Shown here: in pieces, positions 1 through 64,000 of the stretch
How positions within the stretch are numbered: the first letter of the stretch is position 1
Layout: every line of letters begins with the position of its first letter
Made by a program: the position numbers and the translations under genes
Source: Kordia periserrulae
GTDB taxonomy: Bacteria > Bacteroidota > Bacteroidia > Flavobacteriales > Flavobacteriaceae
DNA: 64,000 nt
NCBI RefSeq assembly: GCF_003054265.1
Contig: NZ_QBKT01000001.1
Location: 868,001 to 932,000 of the forward strand
Direction: 5' to 3'
The notes under the pieces: generated by a model
Databases searched by the model: none
What the model was told of the DNA's origin: nothing
Seen by the model: the letters and a program-made list of their open reading frames with translations, nothing else

Positions 1-2768
1 TTATTGTTTTGTTGAATTTTCAAAATATAAACACCTGTTGCCAATTCCGATAGGTTCAAGCTTGATGGTGAATTTCTACTCAAATCCAATTGCTTTACGC
101 TGGCTTGTTGTCCTGCAATCGTATATGCCGTAATAGTTGTTTTTCCACTATCGTTAGCTTTGATGGTCATGTTTCCATTCGAAATTGTCGGATAGATAGA
201 AAAATTATTGTCCGCCGTAAATTCTTCTGTACTTAATACGCCAGGCAAGAATTGTCCTGTAAAGAATCCTCTTCCGTGCGTAGTTGCCAATACGGTATTG
301 TCTATGGTTCGTAAATCCAAATCTAACACAGGCACAGAACGCATTCCATTATCTGAGCGTACCCACGTTGGGTTTGCCGTATTAAAGTTTGACGATCTCC
401 AAACACCTAATTCGGTTCCGATGATAACCTCAGCGCCGTTTGCTACTAATGGATTGACTAGAATCGCTTTTACGGGAATGTCTGGCAAGTTTCCATCTTT
501 TTGTTCCCACGTAACACCAGCATCTGGAGAATACCATACGTTGTTTACGCCGTAGTTATGGAACGTTACGTATAAATCATCTTCCGTTTCTCCGAATTCA
601 ATATCAGAGATGCTTCCTACAAAACCAGCATCTTGAATGTTTGACCAAATTCGAATCGTAGTTAATGCCGCTTCAATTTTTAACAAACGTCCGTTGCGAA
701 GTCCTGCATACAGTGTTTGTCCGTCTGCAGAGGTTTTAAAAGCAGTTGGACTGCTATTGAGTAAAGCGTTCGTCAAATCTGTTCGTACAACGTTAGAACC
801 GCCGTTAGTAATGTTTGTAAACTGACCGATTCTAGCTGTTCCGCCCAGCGTAGTATTGGCATAAAATGTATTGGTATTTTTGTCCAATTCTGCCACATTG
901 ATAAAACCTCCTTCATTTGCATTGGCAATAAAATACGCGCCTGAAAAGTTCAATGTAGGATATGGAATAAATGCGTGACTTAAAAATGGAAAAGACGCAA
1001 TCATATAACCGTCGTTAAAATCAATGGCTGTGTAGGCTCCGTCACCTCCTAAAAATTCTGATAAACTGTTGACACCAGCATTCGCATCAAGTGCGATTAA
1101 ACTTCCGTTGTCTTGCGTTCCTCCTGCAAAATCATCACCATCAGCAATATCGCCATCAGCAATATCTCCGTAGTAAAACTGTGTGACATTGTAGTTTAAA
1201 TTTCTTGGCACAATGGCATTGGCGTTTCCTGCGGAGTTGAAAATATCTGCACTGTAATACACGCCTCCATCATTTCCTATGATTGCTTGTGTATTATCGT
1301 TTGGACGGAATACAATTGCATGTTGATCGGCATGTACTAAAGACGCTGTAATATTTTGTTGTCCGCCGCCTGTTTGCCATTTTGAGAGTTGCTCCCATTC
1401 AGAATTTGTGTTGTTAAATTTGAACAAATCAATTCCTCCTACGTATAAATTGTCATTATTATCTACTTCAATAGGCAAATTGTAAAAGGCTTGTTGTCTT
1501 GTATAATCTGAAGCAGGAATTCCATTGTCAGCATCATCTGGTTCTGTGAGGAGCGTTATGGTAGCAAAACTATCGGTAGTTTGATATAAGTTTGCCTGCG
1601 ATCCACCGCCGACATCTGCTGCTACCCAAAACGTTCCCGCTGTTGTTGATGAAGGTTCTAATTCGGTACGTTGTGTATTTGGTAAAGTAAATACTGAAGT
1701 AAACGTAATTCCATCTGTAGATGTTAAAATTTCTCCTCCATTGTTTCCAAAGAAATCACTTGTGGTTGTTAACCAAATATCGTTATTGATATCCAATTCG
1801 ATATCGTTTGGATTTTTATAGGCTCCATTCCCAAACTGAATGGGAAAACGTGACCAGTTTGTACCGCCGTCATCCGATTTGTACAATCCTCTTTGGTCAA
1901 ATCCTAAGATATTGAAAGGAACTCCCGATTCTCTATACGGCGCACTTGCTATAGCGGCATAAATTTCCGTAGTTCCGTTATTGTCTCTTGCCACTACATC
2001 GTTTACATAAAAAATTCCATCAATAGCAACATTTCCACTTATGTTAGAGGTTGTTCCAAAGTTTCCGCCTAAGACTTGCTGCCATGTGACGCCTCCATCA
2101 GTAGATTTGTAAATTCCTGAACCTATGGCAAATCCTGACGTGTACGATTCTCCAGAGCCTAAATACATGGTGTTGGAATCATTTGGGTCAGAAACAATTA
2201 CCGTTACCGAAATATTGTCTGGCAATCCTGTTACCAATTGCCAAGACGAATTGACATCGGTAATATCATCATTTACCCACAATCCACCCGAAACGCCACC
2301 GGCGAATACACGTGTATAATCGTCGGCAGGATTGGCATTGTTGATATCGTTTGGATCAAAGAGCAAGGCGCGTGTACGACCACCAATATTGTTGGGTCCA
2401 CGTTCTACCCAATTATTGTCTGCTGCATCGCCTGGCGCGCGTCCTTGCAATTGAAATTGCTCTATTTCGCGCTCAATTTGAGGAAGCAACTCAGGTGTTG
2501 GTCGCCCCAAGCTTGGATTCATAGTGAGTTCCCACACTTGTTCGTTATAGGCATTTGGCGGTAAGCCTTTCGCTTTGCGTTCTTTTCTAGATAGTTTTTG
2601 TGTTTCCTTGTACGGACTGTTTGCTAAGAAGTTGGCATGCTTTTCTCGCAATTCTGCTGCTGAAAGACTTTTTTCTTCCGCAGCAGCGAACTCGTCTATA
2701 AAAATATAGCCAAGCACAGCGAGCAACACAAAACCGATAGCAAGTCCTTTTTGAGTTGTTTTTTTCAT
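1..2768 (-). CDS. Asp-box (BNR/VPS10-like) repeat protein with T9SS sorting domain, 3' end cut by window
   Basis: Large secreted protein of unknown substrate. The minus-strand frame from ATG at 2768 is open to the window edge. It begins MKKTTQKG followed by a hydrophobic segment, so it is an exported or membrane-anchored precursor. Asp-box motifs of the S-x-D-x-G-x-T-W kind recur (KSTDGGVTW, KSDDGGTNW, YSPDAGVTW), which points to a beta-propeller like sortilin or sialidase folds. The last visible part (about residues 840-922) has the look of a T9SS type A sorting domain, ending in VYILKIQQNN with the last residues missing. A TAA seen at 1-3 is in another frame and is not the stop. The family is widespread in flavobacteria and its biochemical role is not known. 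The downstream neighbour of this kind is the M4 peptidase 46 bp upstream, same strand, so the two may be co-expressed. Confidence 0.85.
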   Translation of the reverse strand, partial: MKKTTQKGLAIGFVLLAVLGYIFIDEFAAAEEKSLSAAELREKHANFLANSPYKETQKLSRKERKAKGLPPNAYNEQVWELTMNPSLGRPTPELLPQIEREIEQFQLQGRAPGDAADNNWVERGPNNIGGRTRALLFDPNDINNANPADDYTRVFAGGVSGGLWVNDDITDVNSSWQLVTGLPDNISVTVIVSDPNDSNTMYLGSGESYTSGFAIGSGIYKSTDGGVTWQQVLGGNFGTTSNISGNVAIDGIFYVNDVVARDNNGTTEIYAAIASAPYRESGVPFNILGFDQRGLYKSDDGGTNWSRFPIQFGNGAYKNPNDIELDINNDIWLTTTSDFFGNNGGEILTSTDGITFTSVFTLPNTQRTELEPSSTTAGTFWVAADVGGGSQANLYQTTDSFATITLLTEPDDADNGIPASDYTRQQAFYNLPIEVDNNDNLYVGGIDLFKFNNTNSEWEQLSKWQTGGGQQNITASLVHADQHAIVFRPNDNTQAIIGNDGGVYYSADIFNSAGNANAIVPRNLNYNVTQFYYGDIADGDIADGDDFAGGTQDNGSLIALDANAGVNSLSEFLGGDGAYTAIDFNDGYMIASFPFLSHAFIPYPTLNFSGAYFIANANEGGFINVAELDKNTNTFYANTTLGGTARIGQFTNITNGGSNVVRTDLTNALLNSSPTAFKTSADGQTLYAGLRNGRLLKIEAALTTIRIWSNIQDAGFVGSISDIEFGETEDDLYVTFHNYGVNNVWYSPDAGVTWEQKDGNLPDIPVKAILVNPLVANGAEVIIGTELGVWRSSNFNTANPTWVRSDNGMRSVPVLDLDLRTIDNTVLATTHGRGFFTGQFLPGVLSTEEFTADNNFSIYPTISNGNMTIKANDSGKTTITAYTIAGQQASVKQLDLSRNSPSSLNLSELATGVYILKIQQNN

Positions 2769-2814
2769 AATTTTTTCTTTTTCTTTTTTCTTTTTTGGAG
2801 ATGACTTCTCTACA

Positions 2815-5709
2815 TTATTCGATGACGATTTTAGTAGATTCTACGAAGTTTTCTCCTGCAATTTTTAAGATATATAATCCTGATTGTAGATGATCTACAT
2901 TGATATTGGCTGTTCCTGTAAGATTGATTTTTTTCGAAAATAAATTTCTTCCGTTGATATCAAATATGCTTACAGACACATCTCCTAAGTTTCTCGCCGC
3001 TTTGATGTTGAAACTTCCTTTTGATGGATTTGGATATACTGAAAACGCATTGTTTACAGCAACATCATTTACGCTTAATATGTCAGCAACTACTAAATTA
3101 TCTATGACAGCACCTTCGTTATTCGTGTTTTGATCTGTCACTAAAACAAATCTAAACACAATACTTGATTCGTTGTTGAATGCAGATAAATTGTATTTGT
3201 ATTCTTTCATGGTGGTATCGGTTCCTGTCCATTGCGAGCCAATACAGTTGAAGCAATCGGTATTTCCTGAAGAAGCAAAGGTTCTGTCACTATTGTACCA
3301 ATCTGGATCGGTAGCATCACCCAAAACATTCCAATCTACGCCACCATTGGTTGAATATTCTACGTATAAATAATCCCAGTTTTGCTCAATATCGAACGCC
3401 ATATCAAATTTTAGCGTCGGATTGGCAATTCCGTTCAAATCATAACAATCAGTAACAAGATAGCTTCTCGTGTTTTGGAAATAATCTCCATTTAAATTGG
3501 TTGCGTATACGTTTCCGCTTAGCGTTGTAGTAGCAAAAACACTTCCTGATTGATTGTAAACACCTCTACTCCACAATTGCGGAATACCATCAGCATAGGT
3601 AAGTAGCTCATCATCTGCGTTTTCTAAGTCATATACATCATCTACTGCGCCAATTTCATTCACGCGAATGGCAAACCCTTCTTGGTTGTTGGACGCATCG
3701 CCATCATTTAGTAAATCGACTGAAAAGCTTAACGCGTGCAATCCTTTGGTGAGTGTAATTGCTGGAAGATCAATATCTGTAGTACTTCCCACAGGAATGC
3801 TTCCGTTATAGGTAAATGTGTTTACGGAACCACCGTCAATAGTGTAATTGATATCCAAGGTTGTAATGTCGGTCGTAACTCCAGAGTTTTCCACACGGAC
3901 TCTTGGTGAATAGGTATTTAATCCACAGTGAATTTCAGGATCGGTAACAGATACCAATCGCGCATCCGTTGCTTGTGCTACGTACTGATTTCCAACGTTT
4001 ACCGCAAAAAATGCATCTTGTGTTGCAATGGCTTCTGGACTGTTAGAGCCGTATAAACTTAGAGCTACTTCTACTGCCGCGTTTCTAGTATCTAAGAAGG
4101 TACTGTTTGGCGTGAGGTAGTCGCGCAATACCAAATATGCAATTTCTTCTGCTTTTTGCATTCCGATTCCAGTAACATTGAATGGATTGAAGACATCGTT
4201 TGTTCCAGAACCTCCTTGTACCAGTAAGTAAAACCAGTAATTTAACACACCGCTGTTACTGTGTACGCCACATTGGTCATTGCTATTGTTTGGTGTTGGG
4301 CAACCTGCAGTCGAAGTTGGTCGCCAATTGGCACCTTCGTACGTATCTGGATCACCAAATTGGTTGGGATTGCTCATGCTTCGAATTCCGATGCCATTAG
4401 GTGCAATATCTTCTCCTATTTGCCACGTTTGCACATTCGGATTTAGGTCATCGCCATTTCCTTTCGCATAAAATTCAATAGCTGCGCCCCATAAATCTGA
4501 GTAGCCTTCATTGAGTGCGCCAGATTCTCTAGCATATACCAAGTTGTTGGCAAATTGTGTAACTCCGTGTCCAATTTCGTGTGCGCAAATATCAATACTT
4601 GTCAACGGATCAAATCCGCCGCCACCATCACCATACGACATTACTGAACCATTCCAAGCGGCATTTACCCAACTTGCTCCGTTTTGTGGATTGGCTACGT
4701 GAATATAGCTTCGCATGGCAAAACCGTTGCCGTCAATTCCGTTTCTTCCGTGCACGTTTAACCAATAGTCATACGATTGCATAGCGCCCCAATGTGCATC
4801 TAGCGCAGCGTTGTCTAATCCTGGAAGTGACCATACATTGTCTGCATCTTCAAATTCGGCAAAGTTGTTTATGTATCCGCCACCAAAAGGTACGTTTTGC
4901 GCATCTCGTGTGTACACACTTCTTGAGTCATCATTTAGTGTGTACATTCCGCTCGTTTCTAAGCGTGTTTCAATATCTCTTAATCCACTGTAACTTGTTT
5001 GCGCAGAACCTGTCACAAACAAATTGGTCGCTGTTTTTGCTTTTAGATTGTTTGGATTGTTGAAATACTCACGTCCTTCATTGTAAGCGTGTTTGATGAT
5101 TTTATTATTGAATAAAATGTTTCCGTTTTGCGCATCTACATAAACTTCGCCTCTACTCACTGGTTGTGTAGCGTACATGTCAAATTTGTAAGCCAAGTTG
5201 AGCAAGCCAGAGTACTCATTCATTTCTGGTAATAAAACCAATTCGCCTTCAGGTTTGCTGTAATTGATAGCTGCTGCTTCCGCAGGATTTGACCATAAAT
5301 ATTCTTGTGCACCAACAAACGCTTTTGCTTTTTCAAATGCTTCTTGCGGAGATAAGGTTGGAGTTACATTTACACCAAGTCCATTGTACACTTCGCCATT
5401 AATACTTTTTACTGCATTATTTTTTGAGTGCATAATCAACGTACCAAATTCTACTTTGATTCCATTGTAATATTGTTGCATGCGCTCATGCTTCATTCCT
5501 GTACGGTCTTGGTTGACTGTAATTGTTTGGAATGTGTGATTGTCGTCTACATTGAACTTTTGTAAAAATGTTCTTTGCGCTTCTTCCGAAGAAACGTGTG
5601 TAGTAAACTTGATGGTTTTGTTGACAGAAACTGCCTGTTGCGCTTTTAGTTGCATCGCGCACAAGGCACATAAGATGAGAATTCCTGCTTTAATGTAATT
5701 TGAATACAT
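2815..5709 (-). CDS. Secreted M4-family (thermolysin-like) metallopeptidase with T9SS sorting domain
   Basis: Zinc endopeptidase predicted to cleave proteins outside the cell. Order of parts: signal peptide (1-24), FTP/PepSY-like propeptide (about 30-210), M4 catalytic domain (about 225-590), a CARDB-like beta domain (about 595-690), a jelly-roll or MAM-like segment (about 700-880), and a T9SS type A sorting domain at the end (SVYPNPSKGSF to KIVIE). The zinc motif HEIGH is at 377-381, the third ligand Glu401 lies in NEGYSD exactly 20 residues after His381 as in thermolysin, and the transition-state His483 lies in GVHSNSG. All catalytic residues are present, so it should be active after propeptide removal. 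The ATG at 5709 gives a proper signal peptide. Secretion through the Sec and then the type IX system is inferred from the C-terminal domain. Confidence 0.93.
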   Translation of the reverse strand: MYSNYIKAGILILCALCAMQLKAQQAVSVNKTIKFTTHVSSEEAQRTFLQKFNVDDNHTFQTITVNQDRTGMKHERMQQYYNGIKVEFGTLIMHSKNNAVKSINGEVYNGLGVNVTPTLSPQEAFEKAKAFVGAQEYLWSNPAEAAAINYSKPEGELVLLPEMNEYSGLLNLAYKFDMYATQPVSRGEVYVDAQNGNILFNNKIIKHAYNEGREYFNNPNNLKAKTATNLFVTGSAQTSYSGLRDIETRLETSGMYTLNDDSRSVYTRDAQNVPFGGGYINNFAEFEDADNVWSLPGLDNAALDAHWGAMQSYDYWLNVHGRNGIDGNGFAMRSYIHVANPQNGASWVNAAWNGSVMSYGDGGGGFDPLTSIDICAHEIGHGVTQFANNLVYARESGALNEGYSDLWGAAIEFYAKGNGDDLNPNVQTWQIGEDIAPNGIGIRSMSNPNQFGDPDTYEGANWRPTSTAGCPTPNNSNDQCGVHSNSGVLNYWFYLLVQGGSGTNDVFNPFNVTGIGMQKAEEIAYLVLRDYLTPNSTFLDTRNAAVEVALSLYGSNSPEAIATQDAFFAVNVGNQYVAQATDARLVSVTDPEIHCGLNTYSPRVRVENSGVTTDITTLDINYTIDGGSVNTFTYNGSIPVGSTTDIDLPAITLTKGLHALSFSVDLLNDGDASNNQEGFAIRVNEIGAVDDVYDLENADDELLTYADGIPQLWSRGVYNQSGSVFATTTLSGNVYATNLNGDYFQNTRSYLVTDCYDLNGIANPTLKFDMAFDIEQNWDYLYVEYSTNGGVDWNVLGDATDPDWYNSDRTFASSGNTDCFNCIGSQWTGTDTTMKEYKYNLSAFNNESSIVFRFVLVTDQNTNNEGAVIDNLVVADILSVNDVAVNNAFSVYPNPSKGSFNIKAARNLGDVSVSIFDINGRNLFSKKINLTGTANINVDHLQSGLYILKIAGENFVESTKIVIE

Positions 5710-5752
5710 AATTTAGTTAGTAATAATAGGGTTAAGAGGCTAATATTTTTGT

Positions 5753-7096
5753 TTATACTGTTTTGGCTGTGAGCTTATTGAACAATAATACTGCCTGACT
5801 GTCGGAGAGTCTGGAAATATAATTCGTTACGTTCATCAGTCGATGGTATAAATGATTTGTTTTATAGTCTACTGTTTCTGGTAAAACTTTCAAAATCAAT
5901 TTGTCATAGCTAGATAATGAATCGTTGTGATGATTCTCTACTGCAGAAATAAAGGTGTTTAGTAAGTGCTGCAATACATGATATCCTGTTATTTCTTTTT
6001 CGATGACTTCTTCGCTTTTGTAAATTTTTTCGAAACTAATTTTGATAATATCTTCAATCTGTGCTTTGTACTTGCTCTTCTCCATAATACCTACGGAAAA
6101 ATCGCCTGCACGGATTGCTTCTTCGTTTTCTAGAAAAATTCGCACCGCATCTTCAATGAGTGTATTGATAGATAAAGCACGTAAGTAACTCAACCGATCT
6201 TCTCGGTGTTGTAAGGCGCTGTATTTTTCTTTGTGAATGGTGTCGCGCACTAAATTGATTAAGTATTCGAGCGCTTTTTCTTCTTGAATTAAGCCAAGAT
6301 TGATTCCATCTTCAAAATCAATAATTGTATAACAGATATCATCGGCAGCTTCTACCAAAAATGTCAATGGATGTCTGGCGTAGCGAATGTCATCACCTTC
6401 ACCTTGTTGTAGTAAACCCAATTCGTTTGCCACATCGGTAAATGCTTCTTTTTGCGATTGGAAAATGCCGTATTTTTTATCGGCAATATGTTTTGTTGGT
6501 TTTTTTGGTAACGATTGCTTCGGATATTTCATAAAAGCGCCCAAAGTGGCATAGCTTAAACGCAAACTTCCGTCGACACCTTTTCGGTTTTCGGTTAAAA
6601 TTTTAAATCCGTTCGCATTTCCTTCAAAATCGCATAAATCTTGATATTCTTTTGCCGTTAATTTTGATTGAAATTGCGTGCCGTTTCCAATTTTGAAATA
6701 TTCACCAATAGCACGTTCGCCCGAATGTCCAAATGGCGGATTTCCAATGTCGTGTGCTAAGGCAGCGGCGGCAACGATGGCACCAAAATCGTTGAATTGA
6801 AAACCGTGCACTTCTTGTAAGTGCGGATATTTTTCTAAAAGTTTTTTCCCAACTTTTCTTCCCAAACTTCGTCCTACGACAGAAACTTCCAAACTGTGAG
6901 TAAGTCGCGTGTGTACAAAATCGGTTTTAGACAATGGAACGACTTGCGTTTTGTCTTGCAAACTGCGAAAAGCGGATGAAAATATGACCCGATCGTAATC
7001 TACTTCAAAACCCAATCGGGTTTCGTCTTGCTCTTTGCGCAAGCGCTTGTGGGTATCTCCATGACGTTTAAGAGAGAGTAGTTGTTCCCAATTCAT
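5753..7096 (-). CDS. dgt: Deoxyguanosinetriphosphate triphosphohydrolase (dGTPase)
   Basis: HD-domain enzyme that splits dGTP into deoxyguanosine and triphosphate, acting on dNTP pools in the cytosol. The N-terminal stretch with KRHGDTHKR and FEVDYDRVIFSSAFRSLQ is the family signature. The metal site is seen as THSLEV and then AHDIGNPPFGHSGE. The C-terminal part follows the dGTPase type 2 pattern. The frame is open 19 codons further upstream, but I start at MNWEQLLSLKRHG (ATG at 7096) because the homologous region begins there and the extra stretch looks like untranslated DNA. Length 447 aa is normal. It lies 43 bp upstream of the M4 peptidase gene with no evident functional link. The nrd genes in the same window also act on dNTP supply. 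Confidence 0.92.
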   Translation of the reverse strand: MNWEQLLSLKRHGDTHKRLRKEQDETRLGFEVDYDRVIFSSAFRSLQDKTQVVPLSKTDFVHTRLTHSLEVSVVGRSLGRKVGKKLLEKYPHLQEVHGFQFNDFGAIVAAAALAHDIGNPPFGHSGERAIGEYFKIGNGTQFQSKLTAKEYQDLCDFEGNANGFKILTENRKGVDGSLRLSYATLGAFMKYPKQSLPKKPTKHIADKKYGIFQSQKEAFTDVANELGLLQQGEGDDIRYARHPLTFLVEAADDICYTIIDFEDGINLGLIQEEKALEYLINLVRDTIHKEKYSALQHREDRLSYLRALSINTLIEDAVRIFLENEEAIRAGDFSVGIMEKSKYKAQIEDIIKISFEKIYKSEEVIEKEITGYHVLQHLLNTFISAVENHHNDSLSSYDKLILKVLPETVDYKTNHLYHRLMNVTNYISRLSDSQAVLLFNKLTAKTV

Positions 7097-7331
7097 TAGA
7101 AAAATAGCATTTTTACGTGCAATATAGCACATTAATATTGTAAATACCAACACATATATTCTAAACAGTTTATAAAAACAATTCCCTAAAGTAAAGTTAT
7201 ATTTCTGTGGTTTTTCAGTTATTTAGTATCTTTAGCGACGCCATAGGCAACAGTTAAGATATAACCTTATGGTAACATTACATTTGACAACACTTTTGAT
7301 ATTTGTAAATTATTTTTTTTAAAATCCTCGT

Positions 7332-9662
7332 ATGGACAATATTTACTTACTGATGATCATTGCGTTGACTATTTTGGCGATTGCCGATTTGGTCGTTGGA
7401 GTTAGTAATGACGCAGTAAACTTCCTGAATTCTGCAATTGGTTCAAAAGCCATTTCTTTTAAAACAATTATGATTGTAGCCAGCGTTGGTGTTGCCGTCG
7501 GTGCTATTTTTTCAAGCGGTTTGATGGAAGTCGCCCGAAAAGGAATTTTTACGCCCGAACAGTTTCATTTTCATGAAATCATGATCATTTTCATGGCAGT
7601 AATGATTACGGATATTTTGCTGCTCGACTTTTTTAATACGCTCGGAATGCCTACTTCTACTACGGTTTCCATCGTTTTTGAATTGCTTGGAGCTGCGGTT
7701 GCCATGGCACTTATTACAATTAGTAAGAAAGGAGACGGATACGATACGCTTCTTGAATATATCAACACTTCCAAAGCTACTGAAATTATTGTCGGCATTT
7801 TATTGTCTGTCGTCATTGCGTTTACGATTGGTGCTGTCGTGCAATGGTTTTCACGTTTGTTGTTATCCTATAATTTTAATGAAAAAGCACGTTGGATTGG
7901 CGCTTTGTTTGGCGGATTTGCCTTAACAGCGATTACCTATTTTATTTTTGTAAAAGGAATAAAAGGAACTTCATATGCCAATAAAATTGTAGATACAGCA
8001 TCTTCTCTAACGCTGAAAGACTTTTTAGAAGTGTATGTGTTACAAATTGTAACCATCAGTTTTGTGGCTTGGTCAATTATTTCTTATGGCGTAATGTCGC
8101 TTCTCAAAGTAAATATTTATAAACTCATTATTGTTATTGGAACTTTTGCCTTAGCACTCGCATTTGCAGGAAACGACTTGGTAAACTTTATTGGTGTTCC
8201 AATTGCGGGTTGGCAAGCGTTTGAAAAGTTTATGGAAAGCGGTTTTGCTGGTGGCGATATTGTAGCAGCAGCAAAAGATTTTGAAATGGGCTTTTTAGGA
8301 AAAACGGTAGAAACACCGACTATTTTCCTAGTAATTGCAGGCTTTATCATGGTAATCACACTTTGGTTTTCAAGCAAAGCAAAAGCCGTAGTAAAAACGT
8401 CAATCGATTTGTCAAGTCAAGAACAAACAAAAGAACGTTTTCGACCAAATTCGTTGTCGAGAGGTTTTGTTCGTGCTTCTATTGGCATATCCACTGGAGT
8501 TTCTTCTATCATTCCAAATTCATGGCAAAAGAAGATTGACAAACAGTTTGCAACGCCACCAGTAAAGAGTTATAAAAATAAAAAAGACATTCCTGCATTC
8601 GACATGGTACGTGCAGCCGTAAATTTAATGGTTGCCAGTGTATTGATTTCTATTGCTACTTCTATGAAATTGCCATTATCTACTACCTACGTTACGTTTA
8701 TGGTTGCGATGGGAACTTCGTTGGCAGATAGAGCTTGGGGCGCAGAAAGTGCCGTATATAGAGTGGCAGGAGTTTTAAATGTGATTGGCGGATGGTTCTT
8801 TACAGCTATTGTTGCTTTTCTAGCAGCAGGATTGATAGCCTTCTTATTGAACATTCACCTTCCAATCATGCTAGCGTTGTTGTTGAGTTTAGCAGCGTTT
8901 TTATTAATCAGAAACTACATCATTCACAACAAGAAAGCCAAAGAAGCAAAGGTTGAAGATAGCTTGAAGAAAGCTGAAAGCAGTTCGGTGCAAGGTGTGA
9001 TTCACGAAAGTGCTGATACCATTGGAAATGTATTGAAAAGAGGAAATCGAATTTATACAAACGCCATTAACGGTTTGGCTAAGCAAGATTTGAATATGCT
9101 GAAGAAAAACCGTAAAAATATTTCCAAACTTTCTGATGAGATTGACGAATTGCGCGATAATATTTTCTTCTTTATTAAAAATTTAGACGAAGCCAGCAGC
9201 GTTGGCGCGAGTAATTTTTATATCAATATTTTAGGGTATTTACAAGACATTACACAGTCGTTGGAATACATTTCGAAAGCGAGTTTAAAACACGTAAACA
9301 ACAACCATAAGAAGCTAAAATTCAATCAAATTAAAGAGTTGAAACAGGTTGATGAAGCTATGGAAACCTTGTTTAATAAAACGAAAGAATCTTTTGATTC
9401 GCGTTCGTTTGAAGATATAGAAGGTGTTTTGGTGAGTAGAGACGGCATTTTTGAATTGGTTCAACAAAAAATCCAAACACAGGTTGAACGTACACGCACA
9501 GAAGAATCGAGTCCGAAGAATACAACGTTGTATTTTAGTTTGTTGCTAGAAACCAAAGATTTACTGAATGCTACGATGAATTTATTGGAAGTATATTACA
9601 AAGAACACGATAGTTCGGTTGAGCCTGCTACGATTAAAGATAAAACGGATCAAGAGGAATAG
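7332..9662 (+). CDS. Inorganic phosphate transporter, PiT family, with PhoU-like C-terminal region
   Basis: Low-affinity phosphate permease of the inner membrane, driven by proton or sodium symport. Two halves carry the PiT signature: residues 18-35 with VVGVSNDAVNFLNSA, and about 275-295 with FAGNDLVNFIGVP. About ten to twelve membrane segments extend to residue 530. The last 200 residues (about 560-760) are helical and charged, resembling PhoU, the phosphate-signalling regulator usually encoded separately. This fused layout (776 aa) is common in Bacteroidota. It starts divergently from dgt across a 235 bp gap. Substrate specificity for phosphate rather than sulfate is inferred from the family. 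Confidence 0.92.
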   Translation: MDNIYLLMIIALTILAIADLVVGVSNDAVNFLNSAIGSKAISFKTIMIVASVGVAVGAIFSSGLMEVARKGIFTPEQFHFHEIMIIFMAVMITDILLLDFFNTLGMPTSTTVSIVFELLGAAVAMALITISKKGDGYDTLLEYINTSKATEIIVGILLSVVIAFTIGAVVQWFSRLLLSYNFNEKARWIGALFGGFALTAITYFIFVKGIKGTSYANKIVDTASSLTLKDFLEVYVLQIVTISFVAWSIISYGVMSLLKVNIYKLIIVIGTFALALAFAGNDLVNFIGVPIAGWQAFEKFMESGFAGGDIVAAAKDFEMGFLGKTVETPTIFLVIAGFIMVITLWFSSKAKAVVKTSIDLSSQEQTKERFRPNSLSRGFVRASIGISTGVSSIIPNSWQKKIDKQFATPPVKSYKNKKDIPAFDMVRAAVNLMVASVLISIATSMKLPLSTTYVTFMVAMGTSLADRAWGAESAVYRVAGVLNVIGGWFFTAIVAFLAAGLIAFLLNIHLPIMLALLLSLAAFLLIRNYIIHNKKAKEAKVEDSLKKAESSSVQGVIHESADTIGNVLKRGNRIYTNAINGLAKQDLNMLKKNRKNISKLSDEIDELRDNIFFFIKNLDEASSVGASNFYINILGYLQDITQSLEYISKASLKHVNNNHKKLKFNQIKELKQVDEAMETLFNKTKESFDSRSFEDIEGVLVSRDGIFELVQQKIQTQVERTRTEESSPKNTTLYFSLLLETKDLLNATMNLLEVYYKEHDSSVEPATIKDKTDQEE

Positions 9663-9832
9663 TTCTTCAATGTAACAATTTTTCTATTTGAAAATGTAGC
9701 AATTGTTTTTTAATCGCTTTGCTACTAGATTCTAGACTTTTTTAGTTTTTTACATTCTTTCTGAGCAAAATTACGCCTTGCGCTATGCTTTGCGATGAAA
9801 ATACTATCTTAGAGCAATCAAATGCTACACAC

Positions 9833-10537
9833 ATGCTAAAATCTGTCATCATTTCTATTTTTCTATGTATTTCTACGATTACTTTTGCGCAGGAAGTATC
9901 TGGAAAAGTACTTCTTGAAAAAGCTATCCAATATCATGACCCGAATGGCAATTGGGAAACGTTTAACGACACGTTGCACATTACAATGAAAACTCCCAAA
10001 AATCCTGATCGCGTGAGTATCATTCATATCAATTTACCAGACGAATATTTTTCTGTAAAAGCTACTCGCGGCGAGAAAACTACCGAATATACCATTGCGA
10101 AAGACCGTTGTGCGATTGCGTTTAACGGAAATTCCAATCTTTCAGAAGAAATCAAAAAAGAAAACAATCTCAGTTGCGAACGTGCCCATTTATACAAAAA
10201 TTATTATACCTATTTATATGGTTTGCCCATGAAGTTGAAAGACGAAGGAACGCTTATTGACCCAAAAGTGCAACGAAAAACCTTTAAAGGCAAGGAATAT
10301 ATAGTCTTAAAAGTTACCTACAACGAAAGTGTTGGAAAAGATACGTGGTACTTTTATTTCAATCCGAAAACATACGCGATGGAAGTGTATCAGTTCTTTA
10401 AAGACGAATCTAAAAACGACGGAGAATATATTTTGTTAACAGACGAAAAGGTGATTAACGGAATTAAAATGCCAAAAAATCGTGCGTGGTATTATAATAA
10501 AGATGATGGGTATTTGGGAACGGATATATTGAATTAG
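9833..10537 (+). CDS. DUF6503-like secreted protein
   Basis: Small exported protein of unknown function, 234 aa. The signal peptide is MLKSVIISIFLCISTITFAQ. The mature part starts with GKVLLEKAIQYHDP, a stretch I recognise from DUF6503-type flavobacterial proteins, which form lipoprotein-localisation-like (LolA-like) beta folds. The frame is open from 9785, but the ATG at 9833 gives a clean signal peptide, so it is preferred. It follows the phosphate transporter by 170 bp on the same strand, and a strong hairpin terminator stands between it and the convergent nrdA. The family name is from memory and only moderately sure; the secretion call is solid. Confidence 0.7.
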   Translation: MLKSVIISIFLCISTITFAQEVSGKVLLEKAIQYHDPNGNWETFNDTLHITMKTPKNPDRVSIIHINLPDEYFSVKATRGEKTTEYTIAKDRCAIAFNGNSNLSEEIKKENNLSCERAHLYKNYYTYLYGLPMKLKDEGTLIDPKVQRKTFKGKEYIVLKVTYNESVGKDTWYFYFNPKTYAMEVYQFFKDESKNDGEYILLTDEKVINGIKMPKNRAWYYNKDDGYLGTDILN

Positions 10538-10558
10538 ATCGCTTCGCTGCTAGACTTG

Positions 10559-10576
10559 TTCTCGCGTAGGCGAGAA
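10559..10576. repeat. Short palindrome after the DUF6503 gene
   Basis: TTCTCGC and GCGAGAA are separated by 4 bases (stem 7 bp). It follows the stop codon by 21 bases and sits in the gap 10538-10820, which also holds GCTTCGCT-type repeats and the terminator at 10758. No gene is seen in this 283 bp gap. Confidence 0.5.
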
Positions 10577-10757
10577 TCTCTTAGACTATTTTGCTTCGCT
10601 TTGCTCGCGATTTTGATGTAACTGGAAAATCTTTATTATTATATTGTTAGACTTTTTAGACTTGCTTAGATAGTTAGATGGTTACGCTTTCTCTTTGTTA
10701 TTTCTGCCTTCGCAGGAATCCACTATTATTTGATTCTCAAAGTATGATAAAAAACAA

Positions 10758-10793
10758 AAAGCTGGTACGAGTTTGCAACTCAGTACCAGCTTT
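10758..10793. terminator. Bidirectional hairpin terminator between DUF6503 gene and nrdA
   Basis: The stem AAAGCTGGTAC / GTACCAGCTTT is extended inward by GAGTT / AACTC around a 3-base loop, with one bulged A. It has A-rich sequence before and T/A-rich sequence after, so it can end transcription from both convergent genes. It lies 28 bp from the nrdA stop. Confidence 0.85.
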
Positions 10794-10820
10794 GAAAATA
10801 TAGTTGTCCTTTAACTTATT

Positions 10821-13259
10821 TTAAGAACCGCACATCAAACAATCGTCGTCTTGATTGCCTTTTGAACGCGCAATTAATTCCTTCATTTCTTCAGGTGTTA
10901 GTGGCTCTACTGCAATTGGTGCAGGTTTTGCCGCAGCAGTTTGCACAGAAATAGCACTAGCTGTTTCTGCCGCTACAGGCGCTTTTTTCACTTCTTTCTT
11001 CAGCGTAAACTTAATAGCGTCTACTGCCGATTTCGTACGCAAGTAATACATTCCTGTTTTCAATCCAGATTTCCATGCGTAGAAGTGCATTGATGTCAAT
11101 TTCGCCATCGTAGCACCTTCCATAAACAAGTTCAACGACTGCGATTGGTCAATGAAATATCCTCTGTGGCGCGACATATCAATGATGTCTTTCATGCTCA
11201 ATTCCCACACTGTTTTGTACAATTCTTTGATGTCTTGTGGAATTTCATCAATGTGTTGGATGGAACCATTCGCACGCATCAATTCTTGCTTTAAATCTTC
11301 CGTCCATAAACCTAAGTTTACCAAATCTTCTAGCAAATGCTTGTTTACTACGATGAATTCTCCAGACAATACACGTCTTGTGTAAATATTAGACGTGTAT
11401 GGCTCAAAGCATTCGTTGTTTCCTAAAATTTGCGAGGTAGAAGCTGTTGGCATTGGCGCTACCAATAATGAGTTACGCACTCCATTTTTCAACACTTGCT
11501 TGCGCAATTTTGCCCAATCCCAACGTCCGCTGAGTTCTTCATCTTTAATGCCCCATAAATTGTGTTGGAATTCTCCTTTGGACATTGGCGAACCTTCATA
11601 CGTTTGGTATGGTCCTTCTTCTTTTGCCATTTCCATAGAAGCCGTTACTGCCGCAAAATATAGCGTTTCAAAGATTTCTTGATTCAATTTTTTCGCTTCA
11701 TCCGACGTAAATGGCATGCGCAATTTGATAAACGTATCTGCCAACCCTTGTACTCCCAATCCGATTGGACGGTGACGGAAGTTTGAGTTTTCTGCTTCTT
11801 TTACAGGATAATAGTTTCTGTCGATTACCCTATTTAAGTTTTTCGTTACGCGTTTCGTTACACGGAATAATTCTTTGTGATCGAACTCGTTTCCTTTTAC
11901 AAACATTGGCAAAGCAATAGATGCCAAATTACATACCGCAACCTCATCTGGAGAAGTGTACTCCATGATTTCGGTACACAAATTCGATGAGCGAATCGTT
12001 CCTAAGTTCTTTTGGTTCGATTTACGGTTCGCAGCGTCTTTGTACAACATGTATGGTGTTCCTGTCTCAATTTGAGATTCTAAGATTTTCTCCCACAATT
12101 CACGCGCTTTGATAGTTTTTCTACCTTTTCCTTCCGATTCGTATTTTAGGTATAAAGCTTCAAACTCGTCGCTGTGCACATTGAATAGGTTTGGACATTC
12201 GTTTGGACACATCAACGTCCAAGCGCCATCTTCTTCTACTCTTTTCATGAATAAATCTGGAATCCACATTGCGTAGAACAAGTCGCGCGCGCGCATTTCT
12301 TCCTTTCCGTGATTTTTCTTTAAATCTAAAAAGTCAAAAATATCCGCATGCCAAGGTTCTACATAAATCGCAAACGAGCCTTTACGTTTTCCACCACCTT
12401 GATCTACATAACGAGCCGTATCGTTGTACACACGCAACATTGGTACAATTCCGTTACTCGTTCCGTTGGTTCCTGCAATATAGGAGCCTGTGGCACGTAC
12501 ATTGTGAATAGACAAGCCAATTCCACCAGCCGATTGAGAAATTTTTGCGGTTTGTTTGAGCGTATCGTAAATTCCGTCAATACTATCGTCTTGCATTGCT
12601 AATAAGAAACAAGATGACATTTGTGGTTTTGGCGTTCCAGAGTTGAATAATGTTGGCGTAGCGTGCGTAAAGAATTTTTTAGACATTAACTCATAGGTTT
12701 CAATCACTGCTTCTAGGTCGTCTAAGTGAATTCCAACAGAAACGCGCATCAACATGTGTTGTGGGCGTTCTACAATGTTGCCGTTGAGTTTTAATAAGTA
12801 AGAGCGTTCTAAGGTTTTAAATCCGAAATAATCGTATCCGAAATCACGGTTGTAGATAATGGTAGAATCCAAACGATCGGCATTATCCATGACAACTTTG
12901 TACACTTCATCCGAAAGTAATGGTGCTTTTTTACCCGTTCTTGGGTTGATGTATTCGTACAAATCCGTCATCGTTTCCGAAAACGACTTTTTGGTATTTT
13001 TATGTAAGTTTGATACGGAAATACGCGCCGCCAATCGTGCATAATCGGGATGCGTTGTCGTCATTGTGGCAGCAATTTCCGCTGCTAAGTTATCTAATTC
13101 TGAGGTAGTTACGCCATCGTATAATCCTTCAATTACACGCATAGCCACCTTTACAGGATCTACCAAATCGTTTAAGCCATAGCACAACTTTCTCACTCGC
13201 GCGGTGATTTTGTCGAACATCATTGGCTCCTTTCTTCCGTCTCTTTTTACTACAAACAT
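10821..13259 (-). CDS. nrdA: Ribonucleoside-diphosphate reductase, class I, alpha subunit
   Basis: Large catalytic subunit that reduces ribonucleoside diphosphates to deoxyribonucleotides, working with NrdB. An ATP-cone allosteric domain is at residues 1-90 (starting [13 protein letters not shown]). The catalytic barrel shows the first redox cysteine in MSSCFLL, the radical site NLCTEI with Cys and Glu two apart, and the second redox cysteine in VAVCNLAS. The C-terminal tail ends DDDCLMCGS, the CxxC pair that passes electrons from thioredoxin or glutaredoxin. An Ala/Pro-rich linker (about residues 755-790) precedes this tail. 812 aa, full length. It is downstream of nrdB with 151 bp between, a gap holding two hairpins. 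Confidence 0.97.
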
Positions 13260-13280
13260 ACGCTCATCTGTTTTTTTTAT

Positions 13281-13341
13281 TTTTCTGACTTTCGTTCAGA
13301 AAAGGGGTTAGTTATTTTACCAACTTTTCGGAAAAAGTTGG
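13281..13341. other. Two hairpins in the nrdB-nrdA gap
   Basis: The first is TTTTCTGA / TCAGAAAA (13281-13303, loop 7). The second is CCAACTTTT / AAAAGTTGG (13320-13341, loop 4). Read in the nrdB to nrdA direction they lie 70 to 130 bases past the nrdB stop. They may slow or process the joint transcript; there is no long T run. Confidence 0.5.
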
Positions 13342-13410
13342 CATTTTGGGATATTATTATTGTTTTAAAATTTTAATTGCTAAGCAATCAAAATCAAAGG
13401 GATTTTCTTT

Positions 13411-14391
13411 TTAGAAATCAGCGTCAAAGCTAAATTTGTCTTTCTCTTCTTCTTTGTTTAAGACACCAGCTTTTTGGTATTCTGAAACTCGTTTTTCAAA
13501 GAAATTGGTTTTTCCTTGAAGAGAAATCATATCCATAAAATCGAATGGATTGGACACATTGTACTCTTTTTCACAACCTAATTCTTGCAACAATCTGTCA
13601 GTTACAAACTCTAGGTATTGTGTCATTAATTTAGCATTCATTCCAATCAAACTTACAGGTAAAGACTCTGTAATGAATTCGCGTTCAATATTTAATGCGT
13701 CAACAATAATACTGCGAATACGTTCTTTTGGAACTTTATTTACCAAGTGATTGTTGTGTAAATGCACTGCAAAATCACAGTGTACACCTTCATCACGAGA
13801 AATCAACTCGTTTGAAAACGTTAGTCCAGGCATAATTCCACGTTTCTTCAACCAGAAAATAGAACAGAATGCACCTGAGAAAAAGATTCCTTCAACGGCA
13901 GCAAACGCGATTAAACGTTCTGCGAAACTTGGCGATTCAATCCATTTTAAAGCCCAATCTGCTTTCTTTTTGATGGCAGGGAAATTTTCTATCGCTTTAA
14001 ATAGGATGTTTTTTTCCTTTTCATCTTTCACGTAGGTATCAATCAATAATGAATACGTTTCTGAATGAATATTTTCCATCATGATTTGGAAACCGTAGAA
14101 AAATTTAGCTTCCGAATATTGTACTTCATTTACAAAGTTTTCCGCTAAGTTTTCATTTACAATTCCATCAGAAGCCGCAAAAAAGGCAAGAATATGCTTA
14201 ATGAAATAACGTTCGTCATCATTCAATTTTGTATTCCAATCGGTCAAATCTTGGTGTAAATCAATTTCTTCCGCCGTCCAAAAACTAGCTTCTGATTTTT
14301 TATACCATTCCCAAATATCTGCATGTTTGATTGGAAAAATCACAAATCTGTCTTTGTTTTCTTGTAAGATGGGTTCTATTGCTGATGACAT
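13411..14391 (-). CDS. nrdB: Ribonucleoside-diphosphate reductase, class I, beta subunit
   Basis: Small subunit holding the di-iron centre and tyrosyl radical for NrdA. Ligands can be placed by alignment to E. coli R2: Asp75 (ASDGIV), Glu106 and His109 (ENIHSETY), then Glu in FAAVEGIFF, and Glu and His in [11 protein letters not shown]. The radical Tyr113 is present, so this is a class Ia-type protein and not a class Ic form that lacks the tyrosine. Length 326 aa is normal. It precedes nrdA, an order common in Bacteroidota. Two DnaA-box-like sequences lie upstream (14491 and 14576). Confidence 0.96.
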
Positions 14392-14490
14392 AAAATTATC
14401 GAGTTTTTAATGTAAAATTGGGTAAAAAGACTATTGTTTGATTTGGGAATAACAAAGATTGAAAAATGTATGCGAAAATGAAAGGGTAAC

Positions 14491-14584
14491 TTATTCACAA
14501 AGTCTATGAGTTTTTAACAACACTACAGTTTTTTCTTACTTTTTTAACATTTCGCAAAATGGCATTTTTTACTGATTATCAACA
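14491..14584. promoter_or_regulatory. DnaA-box-like pair upstream of nrdB
   Basis: TTATTCACA at 14491-14499 fits the DnaA consensus TTATnCACA; TTATCAACA at 14576-14584 has one mismatch. They are 100-190 bases upstream of the nrdB start in a 273 bp gap with no gene. Their function is inferred only from the known DnaA control of nrdAB in E. coli. Confidence 0.35.
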
Positions 14585-14664
14585 CATTAGAATATGCTAT
14601 TTCCCGCTATGAGTGATAAAACAAGCGTTTTTCAAAAAAAATGGGAAAATGAGTTTATTGCCAA

Positions 14665-15234
14665 TTAACGGCCTAATTTTTTTGCTGTACTTTCCAATTC
14701 GGCGTACCAATCTTCGCCAAATTTTCGAATCAACGCTTCTTTGACAAAAACATAAATAGGTACTTGCAATTCTTTTCCAAGCGTGCATGCATCGTCGCAA
14801 ATTGGCCAACGATGATAGTTTACCGCAGCAAAATCACTGTACGCTTCTACACGAATAGGATATAAGTGACAAGAGATAGGTTTTTTCCAATCTATGATTC
14901 CTTTATTGTATGCTTGTTCGATGCCACACATCGCGGTATTTTTTTCGTCAAAGGTGACATACGCACATTCGGCTCCGTTGACTAACGGTGTTTCCAAATC
15001 GCCATTTTCACGCACAATATACGTTCCTTGTGCTTCAATGGCTTCAATACCTTCTTTTCGTAAAAAAGGTTGTATGGTTTCGTAAATGGCGTCAAGTTTT
15101 TTAATTTCTTCTTCATCTAACGGTGCGCCAGCATCACCTTCTACACAACAAATGCCTTTGCATGCGTTGAGATTGCACACAAAATCATTTTCAATAATAT
15201 CTTCTGAAATAATGGTTTTTCCTATCTGAAACAT
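14665..15234 (-). CDS. DUF3109 family protein (Cys-rich)
   Basis: Cytosolic protein of unknown function, 189 aa, no signal peptide or membrane segment. Cysteines appear as C-N-L-N-A-C-K-G-I-C-C near the N-terminus (about residues 20-31), later in GAECAYV and MCGIEQA, then SCHLYPIRV and ICDDACTLG. This eight-or-more cysteine pattern resembles that of Fe-S or zinc proteins such as the YkgJ family. DUF3109 is conserved in Bacteroidota. It is divergent from marC with a 158 bp gap. The start at 15234 has a -7 promoter box only 5 bases upstream, which suggests a very short or absent leader. Metal binding is inferred, not shown. Confidence 0.85.
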   Translation of the reverse strand: MFQIGKTIISEDIIENDFVCNLNACKGICCVEGDAGAPLDEEEIKKLDAIYETIQPFLRKEGIEAIEAQGTYIVRENGDLETPLVNGAECAYVTFDEKNTAMCGIEQAYNKGIIDWKKPISCHLYPIRVEAYSDFAAVNYHRWPICDDACTLGKELQVPIYVFVKEALIRKFGEDWYAELESTAKKLGR

Positions 15235-15238
15235 GCCG

Positions 15239-15246
15239 CAAATATA
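15239..15246 (-). promoter_or_regulatory. -7 box for the DUF3109 gene
   Basis: TATATTTG on the minus strand matches the Bacteroidota -7 consensus TAnnTTTG. It ends 5 bases before the ATG at 15234. No clear -33 TTG was found. Confidence 0.45.
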
Positions 15247-15361
15247 CTTTTTTCTAAGGTTTTAATTTCAGCTAATTACATGATTTTTTTACATCCACAA
15301 TGTTCACTTTAATTTAACCTAAAAAACATGCTTTTTCACCTTATAAATTACTTTAAACATG

Positions 15362-15369
15362 TACTTTTG
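15362..15369 (+). promoter_or_regulatory. -7 box for the MarC-family gene
   Basis: TACTTTTG matches TAnnTTTG, 24 bases upstream of the ATG at 15393. The -33 element is unclear. Confidence 0.5.
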
Positions 15370-15392
15370 CGGCAAATTTAAAACGTATAGAA

Positions 15393-15986
15393 ATGGACTT
15401 AGATTTTAAACAAATTCTAACGGCAAGTATGGTACTTTTTGCCGTAATCGATATTGTGGGAAGCATTCCAATTATTATTGATTTGCGCCGTAAAACAGGA
15501 CACATTCAATCGGGAAAAGCGACGATTATTGCCGGTGTTATTTTGACCGTGTTTTTATTTGTTGGACAAAGTATGCTGAATTTGATTGGTATTACTGTAA
15601 GCCAGTTTGCCATTGCAGGTTCATTTGTATTGTTCTTTTTAGCATTGGAAATGATTTTGGGAATTACCTTTTTTAAGGAAGAGGATGAAGACGCGATGAA
15701 AGATGCTTCTGTGTTTCCAATTGCGTTTCCATTGGTAGCTGGACCAGGAAGTTTGACCTCTATTTTATCGCTTCGTGCAGAATTTAGTTCTGAAAATATC
15801 ATTGTAGCAATTTTTGTAAACATGATTATCATGTTTATTGTATTGAAAGCTTCTGCAAAAATTGAGCGTTTGTTAGGACAAAATGGAATTCGTATTTTGA
15901 GAAAAGTTTTTGGAGTGATTTTGTTGGCAATTGCTGTGAAAATTTTCACTACAGGAATTCGCGATATATTTTTAATTCCTTCTTAG
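15393..15986 (+). CDS. MarC family integral membrane protein
   Basis: Six-segment inner-membrane protein, 197 aa, of the MarC/UPF0056 family; transport substrate is not established, and the old multiple-antibiotic-resistance role was withdrawn for E. coli MarC. Visible family marks are VDIVGSIPII-like text in the first helix (AVIDIVGSIPI), and FPIAFPLVAGPGSLTSIL in the fourth helix region. The start at 15393 fits the promoter box upstream. The next gene is 172 bp downstream on the same strand. Confidence 0.9.
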   Translation: MDLDFKQILTASMVLFAVIDIVGSIPIIIDLRRKTGHIQSGKATIIAGVILTVFLFVGQSMLNLIGITVSQFAIAGSFVLFFLALEMILGITFFKEEDEDAMKDASVFPIAFPLVAGPGSLTSILSLRAEFSSENIIVAIFVNMIIMFIVLKASAKIERLLGQNGIRILRKVFGVILLAIAVKIFTTGIRDIFLIPS

Positions 15987-16158
15987 TTTCAGAAAAGACT
16001 AGGTTGCATCAAGTCATTTTAAAAACGAATACCGAGAAATATCGTATTTTAGCGGTTCGTAAAAATTGACAAAATCGCCAACGAGTGATGAAAAAGCGAA
16101 AATGCTTAAAAAGGACATACTTTTAAAGTTTGTCAGAAAAAATTAATAGAAAATTGCT

Positions 16159-16365
16159 ATGAAAAAATTCTCATATATCGCTATTGTGATTGCTATTCTA
16201 CTTAGCATTTACAGCGCAACCAAGCTAGATTTTGATAATTTATTAAAAGGAGATAGCATGGTGGCTGTTATCAGCATTGTAGCGGCTTTGTGTGCTATTT
16301 TGATTGTGCTGATTTATCTGACTTCCAAGAAGATTCAAGATAAAATAAACGACTCTAAGAAATAA
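16159..16365 (+). CDS. Small two-helix membrane protein, unknown
   Basis: 68 aa. It has two hydrophobic segments (about 5-20 and 34-56) and a lysine-rich tail (SKKIQDKINDSKK). Its TAA stop shares its last A with the ATG of the following FAD protein, so the two are almost certainly translated from one message. I do not recognise a family. The tight coupling suggests it may be a membrane partner of that oxidoreductase. Confidence 0.7.
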   Translation: MKKFSYIAIVIAILLSIYSATKLDFDNLLKGDSMVAVISIVAALCAILIVLIYLTSKKIQDKINDSKK

Positions 16366-16967
16366 TGTTTGATGTACTTATAATCGGCGGTGGCGTTTCG
16401 GGCATGCAATGTGCGCTCGTATTGGGTTCTGCCAAAGAAAAACCATTTGCTACCGATAAAAAGATTGGTATTGTCATGCATCAACGTGCTTCACATTTGC
16501 AGAATGCATTGTTTAATAATGTATTAGGGTTGCCCGCAGGAAAAACAGGTGCGGAAATTTTGATTGAAGGACAGAAACAGTTAGCAGAAACCTATCCACA
16601 CGTCACACAAATTACACAAGAAAAAGTACTAAAAATTTCAGGAGAAGCAGGCAATTTTCAAATCGTTACGAATAAAAAAACATACCAAAGTAAACTCGTA
16701 GTTATTGCACTAAATTACGCAAAACCTTTAACCATTGATGGCTTGGATGACTTCACTGCGCCACATCCAAGAGCTGCTGCTACAAAAGACAGAGTGTATC
16801 TTAAAAACAATGACCATGTAGTCAAAGAAGGAATGTATGCATGTGGAACGATTGCAGGTTGGCGTAGTCAATTTGCCATTGCGGCAGGAAGCGGCGCGCA
16901 AGTTGCCACCGATATTTTAACGCTGTGGAACGATGGAAATCACACGAAAGTGCATGATAAAATCTAG
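16365..16967 (+). CDS. Small FAD-dependent pyridine-nucleotide oxidoreductase, thioredoxin-reductase-like
   Basis: 200 aa flavoprotein. The FAD dinucleotide fold is at the N-terminus (IIGGGVSGMQCA, residues 6-17). A second FAD motif lies near the C-terminus (MYACGTIAGWRSQFAIAAGSGAQVA pattern, with the acidic residue of the usual GD replaced by GT). There is no CxxC redox pair as in true thioredoxin reductase, and at 200 aa it lacks the separate NAD(P)H domain, so it is a compact form. The reaction and partner are unknown. It is translationally coupled to the 68 aa membrane protein before it. Confidence 0.75.
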   Translation: MFDVLIIGGGVSGMQCALVLGSAKEKPFATDKKIGIVMHQRASHLQNALFNNVLGLPAGKTGAEILIEGQKQLAETYPHVTQITQEKVLKISGEAGNFQIVTNKKTYQSKLVVIALNYAKPLTIDGLDDFTAPHPRAAATKDRVYLKNNDHVVKEGMYACGTIAGWRSQFAIAAGSGAQVATDILTLWNDGNHTKVHDKI

Positions 16968-17025
16968 ACTTTTAGACCGCTTTGCTATTAGATATTAGAT
17001 TGCTTCGCTTTTAGCTATTTTTTAG
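16965..17025. repeat. GCTTYGCT/TAGA repeat cluster
   Basis: Between convergent genes, the motif TAGA-CCGCTTTGCTATTAGA and then TAGATTGCTTCGCTTTTAG occurs twice in about 45 bases. Similar text is at 9712-9743 and 10535-10555. No T-tailed stable hairpin was found in this gap. Confidence 0.5.
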
Positions 17026-17084
17026 GAATTGAAAGATTTAAAAATTAAATAATTGATACACTACTACATCAAAAAATTGCTACA

Positions 17085-18683
17085 TTAATTACCGTGTAAT
17101 TCAATCACTTTTTCAATCATTTTGTCGCCTTCGTTGAGTTGTTGTTGGTAACCATTGGTTCCGTACAATTGCTCTATATAGGTTGCTTTGATGTGACGCT
17201 TCATCTGCGGTGCATATTTTTCAATATAGATTCGCTGACCGCGCATTTCGCTTAGATAATTGGTGTATTCTTTGAGCAATTCATCCGTAATTGTGAAGTT
17301 TTGCATGAATTCTTCCTCAGAAATATCGGCATATTGCGCTCTGTCAGTTTCTAGCTTGTTAAAGACAAAATCGTCAATATAACCCACGATTTTAGTACGC
17401 AAACCACGTTCGAGTGATAATTCTTCTGGCGAACTCGTCAACGGCACAAATACATCTGGAATAATGCCGCCGCCACCATACACAATTTTACCTTTTGGTG
17501 TTTTGAATTTGAGCGAATCTGCTACTTTAATACTATCCATCGACTGCAACTCTCCCGATTTGAATCGATCGTAATATTCATCAAAATAGTCTTTATTACC
17601 ATCTTTGTACGAGCGTTGAATGGAGCGACCTGTTGGTGTGTAATAGCGCGAAATTGTCAATCGGACTACAGAGCCATCGCCCAAAGGCATTGGACGTTGT
17701 ACGAGTCCTTTTCCAAACGAGCGTCTTCCCACAATCACACCTTTATCATTGTCTTGCAATGCGCCCGCAATGATTTCACTTGCAGAAGCTGATTTTTCAT
17801 TCATCAATACATAAACTTCGCCGCTTTCAAAATTGCCTTCCTCTGTGGCATAATATTTTTCAACTTCTCCTTTTTTGTTTTTGGTGAACAGAATCAGTTT
17901 TCCATCTTCGAGAAATTCATCCGCAATATCACGTGTAACGTCTAAAATTCCGCCTGGATTGTTTCGTAAATCCAACGCTAAATGTCGCGCACCTTTTGCT
18001 TGTAGATTGTTGAGTGCTTCTTCAAATTCTTCGTAGGTAGTTTCGGCAAAACGATTGATTTTGATATAGCCCAAATCGTCCGTCAACATATAATGTGCCA
18101 CCACACTTTTGATAGGAACTTTAGCTCTTTTTAAGTCAATAAATAATTCTTCATCCGTGCTTTTGCGGTAAATTTTCAGCTTGACAGACGTATTTTCAGT
18201 ACCTTTTAAGCGCGTGATAATTTGCGTATTGCGAAGATTTTTTCCGTACAAAGTATCGTTATCCGCCATCAAAATACGGTCGCCCGCTTTGATGCCTGCC
18301 GCTATACTTGGGCCACCTTCTAATGTTCGTACGACAGTTAATGTGTCATTAATCATATCAAAACGAATTCCGACGCCGACAAAATCACCTTGCATGTTTT
18401 CTGCCACGCGTTTTTCTTCTTCGGAAGGAATGTACACGGAATGCGGATCTAAGTTTTCGAGAATATTATTTACCGTTACATCTACAATGCTATCTACATC
18501 TACATCGTCTACATATTCATAATCGATGTAATCAATTAAGCGATTGAGTTTGTCTTTGCTTGTGTTGGATGAGAATAGTTTTTCGGGCGTCGCACTAAAA
18601 TTTAACTTTCCGCCAATAAATACACCTGCTGCCACTGCGGCTGCAATGATCATAGGAAGTAAATATTGTGTTTTTTTGTTCAA
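17085..18683 (-). CDS. S41 family C-terminal processing peptidase
   Basis: Envelope serine protease of the CtpA/Prc type. It has an N-terminal membrane anchor (residues 8-26), a PDZ domain (about 95-175, with GVGIRFDM and GIKAGDRIL), and a catalytic domain with Ser300 in SASASE and Lys325 in FGKGLVQ, spaced 25 residues as in D1P. These form the Ser-Lys dyad, so activity is expected. 532 aa. The start appears to be TTG at 18683: no ATG, and no other start that keeps the anchor, is available between the stop codon of the upstream dCMP deaminase gene (18696) and the next in-frame Met at residue 11. The 12-base gap argues for an operon. Substrates are unknown. Confidence 0.9.
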   Translation of the reverse strand: MNKKTQYLLPMIIAAAVAAGVFIGGKLNFSATPEKLFSSNTSKDKLNRLIDYIDYEYVDDVDVDSIVDVTVNNILENLDPHSVYIPSEEEKRVAENMQGDFVGVGIRFDMINDTLTVVRTLEGGPSIAAGIKAGDRILMADNDTLYGKNLRNTQIITRLKGTENTSVKLKIYRKSTDEELFIDLKRAKVPIKSVVAHYMLTDDLGYIKINRFAETTYEEFEEALNNLQAKGARHLALDLRNNPGGILDVTRDIADEFLEDGKLILFTKNKKGEVEKYYATEEGNFESGEVYVLMNEKSASASEIIAGALQDNDKGVIVGRRSFGKGLVQRPMPLGDGSVVRLTISRYYTPTGRSIQRSYKDGNKDYFDEYYDRFKSGELQSMDSIKVADSLKFKTPKGKIVYGGGGIIPDVFVPLTSSPEELSLERGLRTKIVGYIDDFVFNKLETDRAQYADISEEEFMQNFTITDELLKEYTNYLSEMRGQRIYIEKYAPQMKRHIKATYIEQLYGTNGYQQQLNEGDKMIEKVIELHGN

Positions 18684-18695
18684 AATATGTTTGTT

Positions 18696-19130
18696 TTAAG
18701 AAGCAGCAACTTCAGGAAGATGTTCTACTTCAACGCCTGCTTTTTGTAAAAATTGTATTCCAGAGTCGTCTTTATACGCATCTATGTACACCACTCGGGT
18801 AATTCCTGCTTGATGAATGAGTTTGCTACATTCTTTGCACGGCGACATCGTTATATACAACGTAGCACCGACACACGATTGCGTAGAGGCTGCTACTTTT
18901 AAAATGGCATTCGCTTCTGCGTGCAATACATACCATTTGGTGTAGCCTTCTTCATCTTCGCAAAAATTTTCAAATCCTGATGGTGTTCCATTGTAACCAT
19001 CGGAGATAATCATTCTATCTTTGACAATAATCGCGCCAACTTGTTTACGCTTACAATACGAGAGTTTTCCCCATTCTTTTGCCATGCGCAAATAGGCATG
19101 ATCATATTTTGCTTGTTTTTGTTTTGGCAT
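18696..19130 (-). CDS. dCMP deaminase family protein
   Basis: Zinc-dependent deaminase converting dCMP to dUMP for thymidylate supply. Zinc ligands and acid catalyst are His70 and Glu72 in VLHAEAN, and Cys98 and Cys101 in SPCKEC. The Gly/Asn-rich YNGTPSGF stretch is typical of ComEB and dCMP deaminases and distinguishes it from tRNA-adenosine deaminases. 144 aa. It precedes the S41 protease gene by 12 bases. With nrdAB and dgt in the window, it belongs to dNTP metabolism. Confidence 0.9.
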   Translation of the reverse strand: MPKQKQAKYDHAYLRMAKEWGKLSYCKRKQVGAIIVKDRMIISDGYNGTPSGFENFCEDEEGYTKWYVLHAEANAILKVAASTQSCVGATLYITMSPCKECSKLIHQAGITRVVYIDAYKDDSGIQFLQKAGVEVEHLPEVAAS

Positions 19131-19260
19131 GTGTAAATGTACGCTTTTGGAGCGAAAAAAAGCAACCGTTACGTTGCTTCTTGTCTTCTATTAACGAAGA
19201 TATTAGGTTTGTGTTGGAATCACAATAGCTTCGTTGTTAATTTTTTACCAAAATTGGTTT

Positions 19261-19455
19261 TCACGGTTCTGAATGACATGCTATACATTCTGATTCTTCA
19301 GTGCCACACGTTTGTACTTCTGTACAGTTACAGGTACAAGTTCCTTCACAATCGGAACCTGCTACTGCGAATTTTCCGCCACGTAAATTGTGATAATTTA
19401 AGGTTGAAATTTGCTTTTTATTTAAGCTTAATTTCGAGATTTCTCTTTTTTTCAT
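19261..19455 (-). CDS. Putative orphan class I lanthipeptide-type (RiPP) precursor peptide
   Basis: 64 aa. The leader MKKREISKLSLNKKQISTLN has the L-x-L-x-K-x-x-I-x-x-L pattern that marks Bacteroidota class I lanthipeptide leaders. It runs into an LRGG double-glycine cleavage site (residues 25-28). The core after GG holds 7 cysteines (CEGTCTCNC, then TC, EC, AC) among 8 Ser/Thr, which would be the residues for thioether rings. No LanB dehydratase, LanC cyclase, radical SAM maturase or transporter is next to it: neighbours are HupE-like and dCMP deaminase genes. So it is either served by enzymes elsewhere, or it is not modified. A separate promoter is visible at 19484-19513. The precursor call rests on sequence pattern, not on a database hit. 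Confidence 0.68.
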   Translation of the reverse strand: MKKREISKLSLNKKQISTLNYHNLRGGKFAVAGSDCEGTCTCNCTEVQTCGTEESECIACHSEP

Positions 19456-19483
19456 GTGTAATGAATTAATAGTTACTACGTTT

Positions 19484-19513
19484 CTAAACTATTAAATTAC
19501 CATCACATCACAA
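19484..19513 (-). promoter_or_regulatory. Promoter of the lanthipeptide-like gene
   Basis: On the minus strand a TTG (-33; 19511-19513) is followed after exactly 19 bases by TAGTTTAG (19484-19491), one mismatch from TAnnTTTG. The spacing fits the Bacteroidota consensus. The -33 element overlaps the last codon of the HupE gene, so the small gene can be transcribed on its own. Confidence 0.45.
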
Positions 19514-20089
19514 AAAATTGATGTCTACAATGTGAAAAGCAATTCCCAATACAATTGATGAAATGACCATCACCCAATCTCTTTTAGAGAAACGGAATAC
19601 GGTTTGAAACACAAAAGAAAGCACCAACACCACTAACACGACAATAATTTGTGCGGCTTCAATGCCTAACGCAAATTCTAACATTGGCAATAGCTTACTT
19701 TCTACTCCAGAAGTAATGGTTTTGAAATAGTTAGAAAAAGCCAATCCGTGAATCAATCCGAAGAATAACGCAACGACTAAGAGAATGACAATTTTCGTTT
19801 TGTTGTTGCTTTTTCCTGCAGTGAATATGTTGTATAACGCCGTGGCAATAATGGTCACGTAGACCAGTAATTCTGCCGTATTCGCTCGAACAGCAATGAC
19901 ATTGTACGTAGATAAAAGTAACGATATGGTGTGACCAATGGTAAAAATCGTCACAATCCAAAATACGCGCTTCCAATCTTTGAATAAGTAGGCAACTGTG
20001 AGGACAATCAAAAATAATACATGGTCGTAGCCGTTGAAATCTAATACGTGATTGAGTCCTAGTTTAAAGTAAATCCAAAAGTCGCTCAT
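19508..20089 (-). CDS. HupE/UreJ family membrane protein
   Basis: 193 aa inner-membrane protein with about six helices. The N-terminal histidine-rich helix motif FKLGLNHVLDFNGYDHVLFL is typical of HupE/UreJ and has conserved His and Asp. FFGLIHGLAFSNYF in the fourth helix is the second family mark. HupE proteins are thought to carry nickel or cobalt for hydrogenase and urease, but in flavobacteria the link is weak and this window has no hydrogenase or urease, so the substrate is not assigned. It starts 61 bases from the TerB-DnaJ gene. Confidence 0.85.
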   Translation of the reverse strand: MSDFWIYFKLGLNHVLDFNGYDHVLFLIVLTVAYLFKDWKRVFWIVTIFTIGHTISLLLSTYNVIAVRANTAELLVYVTIIATALYNIFTAGKSNNKTKIVILLVVALFFGLIHGLAFSNYFKTITSGVESKLLPMLEFALGIEAAQIIVVLVVLVLSFVFQTVFRFSKRDWVMVISSIVLGIAFHIVDINFL

Positions 20090-20150
20090 AAGTAATTGTA
20101 GGTTTTAAGGTTGGGGTTTATGTTTCAAACATACATTTTATTTTGCGATT

Positions 20151-20963
20151 TTAAAAACCGCGTTCTTCTTGCAATTGTTCGTAGGCTTTTTGGACACGTT
20201 GAAATTTTTCTTCGGCTCCTTTTACGTGTTCTTCACCTAAGTGTTGCAATTTGTCTGGATGATACTTTTTCGCCATTTTACGATAGGCTTTTTTGATTTC
20301 GTTAATCGTAGCCGATTTGTCAATTTCCAAAATGCGATACGCACTGTCAATTGGATTGTAAAACATGGCTTTGATCGATTGATAATCGCGATCATTGATG
20401 TATAAATATCCTGCTATTTTTTCAATCAGCTCTACTTCTTCTTCGCTTACTATTCCGTCAGCTTTTGTAACGCCAAATAGATAATGTAGCAGTTGCAAAC
20501 GCGAAGAATGATCCATGTGCATTTGAATTTGCTGACATACTTGACGTGTAGAGATATCTTCCTTTTGCAATAAACCGTTGAACAATTTAAACGCATTATT
20601 TGCACGTTCTTTTCCGTACATTTTCACAAAATAATCGCGGACATAGTTTTTTTCCGATTGCGAGACTTCTCCATCCGCTTTCATCACAATCGCTGAAAGC
20701 ACTAACAAACTCACTTCAAAGTCACCCGATTGTGTTTGCGATTGTTTTTCAGTAGTCGTTGTTCTAGGTCTTCTTCGGCGCTCGTAGGTTGGCTCGGGTC
20801 TTGGTCTACGACGTCTTTTGGAATCTTTAGGTTCGTCTAGTAATAATCCTTTTGAAGTTGCTTTGTCGACGGCTGCTCCAATGGCAAATCCGATAGCAGC
20901 ACCAATAGGACCGCCCAATGTCCAGCCTAACGCGCCTCCAATCCAGCTTGCAAATCCACTCAT
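20151..20963 (-). CDS. TerB-like domain plus DnaJ domain protein (DjlA-like)
   Basis: 270 aa. It begins with a glycine-rich hydrophobic segment (GGALGWTLGGPIGAAIGFAIG, 8-29), then an Arg-rich linker, then a TerB-like helical domain (about 80-190, with two ADGEVS/ADGIVS metal-binding-like acid motifs), and a C-terminal J domain (about 205-268) with the HPD motif intact in KYHPDKLQH. The HPD motif means it should stimulate the ATPase of DnaK. I choose ATG 20963 (MSGFASW) over an in-frame ATG 18 bases upstream because the hydrophobic motif starts here in relatives. Role: likely a membrane-tethered co-chaperone, as E. coli DjlA. Confidence 0.88.
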   Translation of the reverse strand: MSGFASWIGGALGWTLGGPIGAAIGFAIGAAVDKATSKGLLLDEPKDSKRRRRPRPEPTYERRRRPRTTTTEKQSQTQSGDFEVSLLVLSAIVMKADGEVSQSEKNYVRDYFVKMYGKERANNAFKLFNGLLQKEDISTRQVCQQIQMHMDHSSRLQLLHYLFGVTKADGIVSEEEVELIEKIAGYLYINDRDYQSIKAMFYNPIDSAYRILEIDKSATINEIKKAYRKMAKKYHPDKLQHLGEEHVKGAEEKFQRVQKAYEQLQEERGF

Positions 20964-21104
20964 ATACTTGTTTTTTACCAAAGATACATTTTCCGAAGAA
21001 AAAATAATTGCCTGCGACTATATTTCTAAAAAATCAACAATTTCTTTGCGTTTTCTTTAACAAAAATCGCACAGTACAAATTCAGCCAGAAAAAACTTTA
21101 TCCG

Positions 21105-21112
21105 TATCTTTG
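21105..21112 (+). promoter_or_regulatory. -7 box for the bacilliredoxin gene
   Basis: TATCTTTG is a perfect TAnnTTTG match, 33 bases upstream of the ATG at 21146. It also lies in the gap divergent from the TerB-DnaJ gene. Confidence 0.6.
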
Positions 21113-21145
21113 TACAAATTATTCATGAATTTAATTTAAAAGATT

Positions 21146-21556
21146 ATGTATCCACCAGAATTGGTAAAACCAATGCGCGAAGATTTGACCGCAGTAGGTT
21201 TTGAAGAATTACATACGGTAGAAGCTGTTGACAATGCGTTGGCAAAGGAAGGAACAACGTTAGTAGTTGTAAATTCAGTGTGTGGTTGTGCTGCGGCAAA
21301 TGCAAGACCTGGCGCACGAATGTCTTTAGATAATACTAAAAAACCTGATCATTTAGTAACGGTTTTTGCTGGAGTAGATAGAGAAGCAACAGATAAAGCT
21401 CGAAGCTATATGATTCCTTTTCCACCATCTTCTCCAAGCATGGCATTGTTTAAAGATGGACAGTTAGTACACATGTTAGAACGTCATCATATTGAAGGAA
21501 GACCAGCAGAAATGATTGCTGAGAACTTGAAAGATGCATACAACGAAAATTGTTAA
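21146..21556 (+). CDS. Bacilliredoxin, BrxA/BrxB (YphP/YqiW) family
   Basis: 136 aa thioredoxin-fold protein. The active site is a CxC motif (Cys46-Gly-Cys48 in VCGCAAANARPG), the hallmark of the family. Bacilliredoxins remove bacillithiol from mixed disulfides, and bacillithiol-like thiols have been reported in some Bacteroidota; the exact partner here is inferred. It has its own promoter box and a strong terminator (21578), so it is likely a single-gene unit. Confidence 0.93.
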   Translation: MYPPELVKPMREDLTAVGFEELHTVEAVDNALAKEGTTLVVVNSVCGCAAANARPGARMSLDNTKKPDHLVTVFAGVDREATDKARSYMIPFPPSSPSMALFKDGQLVHMLERHHIEGRPAEMIAENLKDAYNENC

Positions 21557-21577
21557 AACGCTATCGAATACCTTATA

Positions 21578-21605
21578 AAAACCACGCTGATGCGTGGTTT
21601 TTTTT
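21578..21605 (+). terminator. Rho-independent terminator after bacilliredoxin gene
   Basis: AAAACCACGC / GCGTGGTTTT stem with a 4-base loop, followed by TTTT, 21 bases past the stop. The T tract ends only a few bases before the start of the next gene at 21613. Confidence 0.9.
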
Positions 21606-21612
21606 AATCTAA

Positions 21613-22368
21613 ATGTCTTTTTACGTGAAGTTTATATCCTATATATTATCCAGTATCTACATGCTAGTTTTTGGATTGCTGTTGGTGATTTTTCATGGAT
21701 TGCTTTGGCTTGGCACGACACTTGGCGGACGTGAAGGGCTTCATAGAGTTGCCAATGCACTGCAAATTAGCCTGATGTATGCGCACCTTATTTTGGGAGT
21801 TCGTTACCAGCTTCGCAATAGGTTTACTTTTGATACAGATAAACCGTTAATTATAGTTTCGAATCATCAGAGTATGAACGATATTCCGCCGTTGATTTGG
21901 ATGTTTCGCAAACACTATCCAAAGTTTATCAGCAAAAAAGAATTGGGCAAAGGCATTCCGAGCATTTCGTATCATTTGCGAAAAAGTGGTGCCGCATTGA
22001 TTGACCGAACGAATCAAAAACAGGCCATTGCTGAAATTATACGTTTTGCCAAATTGATTGCTGAAAACAAGTACGCAGGAATCATTTTTCCAGAAGGTAC
22101 TCGAAGTCGTACAGGCATTCCAAAACCCTTTAAAACTACAGGGTTGGAAGTACTTTTTAAGTATATTCCCAATGCGCAAATTGTTCCTGTAACGATTAAT
22201 AATTCGTGGAAAACCACCAAATACGGAAAATTTCCGTTAGGATTGGGTGCCAAAATTACCTTAGAAACGCACGAACCGATTTTATTGAGTGATTATCAAA
22301 AAAACAACTACAACGAATTGATTGCAACGCTTGAAAAAATAGTGACTTCGAAAATAATTACTGCATAA
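21613..22368 (+). CDS. 1-acyl-sn-glycerol-3-phosphate acyltransferase (PlsC family)
   Basis: Membrane enzyme that adds the second fatty acid in phosphatidic acid synthesis. Two hydrophobic segments occupy residues 8-35. The catalytic motif HxxxxD is His85 to Asp90 in NHQSMND, and the glycerophosphate-binding FPEGTRSR lies at about 160-167. 251 aa. Eleven bases separate it from the HD gene, which suggests an operon. The acyl chain and exact lipid substrate cannot be read from sequence. Confidence 0.92.
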   Translation: MSFYVKFISYILSSIYMLVFGLLLVIFHGLLWLGTTLGGREGLHRVANALQISLMYAHLILGVRYQLRNRFTFDTDKPLIIVSNHQSMNDIPPLIWMFRKHYPKFISKKELGKGIPSISYHLRKSGAALIDRTNQKQAIAEIIRFAKLIAENKYAGIIFPEGTRSRTGIPKPFKTTGLEVLFKYIPNAQIVPVTINNSWKTTKYGKFPLGLGAKITLETHEPILLSDYQKNNYNELIATLEKIVTSKIITA

Positions 22369-22379
22369 TTTTTTACGTA

Positions 22380-23039
22380 ATGACTTCATCCCAAAAAGAA
22401 AACATCCAAAAAACCATTGCTTTTGTGCAAAAAACATTGGCAAATGCAGAAGGCGGACACGATTGGTTTCATATAGAACGTGTGTACAAAAATGCATTGT
22501 TGATTGCCAAAGACGAAAACGTAGATGTGTTTATTGTGAGTTTGGGTGCGTTGCTTCACGATATTGCCGATGCTAAATTTCACGACGGTGACGAAACTGT
22601 CGGACCGAAAGTTGCGTGTCATTTTTTAGAAAGTATCGCTGTGGCGGAAACGGACATTGTACATGTAGAAAACATCATTAAACATATTTCCTTTAAAGGC
22701 GGAAACTTTACGCAACAATTTACCTCACCAGAATTGGACGTCATTCAAGATGCCGATCGTTTGGATGCCATTGGTGCCATCGGAATTGCACGAACCTTCA
22801 ATTATGGCGGATTTAAAAATCATAAAATATATGATCCTGCAATTGCGCCAAATCTCAACATGACGAAAGAAGAATATAAAAAATCGACTGCACCAACGAT
22901 TAATCATTTTTATGAAAAATTGTTGTTGTTAAAAGATACGATGAATACGCAAACTGGACAAAAAATTGCAGCGCAACGTCATGCGTTTATGGAACAATTT
23001 CTTAATCAGTTTTATGATGAGTGGAATGGATTAGCGTAG
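22380..23039 (+). CDS. HD-domain phosphohydrolase
   Basis: 219 aa. The HD metal site is seen as HDWFHIERV near the N-terminus, LLHDIADAKFHDGDE in the middle, and DADRLDAIGAIGIAR after it, the layout of the YedJ/PgpH-like HD hydrolase group (COG1418-type). It may act on a nucleotide or phosphoester, but no substrate is assigned. It is likely co-transcribed with the plsC-type gene upstream and convergent with the AraC regulator downstream, 12 bases apart. Confidence 0.88.
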   Translation: MTSSQKENIQKTIAFVQKTLANAEGGHDWFHIERVYKNALLIAKDENVDVFIVSLGALLHDIADAKFHDGDETVGPKVACHFLESIAVAETDIVHVENIIKHISFKGGNFTQQFTSPELDVIQDADRLDAIGAIGIARTFNYGGFKNHKIYDPAIAPNLNMTKEEYKKSTAPTINHFYEKLLLLKDTMNTQTGQKIAAQRHAFMEQFLNQFYDEWNGLA

Positions 23040-23051
23040 TCTTTTTTAGCT

Positions 23052-23921
23052 TTACTGAATCATCAATTTCATTTCGCTACGATATTTAGATGCACTTTTT
23101 CCTGTAATTTCCTTGAAAAGTTTGTTGAAGTGCGAAAAGTTGTTAAAACCACTTTCGTAGCAAATTTCCGTGATGCTGCTATCGCTTTCCTGTAGCAGTT
23201 TTGTCGCGTATACCACACGATATTCATTGACGAGTTTGGTAAAGGTTTTTCCTGTAATTTTCTTAAAGTAACGACAAAACGCAGGTACGGTCATGTTTAC
23301 TTCTTCCGCAATTTCGTCCAAACTGATATGACGCTGAAAGTTGCTGTTGATGTACTTAAAAATAGTGTCAATTTTTACACTGTCTTGCGGTTGCGCTTCA
23401 AAGGCAAATCCGTCTGCGTTGAGCAATTCGTAATCTTCTGCAAAGGCTAACATGTACAATATTTCCAATAGTTTGATGACTCTTTTAAAACCATTGTATT
23501 TTGGTAGTTTTTCAATTTTTGGACCTACTACTTTTTTGGTTTCAGGCTTGAAGCGAATTCCTTTTTTGGCTTTTTCTAACAGAAGATAGATTGGTTGCAT
23601 TTCGGGCAAATTATAAAAGTCTTTGCCTAAAAAATCTGTTTTGAATTGAATCAGCGTTTCTTTCCCTTTAGATGTCAATCTATCTGCAAATCCGTTGTGC
23701 GGAAGGTTTGAACCAATTAAAATCAACTGACTGTTGTTAAAGTACGACAAATGATTTCCGATATGACATTTTCCATTTCCTTTGTTCACATACACCAATT
23801 CCACTTCTGGGTGAAAATGCCAAAAAGCAGCTTCACGCTTGCGCTTTTTGGTGTTTTGTGCTACAAAAATGGAGTTTCCAAATTCGGGCGTAATTTTCTC
23901 AAGTGTAGGTTTTGTATTCAA
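23052..23921 (-). CDS. AraC family transcriptional regulator
   Basis: 289 aa. An N-terminal cupin-like sensor domain with FWHFHPEVELVYV (residues about 34-47) is followed by a C-terminal pair of helix-turn-helix motifs (about 190-285), with EICYESGFNNFSHFNKLFKE as the second. No ATG is available at the 5' end: the first plausible start is TTG at 23921, since a stop lies a few codons upstream and the next Met is deep in the protein. Target genes and inducer are unknown; the nearest divergent gene is the secreted protein at 24128. Confidence 0.88.
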   Translation of the reverse strand: MNTKPTLEKITPEFGNSIFVAQNTKKRKREAAFWHFHPEVELVYVNKGNGKCHIGNHLSYFNNSQLILIGSNLPHNGFADRLTSKGKETLIQFKTDFLGKDFYNLPEMQPIYLLLEKAKKGIRFKPETKKVVGPKIEKLPKYNGFKRVIKLLEILYMLAFAEDYELLNADGFAFEAQPQDSVKIDTIFKYINSNFQRHISLDEIAEEVNMTVPAFCRYFKKITGKTFTKLVNEYRVVYATKLLQESDSSITEICYESGFNNFSHFNKLFKEITGKSASKYRSEMKLMIQ

Positions 23922-24127
23922 AGCAATATCGTATCAGGCATTACAAAAATACTATTAAAAGCGCTTTAAAAGTGTGTAAATTTACCTAAATTCTATGCTA
24001 TTTTAACTTTATTAAAAGTTTACAATAATTTAATGGTTAAAATAATACACAAATTAGCCAAGATAGACGTTTTTCAATCTTTAAAGCTGACCTAGATTTG
24101 TGATGTAATTTTTTAAAAAAAAATGTC

Positions 24128-24712
24128 ATGAAAAAAAGAATCCATTACATCGTATGTATCCTACTAATGCTAATTAGTGTACAGAGTTTTGCGCATCGTG
24201 CTACTGAGACAAACTTGGTAGTTACCTTTGAAAAGGTAAAAAAAGGACACGAATTGGTGATTAAAGACGCTAATTTACTTATTGTATATAAAGAAGTTAT
24301 CCAAAAAGATGGAAACTATAGTAAAGGTTTTGATTTAACTGCTTTACCCGATGGTGAGTACACGGTAGAACTAGATAAAGATGTACAAATTGTCATCATT
24401 CCATTTACAGTTTCAAGCAATACTGTGACTTTTCAAAAAGAAAACGAAACCGTTGTGTACAAACCAATGGTACGACTCGAAGGTAATCATTTGTTTGTGT
24501 CGAAACTTTCACTAGATGCGGAACCGTTACAAATTAAATTGTACTACACAGCATCCTTCCAACAGGGAAGAGAATTAATTTTTAAAGAAGAAGTAAAAAA
24601 CACTAAAATTGTAGAACGTGTGTTTCAGCTTTCTAAAGAGGAAAAAGGAAAATACATGATTACGTTTCAAAGTCAAGGAAGAACGTTTACAGAGTATGTG
24701 AATTTTAGATAG
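24128..24712 (+). CDS. Secreted protein, unknown
   Basis: 194 aa with a clear signal peptide (cleavage near residue 22, SFA-HR). The mature part looks like two or more beta-rich repeats, each with a KxxK-rich strand pattern and PDGEYTVELDK. No cysteine is in the mature part. I do not recognise a family; beta-sandwich structure is inferred. It starts divergently from the AraC gene with a 206 bp gap and may be controlled by it. Confidence 0.75.
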   Translation: MKKRIHYIVCILLMLISVQSFAHRATETNLVVTFEKVKKGHELVIKDANLLIVYKEVIQKDGNYSKGFDLTALPDGEYTVELDKDVQIVIIPFTVSSNTVTFQKENETVVYKPMVRLEGNHLFVSKLSLDAEPLQIKLYYTASFQQGRELIFKEEVKNTKIVERVFQLSKEEKGKYMITFQSQGRTFTEYVNFR

Positions 24713-24740
24713 AATACAGACAAACAAATTTTTATTAAAA

Positions 24741-24815
24741 TGTCAAATTGAGCGCCGTCGAGATTGTTTTGAAATTATAGTTTCCTAACCGTTTTCGACC
24801 GCGCTCAAACTGACA
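24741..24815. terminator. Inverted repeat between convergent genes
   Basis: A long stem of about 20 bp with few mismatches: TGTCAAATTGAGCGCCGTCG on the left matches CGACCGCGCTCAAACTGACA on the right, with a loop of about 35 bases. It lies between stop codons of convergent genes and is a REP-like element acting as a bidirectional terminator. It shares its core (GAGCGC-GTCGAG) with the repeat at 42850. Confidence 0.6.
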
Positions 24816-24823
24816 CTATTTGA

Positions 24824-25255
24824 TTAGAACTCAATATTGATTACACCATTTGTAAATCTATAAATTCCTCTGCGAGAAGCATCTTCAAACGTAACTCGAA
24901 ACGTGCCTTCCATATTGGAATCCGTGTGTTTGGTGATGGATGTTTCACGATTTCCATACGTAGGATCTGATTCCCAAACAACGTCGTCCACTTCAAAAAG
25001 TAAGGTATTTATTTGATTGGTTTCTTCAACTTCTACGGTAAATCGCAAAGTTTTAGTAGCATTATCAAATGGAACTTCCACCATCCGATTCCATTCATCG
25101 GTTGAATCAATTGTAACCACGTATTCCGTAACGACATAATCAACGTCGTTTAAGGTAAAACTGATAAAGTGTACTTCTGGTAATTGCAGATTTTCGTCAT
25201 CAGTTGCACATGAAAGCATCATAAATGACAGCAAAACTAAAACGAGTTTTTTCAT
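24824..25255 (-). CDS. Lipoprotein, unknown
   Basis: 143 aa. Signal peptide with a lipobox MLSCATDD (Cys17), so it should be lipid-anchored. The next residues are ATDDENLQ. The mature part is beta-rich, with NDVDYVVTEYVVT-type strands. No known family is recognised. It is flanked on the 5' side by a gap with a short repeat (25389-25423). Confidence 0.8.
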   Translation of the reverse strand: MKKLVLVLLSFMMLSCATDDENLQLPEVHFISFTLNDVDYVVTEYVVTIDSTDEWNRMVEVPFDNATKTLRFTVEVEETNQINTLLFEVDDVVWESDPTYGNRETSITKHTDSNMEGTFRVTFEDASRRGIYRFTNGVINIEF

Positions 25256-25388
25256 TGTGTATATTTCTAATTATAGATGATACACGTTGAAATTTGGGAA
25301 TTCTTTGTCAATCTAAGAAAATACTTTTTATAAGAAAAAAAGTACTTTGTAGGCGTTGCAATTTTTTGATGAGCGTAATGATGCTATC

Positions 25389-25423
25389 AAAAAATCCTTA
25401 CTGCACTGCGAAAAAGAATAAAT
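25389..25423 (+). repeat. Copy 1 of a 35 bp dispersed repeat
   Basis: 31 of 35 bases match the copy at 39076-39110 (core ACTGCG in the middle). It lies in the 198 bp gap between the lipoprotein gene and the radical SAM gene. Confidence 0.6.
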
Positions 25424-25453
25424 TCCCTCCATATGTGCTTTACTTTTTATTTA

Positions 25454-26527
25454 TTAAAACAACGAATATTGCCCGTTTTTGTGTTGTTCGTGCAGTTCCA
25501 TGTTGAGTCTGGGCATTTTTTTGTTTTTAAAATATTTATGCCGCGCCAACTGCATTAGATTTCGAATTTGCTCTGCTATTTTTCCTTCGCCTCGCATTCG
25601 ATGTCCGTAGCGACTGTCGTTCAACGTGCCACCGTGACAACTTTCAATTTGATGCAACACTTTATCTGCTTTATCGGGCATAGTTTTTCGAATCCAATCG
25701 GTAAATATTTCGCCAATCGCGCCGTTGAGTCGCACAATGGTAAACGCAATGGACGTTGCTCCCAATTCGGACACTTTTTTCGCCAATGGCAGAATTTCAT
25801 GACTGTTGATAGACGGAATAATCGGTGCCAACATCACATTCACTGGAATTCCGTTTTCGGCTAAGGTTTTTACGGTTTCAAGGCGTTTCTTAATGGTTGT
25901 TGTTCGCGGTTCTAGCACGCGACGTGTTTCTTCCGACAAGGATGTAATGGAAATATTGACGCCGATTAAATTGTCTTTTGCGAGTTCTTTAAGCAAATCC
26001 AAATCACGCAAGATAAGAGCGTTTTTGGTGATGATGGCTACAGGATGTTTGTATTTTAGAAAAACTTTGAGCAGATTGCGCGTAATTTCCAATTCCTTTT
26101 CTACAGGTTGATAACAATCCGTGTTTCCCGACAATACAATGGTTTGTGTTTTCCAGCTTTTCTTTTTGATTTTTTCCTCTAATAAAGTCGCCGCATTTTG
26201 TTTGACAAGAATGTTACGTTCAAAATCCAATCCCGCACTATAACCCCAATATTCATGACTATTTCTGGCATAGCAATAAATACAACCATGTTCACAACCT
26301 TGATACGGATTGAGCGAATATTCCATGCCCACATCGGGACTCGTTACTTTGTTGATGATTGTTTTGGGAAAGACGTTGATGTAAGTTGTTTTGTTTGTAT
26401 CTGCGATTTCTCCTTCTTTTCGGCAGTATTCTAAAAAATCAGAACGGACTTCATGCGCATCTTCCAAAAAACGATTGTGTACATTTTTTTGCGCGCCTCT
26501 GCCTTTGACTTTTGTTGAATTTTCCAC
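25454..26527 (-). CDS. Radical SAM protein, PA0069 family
   Basis: 357 aa. The radical SAM cluster motif CxxxCxxC is at Cys78, Cys82, Cys85 (QGCEHGCIYCYA). It resembles the spore photoproduct lyase-like/PA0069 group, whose members are reported to take part in Fe-S chemistry on an unknown substrate. The start is GTG at 26527, preceded by AGGAAA, one of the few Shine-Dalgarno-like sequences here. The C-terminus (from residue 300) is rich in His and Arg. The upstream gap has a T-rich stretch but no gene. Confidence 0.86.
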   Translation of the reverse strand: MENSTKVKGRGAQKNVHNRFLEDAHEVRSDFLEYCRKEGEIADTNKTTYINVFPKTIINKVTSPDVGMEYSLNPYQGCEHGCIYCYARNSHEYWGYSAGLDFERNILVKQNAATLLEEKIKKKSWKTQTIVLSGNTDCYQPVEKELEITRNLLKVFLKYKHPVAIITKNALILRDLDLLKELAKDNLIGVNISITSLSEETRRVLEPRTTTIKKRLETVKTLAENGIPVNVMLAPIIPSINSHEILPLAKKVSELGATSIAFTIVRLNGAIGEIFTDWIRKTMPDKADKVLHQIESCHGGTLNDSRYGHRMRGEGKIAEQIRNLMQLARHKYFKNKKMPRLNMELHEQHKNGQYSLF

Positions 26528-26798
26528 CGTTCAGTTTCCTTTCTACAAAAATAAAAGTCAAGCAAAAATTAGCGTAAAATTGGGCTACATTTTCACTGTA
26601 ACTACGGGAAATAAACTAAAAAAGCTGTTTTAATTTTTATTAGAACAGCTTTTTGAATTATTTTATAAAGACATGTAAGTCTTCATTTTAATATTGACTC
26701 TATAATCGAGATTTATAATGTTCCTCGCTTGCATCGAAACGTTTTAATAGTTTTACTGAATGCTTCGTGGGCTTTTCCCCAAAGTGATTGACTTAAAT

Positions 26799-27680
26799 TT
26801 AGTCAAAAGTACTATGGTCTAACAAATAATTAAATGTTCCATTTAAACAGTCTAAAGGACCTATTTCATCACCCGTATCTGGATTAACTCTTTTAAAACT
26901 AAAATTAAATGTACCTCTAATAACTCTATCCGTAGTATTGAATTCTGTAATAGTTATTGTTCCGTCATCTTCTTCAAAAGCTTGTGAATAGTTGTCAGAA
27001 CTATCAAAGTAAACAATATTCACAAAAGAGGTAGGATTTTGAGAAGCATTGAGAGAGTCATTGTAGAGTGTATACGTACCTGTAGACCATTGGCTTTCAG
27101 GAATGTAAATATTAATTTCTCGTAAATCTGCTGGTAGTAACACACCAGGTGCACTATTACCTTGAATATGTATGAATTTTTCAGTTGTTCCTGTAAATGT
27201 AGTCATTAGTATCGCTGTCTGAGAAATATTCCAAGAAAATGGTCTTAAATTATTGTATTGCGTTCCCGCTATATTAGCTGTCATTAATGCTTGACTTTGT
27301 GGTGAGTTATTCTCCGGAACGTTAGTAACAGGACCTGACCAGTCACTAAATTGATCATTACCACAATTTGCACGAACGTAAAAATCATAGGCAACATTAA
27401 AATTTAATCCGCTAATAGTAAATGTATTATTGATTGCTTCAACAACTGTTCCTTGACCTTGCGAAAATCCAGAGATTCCGTATTCGACTTCCCAAGAAGT
27501 AATGTCAATTTCGGTATCCCAATTCAAGACAACTTGAGAAAGGAAATTATATTCAAGAATAGCGAAATTTGCCGGAACGTTGCATGCAATTTCTTCTTCA
27601 TTCATTGTGGTATCGTCGCTTGTGCAACTTGTAAAAATTAAAAGTAGACCCAAAAAAAGTGTCTTTAAAAAGTTTTTCAT
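26799..27680 (-). CDS. Fibronectin type III domain lipoprotein
   Basis: 293 aa, start at ATG 27680; the open frame runs further upstream but gives no signal peptide there. The lipobox is TSCTSDD (Cys at about 17). A single FnIII-like domain (about 30-120) has WDTEIDITSWEVEYG, and is followed by a beta-rich C-terminal part of unknown type. The Ser-Asp-Asp after the lipid cysteine suits outer-membrane or surface display in this phylum. No T9SS tail. Function unknown. Confidence 0.8.
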   Translation of the reverse strand: MKNFLKTLFLGLLLIFTSCTSDDTTMNEEEIACNVPANFAILEYNFLSQVVLNWDTEIDITSWEVEYGISGFSQGQGTVVEAINNTFTISGLNFNVAYDFYVRANCGNDQFSDWSGPVTNVPENNSPQSQALMTANIAGTQYNNLRPFSWNISQTAILMTTFTGTTEKFIHIQGNSAPGVLLPADLREINIYIPESQWSTGTYTLYNDSLNASQNPTSFVNIVYFDSSDNYSQAFEEDDGTITITEFNTTDRVIRGTFNFSFKRVNPDTGDEIGPLDCLNGTFNYLLDHSTFD

Positions 27681-27838
27681 TGTAATGTTTAAGATTATTA
27701 TTTTGGCGAAAATAACAATTATCCCAACGTTTGGGCAAGAAAACTTTGTAAACGTATCAATTAATTTGTAAGTGTATTTTTTTATACCAATTTTAAACGT
27801 ATAAACCTTTAAATTCAAAAAGAATGACAGCTTTAATG

Positions 27839-28882
27839 CTATTTTTTAACAAATTTTTTAATCACAGAGTGATTTTGGTTGTCGGTAATTTTTAAAAAGT
27901 ACACACCACTTTTCAATCTACTAATGTCTATTTGCGAATTGGAAAGAGATACGTGCATCTTTTTACCAAGTATGGAATGAATTTCTACGGTTCGAATGTT
28001 GTCAATTCCTTGAATATTTATGTGGTTTGAAGCTGGATTTGGATAAACAGAAACGTTTGTCAATTCAAAATTTTCATTAGAAAGTGTTCGTGAGAAGGTT
28101 GCTGTGCTACAATCATCTGAAACGGTGACATAACGAGATTCATCAACATTACAGCCTGCAAAACAATCGCCACCCGCTAAAAAAAACTCATAAATTCCAT
28201 TTTCTGTAATCCTAATATCGCATACTTCCGCAAAAGCTGTTGGACCTATAATACTTCCGTATATTACATAAGAAATTCCTGTGTATGGAGGACCAAAAAT
28301 AGGATATTCCGAATATGGAAACACGCTGAGAATGTCTTGAATTACTTCAAACTCAGGAATAATTGCCCTAAAATTTAATACATCATAGTTAGTTTTAAAT
28401 GTAAAGACTGTTATATTATTAAATGTATTATCAAAATGTTGTTCATATACTAACTGATATTGACTAAGTAAATTATCAAGTTCAGTGTTACCGGAAATAC
28501 CAGTATCTTTTAATGGTTGCACCCAAGATACATTTGTATTTACAAAAAATTCAACCCCATCATGAATCAATTCGTCAAAATTACTAACATCCAATACAGG
28601 GTTTACATGAAATTGAAATTCATTAAACAAAGAATCAATTCGAGCATCATTGGAAGGATTCAGATAGATTGCAGATAATTTTTCTAAATACGGAACAGCT
28701 CTTGTAGAAGGAACAAACGGATTATTATAATCAGGATCAGAAGGATTCATTAAAATTTCTCGCAAAGCAAGCATTTTGGCATCTTTTTCATAATGCTGTT
28801 GAATAAACGGATCAATGGTACACTGCGCGTTTACTTGATATATAAAAGCACAAAATAAAAGTATGAGTGTAATTTTTTTCAT
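27839..28882 (-). CDS. Secreted protein with T9SS sorting domain, tandem paralogue A
   Basis: 347 aa. Signal peptide ending at NAQ; mature part begins CTIDPFIQQHYEKDAK. A T9SS type A sorting domain is at the end (SVYPNPASNHINI to VIKKFVKK). The neighbour upstream (28926-29963) is a paralogue: both share the start of the mature protein and the C-terminal about 80 residues almost identically, while the middle differs greatly. The family is unknown to me; the conserved N-terminal Cys motif may define it. Probably one transcript with its paralogue, 43 bases apart. Confidence 0.85.
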   Translation of the reverse strand: MKKITLILLFCAFIYQVNAQCTIDPFIQQHYEKDAKMLALREILMNPSDPDYNNPFVPSTRAVPYLEKLSAIYLNPSNDARIDSLFNEFQFHVNPVLDVSNFDELIHDGVEFFVNTNVSWVQPLKDTGISGNTELDNLLSQYQLVYEQHFDNTFNNITVFTFKTNYDVLNFRAIIPEFEVIQDILSVFPYSEYPIFGPPYTGISYVIYGSIIGPTAFAEVCDIRITENGIYEFFLAGGDCFAGCNVDESRYVTVSDDCSTATFSRTLSNENFELTNVSVYPNPASNHINIQGIDNIRTVEIHSILGKKMHVSLSNSQIDISRLKSGVYFLKITDNQNHSVIKKFVKK

Positions 28883-28925
28883 GGTGTTTACATCTCTTTA
28901 TTGAGGTTTCTCAAAAGATACAAAA

Positions 28926-29963
28926 TTACTTTTTGATAAATTTTTTAATCACAGAACGATTCTGGTCATCCACAATTTTTAAAAAGTACACGCCACTTTT
29001 CAATCTACGAATATCTATTTGCGAATTGGAAAGCGAAGTTTGCATTCTTTTTCCTTGAATGGAATTAATTTCTACGGTTTGAATGTTTTCAATTCCTTGA
29101 ATATTTATGTGGTTTGAAGCAGGATTTGGATAGATTGAAACGTTTGTTAAAGTAACATCTTCATTAGATAAGGTTCGTGAAAAATTGACTTGATTGCAAT
29201 CGTTGGAAACTGCTACGTAACGGTATTGAAAATTGTTTGGAGGATTGAAAAGGCAACCATTTTTTAAAGTAAAAACCCAATAATTATTACTTGGATGTTT
29301 GGTAATATCGCACGCAACAACTGGTGATTGTTGCGGTGGTAGTTCGTAAGTTTCTATAGTATATGGAATTCCATCATAGCCGCAAATATTATCATTAAAA
29401 AAACCCAAGTCATATGATAAGTCTTCTGTGGTGGCATTCTGCAAATCGTTCCGTAAAGCATACGTATTTATAAAATCAATCGAAGATTCCAAGGTGAAAA
29501 TAGTTTTTCCCTCGTATGGATGAATTGTATAATCGTTGGCACTGGCAACAGTAAATTGATATTGAGCCAAAACTGCATCAAAGGCTGTAATTCCAGTTAA
29601 TCCAGTATCCTTTAACGATTGTACCCAAGGTGCATTGGTATCTACACTAAACAAGATATTGTGATATTGTAATTCCCAAGGATCTACATGGAATTGAAAT
29701 TCGTTGAAAATAGAATCCAAGTCCGCAGAATTCTGCTGATTAATGTACATAGCAGACAACTGTTCTAAATAATAGTTGGTTCTTGTAGATGAAATTTCAG
29801 GGTTGTCATAATCAGGATCGTTTGGGTTTCCCTCAATTTCACGTAGCACTAATACTTTTGCATCAAATTCATAATTCTGCTGTATAAAAGGATCAATCGT
29901 ACATTGTGCATTCATATCCCAAAAACAAAGACATAAGAGACATAGAAGTGTAATTTTTTTCAT
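28926..29963 (-). CDS. Secreted protein with T9SS sorting domain, tandem paralogue B
   Basis: 345 aa. Signal peptide MKKITLLCLLCLCFWDMNAQ and the same mature start, CTIDPFIQQNYEFDAK. The C-terminal sorting domain (SIYPNPASNHINI to VIKKFIKK) is nearly the same as that of paralogue A. The middle has its own cysteine-containing segments (NDNICGY, NGCLFNPP). It is a tandem duplication with diversifying central part. It precedes paralogue A and has no visible promoter of the -7 type within the gap I examined. Confidence 0.85.
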   Translation of the reverse strand: MKKITLLCLLCLCFWDMNAQCTIDPFIQQNYEFDAKVLVLREIEGNPNDPDYDNPEISSTRTNYYLEQLSAMYINQQNSADLDSIFNEFQFHVDPWELQYHNILFSVDTNAPWVQSLKDTGLTGITAFDAVLAQYQFTVASANDYTIHPYEGKTIFTLESSIDFINTYALRNDLQNATTEDLSYDLGFFNDNICGYDGIPYTIETYELPPQQSPVVACDITKHPSNNYWVFTLKNGCLFNPPNNFQYRYVAVSNDCNQVNFSRTLSNEDVTLTNVSIYPNPASNHINIQGIENIQTVEINSIQGKRMQTSLSNSQIDIRRLKSGVYFLKIVDDQNRSVIKKFIKK

Positions 29964-30143
29964 GGTGTATGTAGTTTAGTTGTTAGGAAAATTCAAAAAG
30001 CAATTTTTTACTGAAAAATTGAAATTCAACGATTTGAACTCTCTCCAAAGTAACAAACTATCTCACCAAAAGCAAAAAAATATCATTGATGGTTTATGAA
30101 AACGAGAGAAAACACCTGTTTTAAAAGTGCTTTTTTTAAAAAT

Positions 30144-30944
30144 TTATCTGCGCTTAAAACTATTGCCGCCGGGAAATGCCGCTTTTCGTTTTTCTAAGAA
30201 AGCCGTGGTTCCTTCTTTAAAGTCTTCGGTACCAAAACAGTTTCCAAATTCCTCAATTTCTACGTTGTAACCATTCACACCATCTTCAAAATTAGCATTC
30301 ACAGCTTTGATAGCGCCACGAATTGCAACGAGTGAGTTTCGCATGATTTTCGAAGCAATTTTATTGGCTAAATCCAATAATTCTTCTGGTGTCGTTACAT
30401 GATTTACCAAACCACAAGCTTTGGCTTCCTGGGCGTCAATCATTCCAGCCGTCATAATCATTTCCATCGCTTTTCCTTTTCCAACCAATTGTGGCAAACG
30501 CTGCGTTCCACCATAACCAGGAATCACACCAAGTGATACTTCTGGAAGTCCCATTTTGGCATTGTCACTAGCAATTCTAAAGTGTGCTGCCATGGCTAAT
30601 TCCAATCCGCCACCGAGCGCAAATCCATTTACGGCTGCAATCACTGGCGTTCCTAAGTTTTGTACAAAATCGAATAGTAATTCTTGTCCTTTTGCCGCCA
30701 ATACGCCACCTTCTTCCACAGAAAAATGTGCAAATTCGCTAATATCAGCGCCTGCAACAAATGCTTTATCGCCGCTTCCTGTCAAAATAATCACTTTGGT
30801 AGTGTCATCCGCATCTAATGCTTTAAAAGCATCGTGCAATTCGTGAATGGTTTTGCTGTTTAAAGCATTTAATTTTTTTGGGCGATTGATAGTGATTGTT
30901 GCAATGGCGTTTTCTGCGTGTACAAGAATGTTTTCGTAGCTCAT
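30144..30944 (-). CDS. Enoyl-CoA hydratase/isomerase (crotonase) family
   Basis: 266 aa. Crotonase fold: oxyanion-hole residues lie in AFVAGADISEF and NGFALGGGLELAMAAH, and the second catalytic Glu region is GLPEVSLGVIPGYGGTQRL. Both glutamate positions typical of hydratases are present. Likely role: hydration of short-chain trans-2-enoyl-CoA in beta-oxidation or amino-acid breakdown. It lies 5 bases downstream of the sensor kinase gene, so the two are co-transcribed. No thiolase or dehydrogenase partner is in the window. Confidence 0.9.
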   Translation of the reverse strand: MSYENILVHAENAIATITINRPKKLNALNSKTIHELHDAFKALDADDTTKVIILTGSGDKAFVAGADISEFAHFSVEEGGVLAAKGQELLFDFVQNLGTPVIAAVNGFALGGGLELAMAAHFRIASDNAKMGLPEVSLGVIPGYGGTQRLPQLVGKGKAMEMIMTAGMIDAQEAKACGLVNHVTTPEELLDLANKIASKIMRNSLVAIRGAIKAVNANFEDGVNGYNVEIEEFGNCFGTEDFKEGTTAFLEKRKAAFPGGNSFKRR

Positions 30945-30949
30945 GGTAT

Positions 30950-32407
30950 TTAGATTTTTGGAAACGACACAATGAATGTGGTGCCTTTATTTTCTTCAGA
31001 TGTAAAGGTAATATTTCCGCCGTAAGTTTCCACAATATTTTTCACCATTCCGAGTCCTAATCCCATGCCGCTGGTTTTGGTGGTAAATTTTGGCTCAAAT
31101 ATTTTAGGTTCGTTTTTTTTGGAAATTCCTATTCCGTTATCTTGAACCGTAATCATGACTTTATCGTCTTGCTCAAAAACTCGAACGTCAATTCGTGGCG
31201 GACGTTCGTGAGAAATGGCTTGAATAGCGTTTTTGACCAAATTCGTTACGACGCGAATGAGTTGTGTACGGTCAAATTTTGCAATGATTTTTTCCGATTC
31301 GTGTGTATAGTTGATATAATCTTCGTTGAATAAATCCATTGCCAAGCGTGTAATTTCAACCACATTGAGCATTTCGCTTTGCTGTGCAGGCATTTTGGCA
31401 AAGTTTGAAAATGCCGAAGCAATATTGCTCATGGTATCAATTTGTTGAATGATGGTTTTGGAATATTCATCTACTTTTTGATGAATGTTCGGATCGTTTG
31501 GATCAAATTTTCGCTGGAAACTTTGTACCGTCAAGCGCATTGGTGTGAGCGGATTTTTGATTTCATGCGCCACTTGTTTTGCCATTTCGCGCCAAGCTTG
31601 TTCACGTTCACTTTTCGCCAATTTCACCGCACTTTCTTCCAACTCGTCAATCATGCTATTGTATGCGCTGATAAGGTTGTATATTTCTTCTCCAGCATCT
31701 TCTACAATAATTTTTTCATTGCGCTGATTGAAACGTGTCTGATCTAGTTTTTCTCCAATTTTTTTAAGTGATTTTGTAATGTATCGCGACACATAATACG
31801 CAAAGAAGATAGCAATAATCAACATTACTACATAGGTATATCCCAATCGTGTTAAAAACTCCCGCAACTCACTTTCACTAAAGGTATTATCGAGCTTGTA
31901 GCGCAAATTGATAATTCCCAAAGGTTTTGATTTGATGTCGGTAATGATACTATACGACGATTGATATTCCGTGCCGTTTTCAACAGCAATATCGTCTACA
32001 TAATGTTTGTCGACGTCGTATTGCAGATTGTTTAAAATTTTAGCAGGCAAACATTCTATAATTCCTTCGCTTCTTATGGACGTATCGGACGTTATTAAAA
32101 ATCCGCCTTCCAAATCGTACAAATTGAAGGTTACATTGTGAATATCGGCAATTTTGTAGATTTCTTCTTTAAAGATTAATGGCAGATTTTCCTCATTGAC
32201 AACATACGTAGTTTCAAAGTTGATAAGATAACGTATATGTCCTTTGACTTGCTTTTCTTTTCGATCCAAACGGCGCAAATGGTAATCGTTCGATTGTTCG
32301 CTGTACTGATAAATGGTCACCAAAGCAATCAAGATAGACGCTACTAAAATTAGTAGAATCATGTAAGCAAATATTCGAGAACGTAATGAAAGTTTTGCGG
32401 GTTTCAT
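30950..32407 (-). CDS. Membrane sensor histidine kinase
   Basis: 485 aa. First membrane segment about 14-34, periplasmic sensor region about 35-188, second segment about 190-208, HAMP-like linker about 209-262, then the dimerisation helix with the phospho-acceptor His281 (AHEIKNPLTPM), and the ATP-binding domain with TVQDNGIGI and the G-boxes TSGMGLGLGMVKN. NtrY-like layout. No response-regulator gene is adjacent, so its partner is encoded elsewhere. Upstream 49 bases away is hemJ. The sensed signal is unknown. Confidence 0.92.
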   Translation of the reverse strand: MKPAKLSLRSRIFAYMILLILVASILIALVTIYQYSEQSNDYHLRRLDRKEKQVKGHIRYLINFETTYVVNEENLPLIFKEEIYKIADIHNVTFNLYDLEGGFLITSDTSIRSEGIIECLPAKILNNLQYDVDKHYVDDIAVENGTEYQSSYSIITDIKSKPLGIINLRYKLDNTFSESELREFLTRLGYTYVVMLIIAIFFAYYVSRYITKSLKKIGEKLDQTRFNQRNEKIIVEDAGEEIYNLISAYNSMIDELEESAVKLAKSEREQAWREMAKQVAHEIKNPLTPMRLTVQSFQRKFDPNDPNIHQKVDEYSKTIIQQIDTMSNIASAFSNFAKMPAQQSEMLNVVEITRLAMDLFNEDYINYTHESEKIIAKFDRTQLIRVVTNLVKNAIQAISHERPPRIDVRVFEQDDKVMITVQDNGIGISKKNEPKIFEPKFTTKTSGMGLGLGMVKNIVETYGGNITFTSEENKGTTFIVSFPKI

Positions 32408-32455
32408 GAATGTGAGTTATTTTCTCCTTGCTTTCGCACAATAATCAAGCCAAAA

Positions 32456-33007
32456 TCACGCCTCAGGATTCTTCTCGCGAATGCGTTTGTATACTTTAAA
32501 TCCGAGCATTAGTAAAATTCCTAAAATGACTATTCCAATCACACCAAAAATCCAGTTGATGGAATTTTTTAGAATGACCAAAAATATCACCGCAAATAGG
32601 ATAAAGGTGGCGCCTTCGTTCCACAATCGCATAAAATTAGAGGTGTAACGCACCTCGTCTTTTTGCAATTGCTTGTACATTTGATGGGTTTTTAAATGAT
32701 ACAAAAACAGTAATACTACAAAGGCAAGTTTTACATGCATCCAGCCTAATTGAAGCAACGACGAGTTTAATACGAGTAAAATAATAGCAAAAAGCGTTGC
32801 TAAAATCGCGGATGGCCACGTAATGATAAACCATAAGCGTTTTGCCATTAGCTTGAGTTGTTTTCCTAAAATTTCCTTTTCTGGAGATGGCTTGTGAAAC
32901 GCTTCAATTTGATATACAAACAAGCGCGGAATGTAAAATAACCCTGCAAACCACGTCACTATAAATATTAAGTGCAGTGCTTTTATGTAATTGTAATATT
33001 CAAACAT
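32456..33007 (-). CDS. hemJ: Protoporphyrinogen oxidase HemJ / CopD-like membrane protein
   Basis: 183 aa, four to five membrane helices. The first helix carries IKALHLIFIVTWFAGL, whose histidine is the conserved His of HemJ, and the next segment has YIPRLFVYQ; KRLWFIITWPSAIL fits the second conserved region. HemJ oxidises protoporphyrinogen IX to protoporphyrin IX, the step between HemF and HemH. No HemG or HemY is seen in the window, which also has hemF and hemH, so HemJ is the natural candidate. CopD-type copper proteins share this fold, so the name is not certain. The next gene's stop codon starts on the base after this start codon. Confidence 0.75.
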   Translation of the reverse strand: MFEYYNYIKALHLIFIVTWFAGLFYIPRLFVYQIEAFHKPSPEKEILGKQLKLMAKRLWFIITWPSAILATLFAIILLVLNSSLLQLGWMHVKLAFVVLLFLYHLKTHQMYKQLQKDEVRYTSNFMRLWNEGATFILFAVIFLVILKNSINWIFGVIGIVILGILLMLGFKVYKRIREKNPEA

Positions 33008-36000
33008 TTAGTCTTCTATAAACAAATAGTTTAGTTTTTTGGCATTAAAGGCTTCGTTAAAGGCTTTGATTTCCGTGTCTACCAAATTATTAAAGGTGTT
33101 GAGCTCTTTGTTGATTTTTTGTGTCAATTCGTTTTTTACCGCAATATCTTGTGCCGTCGGCGCAAAATCGCCCATGCTTACAAGCGAATTTAAGTGTCCT
33201 AATTTGTTGGTCAAACGAATTGGGAAATTCAACGGATCTTGTCCACTGCGGTTTTTGGTTTGATACAAGGCTTCTTCAATTTCGGTAAATTGTTTTTTCA
33301 GTTCGTTGGCTTTTTCCACCAAGTCTTTGACGTTGTCATCGTCTTTATATTGCGCTGCAAAAGAAGTCAATTTTGCGTTGATTTTTCGAATTTTTTTGAT
33401 GGATTTGTGCGCGTTGTCCATCGTAGCATTGACATCTTTGATGAATTCGAATTGCTTTTGCATATCTGCCAACGTACTTTCCGCTCTTGGATCTGCTAAA
33501 ATGGTAAACGGTTTCGTGATTTCAACCGCATCTTGTCCTTCTTTCTTTATGGTTAATTTCACTTTGTACGCGCCTGGAACTGCTTTTGGACCGTTCAAAC
33601 TTGCCCACCACAAAATCATGCCTTTTAAACGCTCCGTTCCTGTATACATCATGTCCCACAAAAACATATTGGCTCCTTTTTCAACCTTGAGTTTGTCTTT
33701 TTCTTTGTTCTTGGTGCTGAATGTTTTAATAACATCGCCATTGGCTTCCATATACGTTAACGAAACCTCGTCTTTTTCATCGTAATCGTTTAAGTAGAAA
33801 TAAGTCATCACACCATTTGGATGATTCGTTCCTTCCGTTTTACTGCCTTTTCGGGAACCACCACGCATTCTGTAACTGTCTTTTGGAGTGTAAAGAATAT
33901 CCTTATTTTTAGAGCGATTGTATTGCTGGTGAATCACGGTTAAATCGTCAATAATCCAAACACTTCTTCCTTGTGTCGCCACGATTAAATTGTTGTTTTT
34001 TACGGCTAAATCAGTAATCGGAACTATTGGAAGATTCAACTGAAACGATTGCCAATTTTTTCCATCATCGAATGAAATGTACATGCCTGTTTCTGTTCCT
34101 GCGTATAATAATCCTTTGCGTTTTGGGTCTTCACGAACCACACGTGTAAAGTGATTATCTTTGATTCCATTTGTAATTTTTGTCCACGATTTTCCGTAAT
34201 TGGTGGTTTTGTAGAGATATGGAGTAAAATCGCCAGTTTTGTATTTTGTGCCTGCAACATAGCATGTTCCTGCATCAAAAGTACTTGGTTCAACACTGTT
34301 AATCATCATCCATTCAGGCATTCCTTTTGGCGTTACATTTTCCCAAGTTTGTCCGCCATTTTGCGTAATGTGAATCAATCCGTCGTCACTTCCTACCCAC
34401 AACAATCCTTCTTTCAAAGGCGATTCTTGCGCAGCAAATATGGTACAGTAATATTCTACGGAAGTGTTGTCCTGCGTAATCGGTCCACCAGAAGATTTTA
34501 ATTTTTCAGGATCGTTTCGCGTCAAATCTGGACTGATAATTTTCCACGATTGTCCTTCATTTTCCGTGACATGCACTTGATTGGAAAAGGTGTACAATCG
34601 ATTCGGATTGTGTTTTGAAAACATGATTGGAAAATTCCACTGAAAGCGATATTTCATGCCTTCTGCACCATGTCCCATCGGATTATCTGGCCATACATTA
34701 ATGGCTCTTACCGTTCCTGTTTTGTGATTGACTCTCGTCAGAAAACCATCATAACTTCCGCCATACACAATGTCATTATCTTCAGGATCGACCGCAATAT
34801 GTGCCGATTCGCCACCTGCAGTACTTTCCCAGTCATCATCCGAAATAGAATATCCGTCTGTCCTGTGAGGAATTCGGACAGTTGAATTGTCTTGCTGCGC
34901 TACATAAATTCGATACGGAAAGCTGTTATCTGTCGTCACACGGTAAAATTGTGATGTCGGTTGATTGTGATAGGTACTCCACGTTTCGCCACCGTCGTAG
35001 GTAACTTGCGCACCGCCATCATCACCAATAATCATACGTTTTGGATTTTCAGGTGCAATCCACAAATCGTGATGATCGCCGTGTGGTGCGTTGTAGGTAC
35101 TAAATGTTTTTCCGCCGTCGGTACTTTTGTGATAACGTACGTTTAAAACGTATACGACATCTTCGTTTTCGGTATCAGCATATACACGTGTGTAGTACCA
35201 AGCGCGCTGACGCAATTTACGTTCGCTATTGACTTGTGTCCACGTTTCGCCACCATCTTCGCTGCGATACAAACCACCTTTATCTTTATTTTCTACAATT
35301 GCCCAAACACGTTGGTTATTTAATGGTGAAACGGTCACTCCGATAATTCCTAAAGTTCCCGTTGGAAAGCCTTTTTTTGTGGAGATTTCCGTCCACGTTT
35401 CCCCGCTATCCGTACTTTTCCACAATGCAGAACCGTCACCGCCAGAACTCAAACTGTACGGAGTTCTGCGAACGCGCCATGTAGAGGCATATAAAATTCT
35501 AGGATTGGGATCGATTAATAAATCGACTACACCTGCATCTGCATTAGCAAAGAGTGTTTTTCGCCACGTTTTTCCGCCGTCGGTACTTTTGTACACGCCT
35601 CTTTCGTCAGAAGATTTGTAGATATTTCCCATCACACCAGCATATACAATATCTGGATTGGTTGGATGCACCGCCATTCTAGGAATGTGACGTGAATTTG
35701 TTAATCCAGAAGCTTTCCAAGTTTTTCCAGCATCCACACTTTTCCAAACGCCGTACCCTGAAGATACGTTTCCGCGTACCGTTTTTTCTCCGCCGCCAAC
35801 ATAAATTACATTGGGATCGCTTTTAGAAACGGTAATCGCTCCGATACTTCCACCAAAATAACCATCAGAAATATTGTCCCAAGAACGTCCGCCATTGGTT
35901 GTTTTCCAAATTCCGCCGCCTGTAGCGCCAAAATAGAATAGATTTGGCTTGTTGGGAACACCTGTCACCGCAGCACTTCGTCCGCCACGAAATGGTCCAA

Positions 36001-36112
36001 CGAGTCTGTATTCTAGGTTTTTATAATAGGTTTCGTCAAAAGTTTGTGCTTGAATTTCAAGTTGGCTGATAATGGTTAAAAAAACGGTCAGCAGGATGGT
36101 TGTAATTCGCAT
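33008..36112 (-). CDS. Secreted VPS10/BNR Asp-box repeat protein
   Basis: 1034 aa. Signal peptide ending near LEIQA-Q. Residues about 30-730 hold some ten Asp-box motifs (KTTNGGRSW, KSVDAGKTW, KSTDGGKTW, RSEDGGETW, KTTNYGKSW and others), which gives a beta-propeller like sortilin or sialidase-type enzymes; no sialidase arginine triad can be confirmed by eye. The last 250 residues are helical and charged. No T9SS sorting domain is at the C-terminus. Similar proteins are often annotated glycosyl hydrolase, but no enzyme activity is shown by this sequence. Stop codon touches hemJ (32456-33007). Confidence 0.85.
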   Translation of the reverse strand: MRITTILLTVFLTIISQLEIQAQTFDETYYKNLEYRLVGPFRGGRSAAVTGVPNKPNLFYFGATGGGIWKTTNGGRSWDNISDGYFGGSIGAITVSKSDPNVIYVGGGEKTVRGNVSSGYGVWKSVDAGKTWKASGLTNSRHIPRMAVHPTNPDIVYAGVMGNIYKSSDERGVYKSTDGGKTWRKTLFANADAGVVDLLIDPNPRILYASTWRVRRTPYSLSSGGDGSALWKSTDSGETWTEISTKKGFPTGTLGIIGVTVSPLNNQRVWAIVENKDKGGLYRSEDGGETWTQVNSERKLRQRAWYYTRVYADTENEDVVYVLNVRYHKSTDGGKTFSTYNAPHGDHHDLWIAPENPKRMIIGDDGGAQVTYDGGETWSTYHNQPTSQFYRVTTDNSFPYRIYVAQQDNSTVRIPHRTDGYSISDDDWESTAGGESAHIAVDPEDNDIVYGGSYDGFLTRVNHKTGTVRAINVWPDNPMGHGAEGMKYRFQWNFPIMFSKHNPNRLYTFSNQVHVTENEGQSWKIISPDLTRNDPEKLKSSGGPITQDNTSVEYYCTIFAAQESPLKEGLLWVGSDDGLIHITQNGGQTWENVTPKGMPEWMMINSVEPSTFDAGTCYVAGTKYKTGDFTPYLYKTTNYGKSWTKITNGIKDNHFTRVVREDPKRKGLLYAGTETGMYISFDDGKNWQSFQLNLPIVPITDLAVKNNNLIVATQGRSVWIIDDLTVIHQQYNRSKNKDILYTPKDSYRMRGGSRKGSKTEGTNHPNGVMTYFYLNDYDEKDEVSLTYMEANGDVIKTFSTKNKEKDKLKVEKGANMFLWDMMYTGTERLKGMILWWASLNGPKAVPGAYKVKLTIKKEGQDAVEITKPFTILADPRAESTLADMQKQFEFIKDVNATMDNAHKSIKKIRKINAKLTSFAAQYKDDDNVKDLVEKANELKKQFTEIEEALYQTKNRSGQDPLNFPIRLTNKLGHLNSLVSMGDFAPTAQDIAVKNELTQKINKELNTFNNLVDTEIKAFNEAFNAKKLNYLFIED

Positions 36113-36253
36113 GCGTAAAGATAGGTTTGGTTTTAGCTACTAAAATACGGATTATTCTTTTATATGTTGTTGTTTGTTCTTCGTGTTTTGTTGATTCGTC
36201 GATTTGTTCTTTGACTCTCAATACTCAATACTAATTTCTCACTACTGAAAAAA

Positions 36254-37594
36254 TCACCTTAGCGTTCGCTTTACTTCCCGATTCAAATACCAGCCTGTGA
36301 CAAGCGTAGCTAATACATCGGCAATAGGAAACGAAACCCAAACGCCAAAGATTCCGAAGTATGTTGGTAAGATAAGAACAAGTGGAATGAGGAAAAATCC
36401 TTGTTTGGTTAAGGTTAATAATAAGGCTGGAATGGCTTTTCCAATGGCTTGAAAATAGCCTGCTCCAATCATTTGTACAGCAATGAGTGGTGTAACGAGA
36501 AAAACCCAACGTAGCGCATTGGGCGTTTCACGAATAACGGTTTCATCTTTTGTAAATATGAAGGTGATTTGTTCTGGAAATATCATGATGACCGCAAAAA
36601 TAAGCAATGCTAAACCTGTTCCGTATTTGATAGAAATATTGATACTTTCGCGCACACGCGCCAATTTTTCTGCGCCGTAATTATAGCCTGCAATCGGCAG
36701 AAATCCTTGTGAAATTCCCATCACAGGAAATAAGGCAAACATCAACATTCGGCTAATGATACCGTAAATAGTTACCGAAGTTTCGCCACCATAGGCAAAT
36801 AAGGTATGATTGAGAACGATGGATAGTATACTTACCATTCCTTGTCGCGCCAAGGTGACGCCGCCCAATTCTGTAATTTCTCTCACAATGGCATGTTCCA
36901 ACTTAAAACAACGCAATTTGATTTTGAGTTCGCTGTATTTTGATATGAAAAACCAGTAAATAAAGAGAAAGCAAATAAAGTACGAAATCGACGTTGCCCA
37001 AGCCGCGCCTGCCATGCCCATATCCAACACATTGATAAATAGGTAATCAAAAAAGATGTTTCCAATGGCAGGAAGTATCAAAGCTACCATGGCAAATTTG
37101 GGTTTTCCTTCGGCACGTACTACTGGATTTCCCGTCATACACAGTGCTAAAAACGGAATTCCATACATGACAATGACATAGTAGATTTCTGCGGGCGAAT
37201 AAATGTCTCCATTCGCACCAAAAAGTGCCAAACCTTCTTCTTTAAAGACGAGTCCGACAACCACAAAGAAAACTGCCAAGCCAAGCGACATTACAATCAT
37301 GTTTCCAAAGGTTCGTTGGGCTTTGTCTTGATCGTCTTTTCCCAACGCTCTGGAAATGATAGAGGCACCACCAACACCAATTGCCATTCCGATAGAAGCA
37401 ATTAAAAAGGTGAGTGGCACTACAACCGTAATTGCGGCAATTGCCATCGGTCCAATCCATTGTCCCACAAAAATAGTATCTACAACCATGTTGAGCGACA
37501 TTACCAAGATGCCAATCGATGCTGGAACTGCTTGTGCAATGAGTAGTTTTCCAATAGGTTCTGTACCTAATGCTGCCGATTTGTTGATTGCCAT
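36254..37594 (-). CDS. MATE family efflux transporter
   Basis: 446 aa, twelve membrane helices in two six-helix halves with homologous starts (residues 10-40 GKLLIAQAVPASIGILVMSLN and about 235-265). Cation-driven exporter of drugs or organic cations; substrate unknown. The DinF/NorM-type conserved GQ and PM-containing loops are seen. Its ATG overlaps the hemH stop by one base, so it is translated from the same message as hemH. Whether this exporter has any role in heme or porphyrin efflux is speculation. Confidence 0.9.
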   Translation of the reverse strand: MAINKSAALGTEPIGKLLIAQAVPASIGILVMSLNMVVDTIFVGQWIGPMAIAAITVVVPLTFLIASIGMAIGVGGASIISRALGKDDQDKAQRTFGNMIVMSLGLAVFFVVVGLVFKEEGLALFGANGDIYSPAEIYYVIVMYGIPFLALCMTGNPVVRAEGKPKFAMVALILPAIGNIFFDYLFINVLDMGMAGAAWATSISYFICFLFIYWFFISKYSELKIKLRCFKLEHAIVREITELGGVTLARQGMVSILSIVLNHTLFAYGGETSVTIYGIISRMLMFALFPVMGISQGFLPIAGYNYGAEKLARVRESINISIKYGTGLALLIFAVIMIFPEQITFIFTKDETVIRETPNALRWVFLVTPLIAVQMIGAGYFQAIGKAIPALLLTLTKQGFFLIPLVLILPTYFGIFGVWVSFPIADVLATLVTGWYLNREVKRTLR

Positions 37595-38637
37595 TAGGCA
37601 GTGATTTCTTCTTTAGGTTGTGATGTGACGCTCCATTCGTTAATCCAGCGTGTCATGACTTTTACCCAATCATCATCATCGTTTAAGCATGGAATGTGTT
37701 GGTATTGTTCTCCGCCAGCTTCTTTGAATTCTTCTTCGCCTTCCATCGCAATTTCTTCGAGTGTCTCTAAACAATCTGCCACAAAGGCTGGTGTAATGAC
37801 CACTAAATTCTTTTTGCCTTCTTGTGGAAAACGTTCAAATTCTTTGTCCGTGTACGGTTTTAACCAAGGATCGCCTCCTAATCTCGATTGAAAGGAATTG
37901 CTAAATGTATCTTTGTCTAATTCTAAATATTCTCCGACCAATTTTGTGGTTTCAAAACATTGATGTCTGTAACAATAGTCGTGCGCTTTTGAAGGTGTAT
38001 TGCAACAACTTCCATCTATTTTGCAGTGCGATTTGGTAGGATCGCTTTTGCGAATGTGTCGCTCAGGAATTCCGTGATACGAAAACAGAATGTGATCGTA
38101 GTCAATGTCTTTGATGTAAGATTTTATTTTTTCTGAAAGTACGCGAATGTAGTCTGGATGCTTGTAAAAAGGTGGCATAATCGTCAATTCCATGTTTGGA
38201 AAATGTGCTTGCTGCTCTTCTTTTGTTTTGACAACTACCGTTTCATACGACGACATCGCATAGTGAGGATACAGCGGAACTACCAATACTTCATCGACAC
38301 CTTTATCGTGCAACTCTTGCAATCCTTTTTGAATGCTCATAGAGCCGTATCGCATTCCTAATGCTACAGGAACTTTGGCACGTGCTTGTATTTTTTCTTG
38401 AAAACGCTCTGAAATAATGATTAATGGAGAACCTTCATCCCACCAGATTTTTTGATAGGCTTTTGCCGATTTTTTTGGTCGCGTATTGAGAATAATTCCT
38501 TTTACCAAAAACGTTCGCAACCATTTTGGAACGTCAATCACACGTTCGTCCATGAGGAATTCGGCTAAATATCTTTTTACATCTTTCGGATTGGGAGTAT
38601 CTGGCGAACCAAGATTTATCAGTAATACACCTTTCAT
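37594..38637 (-). CDS. hemH: Ferrochelatase
   Basis: 347 aa. Inserts Fe2+ into protoporphyrin IX, the last step to protoheme. The family start MKGVLLINLGSPDTPNPKDV is clear, so ATG 38637 is used rather than a longer open frame from 38676. The catalytic His is in FSYHGIPERHI and the second in GDPWLKPYTD-type text; HCKIDGSCCNT gives cysteines that may bind an Fe-S cluster, as reported for some bacterial ferrochelatases. The gene heads an operon hemH-MATE. The -7 box at 38674 precedes it. Confidence 0.95.
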   Translation of the reverse strand: MKGVLLINLGSPDTPNPKDVKRYLAEFLMDERVIDVPKWLRTFLVKGIILNTRPKKSAKAYQKIWWDEGSPLIIISERFQEKIQARAKVPVALGMRYGSMSIQKGLQELHDKGVDEVLVVPLYPHYAMSSYETVVVKTKEEQQAHFPNMELTIMPPFYKHPDYIRVLSEKIKSYIKDIDYDHILFSYHGIPERHIRKSDPTKSHCKIDGSCCNTPSKAHDYCYRHQCFETTKLVGEYLELDKDTFSNSFQSRLGGDPWLKPYTDKEFERFPQEGKKNLVVITPAFVADCLETLEEIAMEGEEEFKEAGGEQYQHIPCLNDDDDWVKVMTRWINEWSVTSQPKEEITA

Positions 38638-38673
38638 CTGTATTGTTATGTTTTTTGTTCTTTTTCTTAAACA

Positions 38674-38681
38674 CAAAAATA
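38674..38681 (-). promoter_or_regulatory. -7 box for hemH
   Basis: TATTTTTG on the minus strand, a match to TAnnTTTG, 37 bases upstream of the hemH start at 38637. The -33 is unclear. Confidence 0.45.
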
Positions 38682-39075
38682 CGACTCTATCTTCAATTAA
38701 TACGAAGAGAAGTATAGGAAATCTTTATACGCTCATTTAAAATTAAATCAAAAATAATTTTAGCAAGTCTTTCGAACAATATTCTGAATGTTACTTTAAA
38801 ATTGAAGTGTATAGTAGAAAAGTTAAGTTTCTTACTTTCGTTTTCTTTGCTCGCCCAAATAAAAGAAACAAAAGAAAAGGCGCTTTTAGTTCGTGAGTTT
38901 TCTATTTTAAATAAAGGAACTCATGAATCTTTGATTTCCAGAGGTGTTTTTAGTTTTCTTTAAGGGAAAACTGAAACCGCAATAATTTTTTCGAAACCTC
39001 AAATTAACCATGCCCTATTTTGGAATTATGAAATTTGTGTATTTCTCCTTGTTCAATAATTTTAATTCTTTTGCG

Positions 39076-39110
39076 AAAAAATCATTACTACACTGCGGAA
39101 AAGAAAAAAT
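39076..39110 (+). repeat. Copy 2 of a 35 bp dispersed repeat
   Basis: 31 of 35 bases match 25389-25423. Both copies are on the plus strand in intergenic DNA, outside any gene. Confidence 0.6.
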
Positions 39111-39166
39111 CGCTCTTAGAAATATTCTCTTCACTAATTAGATGCTGTTTTTCACGCATTATGATT

Positions 39167-39228
39167 CCGTTAACACGATAGAATTTATATCTTTAGTACA
39201 TTAGTTGACATTTTACCGATAACACGAT
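39167..39228 (+). promoter_or_regulatory. Direct repeats and -7 box upstream of the TraB/GumN gene
   Basis: CCGTTAACACGAT (39167-39179) and CCGATAACACGAT (39216-39228) are 49 bases apart, flanking the -7-like TATCTTTA (39188-39195). This looks like a possible operator pair, but it may be chance. Confidence 0.35.
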
Positions 39229-39253
39229 TACCATTAAATTTTCTACCCTTTTT

Positions 39254-42200
39254 ATGCGATTTTATATTTCTCTTTTATTTCTGTGTTGTTCCACTTTTAT
39301 AGTTGCGCAAGAAGAAAAACAAAGTCTACTTTGGGAAGTTTCTGGAAACGGCATGGAAAAACCATCCTATTTGTATGGAACGATGCACGTAAGCAAGAAA
39401 GTCGCTTTCCGATTGGACGACGTGTTTTTTAAAGCCTTAGAAGCTGCTGAAACGGTGGCTTTGGAGTCTGATCCGACTACGTGGTTGGCGCATAATTATG
39501 AGCAAATGTCTGATATGTCACCTAGAGATTATGACTACAATAATTTTTACGACCGAAATTTTAATCCGCAGTTTCCTGAGAAAGAAGCAGTGCGACGTAT
39601 CATCCGATTTGACAACAGAATTATTAATGGATATTTGTATCGAAAGCAAGCTGGCGCAGACGATTTTGAGGAAGAAACCTACTTAGATATGTTTATTTAT
39701 CAAGCTGGGAAAAAGAATAACAAACCCATTATCAGCTTAGAAGATATTAAAGAATCACGGTATTTAACATCGCGCGCAGCCTATAATCCCATGAAGAAAA
39801 AACCTGATGAATGGGTACAAAAAATGTTTAAAGATCAAAGTCGCTACAAAGTTCAAGAAGATGCGTACCGCGATCGAAATATCGAATTGCTCGATTCTAT
39901 TGGAGCTGCTGTCAATACCAACTTTTATCGCGAACACATGTTGTACAAACGCAATGAAAATATGGTACGTGTGATGGATTCGCTGATGCAACACAAAACG
40001 GTGTTTGCTGGTGTTGGTGCGGCACATTTGGCTGGTGAAAAAGGCATGTTGCAAATGCTGGAAAATCTTGGCTACACTGTAAAACCGCTAACTTCTGAAC
40101 AAACAGACTATGCACTGAAAGCCAAAGTAGCTTTGGAAGATTTATATATAGCGCCCAAATTAAATACGTATAGCACGCCCGATGGTTTTATTACGATTAA
40201 AACTTTTGACGAACTTAGAGAGTTTGTGTATAAAGAACAAAAATTCTACCTCGCACCCGACATGACTAATGGCGCGTATTTGACCATTACACGATTGAAT
40301 ACCTACGATTATTTTCCAAAGAAAAAAGAAAAAGAAGCAATCACCTTAGCAGAAATTGATCCGTTGTTGTATGAAGATATTCCTGGCGATATTATTTCGA
40401 AAGAAAACTTTACAAGTCCGTTTCCAGGATTTAGCATTGTGAACAAAACCAAAAAAGGCGATTACCAAAAGTATCATATTTATAAAACGCCGCTGGAAAT
40501 AATTGTCATCAAATTTGGTGGAAAAAAAGATTTTGTGCTGCAATACGAAGAGGAAATTTTCGAATCAATTCAGTTTCAAAAACCTTCTGACGCATTGAAA
40601 ACGTACACGTCCGAATATCATAAATACGAGTTTTTGTTTCCAGCCAATTATATTTCTGACAATACTAAAAACGCAGGAAATAAGCTATTGCAAGCGGCTG
40701 TAAATGACGAATATTATTTTTTTAAGGAAGCCTTTGTAAGTGACCTTTCGTATATTGAAGAAGATGCGTTTGAAGCTGAGTATATTCACGAGAATTTTTA
40801 CAAGAAATTAGACCTTGAAAAGCTGCAAGGTGAGTTTGTTGATTTTCGCTATAAAAGTTATGAATCTTCTGCGATTGTGGATTCCATCACACAGAAAAAA
40901 ATCTATTTAAAAACGGTTGTAAAAGACGAAAGTTATTATTTGCTTGGTTTTATTGGGAATGATGCTCTAAAAGCGAAAACTTATTTTAATTCGTTCAAAC
41001 TAAAAACACCAAAATACGAGCAATTTAAAACAGTTATTGACACTGCTTTGCATTTTTCTGTATGGACAAATACCAAGCAACCATTGGCGCAACGCTCGTA
41101 CAAATCGCGATTTAATACGGATAAAAAGCCGTATAATGAGGAGCAAAAATTTTCGACATATACTTCCAAAAGCAATGAACAAATATTTGTAAGCAGAGTT
41201 AAATATCACGACTTGCAAATGTTTCACAATATTGATAGCGTATGGAATGGAATGGAACGTTTTTACAAATCGAGGCTTGTGATTGAAGATAAGAAACTTG
41301 AGCAAAAAAATGATATGTACATAAGTACGTATATTTTAAAAGACACCGCAAGTGCCAAGCGCATCTACCGAAAAAGCATTTTAAAAAAAGGAGTATTGTA
41401 TATGTTATCAACGCTGGAAGATTCCATTTCAGAACGTTCGGAATTTGTCAAAAACTTTTATGACACATTTACACCGCAAGATACCTTGCTTGGAAAAGAT
41501 GTCTTTGCAGATAAAACGGGAATTTTCTTTGATGGTATTAAAAACAACGACAGTATTGTATTGCAATCATACGATAATATCAAATTTTCAGATAAGCATG
41601 CAGAAGCCATCATGCATCTTTTAAAAACACATGAATTTCCTGAAGATCGTGAAAACATCAAAAACTACCTGATTACTTCGTTGGGGAAATTGAAAAATCC
41701 ACGTATTTATCCGTTTATCAAAAATTTGTATGTGGAAGCATACGACAAACCAACAACGCAAACCGCTATTTTAAGAATGCTGTTGCTTCAAGAAAATGAA
41801 GCATCTCACAAGCTGATATTGGAGGTACTAAAAAAGGATTTTCCGTTAGAGTCCAAAGCGACTAGCAGACTTTTTAAAGTTGGAAAAAAGAACTTGGAAC
41901 TCAAAAAAGAATTGTTCCCAGAATTGCTTGAATATTCTAGCATTCAAGAATATAAAACACCGATTTACGAGTTGCTGACACAACTGTGCGATAGCAATTA
42001 CGTAAAACCAAAAGTGTACAAAAAATATAAACATCAGTTGTTGACTGATGCAAAGATTGAAATAAAGCGAAACTTAGGAAAATCTAACTATTTTAAAGGA
42101 AATGATGCTTTAGAACGTTATGTAAAGTTGCTATTTCCGTATCGAAAAGATAAAAATGTAACAGATTTTTACAACAAATTGGTTACAACAGAATCAAGAG

Positions 42201-42703
42201 CTGCATTGACAACTTATTTTGCTTTGCTAGTTGAACATAAAGAATCCATTCCGCAAGAGTTGAAAGAGAAAACCTTGTACGAAGAAAAAGCATTGGCAAC
42301 TACCTTGTGGAAACTCGGAAAAAAAGACTTGCTCGGTATGGTGCCCGATTCGTTAAAAACCCAACAACGCTATGCAAAAGCTGGATTGGTAAGTCACTTA
42401 GGACTCGATAAAGAAAAAGACACTATTTCGTTTGTAAAAACGATTAAAGTACACAACGAAGATGGAGATATTACGATTTATTTCTTTGAAACTAAAGAAG
42501 AAAATCGCTATGGCGAAATGCAAAAATTGCATTATGTCGCTTTTCTTGACAAACCTGAGTTGACAATTGAACCATATTCATTCGACAATTCAAGAGGAAA
42601 GCGCATTTACGGGAATGAAATTGACGAAGAACTCTTTGAAGAAGCTGTAGAACGTGTAAAGTATAATAAGCGAAGGCGCATTAGCGGATTGTTACAATTT
42701 TAA
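39254..42703 (+). CDS. Large TraB/GumN family protein with long C-terminal extension
   Basis: 1149 aa. Signal peptide (1-18), then a TraB/GumN domain (about 22-290). Its first motif GTMH (42-45) and its second GVGAAHLAGEKG (about 250-262) are both present; these are the conserved histidine-containing motifs of the fold, which is proposed to be a metallo-hydrolase. The remaining 850 residues are unlike typical GumN proteins (about 300 aa): two beta-rich segments and then a helical part that may be HEAT-like repeats (about 780-1050). Many flavobacterial TraB proteins have such tails. Substrate unknown. Expected location is the periplasm or cell surface. Confidence 0.85.
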   Translation: MRFYISLLFLCCSTFIVAQEEKQSLLWEVSGNGMEKPSYLYGTMHVSKKVAFRLDDVFFKALEAAETVALESDPTTWLAHNYEQMSDMSPRDYDYNNFYDRNFNPQFPEKEAVRRIIRFDNRIINGYLYRKQAGADDFEEETYLDMFIYQAGKKNNKPIISLEDIKESRYLTSRAAYNPMKKKPDEWVQKMFKDQSRYKVQEDAYRDRNIELLDSIGAAVNTNFYREHMLYKRNENMVRVMDSLMQHKTVFAGVGAAHLAGEKGMLQMLENLGYTVKPLTSEQTDYALKAKVALEDLYIAPKLNTYSTPDGFITIKTFDELREFVYKEQKFYLAPDMTNGAYLTITRLNTYDYFPKKKEKEAITLAEIDPLLYEDIPGDIISKENFTSPFPGFSIVNKTKKGDYQKYHIYKTPLEIIVIKFGGKKDFVLQYEEEIFESIQFQKPSDALKTYTSEYHKYEFLFPANYISDNTKNAGNKLLQAAVNDEYYFFKEAFVSDLSYIEEDAFEAEYIHENFYKKLDLEKLQGEFVDFRYKSYESSAIVDSITQKKIYLKTVVKDESYYLLGFIGNDALKAKTYFNSFKLKTPKYEQFKTVIDTALHFSVWTNTKQPLAQRSYKSRFNTDKKPYNEEQKFSTYTSKSNEQIFVSRVKYHDLQMFHNIDSVWNGMERFYKSRLVIEDKKLEQKNDMYISTYILKDTASAKRIYRKSILKKGVLYMLSTLEDSISERSEFVKNFYDTFTPQDTLLGKDVFADKTGIFFDGIKNNDSIVLQSYDNIKFSDKHAEAIMHLLKTHEFPEDRENIKNYLITSLGKLKNPRIYPFIKNLYVEAYDKPTTQTAILRMLLLQENEASHKLILEVLKKDFPLESKATSRLFKVGKKNLELKKELFPELLEYSSIQEYKTPIYELLTQLCDSNYVKPKVYKKYKHQLLTDAKIEIKRNLGKSNYFKGNDALERYVKLLFPYRKDKNVTDFYNKLVTTESRAALTTYFALLVEHKESIPQELKEKTLYEEKALATTLWKLGKKDLLGMVPDSLKTQQRYAKAGLVSHLGLDKEKDTISFVKTIKVHNEDGDITIYFFETKEENRYGEMQKLHYVAFLDKPELTIEPYSFDNSRGKRIYGNEIDEELFEEAVERVKYNKRRRISGLLQF

Positions 42704-42746
42704 TGATATAGATTTGTTTCGACGTTTATACTGTTTGGAAATAATT

Positions 42747-42775
42747 GCTAGCGCGAGTTTGAAGCTCGCGCTAGC
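42747..42775. repeat. Hairpin GCTAGCGCGAG (copy 1)
   Basis: GCTAGCGCGAG / CTCGCGCTAGC, 11 bp stem, 7-base loop, 44 bases past the stop of the TraB gene. Its core is the same as in the hairpin at 44653-44680 on the other side of the PLP enzyme gene. Confidence 0.8.
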
Positions 42776-42781
42776 TTGTTC

Positions 42782-43009
42782 TAAATTAACGTGAGTTCGA
42801 CTTAAGAAATCACCATGCAATTCATAATTCACTGATAAATAACTAATTGTCAGTTCGAGCGCAGTCGAGAACAGCTAGGAATTGATAATTTCAAAGGAAT
42901 CTCGGTAGCTTCGCTCGGTATCTACGATAATGCTCGATTTGACATTGAGCATAATCTATTAGTAATCAGCCACATAATAGAATAGTTATATCGAACTCAC
43001 GTTAAATTA
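42782..43009. mobile_element. MITE-like element with 19 bp terminal inverted repeats
   Basis: The ends TAAATTAACGTGAGTTCGA (42782-42800) and TCGAACTCACGTTAAATTA (42991-43009) are inverted repeats with 18 of 19 bases matching after complementing. The 228 bp element contains no gene, but holds GTTCGAGCGCAGTCGAGAAC (42852-42871) and AATGCTC/GAGCAT (42929-42951). The right end includes the stop codon of the PLP enzyme gene. It looks like a small non-autonomous mobile element or a mosaic of intergenic repeats. This is the whole content of the 303 bp gap 42704-43006, apart from the hairpin at 42747. Confidence 0.55.
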
Positions 43010-44497
43010 ACTCAATACTTCTTCTTGCGTTACTGCATTTAATTCTTCTATTGTTATGGTATGATTTTTTTGGATGAGACTCGCAATTTTAAGCACTACT
43101 GCCGTAATTTGATTAGGTAAATTCATAATATGTGGACAAATGCGCAACGCTTCCGGATGCGGATTGTCACCTTTTCTTTCAGGAATAAACCCAACCGCAA
43201 AACGATTCTTTTCGTTTTTTTCTCCATACAAATCATTGTATAATTTTTCATGATTAATCGCGCCGTTTGGTGTTGTGATGCTAAATACCGTCACGCCATT
43301 GGAAAACTTTTGAGAAATTGGCGTTATATGCTCAACTTTCACACGAAGTCTTTCCGCCATCAATACTAACTTTTTTCGTAAATCGTCTTGTAAAAATTTA
43401 ACGCGTTCTTCTATACGTTTTGGATTGCTTCCATTAATTCTATTATGCGTGGCAATGGTTTGCCCCAAAGCATAAATATTGGCTTCGTCGCGTTGTCCAA
43501 GCAATTCAAATCGTGAAGTATCATTCGGTATCGTATCGCTAAATCCAATTTTTCCGTCATACGCGTGAATGCTAATGTCAAAATTTTGCGCGCGTTCAGG
43601 TTTCATGTAAAAGATGCCTGTTTCAAAAGGTCCCATCAACCATTTGTGCGAACTAGACGCAAAACTGTCACAATCTACACCTTTAACACCATTTTTTTCT
43701 TTCAAATTAATTTCCAATCCGCCCCAACTTACTGCGCCATCAATATGAATATGAATTTCTGGATATTCCGCTCGAACTCGTGCTACAATTTCTTTGGAAG
43801 GCATGCAAATTCCAGAAATATTGGAAACTTCTGAAAAACTCAGCATCACAATTTTTTCGCTCGATTGTCTAATAGCATCAATAATAACATCGCCGATTTC
43901 TTTCGTGATTTCAGCATCTGTACTATTGAAAAAATCAACGTCTTTTAAAGAAAACATCTTTACTTTTTTGGTGGAAGTCGCTCTTAATTTCCACACATTA
44001 TTATTTGTCGGATGATTTTCGTCCCACAAAAGTACTGCGTTGCCTTCCCAATGTTTATAGCCTTTTGAAAGCTGATTGTTAGCTTCACTTGTATTTCGAA
44101 CTAAAGCAATATTTTTAACGCCTGATTCCGAAACCGCACCTACATGATAACCAATCACTTTTCGAATGGTTTCTAAAATTTCGGTGTAGCGCTTTTTTCG
44201 CGATTGCATAGAAATATCTTCATTAAATTGTAATCGCAACGCGTTGATGCTTCGCAACACAGGAAAAAATGTAGGACATAAATTGGCAGAGTTCATCGGC
44301 TCTACTGTAAAGTTTGGCGTAACTCCGTTGTCAAAAAATAACTTTCGTACATCTGCCCAATCTATAGCAGCATCAATGTGTGAAGTTGGTGTAAAATCTT
44401 GTTGTAATTGTTGAAATTGTTCGTTGGTAATGAGTGATTTTTGTACTAATGTTTCCAAAAGTCCAAGCATGGTGGTTTGAATGGTGTTTGTTTCCAT
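43007..44497 (-). CDS. Class V aminotransferase-fold PLP-dependent enzyme
   Basis: 496 aa. The PLP lysine is Lys285 in SSSHKW, the ring-nitrogen Asp253 lies in HIDGAVSW. An N-terminal helical extension of about 50 residues precedes the fold. Its closest group by eye is the isopenicillin-N-epimerase/cysteine-desulfurase-like class; no SufS-type active-site Cys loop is clear, so neither activity is assigned. Flanked by a MITE-like element on the 3' side and a matching hairpin pair. A -7 box at 44632 lies upstream. Confidence 0.85.
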   Translation of the reverse strand: METNTIQTTMLGLLETLVQKSLITNEQFQQLQQDFTPTSHIDAAIDWADVRKLFFDNGVTPNFTVEPMNSANLCPTFFPVLRSINALRLQFNEDISMQSRKKRYTEILETIRKVIGYHVGAVSESGVKNIALVRNTSEANNQLSKGYKHWEGNAVLLWDENHPTNNNVWKLRATSTKKVKMFSLKDVDFFNSTDAEITKEIGDVIIDAIRQSSEKIVMLSFSEVSNISGICMPSKEIVARVRAEYPEIHIHIDGAVSWGGLEINLKEKNGVKGVDCDSFASSSHKWLMGPFETGIFYMKPERAQNFDISIHAYDGKIGFSDTIPNDTSRFELLGQRDEANIYALGQTIATHNRINGSNPKRIEERVKFLQDDLRKKLVLMAERLRVKVEHITPISQKFSNGVTVFSITTPNGAINHEKLYNDLYGEKNEKNRFAVGFIPERKGDNPHPEALRICPHIMNLPNQITAVVLKIASLIQKNHTITIEELNAVTQEEVLS

Positions 44498-44631
44498 ACG
44501 ATTGCTATTTAATTGTGTTTCTTACTCGTTATAGGTTTTTCAGATATCACCTTTTCTTAAACACAAATTTGGACAGAAATAGCACGCCAAAACAGACCAG
44601 GACTACGGAAAATACCATTGCGGATAGTACG

Positions 44632-44639
44632 CAAAAGTA
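44632..44639 (-). promoter_or_regulatory. -7 box for the PLP enzyme gene
   Basis: TACTTTTG on the minus strand, 135 bases upstream of the ATG at 44497. A distant start like this leaves a long leader, so it is only a candidate. Confidence 0.35.
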
Positions 44640-44652
44640 CCGTATTTATACG

Positions 44653-44680
44653 CTAGCGCGAGTGTACAAACTCGCGCTAG
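44653..44680. repeat. Hairpin CTAGCGCGAGT (copy 2)
   Basis: CTAGCGCGAGT / ACTCGCGCTAG, 11 bp stem, 6-base loop, between the PLP enzyme gene and the AraC gene (30 bases from the AraC stop). The core stem is identical to the copy at 42747. Confidence 0.8.
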
Positions 44681-44710
44681 TATTTTAGTAATGTAAAAAT
44701 AAAACGTGTA

Positions 44711-45598
44711 CTAACCAGCACTCGATAAAATATACTTTTTGGGCGTAGTTCCGTACTTCTTTTTAAACGCAGAAATAAAATGACTTGCCGTGCTGTAACC
44801 TACTTTTAGTCCGACTTCGTTTACGTTGTAACTTCCGGTTTCTAACAACTTACGCGCGTATTCCATTTTATAATCAAACAAAAAGCTAAAGACAGAATCG
44901 CCGTAAATTTGCTTAAAGCCTTCTTTCAACTTCTTAATATTCAGTCCGACTTCATTAGCGAGTTCTTGTAAACTTGGCGGTTCTGCCATGTTTGCAATCA
45001 CAATATCTTTTGCACGACGAATTTTTAATACGTTTTCTTCATCTACCAAAAACGGACATTGCTCAATATCGGCGTCTTCACTTCTATTAAAATACAAGCT
45101 CAGCAATTCGTACGCTTTGCCTTTTAAATATAATTTTTTGATGGACGGATGCATGTTATTATTCAACATCTGATTGAGCACAACCGCCATAATCGGCGTT
45201 ATTTTCTTATTGTCGTAATACTTTTTGTCTTTCTTATCCGCGTCTAAAAAGTGAATATAATTGGCTTCTGTAGAAAATAACGAGTGAAATTTTTTAATCG
45301 GTAACAACACCGAAATCAACCACGTTTTCGGACTTAAATCTACATTGATTGGCAAGTCTGTTTGCGGATTATACAGCAATAGCGCATGCTCGTCCAGCAC
45401 GTTAAACGAATACCGCCCATTATTAAAATTAAACTTACATTCGCCCTTCACACAAAAATGAAATTGAATAAAACTACTATCAATTTCACGTATCAATTGT
45501 TGGGTTTCATCACTATCATTTTGAAGCTTTAAAATGTAAAAACCATCTTCAACCTGAGTTTCTTTTAAAGTACTTTGAGCGTTATTTTTTTCTTCCAT
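44711..45598 (-). CDS. AraC family transcriptional regulator next to the heme genes
   Basis: 295 aa. The N-terminal cupin-like part has FHFCVKGECKFNFNNGRYSF. The C-terminal helix-turn-helix pair (about 195-292) has LQELANEVGLNIKKLKEGFK and VGLKVGYSTASHFISAFKKKYG, and is well conserved. It is divergent from hemA with a 203 bp gap, a position that would let it control the heme operon. That control is inferred from position only. Confidence 0.9.
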   Translation of the reverse strand: MEEKNNAQSTLKETQVEDGFYILKLQNDSDETQQLIREIDSSFIQFHFCVKGECKFNFNNGRYSFNVLDEHALLLYNPQTDLPINVDLSPKTWLISVLLPIKKFHSLFSTEANYIHFLDADKKDKKYYDNKKITPIMAVVLNQMLNNNMHPSIKKLYLKGKAYELLSLYFNRSEDADIEQCPFLVDEENVLKIRRAKDIVIANMAEPPSLQELANEVGLNIKKLKEGFKQIYGDSVFSFLFDYKMEYARKLLETGSYNVNEVGLKVGYSTASHFISAFKKKYGTTPKKYILSSAG

Positions 45599-45774
45599 AA
45601 GTAGAAATACCTGTTTTTATCTTATTTAGAACGATTCTATGTTAGATAGCCTAAAAAGCCTTATTTTGCAGTAAAATTACAACATTCTAGATGTTTTTCA
45701 GAAGAATCACATCTAAAAAACTTATAACGACATAAAAAGTCCTTTGAGCGTTATTTTTATTTCACTTTGAATAA

Positions 45775-45782
45775 TATTTTTG
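45775..45782 (+). promoter_or_regulatory. -7 box for hemA
   Basis: TATTTTTG, a match to TAnnTTTG, 19 bases upstream of the hemA ATG at 45802. Confidence 0.45.
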
Positions 45783-45801
45783 TTATCGATTTTGAATCCT
45801 C

Positions 45802-47061
45802 ATGAAGCAATACAATATTTCAAAACATAATTCTTTCTACTGTGTAGGTCTTAGCTATCAAAAAGCTGAGGCGCATATTCGAGGTAAATTTAGTTTGACC
45901 GATACTGCACAAGCTTCCATTCTTGAAACGACAAAAGTACAACATATTGGTGATGGCGCGTTGATTATTTCTACGTGTAATAGAACAGAAATTTATGGTT
46001 TTGCTTCACATCCATGTCAATTTATCAAATTATTATGTGATTACTCGAACGGAACAGCCGAAGAGTTTGAAAAAGTAGCGTATATCTACAAAAACAAAGA
46101 CGCTATCAATCACATGTTTTCTGTTGGAAGTGGTTTGGATAGTCAAATTTTAGGTGATTTTGAAATCATTTCGCAACTTAAAAAAGGATTCAAAGCGTCG
46201 CAAAAAGTTGGATTGATTAACGGTTTTATGGAGCGTTTGGTCAATGCGGTCATTACTGCGAGCAAGCGTATCAAAAACGAAACTGAAATCTCTTCTGGCG
46301 CGACATCCGTAGCGTTTGCTTCGGTACAGTACATTTTAAGAAATGTTGAAAATATCTCTGAAAAGAACATTCTCCTTTTCGGAACTGGGAAAATTGGTCG
46401 CAATACCTGTGAAAATTTGGTAAAACATACCAAAAACAATCACATTACACTCATTAATAGAACCAAAGACAAAGCTGAAAAAATTGCAGGTAAGTTTAAC
46501 CTAACCGTAAAAGATTACGCAGCACTTTCTGAAGAAATCCAAAAAGCAGATGTATTAATTGTGGCTACAGGCGCACATCGCCCAACAGTTTCTAAAGAAG
46601 ACATTTTAACAAATAAAGAACTCTTAATTTTAGATTTATCGATTCCTGAAAATGTATCACGTAATGTAACGGAATTGGAAAATGTAAATTTAGTTCATTT
46701 AGATGCATTATCGCAAATTACCGATGAAACTTTAGAGCGTAGAAAAGCAGATGTTCCCAAAGCAGAAGCTATTATTGCTGAAGTAAAATCTGAGTTCAAT
46801 TCGTGGCTAGAAACGCGTAAGTTTGCACCAACTATCAAAGCGTTAAAACAAAAATTAACGGCAATCAAAAATGCTGAACTCGATTTCCAACGCAAAAAAA
46901 TTAATGATTTTGACGAATCACAAGCGGAAATCATCAGCAATAGAATCATTCAAAAAATAACTACACAATTTGCCAATCATCTCAAAGATGATAATACAAC
47001 TTCAGAAGAAAGTGTAGCCTTGATACAAAAAGTATTTCAATTGGAAAATAACTCGCTATGA
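45802..47061 (+). CDS. hemA: Glutamyl-tRNA reductase
   Basis: 419 aa. Makes glutamate-1-semialdehyde from glutamyl-tRNA with NADPH, the first committed step of the C5 route. The catalytic Cys59 is in STCNRTEIY. The Rossmann motif LLFGTGKIGRNT sits near residue 190, and the C-terminal helical dimerisation domain follows. Its TGA overlaps the hemC ATG by four bases (ATGA), showing translational coupling. Confidence 0.97.
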   Translation: MKQYNISKHNSFYCVGLSYQKAEAHIRGKFSLTDTAQASILETTKVQHIGDGALIISTCNRTEIYGFASHPCQFIKLLCDYSNGTAEEFEKVAYIYKNKDAINHMFSVGSGLDSQILGDFEIISQLKKGFKASQKVGLINGFMERLVNAVITASKRIKNETEISSGATSVAFASVQYILRNVENISEKNILLFGTGKIGRNTCENLVKHTKNNHITLINRTKDKAEKIAGKFNLTVKDYAALSEEIQKADVLIVATGAHRPTVSKEDILTNKELLILDLSIPENVSRNVTELENVNLVHLDALSQITDETLERRKADVPKAEAIIAEVKSEFNSWLETRKFAPTIKALKQKLTAIKNAELDFQRKKINDFDESQAEIISNRIIQKITTQFANHLKDDNTTSEESVALIQKVFQLENNSL

Positions 47062-48638
47062 GTACACATATCAGAATCGGGACTAGAGATAGTGAACTCG
47101 CATTGTGGCAAGCCAAAGTCGTACAAGAACAACTCGAATTTTTAGGACACACCACCGAATTGGTGCCTGTAAAATCTACAGGAGACTTAGTATTAGACAA
47201 ACCTTTATACGAACTCGGAATTACAGGAATTTTCACGCGAACGCTTGATATTGCCATGTTGAATGGCGACATTGATATTGCGGTGCATTCCTTGAAAGAT
47301 GTGCCTACAATCTTGCCAAAAGGCATCGTGCAAGCTGCCGTTTTAAAACGTGGAAATGTGCGTGATACGTTGGTTTTTAAAAAGAACGAAGAATTTTTAT
47401 CACAACGCAACGCCGTCATTGCCACAGGAAGCTTACGCCGAAAAGCACAATGGCTCAACCGATATCCAACACACACGATTGAAGATTTACGTGGAAATGT
47501 CAATACACGTTTGCAGAAATTAGAAGATAACGAGCATTGGAATGGCGCTATTTTCGCTGCTGCGGGAATTGGACGTATTGGATTACGACCAGAAAACTCC
47601 GTGAATCTCGATTGGATGATTCCAGCACCAGCACAAGGCGCGATTATGATTACGGCATTGGAAGCCAATACGGAAGTGCGTGATATCTGTGCGGAAATCA
47701 ATCATGAAGAAACAGAAATCTGTACGTCGATTGAACGTAAATTTCTCAATTTGTTAGAAGGTGGTTGTACCGCTCCCATTGGCGCTATTGCGTATATCAA
47801 AGATGATATTGTAACGCTTGAAGGTGTATTGCTAAGTACCGACGGCACGAAGCGAATTTATGTAACCCGCTATGAAAAAGTCGGTGAACATCACGAATTG
47901 GCAAAATACTGTTCGGACTACATCATTGAACGTGGTGGAAAACGTTTGATGGACGACATCAAGAATTCAGGGAAGAAAATCAATGTGTATTCTACCAAAT
48001 TATTGACCGAAGCGCAACGACAATTATTTGCTGACGGAATTGTTACCGAAAGCAGCGATTTCATCAAAATCAGCACGAATAGAATCAAGCCGCAAGTAGT
48101 TCAGAAACCAATTAAAAATGTCATCATCACTAGTAAAAATGCAGTAGAAGCGTTGGTTCAAAACTTTCCGGCTTCCAAATTGCAATTTGAAAATATTTAC
48201 TGTGTTGGGCGCAGAACAAAAAAGCTCATTGAGCAAAAAATTGGTCCTGTAAAAAAATCGGCACGAAACGCTAAGCAACTCGCCGACTATTTAGTGGAAT
48301 ATATAGAAGGTACAACAGCAACGTATTTTTGTAGCGACATTCGTTTGGATGAATTGCCAAAATTTTTACAAGAAAACCATATAGAAGTCACCGAAGTACA
48401 CGCATACAAAACCATAAAAGACGCTGAAAAATTGCAAGACGGCATTGAAGGCGTGATGTTTTACAGTCCGTCTACCGTTCAAAGTTATTTGTCTGCCAAC
48501 AAAGCAAAAGGTATTGCATATTGCATAGGAGAAACCACTGCCAAAGAAGCCAAAAAACACTTTGAAGATGTCCGTGTCGCAAAAATGCCAACAGTAGAAA
48601 GTGTGATTGAGTTAGTGAATGCGCAGTATGCGCGTTAG
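47058..48638 (+). CDS. hemC: Fused hydroxymethylbilane synthase and uroporphyrinogen-III synthase (HemC-HemD)
   Basis: 526 aa, two enzymes in one chain. HemC region 1-about 300: Asp81 (SLKDVP) is the catalytic acid, the arginine-rich GSLRRKAQ and LRGNVNTRL bind the substrate acetate and propionate groups, and Cys237 (EGGCTAPIGA) holds the dipyrromethane cofactor. HemD region about 300-526: PIKNVIITSKNAVEAL-type start and FYSPSTVQSYL motif. The product of the first half is unstable and is cyclised by the second half, so the fusion would channel it. Fused HemCD is known in some Bacteroidota. Coupled to hemA. Confidence 0.95.
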   Translation: MSTHIRIGTRDSELALWQAKVVQEQLEFLGHTTELVPVKSTGDLVLDKPLYELGITGIFTRTLDIAMLNGDIDIAVHSLKDVPTILPKGIVQAAVLKRGNVRDTLVFKKNEEFLSQRNAVIATGSLRRKAQWLNRYPTHTIEDLRGNVNTRLQKLEDNEHWNGAIFAAAGIGRIGLRPENSVNLDWMIPAPAQGAIMITALEANTEVRDICAEINHEETEICTSIERKFLNLLEGGCTAPIGAIAYIKDDIVTLEGVLLSTDGTKRIYVTRYEKVGEHHELAKYCSDYIIERGGKRLMDDIKNSGKKINVYSTKLLTEAQRQLFADGIVTESSDFIKISTNRIKPQVVQKPIKNVIITSKNAVEALVQNFPASKLQFENIYCVGRRTKKLIEQKIGPVKKSARNAKQLADYLVEYIEGTTATYFCSDIRLDELPKFLQENHIEVTEVHAYKTIKDAEKLQDGIEGVMFYSPSTVQSYLSANKAKGIAYCIGETTAKEAKKHFEDVRVAKMPTVESVIELVNAQYAR

Positions 48639-48688
48639 GTGTTGAGTATTAGGTATTAGTAAGGACACTAGAATCTTTGCTAAATCAT

Positions 48689-48744
48689 ACGTCACTTCGA
48701 GTGATTTTTCGTAGAAAAATAGTATCGAGAAGTGCTTTGAAATA
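48689..48744. repeat. 56 bp repeat, copy 1
   Basis: 55 of 56 bases match copy 2 at 48852-48907. It has an inner inverted repeat CACTTC / GAAGTG, giving a hairpin. The CACTTCGAG sequence is typical of dispersed flavobacterial repeats. Confidence 0.8.
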
Positions 48745-48851
48745 AAAATGTAGATGTGAGTATTGAGATTTTTGTCCATACGTAAATGGATTCCTGCCTG
48801 CGCAGGAATGACAGGAAATCATCTAAATTCTCAATACTAACAAAAAGTAAA

Positions 48852-48907
48852 ACGTCACTTCGAGTGATTTTTCATAGAAAAATAGTATCGAGAAGTGCTT
48901 TGAAATA
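48852..48907. repeat. 56 bp repeat, copy 2
   Basis: Direct copy of 48689-48744 with one base changed. Confidence 0.8.
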
Positions 48908-49051
48908 ACTAATTTGAAATAAAAATATATAGATTCCTGCCTACATTTCGATGTAGCTCAATGCAAGAGCAGGAATGACAACTGAAATGTTGGTAGCGAA
49001 CTGAGAAAAATCTAAATTCTCAATACTAACATCTCACTACTAATAAAAAAA

Positions 49052-50077
49052 ATGATAAAAAACGACCTATTCTTAAGAGCATTAAAAGGCGAAACGGTGG
49101 AACGTCCACCTGTTTGGATGATGCGTCAAGCGGGAAGATATTTGCCTGAATTTATGGAAATTAAACGCAAGTACGATTTCTTTACACGTTGTCAAACACC
49201 TGAATTGGCAAGTGAAATTACCGTGCAACCTATTCGTCGTTACGGAATGGATGCGGCAATTTTATTTTCAGATATTTTAGTGATTCCGCAAGCGATGAAC
49301 ATCGAAGTGCAAATGAAGCCAAATTTTGGACCGTATTTGCCAAATCCTGTTCGAACGCAACAAGATGTAGACAATGTTATTGTGCCTGATGTCACCGTGG
49401 AACTGGACTATGTGTACAAAGCGATCAAAGCCACGAAAGAATTACTCAATGACGAAATTCCATTGATTGGTTTTGCAGGTTCGCCGTGGACAATTTTGTG
49501 TTATTGTGTACAAGGTCAAGGCAGTAAAAACTTTGACAAAGCCAAAAAATTCTGCTTTACCAATCCTGTTGCGGCACACATGTTATTGCAAAAAATTACC
49601 AATACGACGATTGCGTATTTAAAAGAAAAAGTAAAAGCAGGCGTAAATGCAGTACAAGTATTTGATTCTTGGGGCGGCATGTTATCGCCTACGGATTACA
49701 AAGAATTTTCATGGCAGTATATCAATCAAATTATTGAAGCGCTAAAAGACGATGCGCCTGTCATTGCATACGGAAAAGGGTGTTGGTTTGCACTACAAGA
49801 CATGGCACAATCAAACGCCGCGGCTTTAGGTGTTGACTGGACGTGTTCGGCTCGTAATGCACGTTATTTAACTGGCGGAAACATTACGTTGCAAGGAAAC
49901 TTTGATCCAACACGTTTATATTCGTCACCTGTAAAAATTAAAAAAATGGTGCATCAAATGATAAACGAGTTTGGGAAAGACAAATACATTGTCAATCTCG
50001 GGCACGGAATTTTGCCTGATATTCCACTAGACAATGCCAAAGCCTTTATTGATGCAGTAAAAGAATATAAAGCATAA
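49052..50077 (+). CDS. hemE: Uroporphyrinogen decarboxylase
   Basis: 341 aa. Removes four carboxyls from uroporphyrinogen III to give coproporphyrinogen III. The N-terminal [15 protein letters not shown], with the Arg and Asp pair used for substrate binding, and the mid-protein [10 protein letters not shown] are visible. The start ATG at 49052 is clear. Downstream there is a REP-like hairpin and a terminator (50175), so hemE may be a single-gene unit, separated from hemC by the repeat region. Confidence 0.97.
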
Positions 50078-50082
50078 TTTAC

Positions 50083-50109
50083 GTCATGCTGAACTTGATT
50101 CAGCATCTC
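50083..50109. repeat. REP-like palindromic repeat downstream of hemE
   Basis: ATGCTGAA / TTCAGCAT with a 5-base loop, in the context GTCATGCTGAACTTG and on to TTCAGCATCTC. This is a widely seen intergenic repeat family in bacteria. Confidence 0.75.
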
Positions 50110-50174
50110 ACGAGGAGTTCCAACAAAGTCTCCACCCATAACACAAAGTTTCAAAACAATATATCATAAAACAG

Positions 50175-50206
50175 AAATCCGTTGCTTTTGTAGCTAACGG
50201 ATTTTT
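50175..50206 (+). terminator. Terminator downstream of hemE
   Basis: AAATCCGTT / AACGGATTT stem with a small inner GC pair, then TT. It ends 53 bases before the next start codon. Confidence 0.75.
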
Positions 50207-50258
50207 GGTTTTTAAAGCTAATAGACAACTAATCAAAAAGTTTTCCGTTTATGATATT

Positions 50259-51248
50259 ATGAAAAACTATCTCTTTCTTTTGATAGCAATCCTGTTTTAT
50301 TTAACCGGATTTGCACAGTACAGTACCACAACTCTTCAGACAGATTCCACAAAAGTAGAAATAACAAAAAACTCCGAATACAGAATTTGGGAAGAAACAT
50401 ATCTCCATAAAGATTCTATTTTTTATAGCGTTCGGTATATAAAAGACACTACTAAAATCCATACAGAAGGTTGGTTTCGAAAAAATGAACAATACATGGG
50501 AAAATGGTCTAAGTACAAAATAGATGGAACTTGGTTATATACGATTGACTATGACAAACACACTTGGAAATACAACAAAAAAGAATTCAAATATCAACCA
50601 CTCAAAGACCAAATAAAAACCAAAGCAGACACCATTTTACTGAACATTTTTGGAAAAGAATTTTTTGACAATAATATCGTTTTCAATTTTGACGGAAGCA
50701 CATCCTTTAATCGATTGAAAACGTGCAAAAAAGGCACATATTGGATGCAAGACCCATATTTAGGAAGTTGGATAGAACCTATACACCAAAAACCAAATAC
50801 ATTCTCAATAAGTTACGATGTCAAATTATCTGATCATGAGTTGTATAACGATTTGATTTTTTTAGAATTAGATTCTGTTGGAAAGCTAAAGGAAAAATCG
50901 TTAATTCTTACTAAAATAAATCACGCACAAAAAGGAAAATTCACTATCACTAAAGAAAAAGCTATTGAAATTTGCAAACAAAACACACTTAAAAAATCAA
51001 ACAGGGAGTATAAAACTTATTTAAAATTTGGCCACAGAGCGAACACACCTTACACAGGAACATTTTTTTATGAAGTTGTACAACAATATGAAGAAGTAAA
51101 AGATGAAAATGAAATCATACGATTTTTCAATATTTGGCGCTTCAATCCTTGGTCAACGAAGTTACTCTCTAAAAAGCAAATGAAAAAAGAATACCGATTA
51201 TACGATGGATGTTTGACAAGTAGTAATTTCATTGAAGTAAAAGAATAA
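50259..51248 (+). CDS. Secreted protein, unknown
   Basis: 329 aa with a signal peptide ending GFAQ (from ATG 50259; the open frame upstream has no signal). The mature part is rich in aromatic and lysine residues (WEETYLHKD, WFRKNEQYMGKWSKYKIDG), with repeats like MORN or toxin-response-type proteins, but I cannot assign a family. It lies between hemE and the GNAT gene, all on the plus strand. No known role. Confidence 0.7.
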   Translation: MKNYLFLLIAILFYLTGFAQYSTTTLQTDSTKVEITKNSEYRIWEETYLHKDSIFYSVRYIKDTTKIHTEGWFRKNEQYMGKWSKYKIDGTWLYTIDYDKHTWKYNKKEFKYQPLKDQIKTKADTILLNIFGKEFFDNNIVFNFDGSTSFNRLKTCKKGTYWMQDPYLGSWIEPIHQKPNTFSISYDVKLSDHELYNDLIFLELDSVGKLKEKSLILTKINHAQKGKFTITKEKAIEICKQNTLKKSNREYKTYLKFGHRANTPYTGTFFYEVVQQYEEVKDENEIIRFFNIWRFNPWSTKLLSKKQMKKEYRLYDGCLTSSNFIEVKE

Positions 51249-51294
51249 AAAACAGATTTTTTATGGCTTCTAATTTTATACTACATTTACAACA

Positions 51295-51819
51295 ATGCAA
51301 ACACCATTTTCCATAGCACTTTTAGAATCCACAGACAAAATTCCTCTTTTTGAGTTGATTCAAGCAAATGCTACACGCTTGCATCAATACTTTCCTATCA
51401 CGGCAAAACAAAATTGCTCTTTAACAGCTACGGAATATTACATTCAAACCAAAATTCGCGAAGCCAATAACAAAGAAAATTTTACCTTTAAAATTGTTGA
51501 AAGTATCACACAATTGCCTATTGGATTGCTCATTATCAAGAAAATAAATTGGCAAACCAAAACTTGTGAATTGGCATATTTTGTTGATGGGAATTACGAA
51601 GGAAAAGGCATTATCTCCGCTGGAATTTCACAACTCATCACCTACGCAAAAGAAACGCTGCAATTGCAATCTGCCTGTGTGCGTATTGGAGAAGACAACC
51701 CAGGAAGCTTGCGTATTGCAGAAAAGCATAACTTTGTACTCACCAAACGCATTAAAAACGAACATACAGATTTTCACGGAAATGTAATGGACGTTTTACA
51801 TTTTGAACGCATATTATGA
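51295..51819 (+). CDS. GNAT N-acetyltransferase, RimJ/RimL-like
   Basis: 174 aa. Acetyl-CoA dependent acetyltransferase; in the RimJ/RimL group these modify N-termini of ribosomal proteins, but other substrates are common. The YEGKGIISAGI stretch near residue 100 is the Q/RxxGxG/A-like acetyl-CoA motif, and VRIGEDNPGSLRIAEKHNF is the second conserved strand-helix. It overlaps the EI24 gene by 4 bases (ATGA), so the two are co-translated. Confidence 0.9.
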   Translation: MQTPFSIALLESTDKIPLFELIQANATRLHQYFPITAKQNCSLTATEYYIQTKIREANNKENFTFKIVESITQLPIGLLIIKKINWQTKTCELAYFVDGNYEGKGIISAGISQLITYAKETLQLQSACVRIGEDNPGSLRIAEKHNFVLTKRIKNEHTDFHGNVMDVLHFERIL

Positions 51820-52559
51820 TAAACGAAATACTAAAAGGAATTCAAGACTATTTTTCAGCCTACCGATTGCTGAACGAACTCAACTTATGGAAGTACTTTA
51901 GAATTCCGATTGTGGTGAGTTTTATTTTGGGAATCGTTATCATCTTCGCTTCTTGGGGTTTTTCGGATGATATTGGCGGTTACATTTCGAGTGTTTGGCC
52001 ATTTTCATGGGGAAAAGAAACAGCAACGGCTATCAGTAATTTTATTGGTGGATTGATTGTATTTGCCTTCGGATTGGTCATTTTTAAACACGCATTGATG
52101 ATAATTGTGGCGCCATTTATGAGTCCAATTTCTGAAAAAATAGAGCGTCATATATACGGAATTGTAAAAAAATCAGGCACAGGTTTTAGAGCACAAACCT
52201 CAGCATTTGCCCGCGGAATTCAAATTGGTGTGCGCAATGCAGCAATTGAAATTCTTTGGATTATTCCGTTTTTCGTATTCAGTTTTATTCCTGTAATTGG
52301 GATTGTATTTCTTGCGCTCATTTTCTTAGTACAAGCCTACTACGCCGGATTTGGAAACATGGATTATACCTTAGAACGCTATTTTCCATACAAAAGAAGT
52401 GTGGAATACGTACGCGCGCATCGCGGAATCGCCATTGGAAACGGAATTGTATTTATGCTCATTCTGTTGATTCCTGTTGTTGGAATTCTCATCGTACTGC
52501 CGCTTTCTGTCGTAGCAGCAACTATCACAACCTTGCGAGAATTGCATACAAAAAAGTAG
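51816..52559 (+). CDS. EI24-domain membrane protein
   Basis: 247 aa. It has five or six hydrophobic segments and matches the EI24/CysZ-like family by layout (a 200-250 aa protein with a long second loop carrying IERHIYGI and an aromatic third segment WIIPFFVF). CysZ of E. coli is a sulfate channel, but the flavobacterial EI24 proteins have no known substrate. It sits between the GNAT gene and hemF, and this location beside hemF appears conserved in relatives as far as I recall. Confidence 0.8.
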   Translation: MINEILKGIQDYFSAYRLLNELNLWKYFRIPIVVSFILGIVIIFASWGFSDDIGGYISSVWPFSWGKETATAISNFIGGLIVFAFGLVIFKHALMIIVAPFMSPISEKIERHIYGIVKKSGTGFRAQTSAFARGIQIGVRNAAIEILWIIPFFVFSFIPVIGIVFLALIFLVQAYYAGFGNMDYTLERYFPYKRSVEYVRAHRGIAIGNGIVFMLILLIPVVGILIVLPLSVVAATITTLRELHTKK

Positions 52560-52612
52560 TTTTCTATTACGTTTTTGTTTTTAGCAATAGAATACGTTTG
52601 TAATATAAAAAG

Positions 52613-52620
52613 TATCTTTG
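52613..52620 (+). promoter_or_regulatory. -7 box for hemF
   Basis: TATCTTTG matches TAnnTTTG, 38 bases upstream of the hemF ATG at 52659. A TTG lies 12 bases upstream, which is short for a -33. Confidence 0.5.
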
Positions 52621-52658
52621 TGATGCTTCTAAGTCGGGCTGATTTTTAATTTATACAC

Positions 52659-53561
52659 ATGAAAGACCAATTCCTAAACTACATACATCAACTACAAGAT
52701 TCCATCACCTCAACACTCGAAAAAATTGACGGAAAAGCAACCTTCCAAGAAGATTTATGGGAACGTCCCGAAGGCGGCGGAGGACGTACACGCGTGATTG
52801 AAAACGGAGCAATTTTTGAAAAAGGTGGCGTTAATATTTCTGCAGTGCATGGCGAATTACCAGAAGCCTTGCGTACAAATTTTAAAGTAGAACAAGGTGA
52901 TTTTTTTGCGTGTGGATTGAGTTTGGTATTGCATCCTAAAAATCCGTTCATTCCTACGGTACATGCCAATTGGCGCTATTTTGAAATGTATGACGAAACG
53001 GGAACTATTGTGACCCAATGGTTTGGTGGCGGACAAGATTTAACGCCGTATTATCTCTTTGAAGAAGATGCCATTCACTTTCATACAGTTTGCAAAGAAG
53101 CCTGCGATAAACATCATCCTAAATTCTATCCAACATACAAAGAAACTTGCGACAAGTATTTTTGGAATACACACCGAAACGAAGCGCGCGGCGTGGGCGG
53201 ATTGTTCTTTGATTATTTAAAAGAAACGGACGAATTCACCATGCAAGACCGTTACAATTTCGTCACAGAAGTCGGAAACAGCTTTCTAAACTCATACGTT
53301 CCAATTGTAGAACGCCGAAAAGATATGGAATACACACAAGCGCACAAAGATTGGCAAGAAGTACGCCGCGGACGTTATGTAGAATTCAACTTGGTACACG
53401 ACAGAGGAACCTTGTTTGGACTCAAAACGAACGGACGTATTGAAAGTATTTTGATGAGTTTACCACCAACCGTACAATGGAAATACAATCATCATCCTGA
53501 AAAGGGAAGTCACGAAGCCAAATTGATTGACGTATTGCAAAAACCAAAAGCATGGGTGTAG
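52659..53561 (+). CDS. hemF: Oxygen-dependent coproporphyrinogen III oxidase
   Basis: 300 aa. Converts coproporphyrinogen III to protoporphyrinogen IX with O2. The HPKNPFIPTVHANWRYFE stretch and GVGGLFFDYL are the family signatures. Aerobic enzyme, consistent with an aerobic marine organism. The last 10 bases overlap the next gene. The anaerobic alternative HemN is not in the window. Confidence 0.97.
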   Translation: MKDQFLNYIHQLQDSITSTLEKIDGKATFQEDLWERPEGGGGRTRVIENGAIFEKGGVNISAVHGELPEALRTNFKVEQGDFFACGLSLVLHPKNPFIPTVHANWRYFEMYDETGTIVTQWFGGGQDLTPYYLFEEDAIHFHTVCKEACDKHHPKFYPTYKETCDKYFWNTHRNEARGVGGLFFDYLKETDEFTMQDRYNFVTEVGNSFLNSYVPIVERRKDMEYTQAHKDWQEVRRGRYVEFNLVHDRGTLFGLKTNGRIESILMSLPPTVQWKYNHHPEKGSHEAKLIDVLQKPKAWV

Positions 53562-54349
53562 ATATAACTGTTTTGTATGTAGCGGTTGCAGTAATTTGCA
53601 ACCTATTCTTATCAAATATTCTATATTCCATTTATGCCAAGGTATTCGGAATGCGATTGGAATCATTTGAAATTTCTACAAAAATTTTCGGAAAGCATCT
53701 CATGTATTTTAAACGAAGTAATATTCGATATATTTTAGGATATCTTCCAGTAAATGCTTCCGTCAGAATCGCTGGAATGTCTAAAGATGAACTCGAATTT
53801 GAAAATCGTGAAATAGAAGACGATATGTATCTTGGAAAACCCATTTCGTCAAGAATTATGTTTAGAATTCTTCCAATTATTACAACCATTATTTTAGTTT
53901 TCGTCTGTATGGTGTTTATCAATCTTGATAATACATTCATAGATAACTTTCACATTGCAAAAACGGCGGTGTTAAATATGTATGACTATCTTTCTGAAAA
54001 CATCAATGCGGAAATCTCAATCGCTACATGGAATTCGTTGACTAAAATTCATAACGAGTTTTTTATCATACTCATGATGTTGCTGTTGATGAATGTTATT
54101 TTTGCTATTACAACGCCCATTGTAATTTTTCTAATTCAAAATCCTAAAACTTATCATGTCATAATCACCTTTGTATTACAGGTGTTAATCTATGGTTACA
54201 TTTTATATAAATTGGGAATATTATTTACGAATTTGCACACATTTTCAGAAGGTTTTATGGCTCTAGTTGTATTTTTTGGCACAACATATATTATTTCTTA
54301 TGTGTTATTTTTAGGAATAAAGTACTTTCCGCAAAATCAGTATTTTTAA
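53552..54349 (+). CDS. Membrane protein, likely degenerate site-2 protease (M50) relative
   Basis: 265 aa, about five helices. Residues 32-75 (FGMRLESFEISTKIFG, then YLPVNASVRIAGM) match the post-HExxH part of the RseP/S2P family (FG-ESF-IGFGPKLF and LPLGGYVKIAGM). But where the active-site HExxH should be, this protein has SNILY (21-25), without any His or Glu, so zinc binding is not possible and no protease activity is expected. The later LDG motif is also not found. It overlaps hemF by 10 bases, so it is co-expressed with it. The family link is mine and needs a profile search. Confidence 0.6.
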   Translation: MGVDITVLYVAVAVICNLFLSNILYSIYAKVFGMRLESFEISTKIFGKHLMYFKRSNIRYILGYLPVNASVRIAGMSKDELEFENREIEDDMYLGKPISSRIMFRILPIITTIILVFVCMVFINLDNTFIDNFHIAKTAVLNMYDYLSENINAEISIATWNSLTKIHNEFFIILMMLLLMNVIFAITTPIVIFLIQNPKTYHVIITFVLQVLIYGYILYKLGILFTNLHTFSEGFMALVVFFGTTYIISYVLFLGIKYFPQNQYF

Positions 54350-54418
54350 TCGATGTTTTTGTTGAATGCTTCAGCTTGTAGAATAACACACCCACAAAAA
54401 ATTTACTACTTTTAAACC

Positions 54419-54850
54419 ATGGAACAATACCGAAAACTCGAACGCATGTATCTATCTGCCAACATGAATACGCAGATTTATCACACGACCGAAATCACCA
54501 TTGCTGACGAAACCGCTACCATTTCTATGACGATTAATCCAAAATATTTTCATGCGTTGGGCGCCATTCACGGTTCGGTGTATTTTAAATTGTTGGACGA
54601 TGCAGCATTTTTTGCGGTGAATTCGGTAGTAAAAGATGCGTTTGTCTTAACGACTTCGTTCAATATCAACATTACGCGACCAATTAGCAAAGGAAAAATT
54701 ACCGCAACGGGAAAAGTTAAATTCAAATCACGCAATTTGTTTGTGGCAGAAAGTACTTTGGTCGATGAAAAAGGACGTGAAATTGCCTTCGGAACCGGAA
54801 ATTTTGCCAAAAGTAAAGTCGCGCTTAGTGAAGACATTGGATATCAATAA
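54419..54850 (+). CDS. PaaI-type hotdog thioesterase
   Basis: 143 aa, hotdog fold. The motif HALGAIHGSVYFKLLDDAAFFAV (split over residues 40-62) has the conserved His, Gly and Asp of PaaI-type thioesterases. Likely substrate: short or medium acyl-CoA. Its 3' end is duplicated as a decayed copy at 55845-55921, see there. A terminator overlaps the stop codon. Confidence 0.9.
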   Translation: MEQYRKLERMYLSANMNTQIYHTTEITIADETATISMTINPKYFHALGAIHGSVYFKLLDDAAFFAVNSVVKDAFVLTTSFNINITRPISKGKITATGKVKFKSRNLFVAESTLVDEKGREIAFGTGNFAKSKVALSEDIGYQ

Positions 54851-54893
54851 TCTAATACTTTTTTTTGTAATCAAAGTATTAGATTTTCTTTTT
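54849..54893 (+). terminator. Terminator overlapping the thioesterase stop codon
   Basis: AATCTAATACTTT / AAAGTATTAGATT, 13 bp stem, 11-base loop, followed by TTCTTTTT. The stem begins within the TAA stop. Confidence 0.8.
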
Positions 54894-54927
54894 AGTAAGA
54901 AAATTTACTTTTTATTCGTAGTTGAAT

Positions 54928-54935
54928 TATATTTG
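54928..54935 (+). promoter_or_regulatory. -7 box for the FRG gene
   Basis: TATATTTG matches TAnnTTTG, 57 bases upstream of the ATG at 54993. Confidence 0.4.
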
Positions 54936-54992
54936 TTATAAACAAAAAGAATTACAATATTATAATTTAAGTTTTAGCAATAGACTAGAAAT

Positions 54993-55715
54993 ATGGGAAC
55001 ATGGTACGATTTTTTTGAAGAGATAAAGAATATTAAAAGTGAGTTTGAAAATCCAGAAACTCTTTGGTATCGTGGTCATAGTTCAAGTAGATTTGAACTA
55101 AAACCATCTCTTCTAAGATTTAAAAATGGAGTAGACCGTGAACAATTTTTATTTCAAAGATTTAAAGACTACTCTGCAAAAATTTTTAGAAAAAATGCTA
55201 CCGATTGGGAAACTTTATTTGATATGCAACATTATGGAGTACCTACACGCCTTTTAGATTGGAGTGAATCACCTGGCGTATCTATTTTCTTTGCTGTTTC
55301 CAATCAATTTCATCATGATGAAGATGGATGTTTTTATATTTTAGACCCTATTGCCTTGAATAGTAAAAGTGGACAATCTAATATTAAAATACTTTCGGAC
55401 GATAAAGATTTTAAGTATCAATCAATATATTGGGAAAAGAAACCTTTCAGCGCTGCTACGCCTATTGCTATTGGACCTCATTTCAGAAATGACAGAATAT
55501 ATGCACAAAAAGGAAGGTTTACTATACATGGTGAGGTTAATGATCCTTTAGATATTCAATGTCCAGATGTAGTTAGAAAAATTATTATCCCAAAGGAAAT
55601 TAAAGGAAGTTTGAATGAGTTTTTACAAATATCAAATATTAATGCTTTGACTATTTTCCCTGACATGCATGGAATAGCTGAGTACATCAAGCTAATTTCT
55701 GACCTTGAATATTAA
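54993..55715 (+). CDS. FRG-domain protein, unknown
   Basis: 240 aa. The domain-defining start LWYRGHSSSRFELKPSLLR is seen at residues about 24-42 (FRG becomes YRG). A second family stretch, QHYGVPTRLLDWSESP, follows at about 84-99. No membrane segment or signal peptide. The FRG family has no established activity; members are common in genomic islands and near defence or toxin genes. Here it is the only accessory-looking gene in a conserved heme neighbourhood, placed between a thioesterase gene and a decayed copy of the thioesterase 3' end, so it probably arrived by recombination. The AT content looks somewhat higher than its neighbours. Confidence 0.85.
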   Translation: MGTWYDFFEEIKNIKSEFENPETLWYRGHSSSRFELKPSLLRFKNGVDREQFLFQRFKDYSAKIFRKNATDWETLFDMQHYGVPTRLLDWSESPGVSIFFAVSNQFHHDEDGCFYILDPIALNSKSGQSNIKILSDDKDFKYQSIYWEKKPFSAATPIAIGPHFRNDRIYAQKGRFTIHGEVNDPLDIQCPDVVRKIIIPKEIKGSLNEFLQISNINALTIFPDMHGIAEYIKLISDLEY

Positions 55716-55844
55716 GCTTCTTATATTTTCACTTGATAAATTAATTTATCTAAAAATGATTATAATTAATAGGTTTAATTAAAAGATGTTCGAAGGTCAA
55801 TTATTGAAAGCCCCACAATTTTTCTAATAATACTACCTGCCCCC

Positions 55845-55921
55845 ATAAGCAAAGGAAAAATTACCGTAACAGGAAAGGTTAAATTCTAATCGCACTCAGT
55901 GAAGACATTGGATATCAATAA
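55845..55921 (+). pseudogene. Decayed copy of the 3' end of the thioesterase gene
   Basis: 55845-55886 matches the thioesterase at 54685-54726 (GCAAAGGAAAAATTACCG and on), and 55891-55921 matches 54820-54850 including the same stop. About 93 bases of the source are missing in between, replaced by a TAAT join which creates a premature stop. It cannot code for the enzyme. It is a scar left by insertion of the FRG gene region, or an older allelic copy. Confidence 0.85.
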
Positions 55922-55951
55922 AAATGCTATCTTCAACAAAAAAAGAAACGA

Positions 55952-57244
55952 ATGTTAGAAAGTTTATTAGAAGCACTCCAATTTTCTCCCAATAATATTC
56001 CGCTCAAACTTCAAATTGCCAAACTCTATATGCAACAAGGAAGTTTCGCCGAAGCGGAACAACAATTGATTGAAATCATCGATTTAGACAACCATCATGT
56101 AGAAGCCAAATACGAACTGGCAAACTGCTTTTACAAACAGCAAAAATTAACCGCCGCAGAAGTATTGCTTGAAGAAATCATCAAAAAGAAAACCGATAAA
56201 AAGTACTTGGAATTGCTGTGTTATTGTCAAATCAACCAAGAAAATTACAGCGATGCGCAAGAAACCTATAAAGAATTGTTGGAACTTGATTCCAGCTACG
56301 AAAACGAGGATTTTGACAATGTATTAAAAGTAAATACAACTCGTGAACCTGATTTTATCGACGAAGACGGTTTGTCGTTCCTCAAAAAACCAACGACCAA
56401 TTTTGCCAGTATTGGCGGCATGGAAGACATCAAAAAGGAAATCGATTTAAAAATCATCAAACCTTTAGAACACCGCGATTTGTACAAAGCGTACGGCAAA
56501 AAAATTGGTGGTGGCATTCTTTTGTACGGTCCGCCAGGTTGCGGAAAAACACACATTGCACGTGCCACAGCAGGCGAAATCAACGCGAATTTTATCAGTG
56601 TTGGTATCAACGATATTTTGGACATGTGGATTGGAAACTCGGAGAAAAACCTGCACGAAATCTTTGAAACAGCTCGAAACAATACACCGTGTGTCATTTT
56701 TATTGATGAAATAGATGCGCTTGGCGCGAATCGGAATGATGTCAATAAAACTTCGGGAAGAAGCGTTATCAATCAGTTTTTAGCAGAATTGGACGGAATT
56801 GACGCAGATAACGATGGAATCTTAGTGTTAGGCGCAACCAACGCGCCGTGGCATTTGGATCCTGCATTTCGCCGTCCAGGACGTTTTGACAGAATCATCT
56901 TTGTATCGCCTCCCGATGTGGAAGCCAAAGCAGCTATTTTTAACATTCATCTTCAAGAAAAACCGACGGAAACCATCGATTATATGGCGTTGGCAAAAGC
57001 TGCCAAAGAATTTTCAGGAGCCGATATTCAAGCAGCCATTGATGTGGCGGTGGAAACCAAATTAGAAGCTTCTTTCAAAGATGGCATTCCAAAACCACTC
57101 AGTACCAAAGATATTTTAAAAGCCATCAAAAAGATAAAACCGAGTACCAAAGAATGGTTTATTTCCTCAAAAAATTATGCCTTGTATGCCAATGACAGCG
57201 GATTGTACGATGATATTTTAGCGTATTTAAACATAAAAAAATGA
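55952..57244 (+). CDS. AAA+ ATPase with N-terminal TPR, Cdc48-like
   Basis: 430 aa. Residues about 10-120 are TPR-like helices, then the AAA core: Walker A GPPGCGKT (193-200), Walker B IDEIDAL (251-257), and an arginine finger region RRPGRFDR (about 315). One AAA module, unlike two in Cdc48. The helical lid ends with KDILKAIKKIKP. Likely a hexameric unfoldase or remodelling ATPase whose TPR domain selects partners. It overlaps the next TPR gene by 4 bases, so both are made together. Confidence 0.9.
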   Translation: MLESLLEALQFSPNNIPLKLQIAKLYMQQGSFAEAEQQLIEIIDLDNHHVEAKYELANCFYKQQKLTAAEVLLEEIIKKKTDKKYLELLCYCQINQENYSDAQETYKELLELDSSYENEDFDNVLKVNTTREPDFIDEDGLSFLKKPTTNFASIGGMEDIKKEIDLKIIKPLEHRDLYKAYGKKIGGGILLYGPPGCGKTHIARATAGEINANFISVGINDILDMWIGNSEKNLHEIFETARNNTPCVIFIDEIDALGANRNDVNKTSGRSVINQFLAELDGIDADNDGILVLGATNAPWHLDPAFRRPGRFDRIIFVSPPDVEAKAAIFNIHLQEKPTETIDYMALAKAAKEFSGADIQAAIDVAVETKLEASFKDGIPKPLSTKDILKAIKKIKPSTKEWFISSKNYALYANDSGLYDDILAYLNIKK

Positions 57245-58470
57245 TGGAGTCAAAAAATCATCTACGCGGTGTACAACTGTTCGAATTGGGACGTTTTCAA
57301 GAAGCCATAACTTACTTGAGTGAAGCTGTTGCGGAAAGTGTGTACAACTATCCAAGCAAATACTATTTGGCGTTGAGCTATTTTAATGTGAGCGATTATA
57401 CCAAATCTTCTCAAATTATTGACGAATTGCTCAGCGAAACACCTAATGAAGGCAATTTATTCTTTCTAAAAGCACAAATAGCTTCTCGATTGGACAAACT
57501 CCAAGACGCTATTGCGTTGGTGAATAAAAGTATTGAACTCGATCCGTATCAAGCTGATTATTTTGGGTTTAAAGGTGCGTTGTTGATGGATAAAAAGAAA
57601 TTTGAAGAAGCCTTATATTTTGTGAACGAAGGATTGCAACTCGATCCGAAAAATGCGGCTTGTTTAAACATTCGTGCGCGACTACTAACGAAATTAAATC
57701 GTAAAGAAGAAGCCAATCAAACCGTAGAACATATTTTATTTGACAATGCGGAGGATGATTACGCTCATGCCAACGTTGGTTGGGTTTCATTGGAAAATGG
57801 CGATACTAAAAAAGCCTTACATCATTTCAAACAAGCACTACAACTCAATCCGAACATGCAATACGCACGCGAAGGTATGGCAACCGCGATTAAATCGAAA
57901 AATGTATTGTACAAATGGTATCTTCAATATGCCTTTTGGATGAGCAAACAATCCTCGCGCAATCAATGGATTTTTATCATCGGATTGTATGTGGCGTATC
58001 GTTTGGGCGTAAAAGTGTTAGAAGCATCCGACTTGACCTTTTTAGTCATTCCGCTTATCATTGTATATTTAGTTTTCGTACTCGGCGGCTGGATTATGGA
58101 ATCATTATCCAACACTATTTTATTGGGCGATTCGTACGGAAAATATCTATTAACCGACAATGAAAAATACAGTGGTTACGCATTTGGCGGATTGACCTTA
58201 GCGGGAATTGTAGGTGTCATTTTGTTCTTCGCACTCCACAATCCGTTGTATATGCTTTGGGGATTTACCTGTTTTTGTGCATTATTGCCGTTGCCAGGTT
58301 CCTTTTTGCGAAACTCCAAAAACGGACGAATGATTGGACTTTTCTACGGAATTACCATGTTGTGCGTCGGTTTCTTAGGAATGCTGTTTACCACAGACAT
58401 CATGCTCGTTGGCGGCATTGTGTTGGGAATGATGGTGATTTACACGTGGGTTTTTAATTTTATTTCGTAG
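57241..58470 (+). CDS. TPR protein with C-terminal membrane helices
   Basis: 409 aa. About five TPR units span residues 5-205 (PYQADYFGFKGALLMDKKKFEEA and similar), then from about 235 to 409 there are roughly six membrane helices. No signal peptide. It should present the TPR face in the cytosol from a membrane anchor. Its start overlaps the AAA gene, suggesting that the ATPase works on or with this membrane protein. It overlaps the next convergent gene by 11 bases at the 3' ends. Confidence 0.85.
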   Translation: MMESKNHLRGVQLFELGRFQEAITYLSEAVAESVYNYPSKYYLALSYFNVSDYTKSSQIIDELLSETPNEGNLFFLKAQIASRLDKLQDAIALVNKSIELDPYQADYFGFKGALLMDKKKFEEALYFVNEGLQLDPKNAACLNIRARLLTKLNRKEEANQTVEHILFDNAEDDYAHANVGWVSLENGDTKKALHHFKQALQLNPNMQYAREGMATAIKSKNVLYKWYLQYAFWMSKQSSRNQWIFIIGLYVAYRLGVKVLEASDLTFLVIPLIIVYLVFVLGGWIMESLSNTILLGDSYGKYLLTDNEKYSGYAFGGLTLAGIVGVILFFALHNPLYMLWGFTCFCALLPLPGSFLRNSKNGRMIGLFYGITMLCVGFLGMLFTTDIMLVGGIVLGMMVIYTWVFNFIS

Positions 58471-59389
58471 GCTTATCTAGAATAATATATAATTCGCGCT
58501 GTATTTCTTTGCCATAAATTGCAGTAGCGAAGTCAGATTCAAAATAATAAACCTCCTTATTTTCCAAGAGAGTTTCAGCCGTTTTTTGTAATTGTTTAAA
58601 AGACATTTCTTTACCATTTAAAACCACCAACGGATCATTGGTTTTCGCATAGTGACCTATACCTCCCATAATTAGCATTGATTCAGTCGCTTTTACGGTA
58701 AAATTCGTTGAAATTTCTTCACGATTCAACACATAATTTTCAGTATCAAACAACTTAAACTGTTTTCTTTTCTTAAAGTTTACTTCATCATACGATATTC
58801 TAATCACGTTGGCATCATCTAGCAACGCTGTTGGAATTTTCATAGAAAAAGCACCCCTTTCTGAGCTATATACTGTAATTGCTTTTTGAAGTGTTATCAA
58901 CGTAATTTTAGCATTTTCAATAGGCGTTTCTTCTTTGTCTGATAACACAGTTCCTGTAAACGTTACAAAACCACTCGGTTTGGTTGCAGGTTTGGATTGC
59001 TTTCGCTTAAAGTTTGATTTAGAAGACAATGTATTGCTATGTTGAACGAATTCTGTCGCTGTTTTCTCCGTTTGCTGTGCTTGTACTGTAGAAACCGCCA
59101 ATGTAGAAGCCAATAAAATACTCGCGGCAACATTGGAATACGGTATTTTGAATGTTTTTTGCGCTTCAAACGCTAATAAAGGTGTTTCTAATTGCGTTTT
59201 GGTCAAGCGTGCACAAATTTGTCCTTTTGAGTTTTGGACTTTCTCCGTAATTTCTGCTTGACTCAACTTGGTAAAATCAATGACGTTTTTGGCACAAACA
59301 TCACAAAAGCTTCCGTGTTCATTCGGTGTCATGTTTTCCCACCGTTCACTACACGGTTTGTTGATTTTTAAATACGTATTTTTCATCAT
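58460..59389 (-). CDS. Carboxypeptidase-regulatory-like domain protein with N-terminal Cys motif
   Basis: 309 aa. The N-terminus has a four-Cys layout: KPCSERWENM, then FCDVCAKNVIDF, then QICARL, a motif I associate with flavobacterial proteins of this type; it may bind metal. A hydrophobic segment (about 85-105, NVAASILLASTLAV) follows, so residues 1-80 face the cytosol and the remainder faces the periplasm. A carboxypeptidase-like regulatory domain (about 140-215) has FTGTVLSDKEETPIENAKITL. Often next to DUF or TonB proteins in relatives; not seen here. Function unknown. Confidence 0.75.
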   Translation of the reverse strand: MMKNTYLKINKPCSERWENMTPNEHGSFCDVCAKNVIDFTKLSQAEITEKVQNSKGQICARLTKTQLETPLLAFEAQKTFKIPYSNVAASILLASTLAVSTVQAQQTEKTATEFVQHSNTLSSKSNFKRKQSKPATKPSGFVTFTGTVLSDKEETPIENAKITLITLQKAITVYSSERGAFSMKIPTALLDDANVIRISYDEVNFKKRKQFKLFDTENYVLNREEISTNFTVKATESMLIMGGIGHYAKTNDPLVVLNGKEMSFKQLQKTAETLLENKEVYYFESDFATAIYGKEIQRELYIILDKPTK

Positions 59390-59467
59390 CGGTTTATAAT
59401 ATCTTTTGAAAGTACCTATTTATCGCATAAAATCAAAAACTATTAAGAAAGCTTTCACTTTTTTTAA

Positions 59468-60502
<1,035 letters not shown>

Positions 60503-60507
60503 TTTTG

Positions 60508-60912
60508 ATGAAAGCCGCCGTTTCCATATTTGTTTTTTTGATTGCAGCTGGAATGGCTATAGTATTTATCCTGAGTGTAAAAGAATCAGAAAAAATAACT
60601 AAAACTCAGCCGATTTTAATCTGTGGCTACACATTTTTAGAAGAACATCTTACGGAAGCGCAAAAACAAGGAGAAGCGTTATTTAAAATAAAATGTGCTG
60701 CTTGCCATAAATTAGATGCTCAATCTACTGGACCGCCATTGCGCTCTGTAAAAGCTCGCTATGAAGAAGAAAAAGAAATCAGTATAGATTCATTCCTAAG
60801 TGTAAGGCGCGCATCATTTACGGAAATTTTTAACTCAAAAGAACGCAAGTGCCTTATTCCACCAGAAATAACCAATGCTGACATTCAAAATATTTTACAA
60901 TACACACAATAA
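60508..60912 (+). CDS. Small membrane-anchored cytochrome c, no Met ligand
   Basis: 134 aa. N-terminal anchor (about 4-22), then one heme motif CAACH (Cys63, Cys66, His67). After it there is no methionine anywhere in the protein, and the usual Met region reads KCLIPPEI with Cys115. So the sixth heme ligand is not a Met, and may be Cys115, a His or Lys, or absent. Start: ATG at 60508. It follows hemB by 5 bases and precedes the DinB-like gene by 5 bases. Confidence 0.85.
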   Translation: MKAAVSIFVFLIAAGMAIVFILSVKESEKITKTQPILICGYTFLEEHLTEAQKQGEALFKIKCAACHKLDAQSTGPPLRSVKARYEEEKEISIDSFLSVRRASFTEIFNSKERKCLIPPEITNADIQNILQYTQ

Positions 60913-60917
60913 TTTTT

Positions 60918-61424
60918 ATGAAAATATATACGCTCTTACTTTTTGTTACAACGCTTTCAGTTGCTAACGCACAAGACACACCAATTTCTGCATTTTTAGA
61001 GAAATGGGAAAACTCTAAAAATTATTTAGTTGAAATAGCAGAATTGATGCCAGAAGACAAATACGATTACAAACCTACGGAGCGTCAAAAAACGTTTCGT
61101 GAGCAACTCTTACACATCAAACAAAATATGGATTGGTTGAGTAGCACTTATTTTTCCACCGAAAAAAAGAAAACAAAAGAAAAAACACCGAAGACGAAAG
61201 CTGATATCATTGCTGCATTAAAAACTTCTTTTGAGCAAACAGCAACGATTGTAAAAACCGCGAAGGAACGTGATTTAAAAGAAATTGTAGAATTTTTCGC
61301 TGGTCCTAAAACCAAATTGCAGATTTTAAATCTGTTGCAAGACCATGTTACACATCACAGAGGACAACTCATCGTTTATTTAAACTTAAATGATATCAAG
61401 CCACCGAGATATCGTGGTTGGTAA
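60918..61424 (+). CDS. Secreted DinB-like protein
   Basis: 168 aa with a signal peptide ending NAQD. The DinB four-helix pattern has LLHIKQN and then DHVTHHRGQLIVYL, giving three histidines in the places of the family's metal ligands. DinB-like proteins act as thiol-dependent S-transferases; a periplasmic one suggests another role. It ends 63 bases before the convergent T9SS gene stop. Possibly one transcript with hemB and the cytochrome gene. Confidence 0.85.
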   Translation: MKIYTLLLFVTTLSVANAQDTPISAFLEKWENSKNYLVEIAELMPEDKYDYKPTERQKTFREQLLHIKQNMDWLSSTYFSTEKKKTKEKTPKTKADIIAALKTSFEQTATIVKTAKERDLKEIVEFFAGPKTKLQILNLLQDHVTHHRGQLIVYLNLNDIKPPRYRGW

Positions 61425-61487
61425 TATATCAAAAGAGAGCCTGCGTTGCCACAGACTCCCTTTCTCCATCGTTAAAACTAAAACCAA

Positions 61488-63401
61488 CTATTCTTTTACC
61501 AATTGCTTTACGGTAGTTCGGTTGCCATCTGTGGTAATTTTACAGAAATAAATTCCCGTATTCCACTTTTGAATATTTACGTTATGCACACCGTCTGTAA
61601 TTGGTGATTTGTGATATGTAATACCACGCACATCTGTAATTTGAACCGATACTGTTTTGAATTCTTCGTAGTCTTCAATTATAATTTCAATATTTGACTT
61701 TCCAGGGTTTGGAGACATTCTAAAACGTATATCATCTCTTATTACTAAAGGCGGTACTGTAAATGGATGCGTTCCTGAAACGGTAGATTCTCCATTATTA
61801 CAAATGGCTGTTACTGAAAAACTATACTCTCCAGGTACTAAATTTGCTGTATAGTTTGTATCCGCAGTATTGTAAGTGTACAATAAAACTCCTGTGTTGC
61901 TATAAACCTTAATTTGGTAATAATCTACACCTGCTTGCCCATTCCATGAAAAATCTACTGGTCGCGTATTAGATCCAATATTTAAGTCTGTTGCATCTAC
62001 AGCAAGACCTGTAACTACATCAATTCCACATACTTTACACTCTTCTGTACGATACGCAAAACCAATATTTGTGTTGATATTTACATTGCCATCACCATTG
62101 GTGTCTGATAAGTTGTCCCATGGCGCATAAAGCGTTTGGTGTGCTCCTATAGTATTTAGCAATGCTGTTGAACCAGGAAGTCCTAACGCTCCAGAAACCC
62201 ATTTCCCATATTGTTCCATACAGCATTCAGGATTTGAATTATTAAACGGCAATACTGCTGATAGTAAGTAAGCACTTCTATGCTCTGAGTCACTAACAAA
62301 CTTTCCTTTCCCTTTTCCATAAATATAACCTTTAGAAATCATAGATACCGTGACAATATGATTTGGTTCCAAAGTAACCGCTCCGATATAATCCATAGAA
62401 AAACTTCCTGATTCTGAACCATCTTCTTCTTCTTGATAATGTATATCAATTGGCGTTTGAAAAACATTGACAATTTGCGAGCCAACTTGCGTAACGGAAG
62501 TACCCCAGTTAATTGGAGCACCAGTATTTATAGCTACAACAATTCCCACAATGGAAGATGCTAAATCAATTGTATTCATCCAAAATTCAGGATTCCAAGT
62601 ATCATCTTGTGCTCTTGACAATTGAAACTGTCCACCTGCTAGTACCGTAATTTGTGTATCTGTTTGGTATTGATCAACAGCAAATAAAGCAACGTCATCT
62701 TCTACAGCGGCAAAACTCGAATGCGTTCCCCAACCGCCTGTTGCAGAAGTTGCTACCCATGAATCACCATAATAATTTGCGCGTAAATCTATGGTTTTTC
62801 CACAGCCACAATCTTCTGGTAGCAAACTTCCGTTAGTGCAGATGTAATTAAATGACATACGTGCATAACTATTTGAGGATGTTTCATCACCACTTACCGA
62901 CTTTTCATATTCATATTCATTGTTGGTGGTTGGAGAGTTTAACTTTAATCGTTGACTTGTTGCGGCTCCTGCAATAGATTCTGCATACCATGTAGTCAGT
63001 CCGCTTTGGTTTTCTGGTGGTGAAAATTGATTGGAATAATTTGCCGCTACATCATACGAGGAATTTACCGTAAGTACCGCACAATTACAATCGGTATCTC
63101 TTGAACCACCGCGCAATTGTTTTAAAAGTATGGCAACTTTTGGCTGCATTTCTGGTGAAATGTCTTGTGTAGCTAGGAACTCATCTAAAGGAAGTTGATT
63201 ATCTCTCTTATTTTGCCAATCTTTTATTTGATTAAATAGTTCTAGCGTGATTTCAATATTATCACCTTCAATTCTTGTGTTTTGCGATTCTTTCACTTCT
63301 TGCGCCATTGCTGTATGCGTAGCAAGGCTAAATGCTAATACAACTAGAAACATCATTAGGCATTTTTGCGCAAATGATTGTTTAAAAATATTGTTTTTCA
63401 T
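61488..63401 (-). CDS. Secreted protein with FnIII-like domain and T9SS sorting domain
   Basis: 637 aa. Signal peptide ends at HTAMAQE. N-terminal region has an LPLDEFLATQDISPEM stretch, then a GGSRDTDCNCAVL Cys pair and GCGKTIDLR. Residues about 470-560 look like an FnIII domain (PVDFSWNGQAGVDYYQIKVY), then a T9SS type A sorting domain (MSPNPGKSNIEI to VKQLVKE). No enzyme motif is recognised. A stem AAAGCATC/GATGCTTT (63455-63476) lies upstream in the gap to the next gene. Confidence 0.8.
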   Translation of the reverse strand: MKNNIFKQSFAQKCLMMFLVVLAFSLATHTAMAQEVKESQNTRIEGDNIEITLELFNQIKDWQNKRDNQLPLDEFLATQDISPEMQPKVAILLKQLRGGSRDTDCNCAVLTVNSSYDVAANYSNQFSPPENQSGLTTWYAESIAGAATSQRLKLNSPTTNNEYEYEKSVSGDETSSNSYARMSFNYICTNGSLLPEDCGCGKTIDLRANYYGDSWVATSATGGWGTHSSFAAVEDDVALFAVDQYQTDTQITVLAGGQFQLSRAQDDTWNPEFWMNTIDLASSIVGIVVAINTGAPINWGTSVTQVGSQIVNVFQTPIDIHYQEEEDGSESGSFSMDYIGAVTLEPNHIVTVSMISKGYIYGKGKGKFVSDSEHRSAYLLSAVLPFNNSNPECCMEQYGKWVSGALGLPGSTALLNTIGAHQTLYAPWDNLSDTNGDGNVNINTNIGFAYRTEECKVCGIDVVTGLAVDATDLNIGSNTRPVDFSWNGQAGVDYYQIKVYSNTGVLLYTYNTADTNYTANLVPGEYSFSVTAICNNGESTVSGTHPFTVPPLVIRDDIRFRMSPNPGKSNIEIIIEDYEEFKTVSVQITDVRGITYHKSPITDGVHNVNIQKWNTGIYFCKITTDGNRTTVKQLVKE

Positions 63402-63647
63402 AATTTAAATGTTTTATTGTTCGGAACAAACTTAGTGTGTGAAGTCGCGTAAAAAAAGCATCGTTATTGATGCTTTATAAAGGAATAGCACGTTTTTTAT
63501 AAAGCGTCAATTCCTTATTCCTATCAAAAAAAGCGTTCTGAATCAGAAAAACAGTGAAAAGACAAAAACTTTTCAGATTCCGAAGACATATCTCAAAAAT
63601 TGAGCAAAATATTAGCTAAATTCGCCATATACAATTTTTAAATCATC

Positions 63648-64000
63648 ATGACACTATTAGTACTCTACGCAATAATTTCTATTTTCTTTTCTTTTTTATG
63701 CTCCATTTTGGAAGCTGTATTGTTAAGCGTAACACCAACGTTTGTCAATATTAAAAGTAAAGAAGGAAAACCGTATGCCGATAATTTAAAAGCGTTAAAG
63801 CAAGATGTAGACAAACCGTTAATTGCTATTTTAACACTCAATACCATTGCACATACTGTTGGCGCCATCATGGTAGGAACAGAAGCCAAAAAACTGTATG
63901 GTGATGAAGACAGTTACGGTGTATTTATCATTTCGGTAATTATGACGATTTTAATTTTGGTGGCTTCTGAAATCATTCCAAAAACGATTGGCGCGATGTA
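63648..64000 (+). CDS. CNNM/DUF21 (hemolysin-family) membrane protein, 3' end cut by window
   Basis: 117 codons visible from ATG 63648. DUF21 has three or four membrane segments; the GxxLxxxE-like helices and ASEIIPKTIGA near the end are the signature of the CNNM/CorC family. In full length these carry CBS and CorC-HlyC domains and export Mg2+ or Na+. The first 250 bp of the gap upstream (63402-63647) have a stem AAAGCATC/GATGCTTT at 63455-63476. Confidence 0.85.
   Translation, partial: MTLLVLYAIISIFFSFLCSILEAVLLSVTPTFVNIKSKEGKPYADNLKALKQDVDKPLIAILTLNTIAHTVGAIMVGTEAKKLYGDEDSYGVFIISVIMTILILVASEIIPKTIGAM

Follow-up and report, generated by a model that had tools for sequence, protein, structure and literature searches.

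A gene of 64 codons, preceded by a gap of 52 bp and running on the reverse strand, lies between a hupE-like gene and a cytidine deaminase-family gene in a 64,000-nucleotide stretch of the Kordia periserrulae genome, referred to here as the window. Its product resembles a lanthipeptide precursor; no maturation genes were seen among the open reading frames of the window, in agreement with the original prediction. The locus therefore raises the question of whether an isolated gene of this kind encodes a genuine precursor and, if so, which enzymes would act on its product.

A class I-type leader is joined to a cysteine-rich core

The features of the locus, all on the reverse strand and numbered from the first position of the window, are as follows.

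18696–19130, reverse strand: dCMP/cytidine deaminase-family protein (PF00383), a syntenic flank outside the system
19261–19455, reverse strand: precursor peptide gene, 64 aa (open reading frame; NF038153 above cut-off; purifying selection across five orthologues)
19264–19374, reverse strand: core, 37 aa, with 7 Cys, 3 Ser and 5 Thr (composition; orthologue comparison)
19375–19455, reverse strand: leader, residues 1–27, with LxLxKx5L as LSLNKKQISTL and GG at its end (NF038153; leave-one-out profile; published motif)
19456–19507, reverse strand: 52-bp gap from hupE to the precursor gene (locus comparison)
19484–19491, reverse strand: putative -7 element TAGTTTAG (TAG[TC]TTAG kept in 5/5 orthologues)
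19508–20089, reverse strand: HupE/UreJ_2-family membrane protein (PF13795), a syntenic flank outside the system
19511–19513, reverse strand: putative -33 TTG, the final sense codon of hupE (variable among orthologues and not present in all)

The translation consists of the leader MKKREISKLSLNKKQISTLNYHNLRGG followed by the core KFAVAGSDCEGTCTCNCTEVQTCGTEESECIACHSEP, with RGG as the residues preceding the core. Its LxLxKx5L motif has been published for the class I LanA peptides of Bacteroidetes, many of which also have a GG end (PMC7268733). The peptide narrowly passed NF038153, the NCBIfam model for leaders of class I lanthipeptides, at 22.2 bits against a cut-off of 22, and the predicted gene length, leader type, GG site and core composition of seven Cys and eight Ser/Thr were all borne out. 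A leave-one-out profile, for which 145 other leaders in the genome were used and the window leader was excluded, had the window precursor as its sole significant match (E 9e-11) when run against the window's 1886 reading frames, and a control profile of reversed leaders matched none of these frames. Because the leader scores above the NF038153 cut-off and is the only match of the leave-one-out profile, its resemblance to this leader type is not attributed to chance.

The peptide had no match in a Pfam search, and within NCBIfam it matched only class I leader models and one rSAM model below threshold. The rSAM leader family TIGR04149 was considered and rejected (7.2 bits, cut-off 25), and no Nif11 model came up in either database at E <= 10. 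Seven or more Cys in a core of 37 residues would be expected with a probability of 3e-8 at the background Cys rate of the window (0.86%). The calculated neutral monoisotopic mass of the unmodified core is 3841.465 Da, which dehydration of all eight Ser/Thr would lower to 3697.380 Da.

The precursor gene is under purifying selection at a patchily occupied site

The window precursor gene is present in five of 11 Kordia genomes, in each case between hupE and the cytidine deaminase-family gene and in unchanged orientation, with the other four peptides 65–92% identical to that of the window. Precursor homologues were found in other flavobacteria, a point that the original prediction had left to be checked; matches of the window peptide in named records come from Kordia only. 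Among the five syntenic orthologues dN/dS is 0.07–0.20 over the whole gene and 0.05–0.23 over the core. The gene is under purifying selection, the outcome expected when a gene is translated and its core is constrained. Six Cys of the core (C36, C42, C44, C50, C57 and C60) are invariant in all five, and such conservation of the core in five species points to a specific target or role.

The whole precursor gene is missing from this locus in the other six Kordia genomes, where the gap between the flanking genes measures 138–203 bp. In a tree built from the flanking DNA, this patchy presence requires at least four gains or losses, three of which are forced by well-supported branches. A site that is empty in six of 11 genomes after at least three to four gains or losses, together with the absence from the window gene of the operator described below, might mark what is left of a formerly clustered precursor, decaying or without function. 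The low dN/dS values, and the retention of GG, the six core Cys and the -7 element in 5/5 orthologues, make this reading highly improbable.

In one genome the precursor gene is flanked by a 9-bp repeat, ATTTTGGTA (L136), which occurs as a single copy in two empty sites (L134 and L135) and is read as the footprint of a deletion or an insertion. A mobile cassette with ATTTTGGTA as its target-site duplication was not accepted, since all five orthologues share one location and a deletion between short repeats would account for the pattern equally well.

A promoter of the form TTG-N19-TAGTTTAG had been predicted to lie in the gap before the gene. The 52-bp gap and the TAGTTTAG element within it were confirmed, and the element is conserved; the TTG, however, is a codon of hupE and varies among orthologues. 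In addition, TAGTTTAG departs from TAnnTTTG at one position, and equally good matches are common in comparably AT-rich DNA. When tested against shuffles, the -7/-33 promoter is weak by itself.

LanB and LanC are encoded on a different contig

LanB, LanC and a C39 peptidase-transporter, the partners that the original prediction proposed to look for elsewhere in the genome, are all present. The precursor gene lies on contig C1 and LanB on contig C7, where the gene order is LanC (405 aa), LanB-N (751 aa) and LanB-C (302 aa), corresponding to a split LanB with separate glutamylation (751 aa) and elimination (302 aa) proteins. The adjacent domain matches are PF04738 (E 3e-150), PF14028 (E 4e-74) and, for LanC, PF05147. 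When aligned with PDB structures, SRMSSRCTPFGLF of LanB falls on KRSYLRSTPFGLF of NisB, with the R/R/T region of NisB kept, and the LanC motifs ‘LSHG’, ‘AWCYG’ and ‘CHG’ (His, Cys and Cys-His) are likewise kept. Regulators of the TPR-AraC type come after the LanB/LanC genes, and a C39 peptidase-ABC transporter with an HlyD protein is encoded at a distance of about 7 kb from them. The LanB N domain occurs exactly once in every one of the 11 Kordia genomes.

Further lanthipeptide-type enzymes are encoded in this genome. A class II LanM of 957 aa is present on contig C2 (L087:7485-10358; TIGR03897 774 bits, cut-off 304), a second DUF4135 protein occurs as a 518-aa open frame at G000:C3:264513-265649, and two LanC-like proteins are found beyond the C7 and LanM loci. 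A LanC, a HopA1-domain protein and an APH-like kinase stand in tandem at L086:9856-13250, forming a class V-type lanthipeptide set that adjoins an open reading frame of Thr/Cys repeats and an S8 protease. A separate locus (L085:7120-9844) contains a stand-alone LanC, a transglutaminase-like protein and a pair of precursors whose C-termini are nearly identical, and has no LanB. Given the LanM, the DUF4135 protein, the class V-type set and the extra LanC-like proteins, the assignment of an enzyme to the window precursor rests on leader type and on co-occurrence.

The survey of co-occurrence took one genome from each genus, 151 Flavobacteriaceae genomes in all. LanB is present in 15 of these genomes and leaders above the cut-off in six, all of which have LanB; the chance of finding LanB in all five leader genomes other than that of the window, computed by hand, is about 3e-6. 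Modification of the window precursor by the LanM, in the manner of the prochlorosins, would draw on an enzyme that is complete in this genome and on a GG leader, which is typical of class II substrates, and a single LanM can serve dozens of precursors (PMC10783134). The five other genera with the leader nevertheless have LanB and lack LanM, the window's own genome being the one exception among the six leader-bearing genomes, and the sole other LanM genome of the sample has no leader above the cut-off. The leader model that matches, NF038153, is itself a class I model, and modification by LanM instead of LanB/LanC is considered decidedly unlikely. Across the 151 genomes the leader thus tracks LanB rather than LanM. 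The leader match, the homologues in other flavobacteria and the enzymes in the genome support the predicted class I-type precursor that may rely on a distant LanB and LanC.

The window gene belongs to a large precursor repertoire

NF038153 matched at least 85 places in this genome at E <= 1, all of which read as MKK-type leader peptides, with a GG end in nearly all and cores rich in Cys, Ser and Thr. A profile built from these 85 leaders gave at least 149 matches (150 of 251 candidates scored), and both searches together gave at least 151 places, 150 of which have a start codon and were extracted and read. Precursor counts per genome are lower bounds, as about 150 candidates were scored per genome in the profile searches. 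The precursors, at least 150 in number, form 101 groups, 70 of them consisting of a single gene. All contain Ser/Thr and all but two contain Cys, with a median of four Cys per core. Across the 11 Kordia genomes the NF038153 matches number at least 71–144 per genome. The window gene is thus an orphan by position only and belongs to a large peptide repertoire. The other possibility raised in the original prediction, that of a solo toxin or signal, loses weight, since at least 150 genes of the genome, this one among them, have a common leader.

The palindrome TAYGG-N5-CCRTA was found 65–75 nt upstream of the ATG in 24 of the 150 precursors (for example L139, L144, L152, L166 and L178), and seven further precursors carry it with one mismatch 60–80 nt upstream, amounting to about 20% of precursor genes; the sequence of the site is TACGGTTTTACCGTA. 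Elsewhere in the upstream DNA, over 47.7 kb, only nine such sites occur, and genome-wide there are 61 sites compared with 14 for the reversed pattern. Several members of a second family of small GG-leader peptides, beginning MLKN and mostly with Cys-rich cores (L149, L159, L164, L166, L167 and L178), are also preceded by the palindrome, and one peptide of this type is close to the NF047798 ‘bacteriocin-like’ family. The palindrome is therefore likely to be a shared operator of the 24 lanthipeptide precursors and several MLKN-type peptides. The window gene lacks this operator, and co-expression with its sister genes may consequently fail.

The second family bears on a further reading of the window peptide, namely that the C39 transporter exports it, free of lanthionine, as a peptide that is rich in disulfides or binds metal, similar to a defensin or a metallothionein. 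Seven Cys in 37 residues and the CxC motifs of the window core are compatible with metal binding or disulfides, and the second family, which shares the operator of the sister genes, has knottin-like Cys-rich cores. Against this, the leader is phylogenetically tied to LanB, and the cores of the window peptide's own family are enriched not only in Cys (11.8%, compared with 0.86% in long open reading frames of the window) but also in Thr (12.5% compared with 6.6%), a residue that disulfides do not need. Such a peptide is considered an unlikely product of the window gene.

Proposed mechanism

The window gene probably encodes a precursor of class I lanthipeptide type, with modification in trans by a single LanB/LanC set acting on dispersed substrates. 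Expressed from its own putative promoter, the precursor would be recognized through the common LxLxKx5L leader by the split LanB and the LanC of contig C7. The split LanB would dehydrate Ser and Thr residues of the core, LanC would add Cys thiols to form (methyl)lanthionine rings, and the C39 peptidase-ABC transporter would cleave after GG and export the product. One enzyme set would in this way act on 150 or more precursors encoded at scattered places in the genome, leaving a solo gene in need of no more than a promoter, the leader and a new core. With somewhat less confidence, though still on balance, we favour a genus-wide combinatorial class I system in Kordia, in which one LanB/LanC pair would act on at least 100 scattered precursors gained and lost independently of one another, and some of these would belong to a TAYGG-N5-CCRTA regulon that also controls a second exported GG-leader family.

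Relation to known lanthipeptide systems

The leader motif, GG end and Cys/Ser/Thr core are those of Bacteroidota class I lanthipeptides (NF038153; PMC7268733), of which ChmA from Chryseobacterium and RuiA from Runella are expressed examples (PMC9993889). The predicted LanB/LanC chemistry is also shared, and some known clusters have a split LanB. The genes described for this class adjoin LanB/LanC, a position that is usual though not obligatory, whereas the Kordia precursors, the window gene included, mostly lie far from the enzymes, and here the candidate substrates number at least 150 for a single LanB. Pinensins from Chitinophaga pinensis (cited in PMC7268733) are Bacteroidota class I products with a split LanB, as here, but their precursors are clustered with the enzymes and their antifungal activity is known. 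A LanB/LanC cluster of Kordia algicida was noted in 2010 (PMC3091789).

In arrangement the system resembles the prochlorosins and synechococsins of Prochlorococcus and Synechococcus, which are modified by ProcM and SyncM and have up to about 80 precursors per genome (PMC10783134): one enzyme, inferred here to be shared, one leader, varied cores and dispersed genes. The prochlorosins, however, depend on a class II LanM and Nif11-type leaders, in contrast to the class I split LanB, LanC and unrelated short leader found here. The Kordia system would thus work like the prochlorosin system and is not a member of it, as both leader and enzymes differ.

Ocean mining with TrRiPP found up to 176 RiPP precursors per Bacteroidota genome, with Kordia a rich genus; the text consulted (PMC11118758) does not mention a one-LanB-to-many ratio, solitary genes or a shared operator. 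No description of one LanB with at least 100 precursors, or of the operator, was found in the main texts of open-licence papers.

Lanthipeptide biosynthesis with one enzyme and many substrates is known mainly from cyanobacterial LanM systems. If the proposal is true, Kordia, a marine genus that can be cultivated, would add a class I counterpart with roughly double the number of candidate substrates, and thereby another substrate-tolerant enzyme and a test of the purpose of such repertoires. The distribution of these genes also suggests that counting clusters would miss most precursors, and that lone genes such as that of the window easily escape cluster-based mining.
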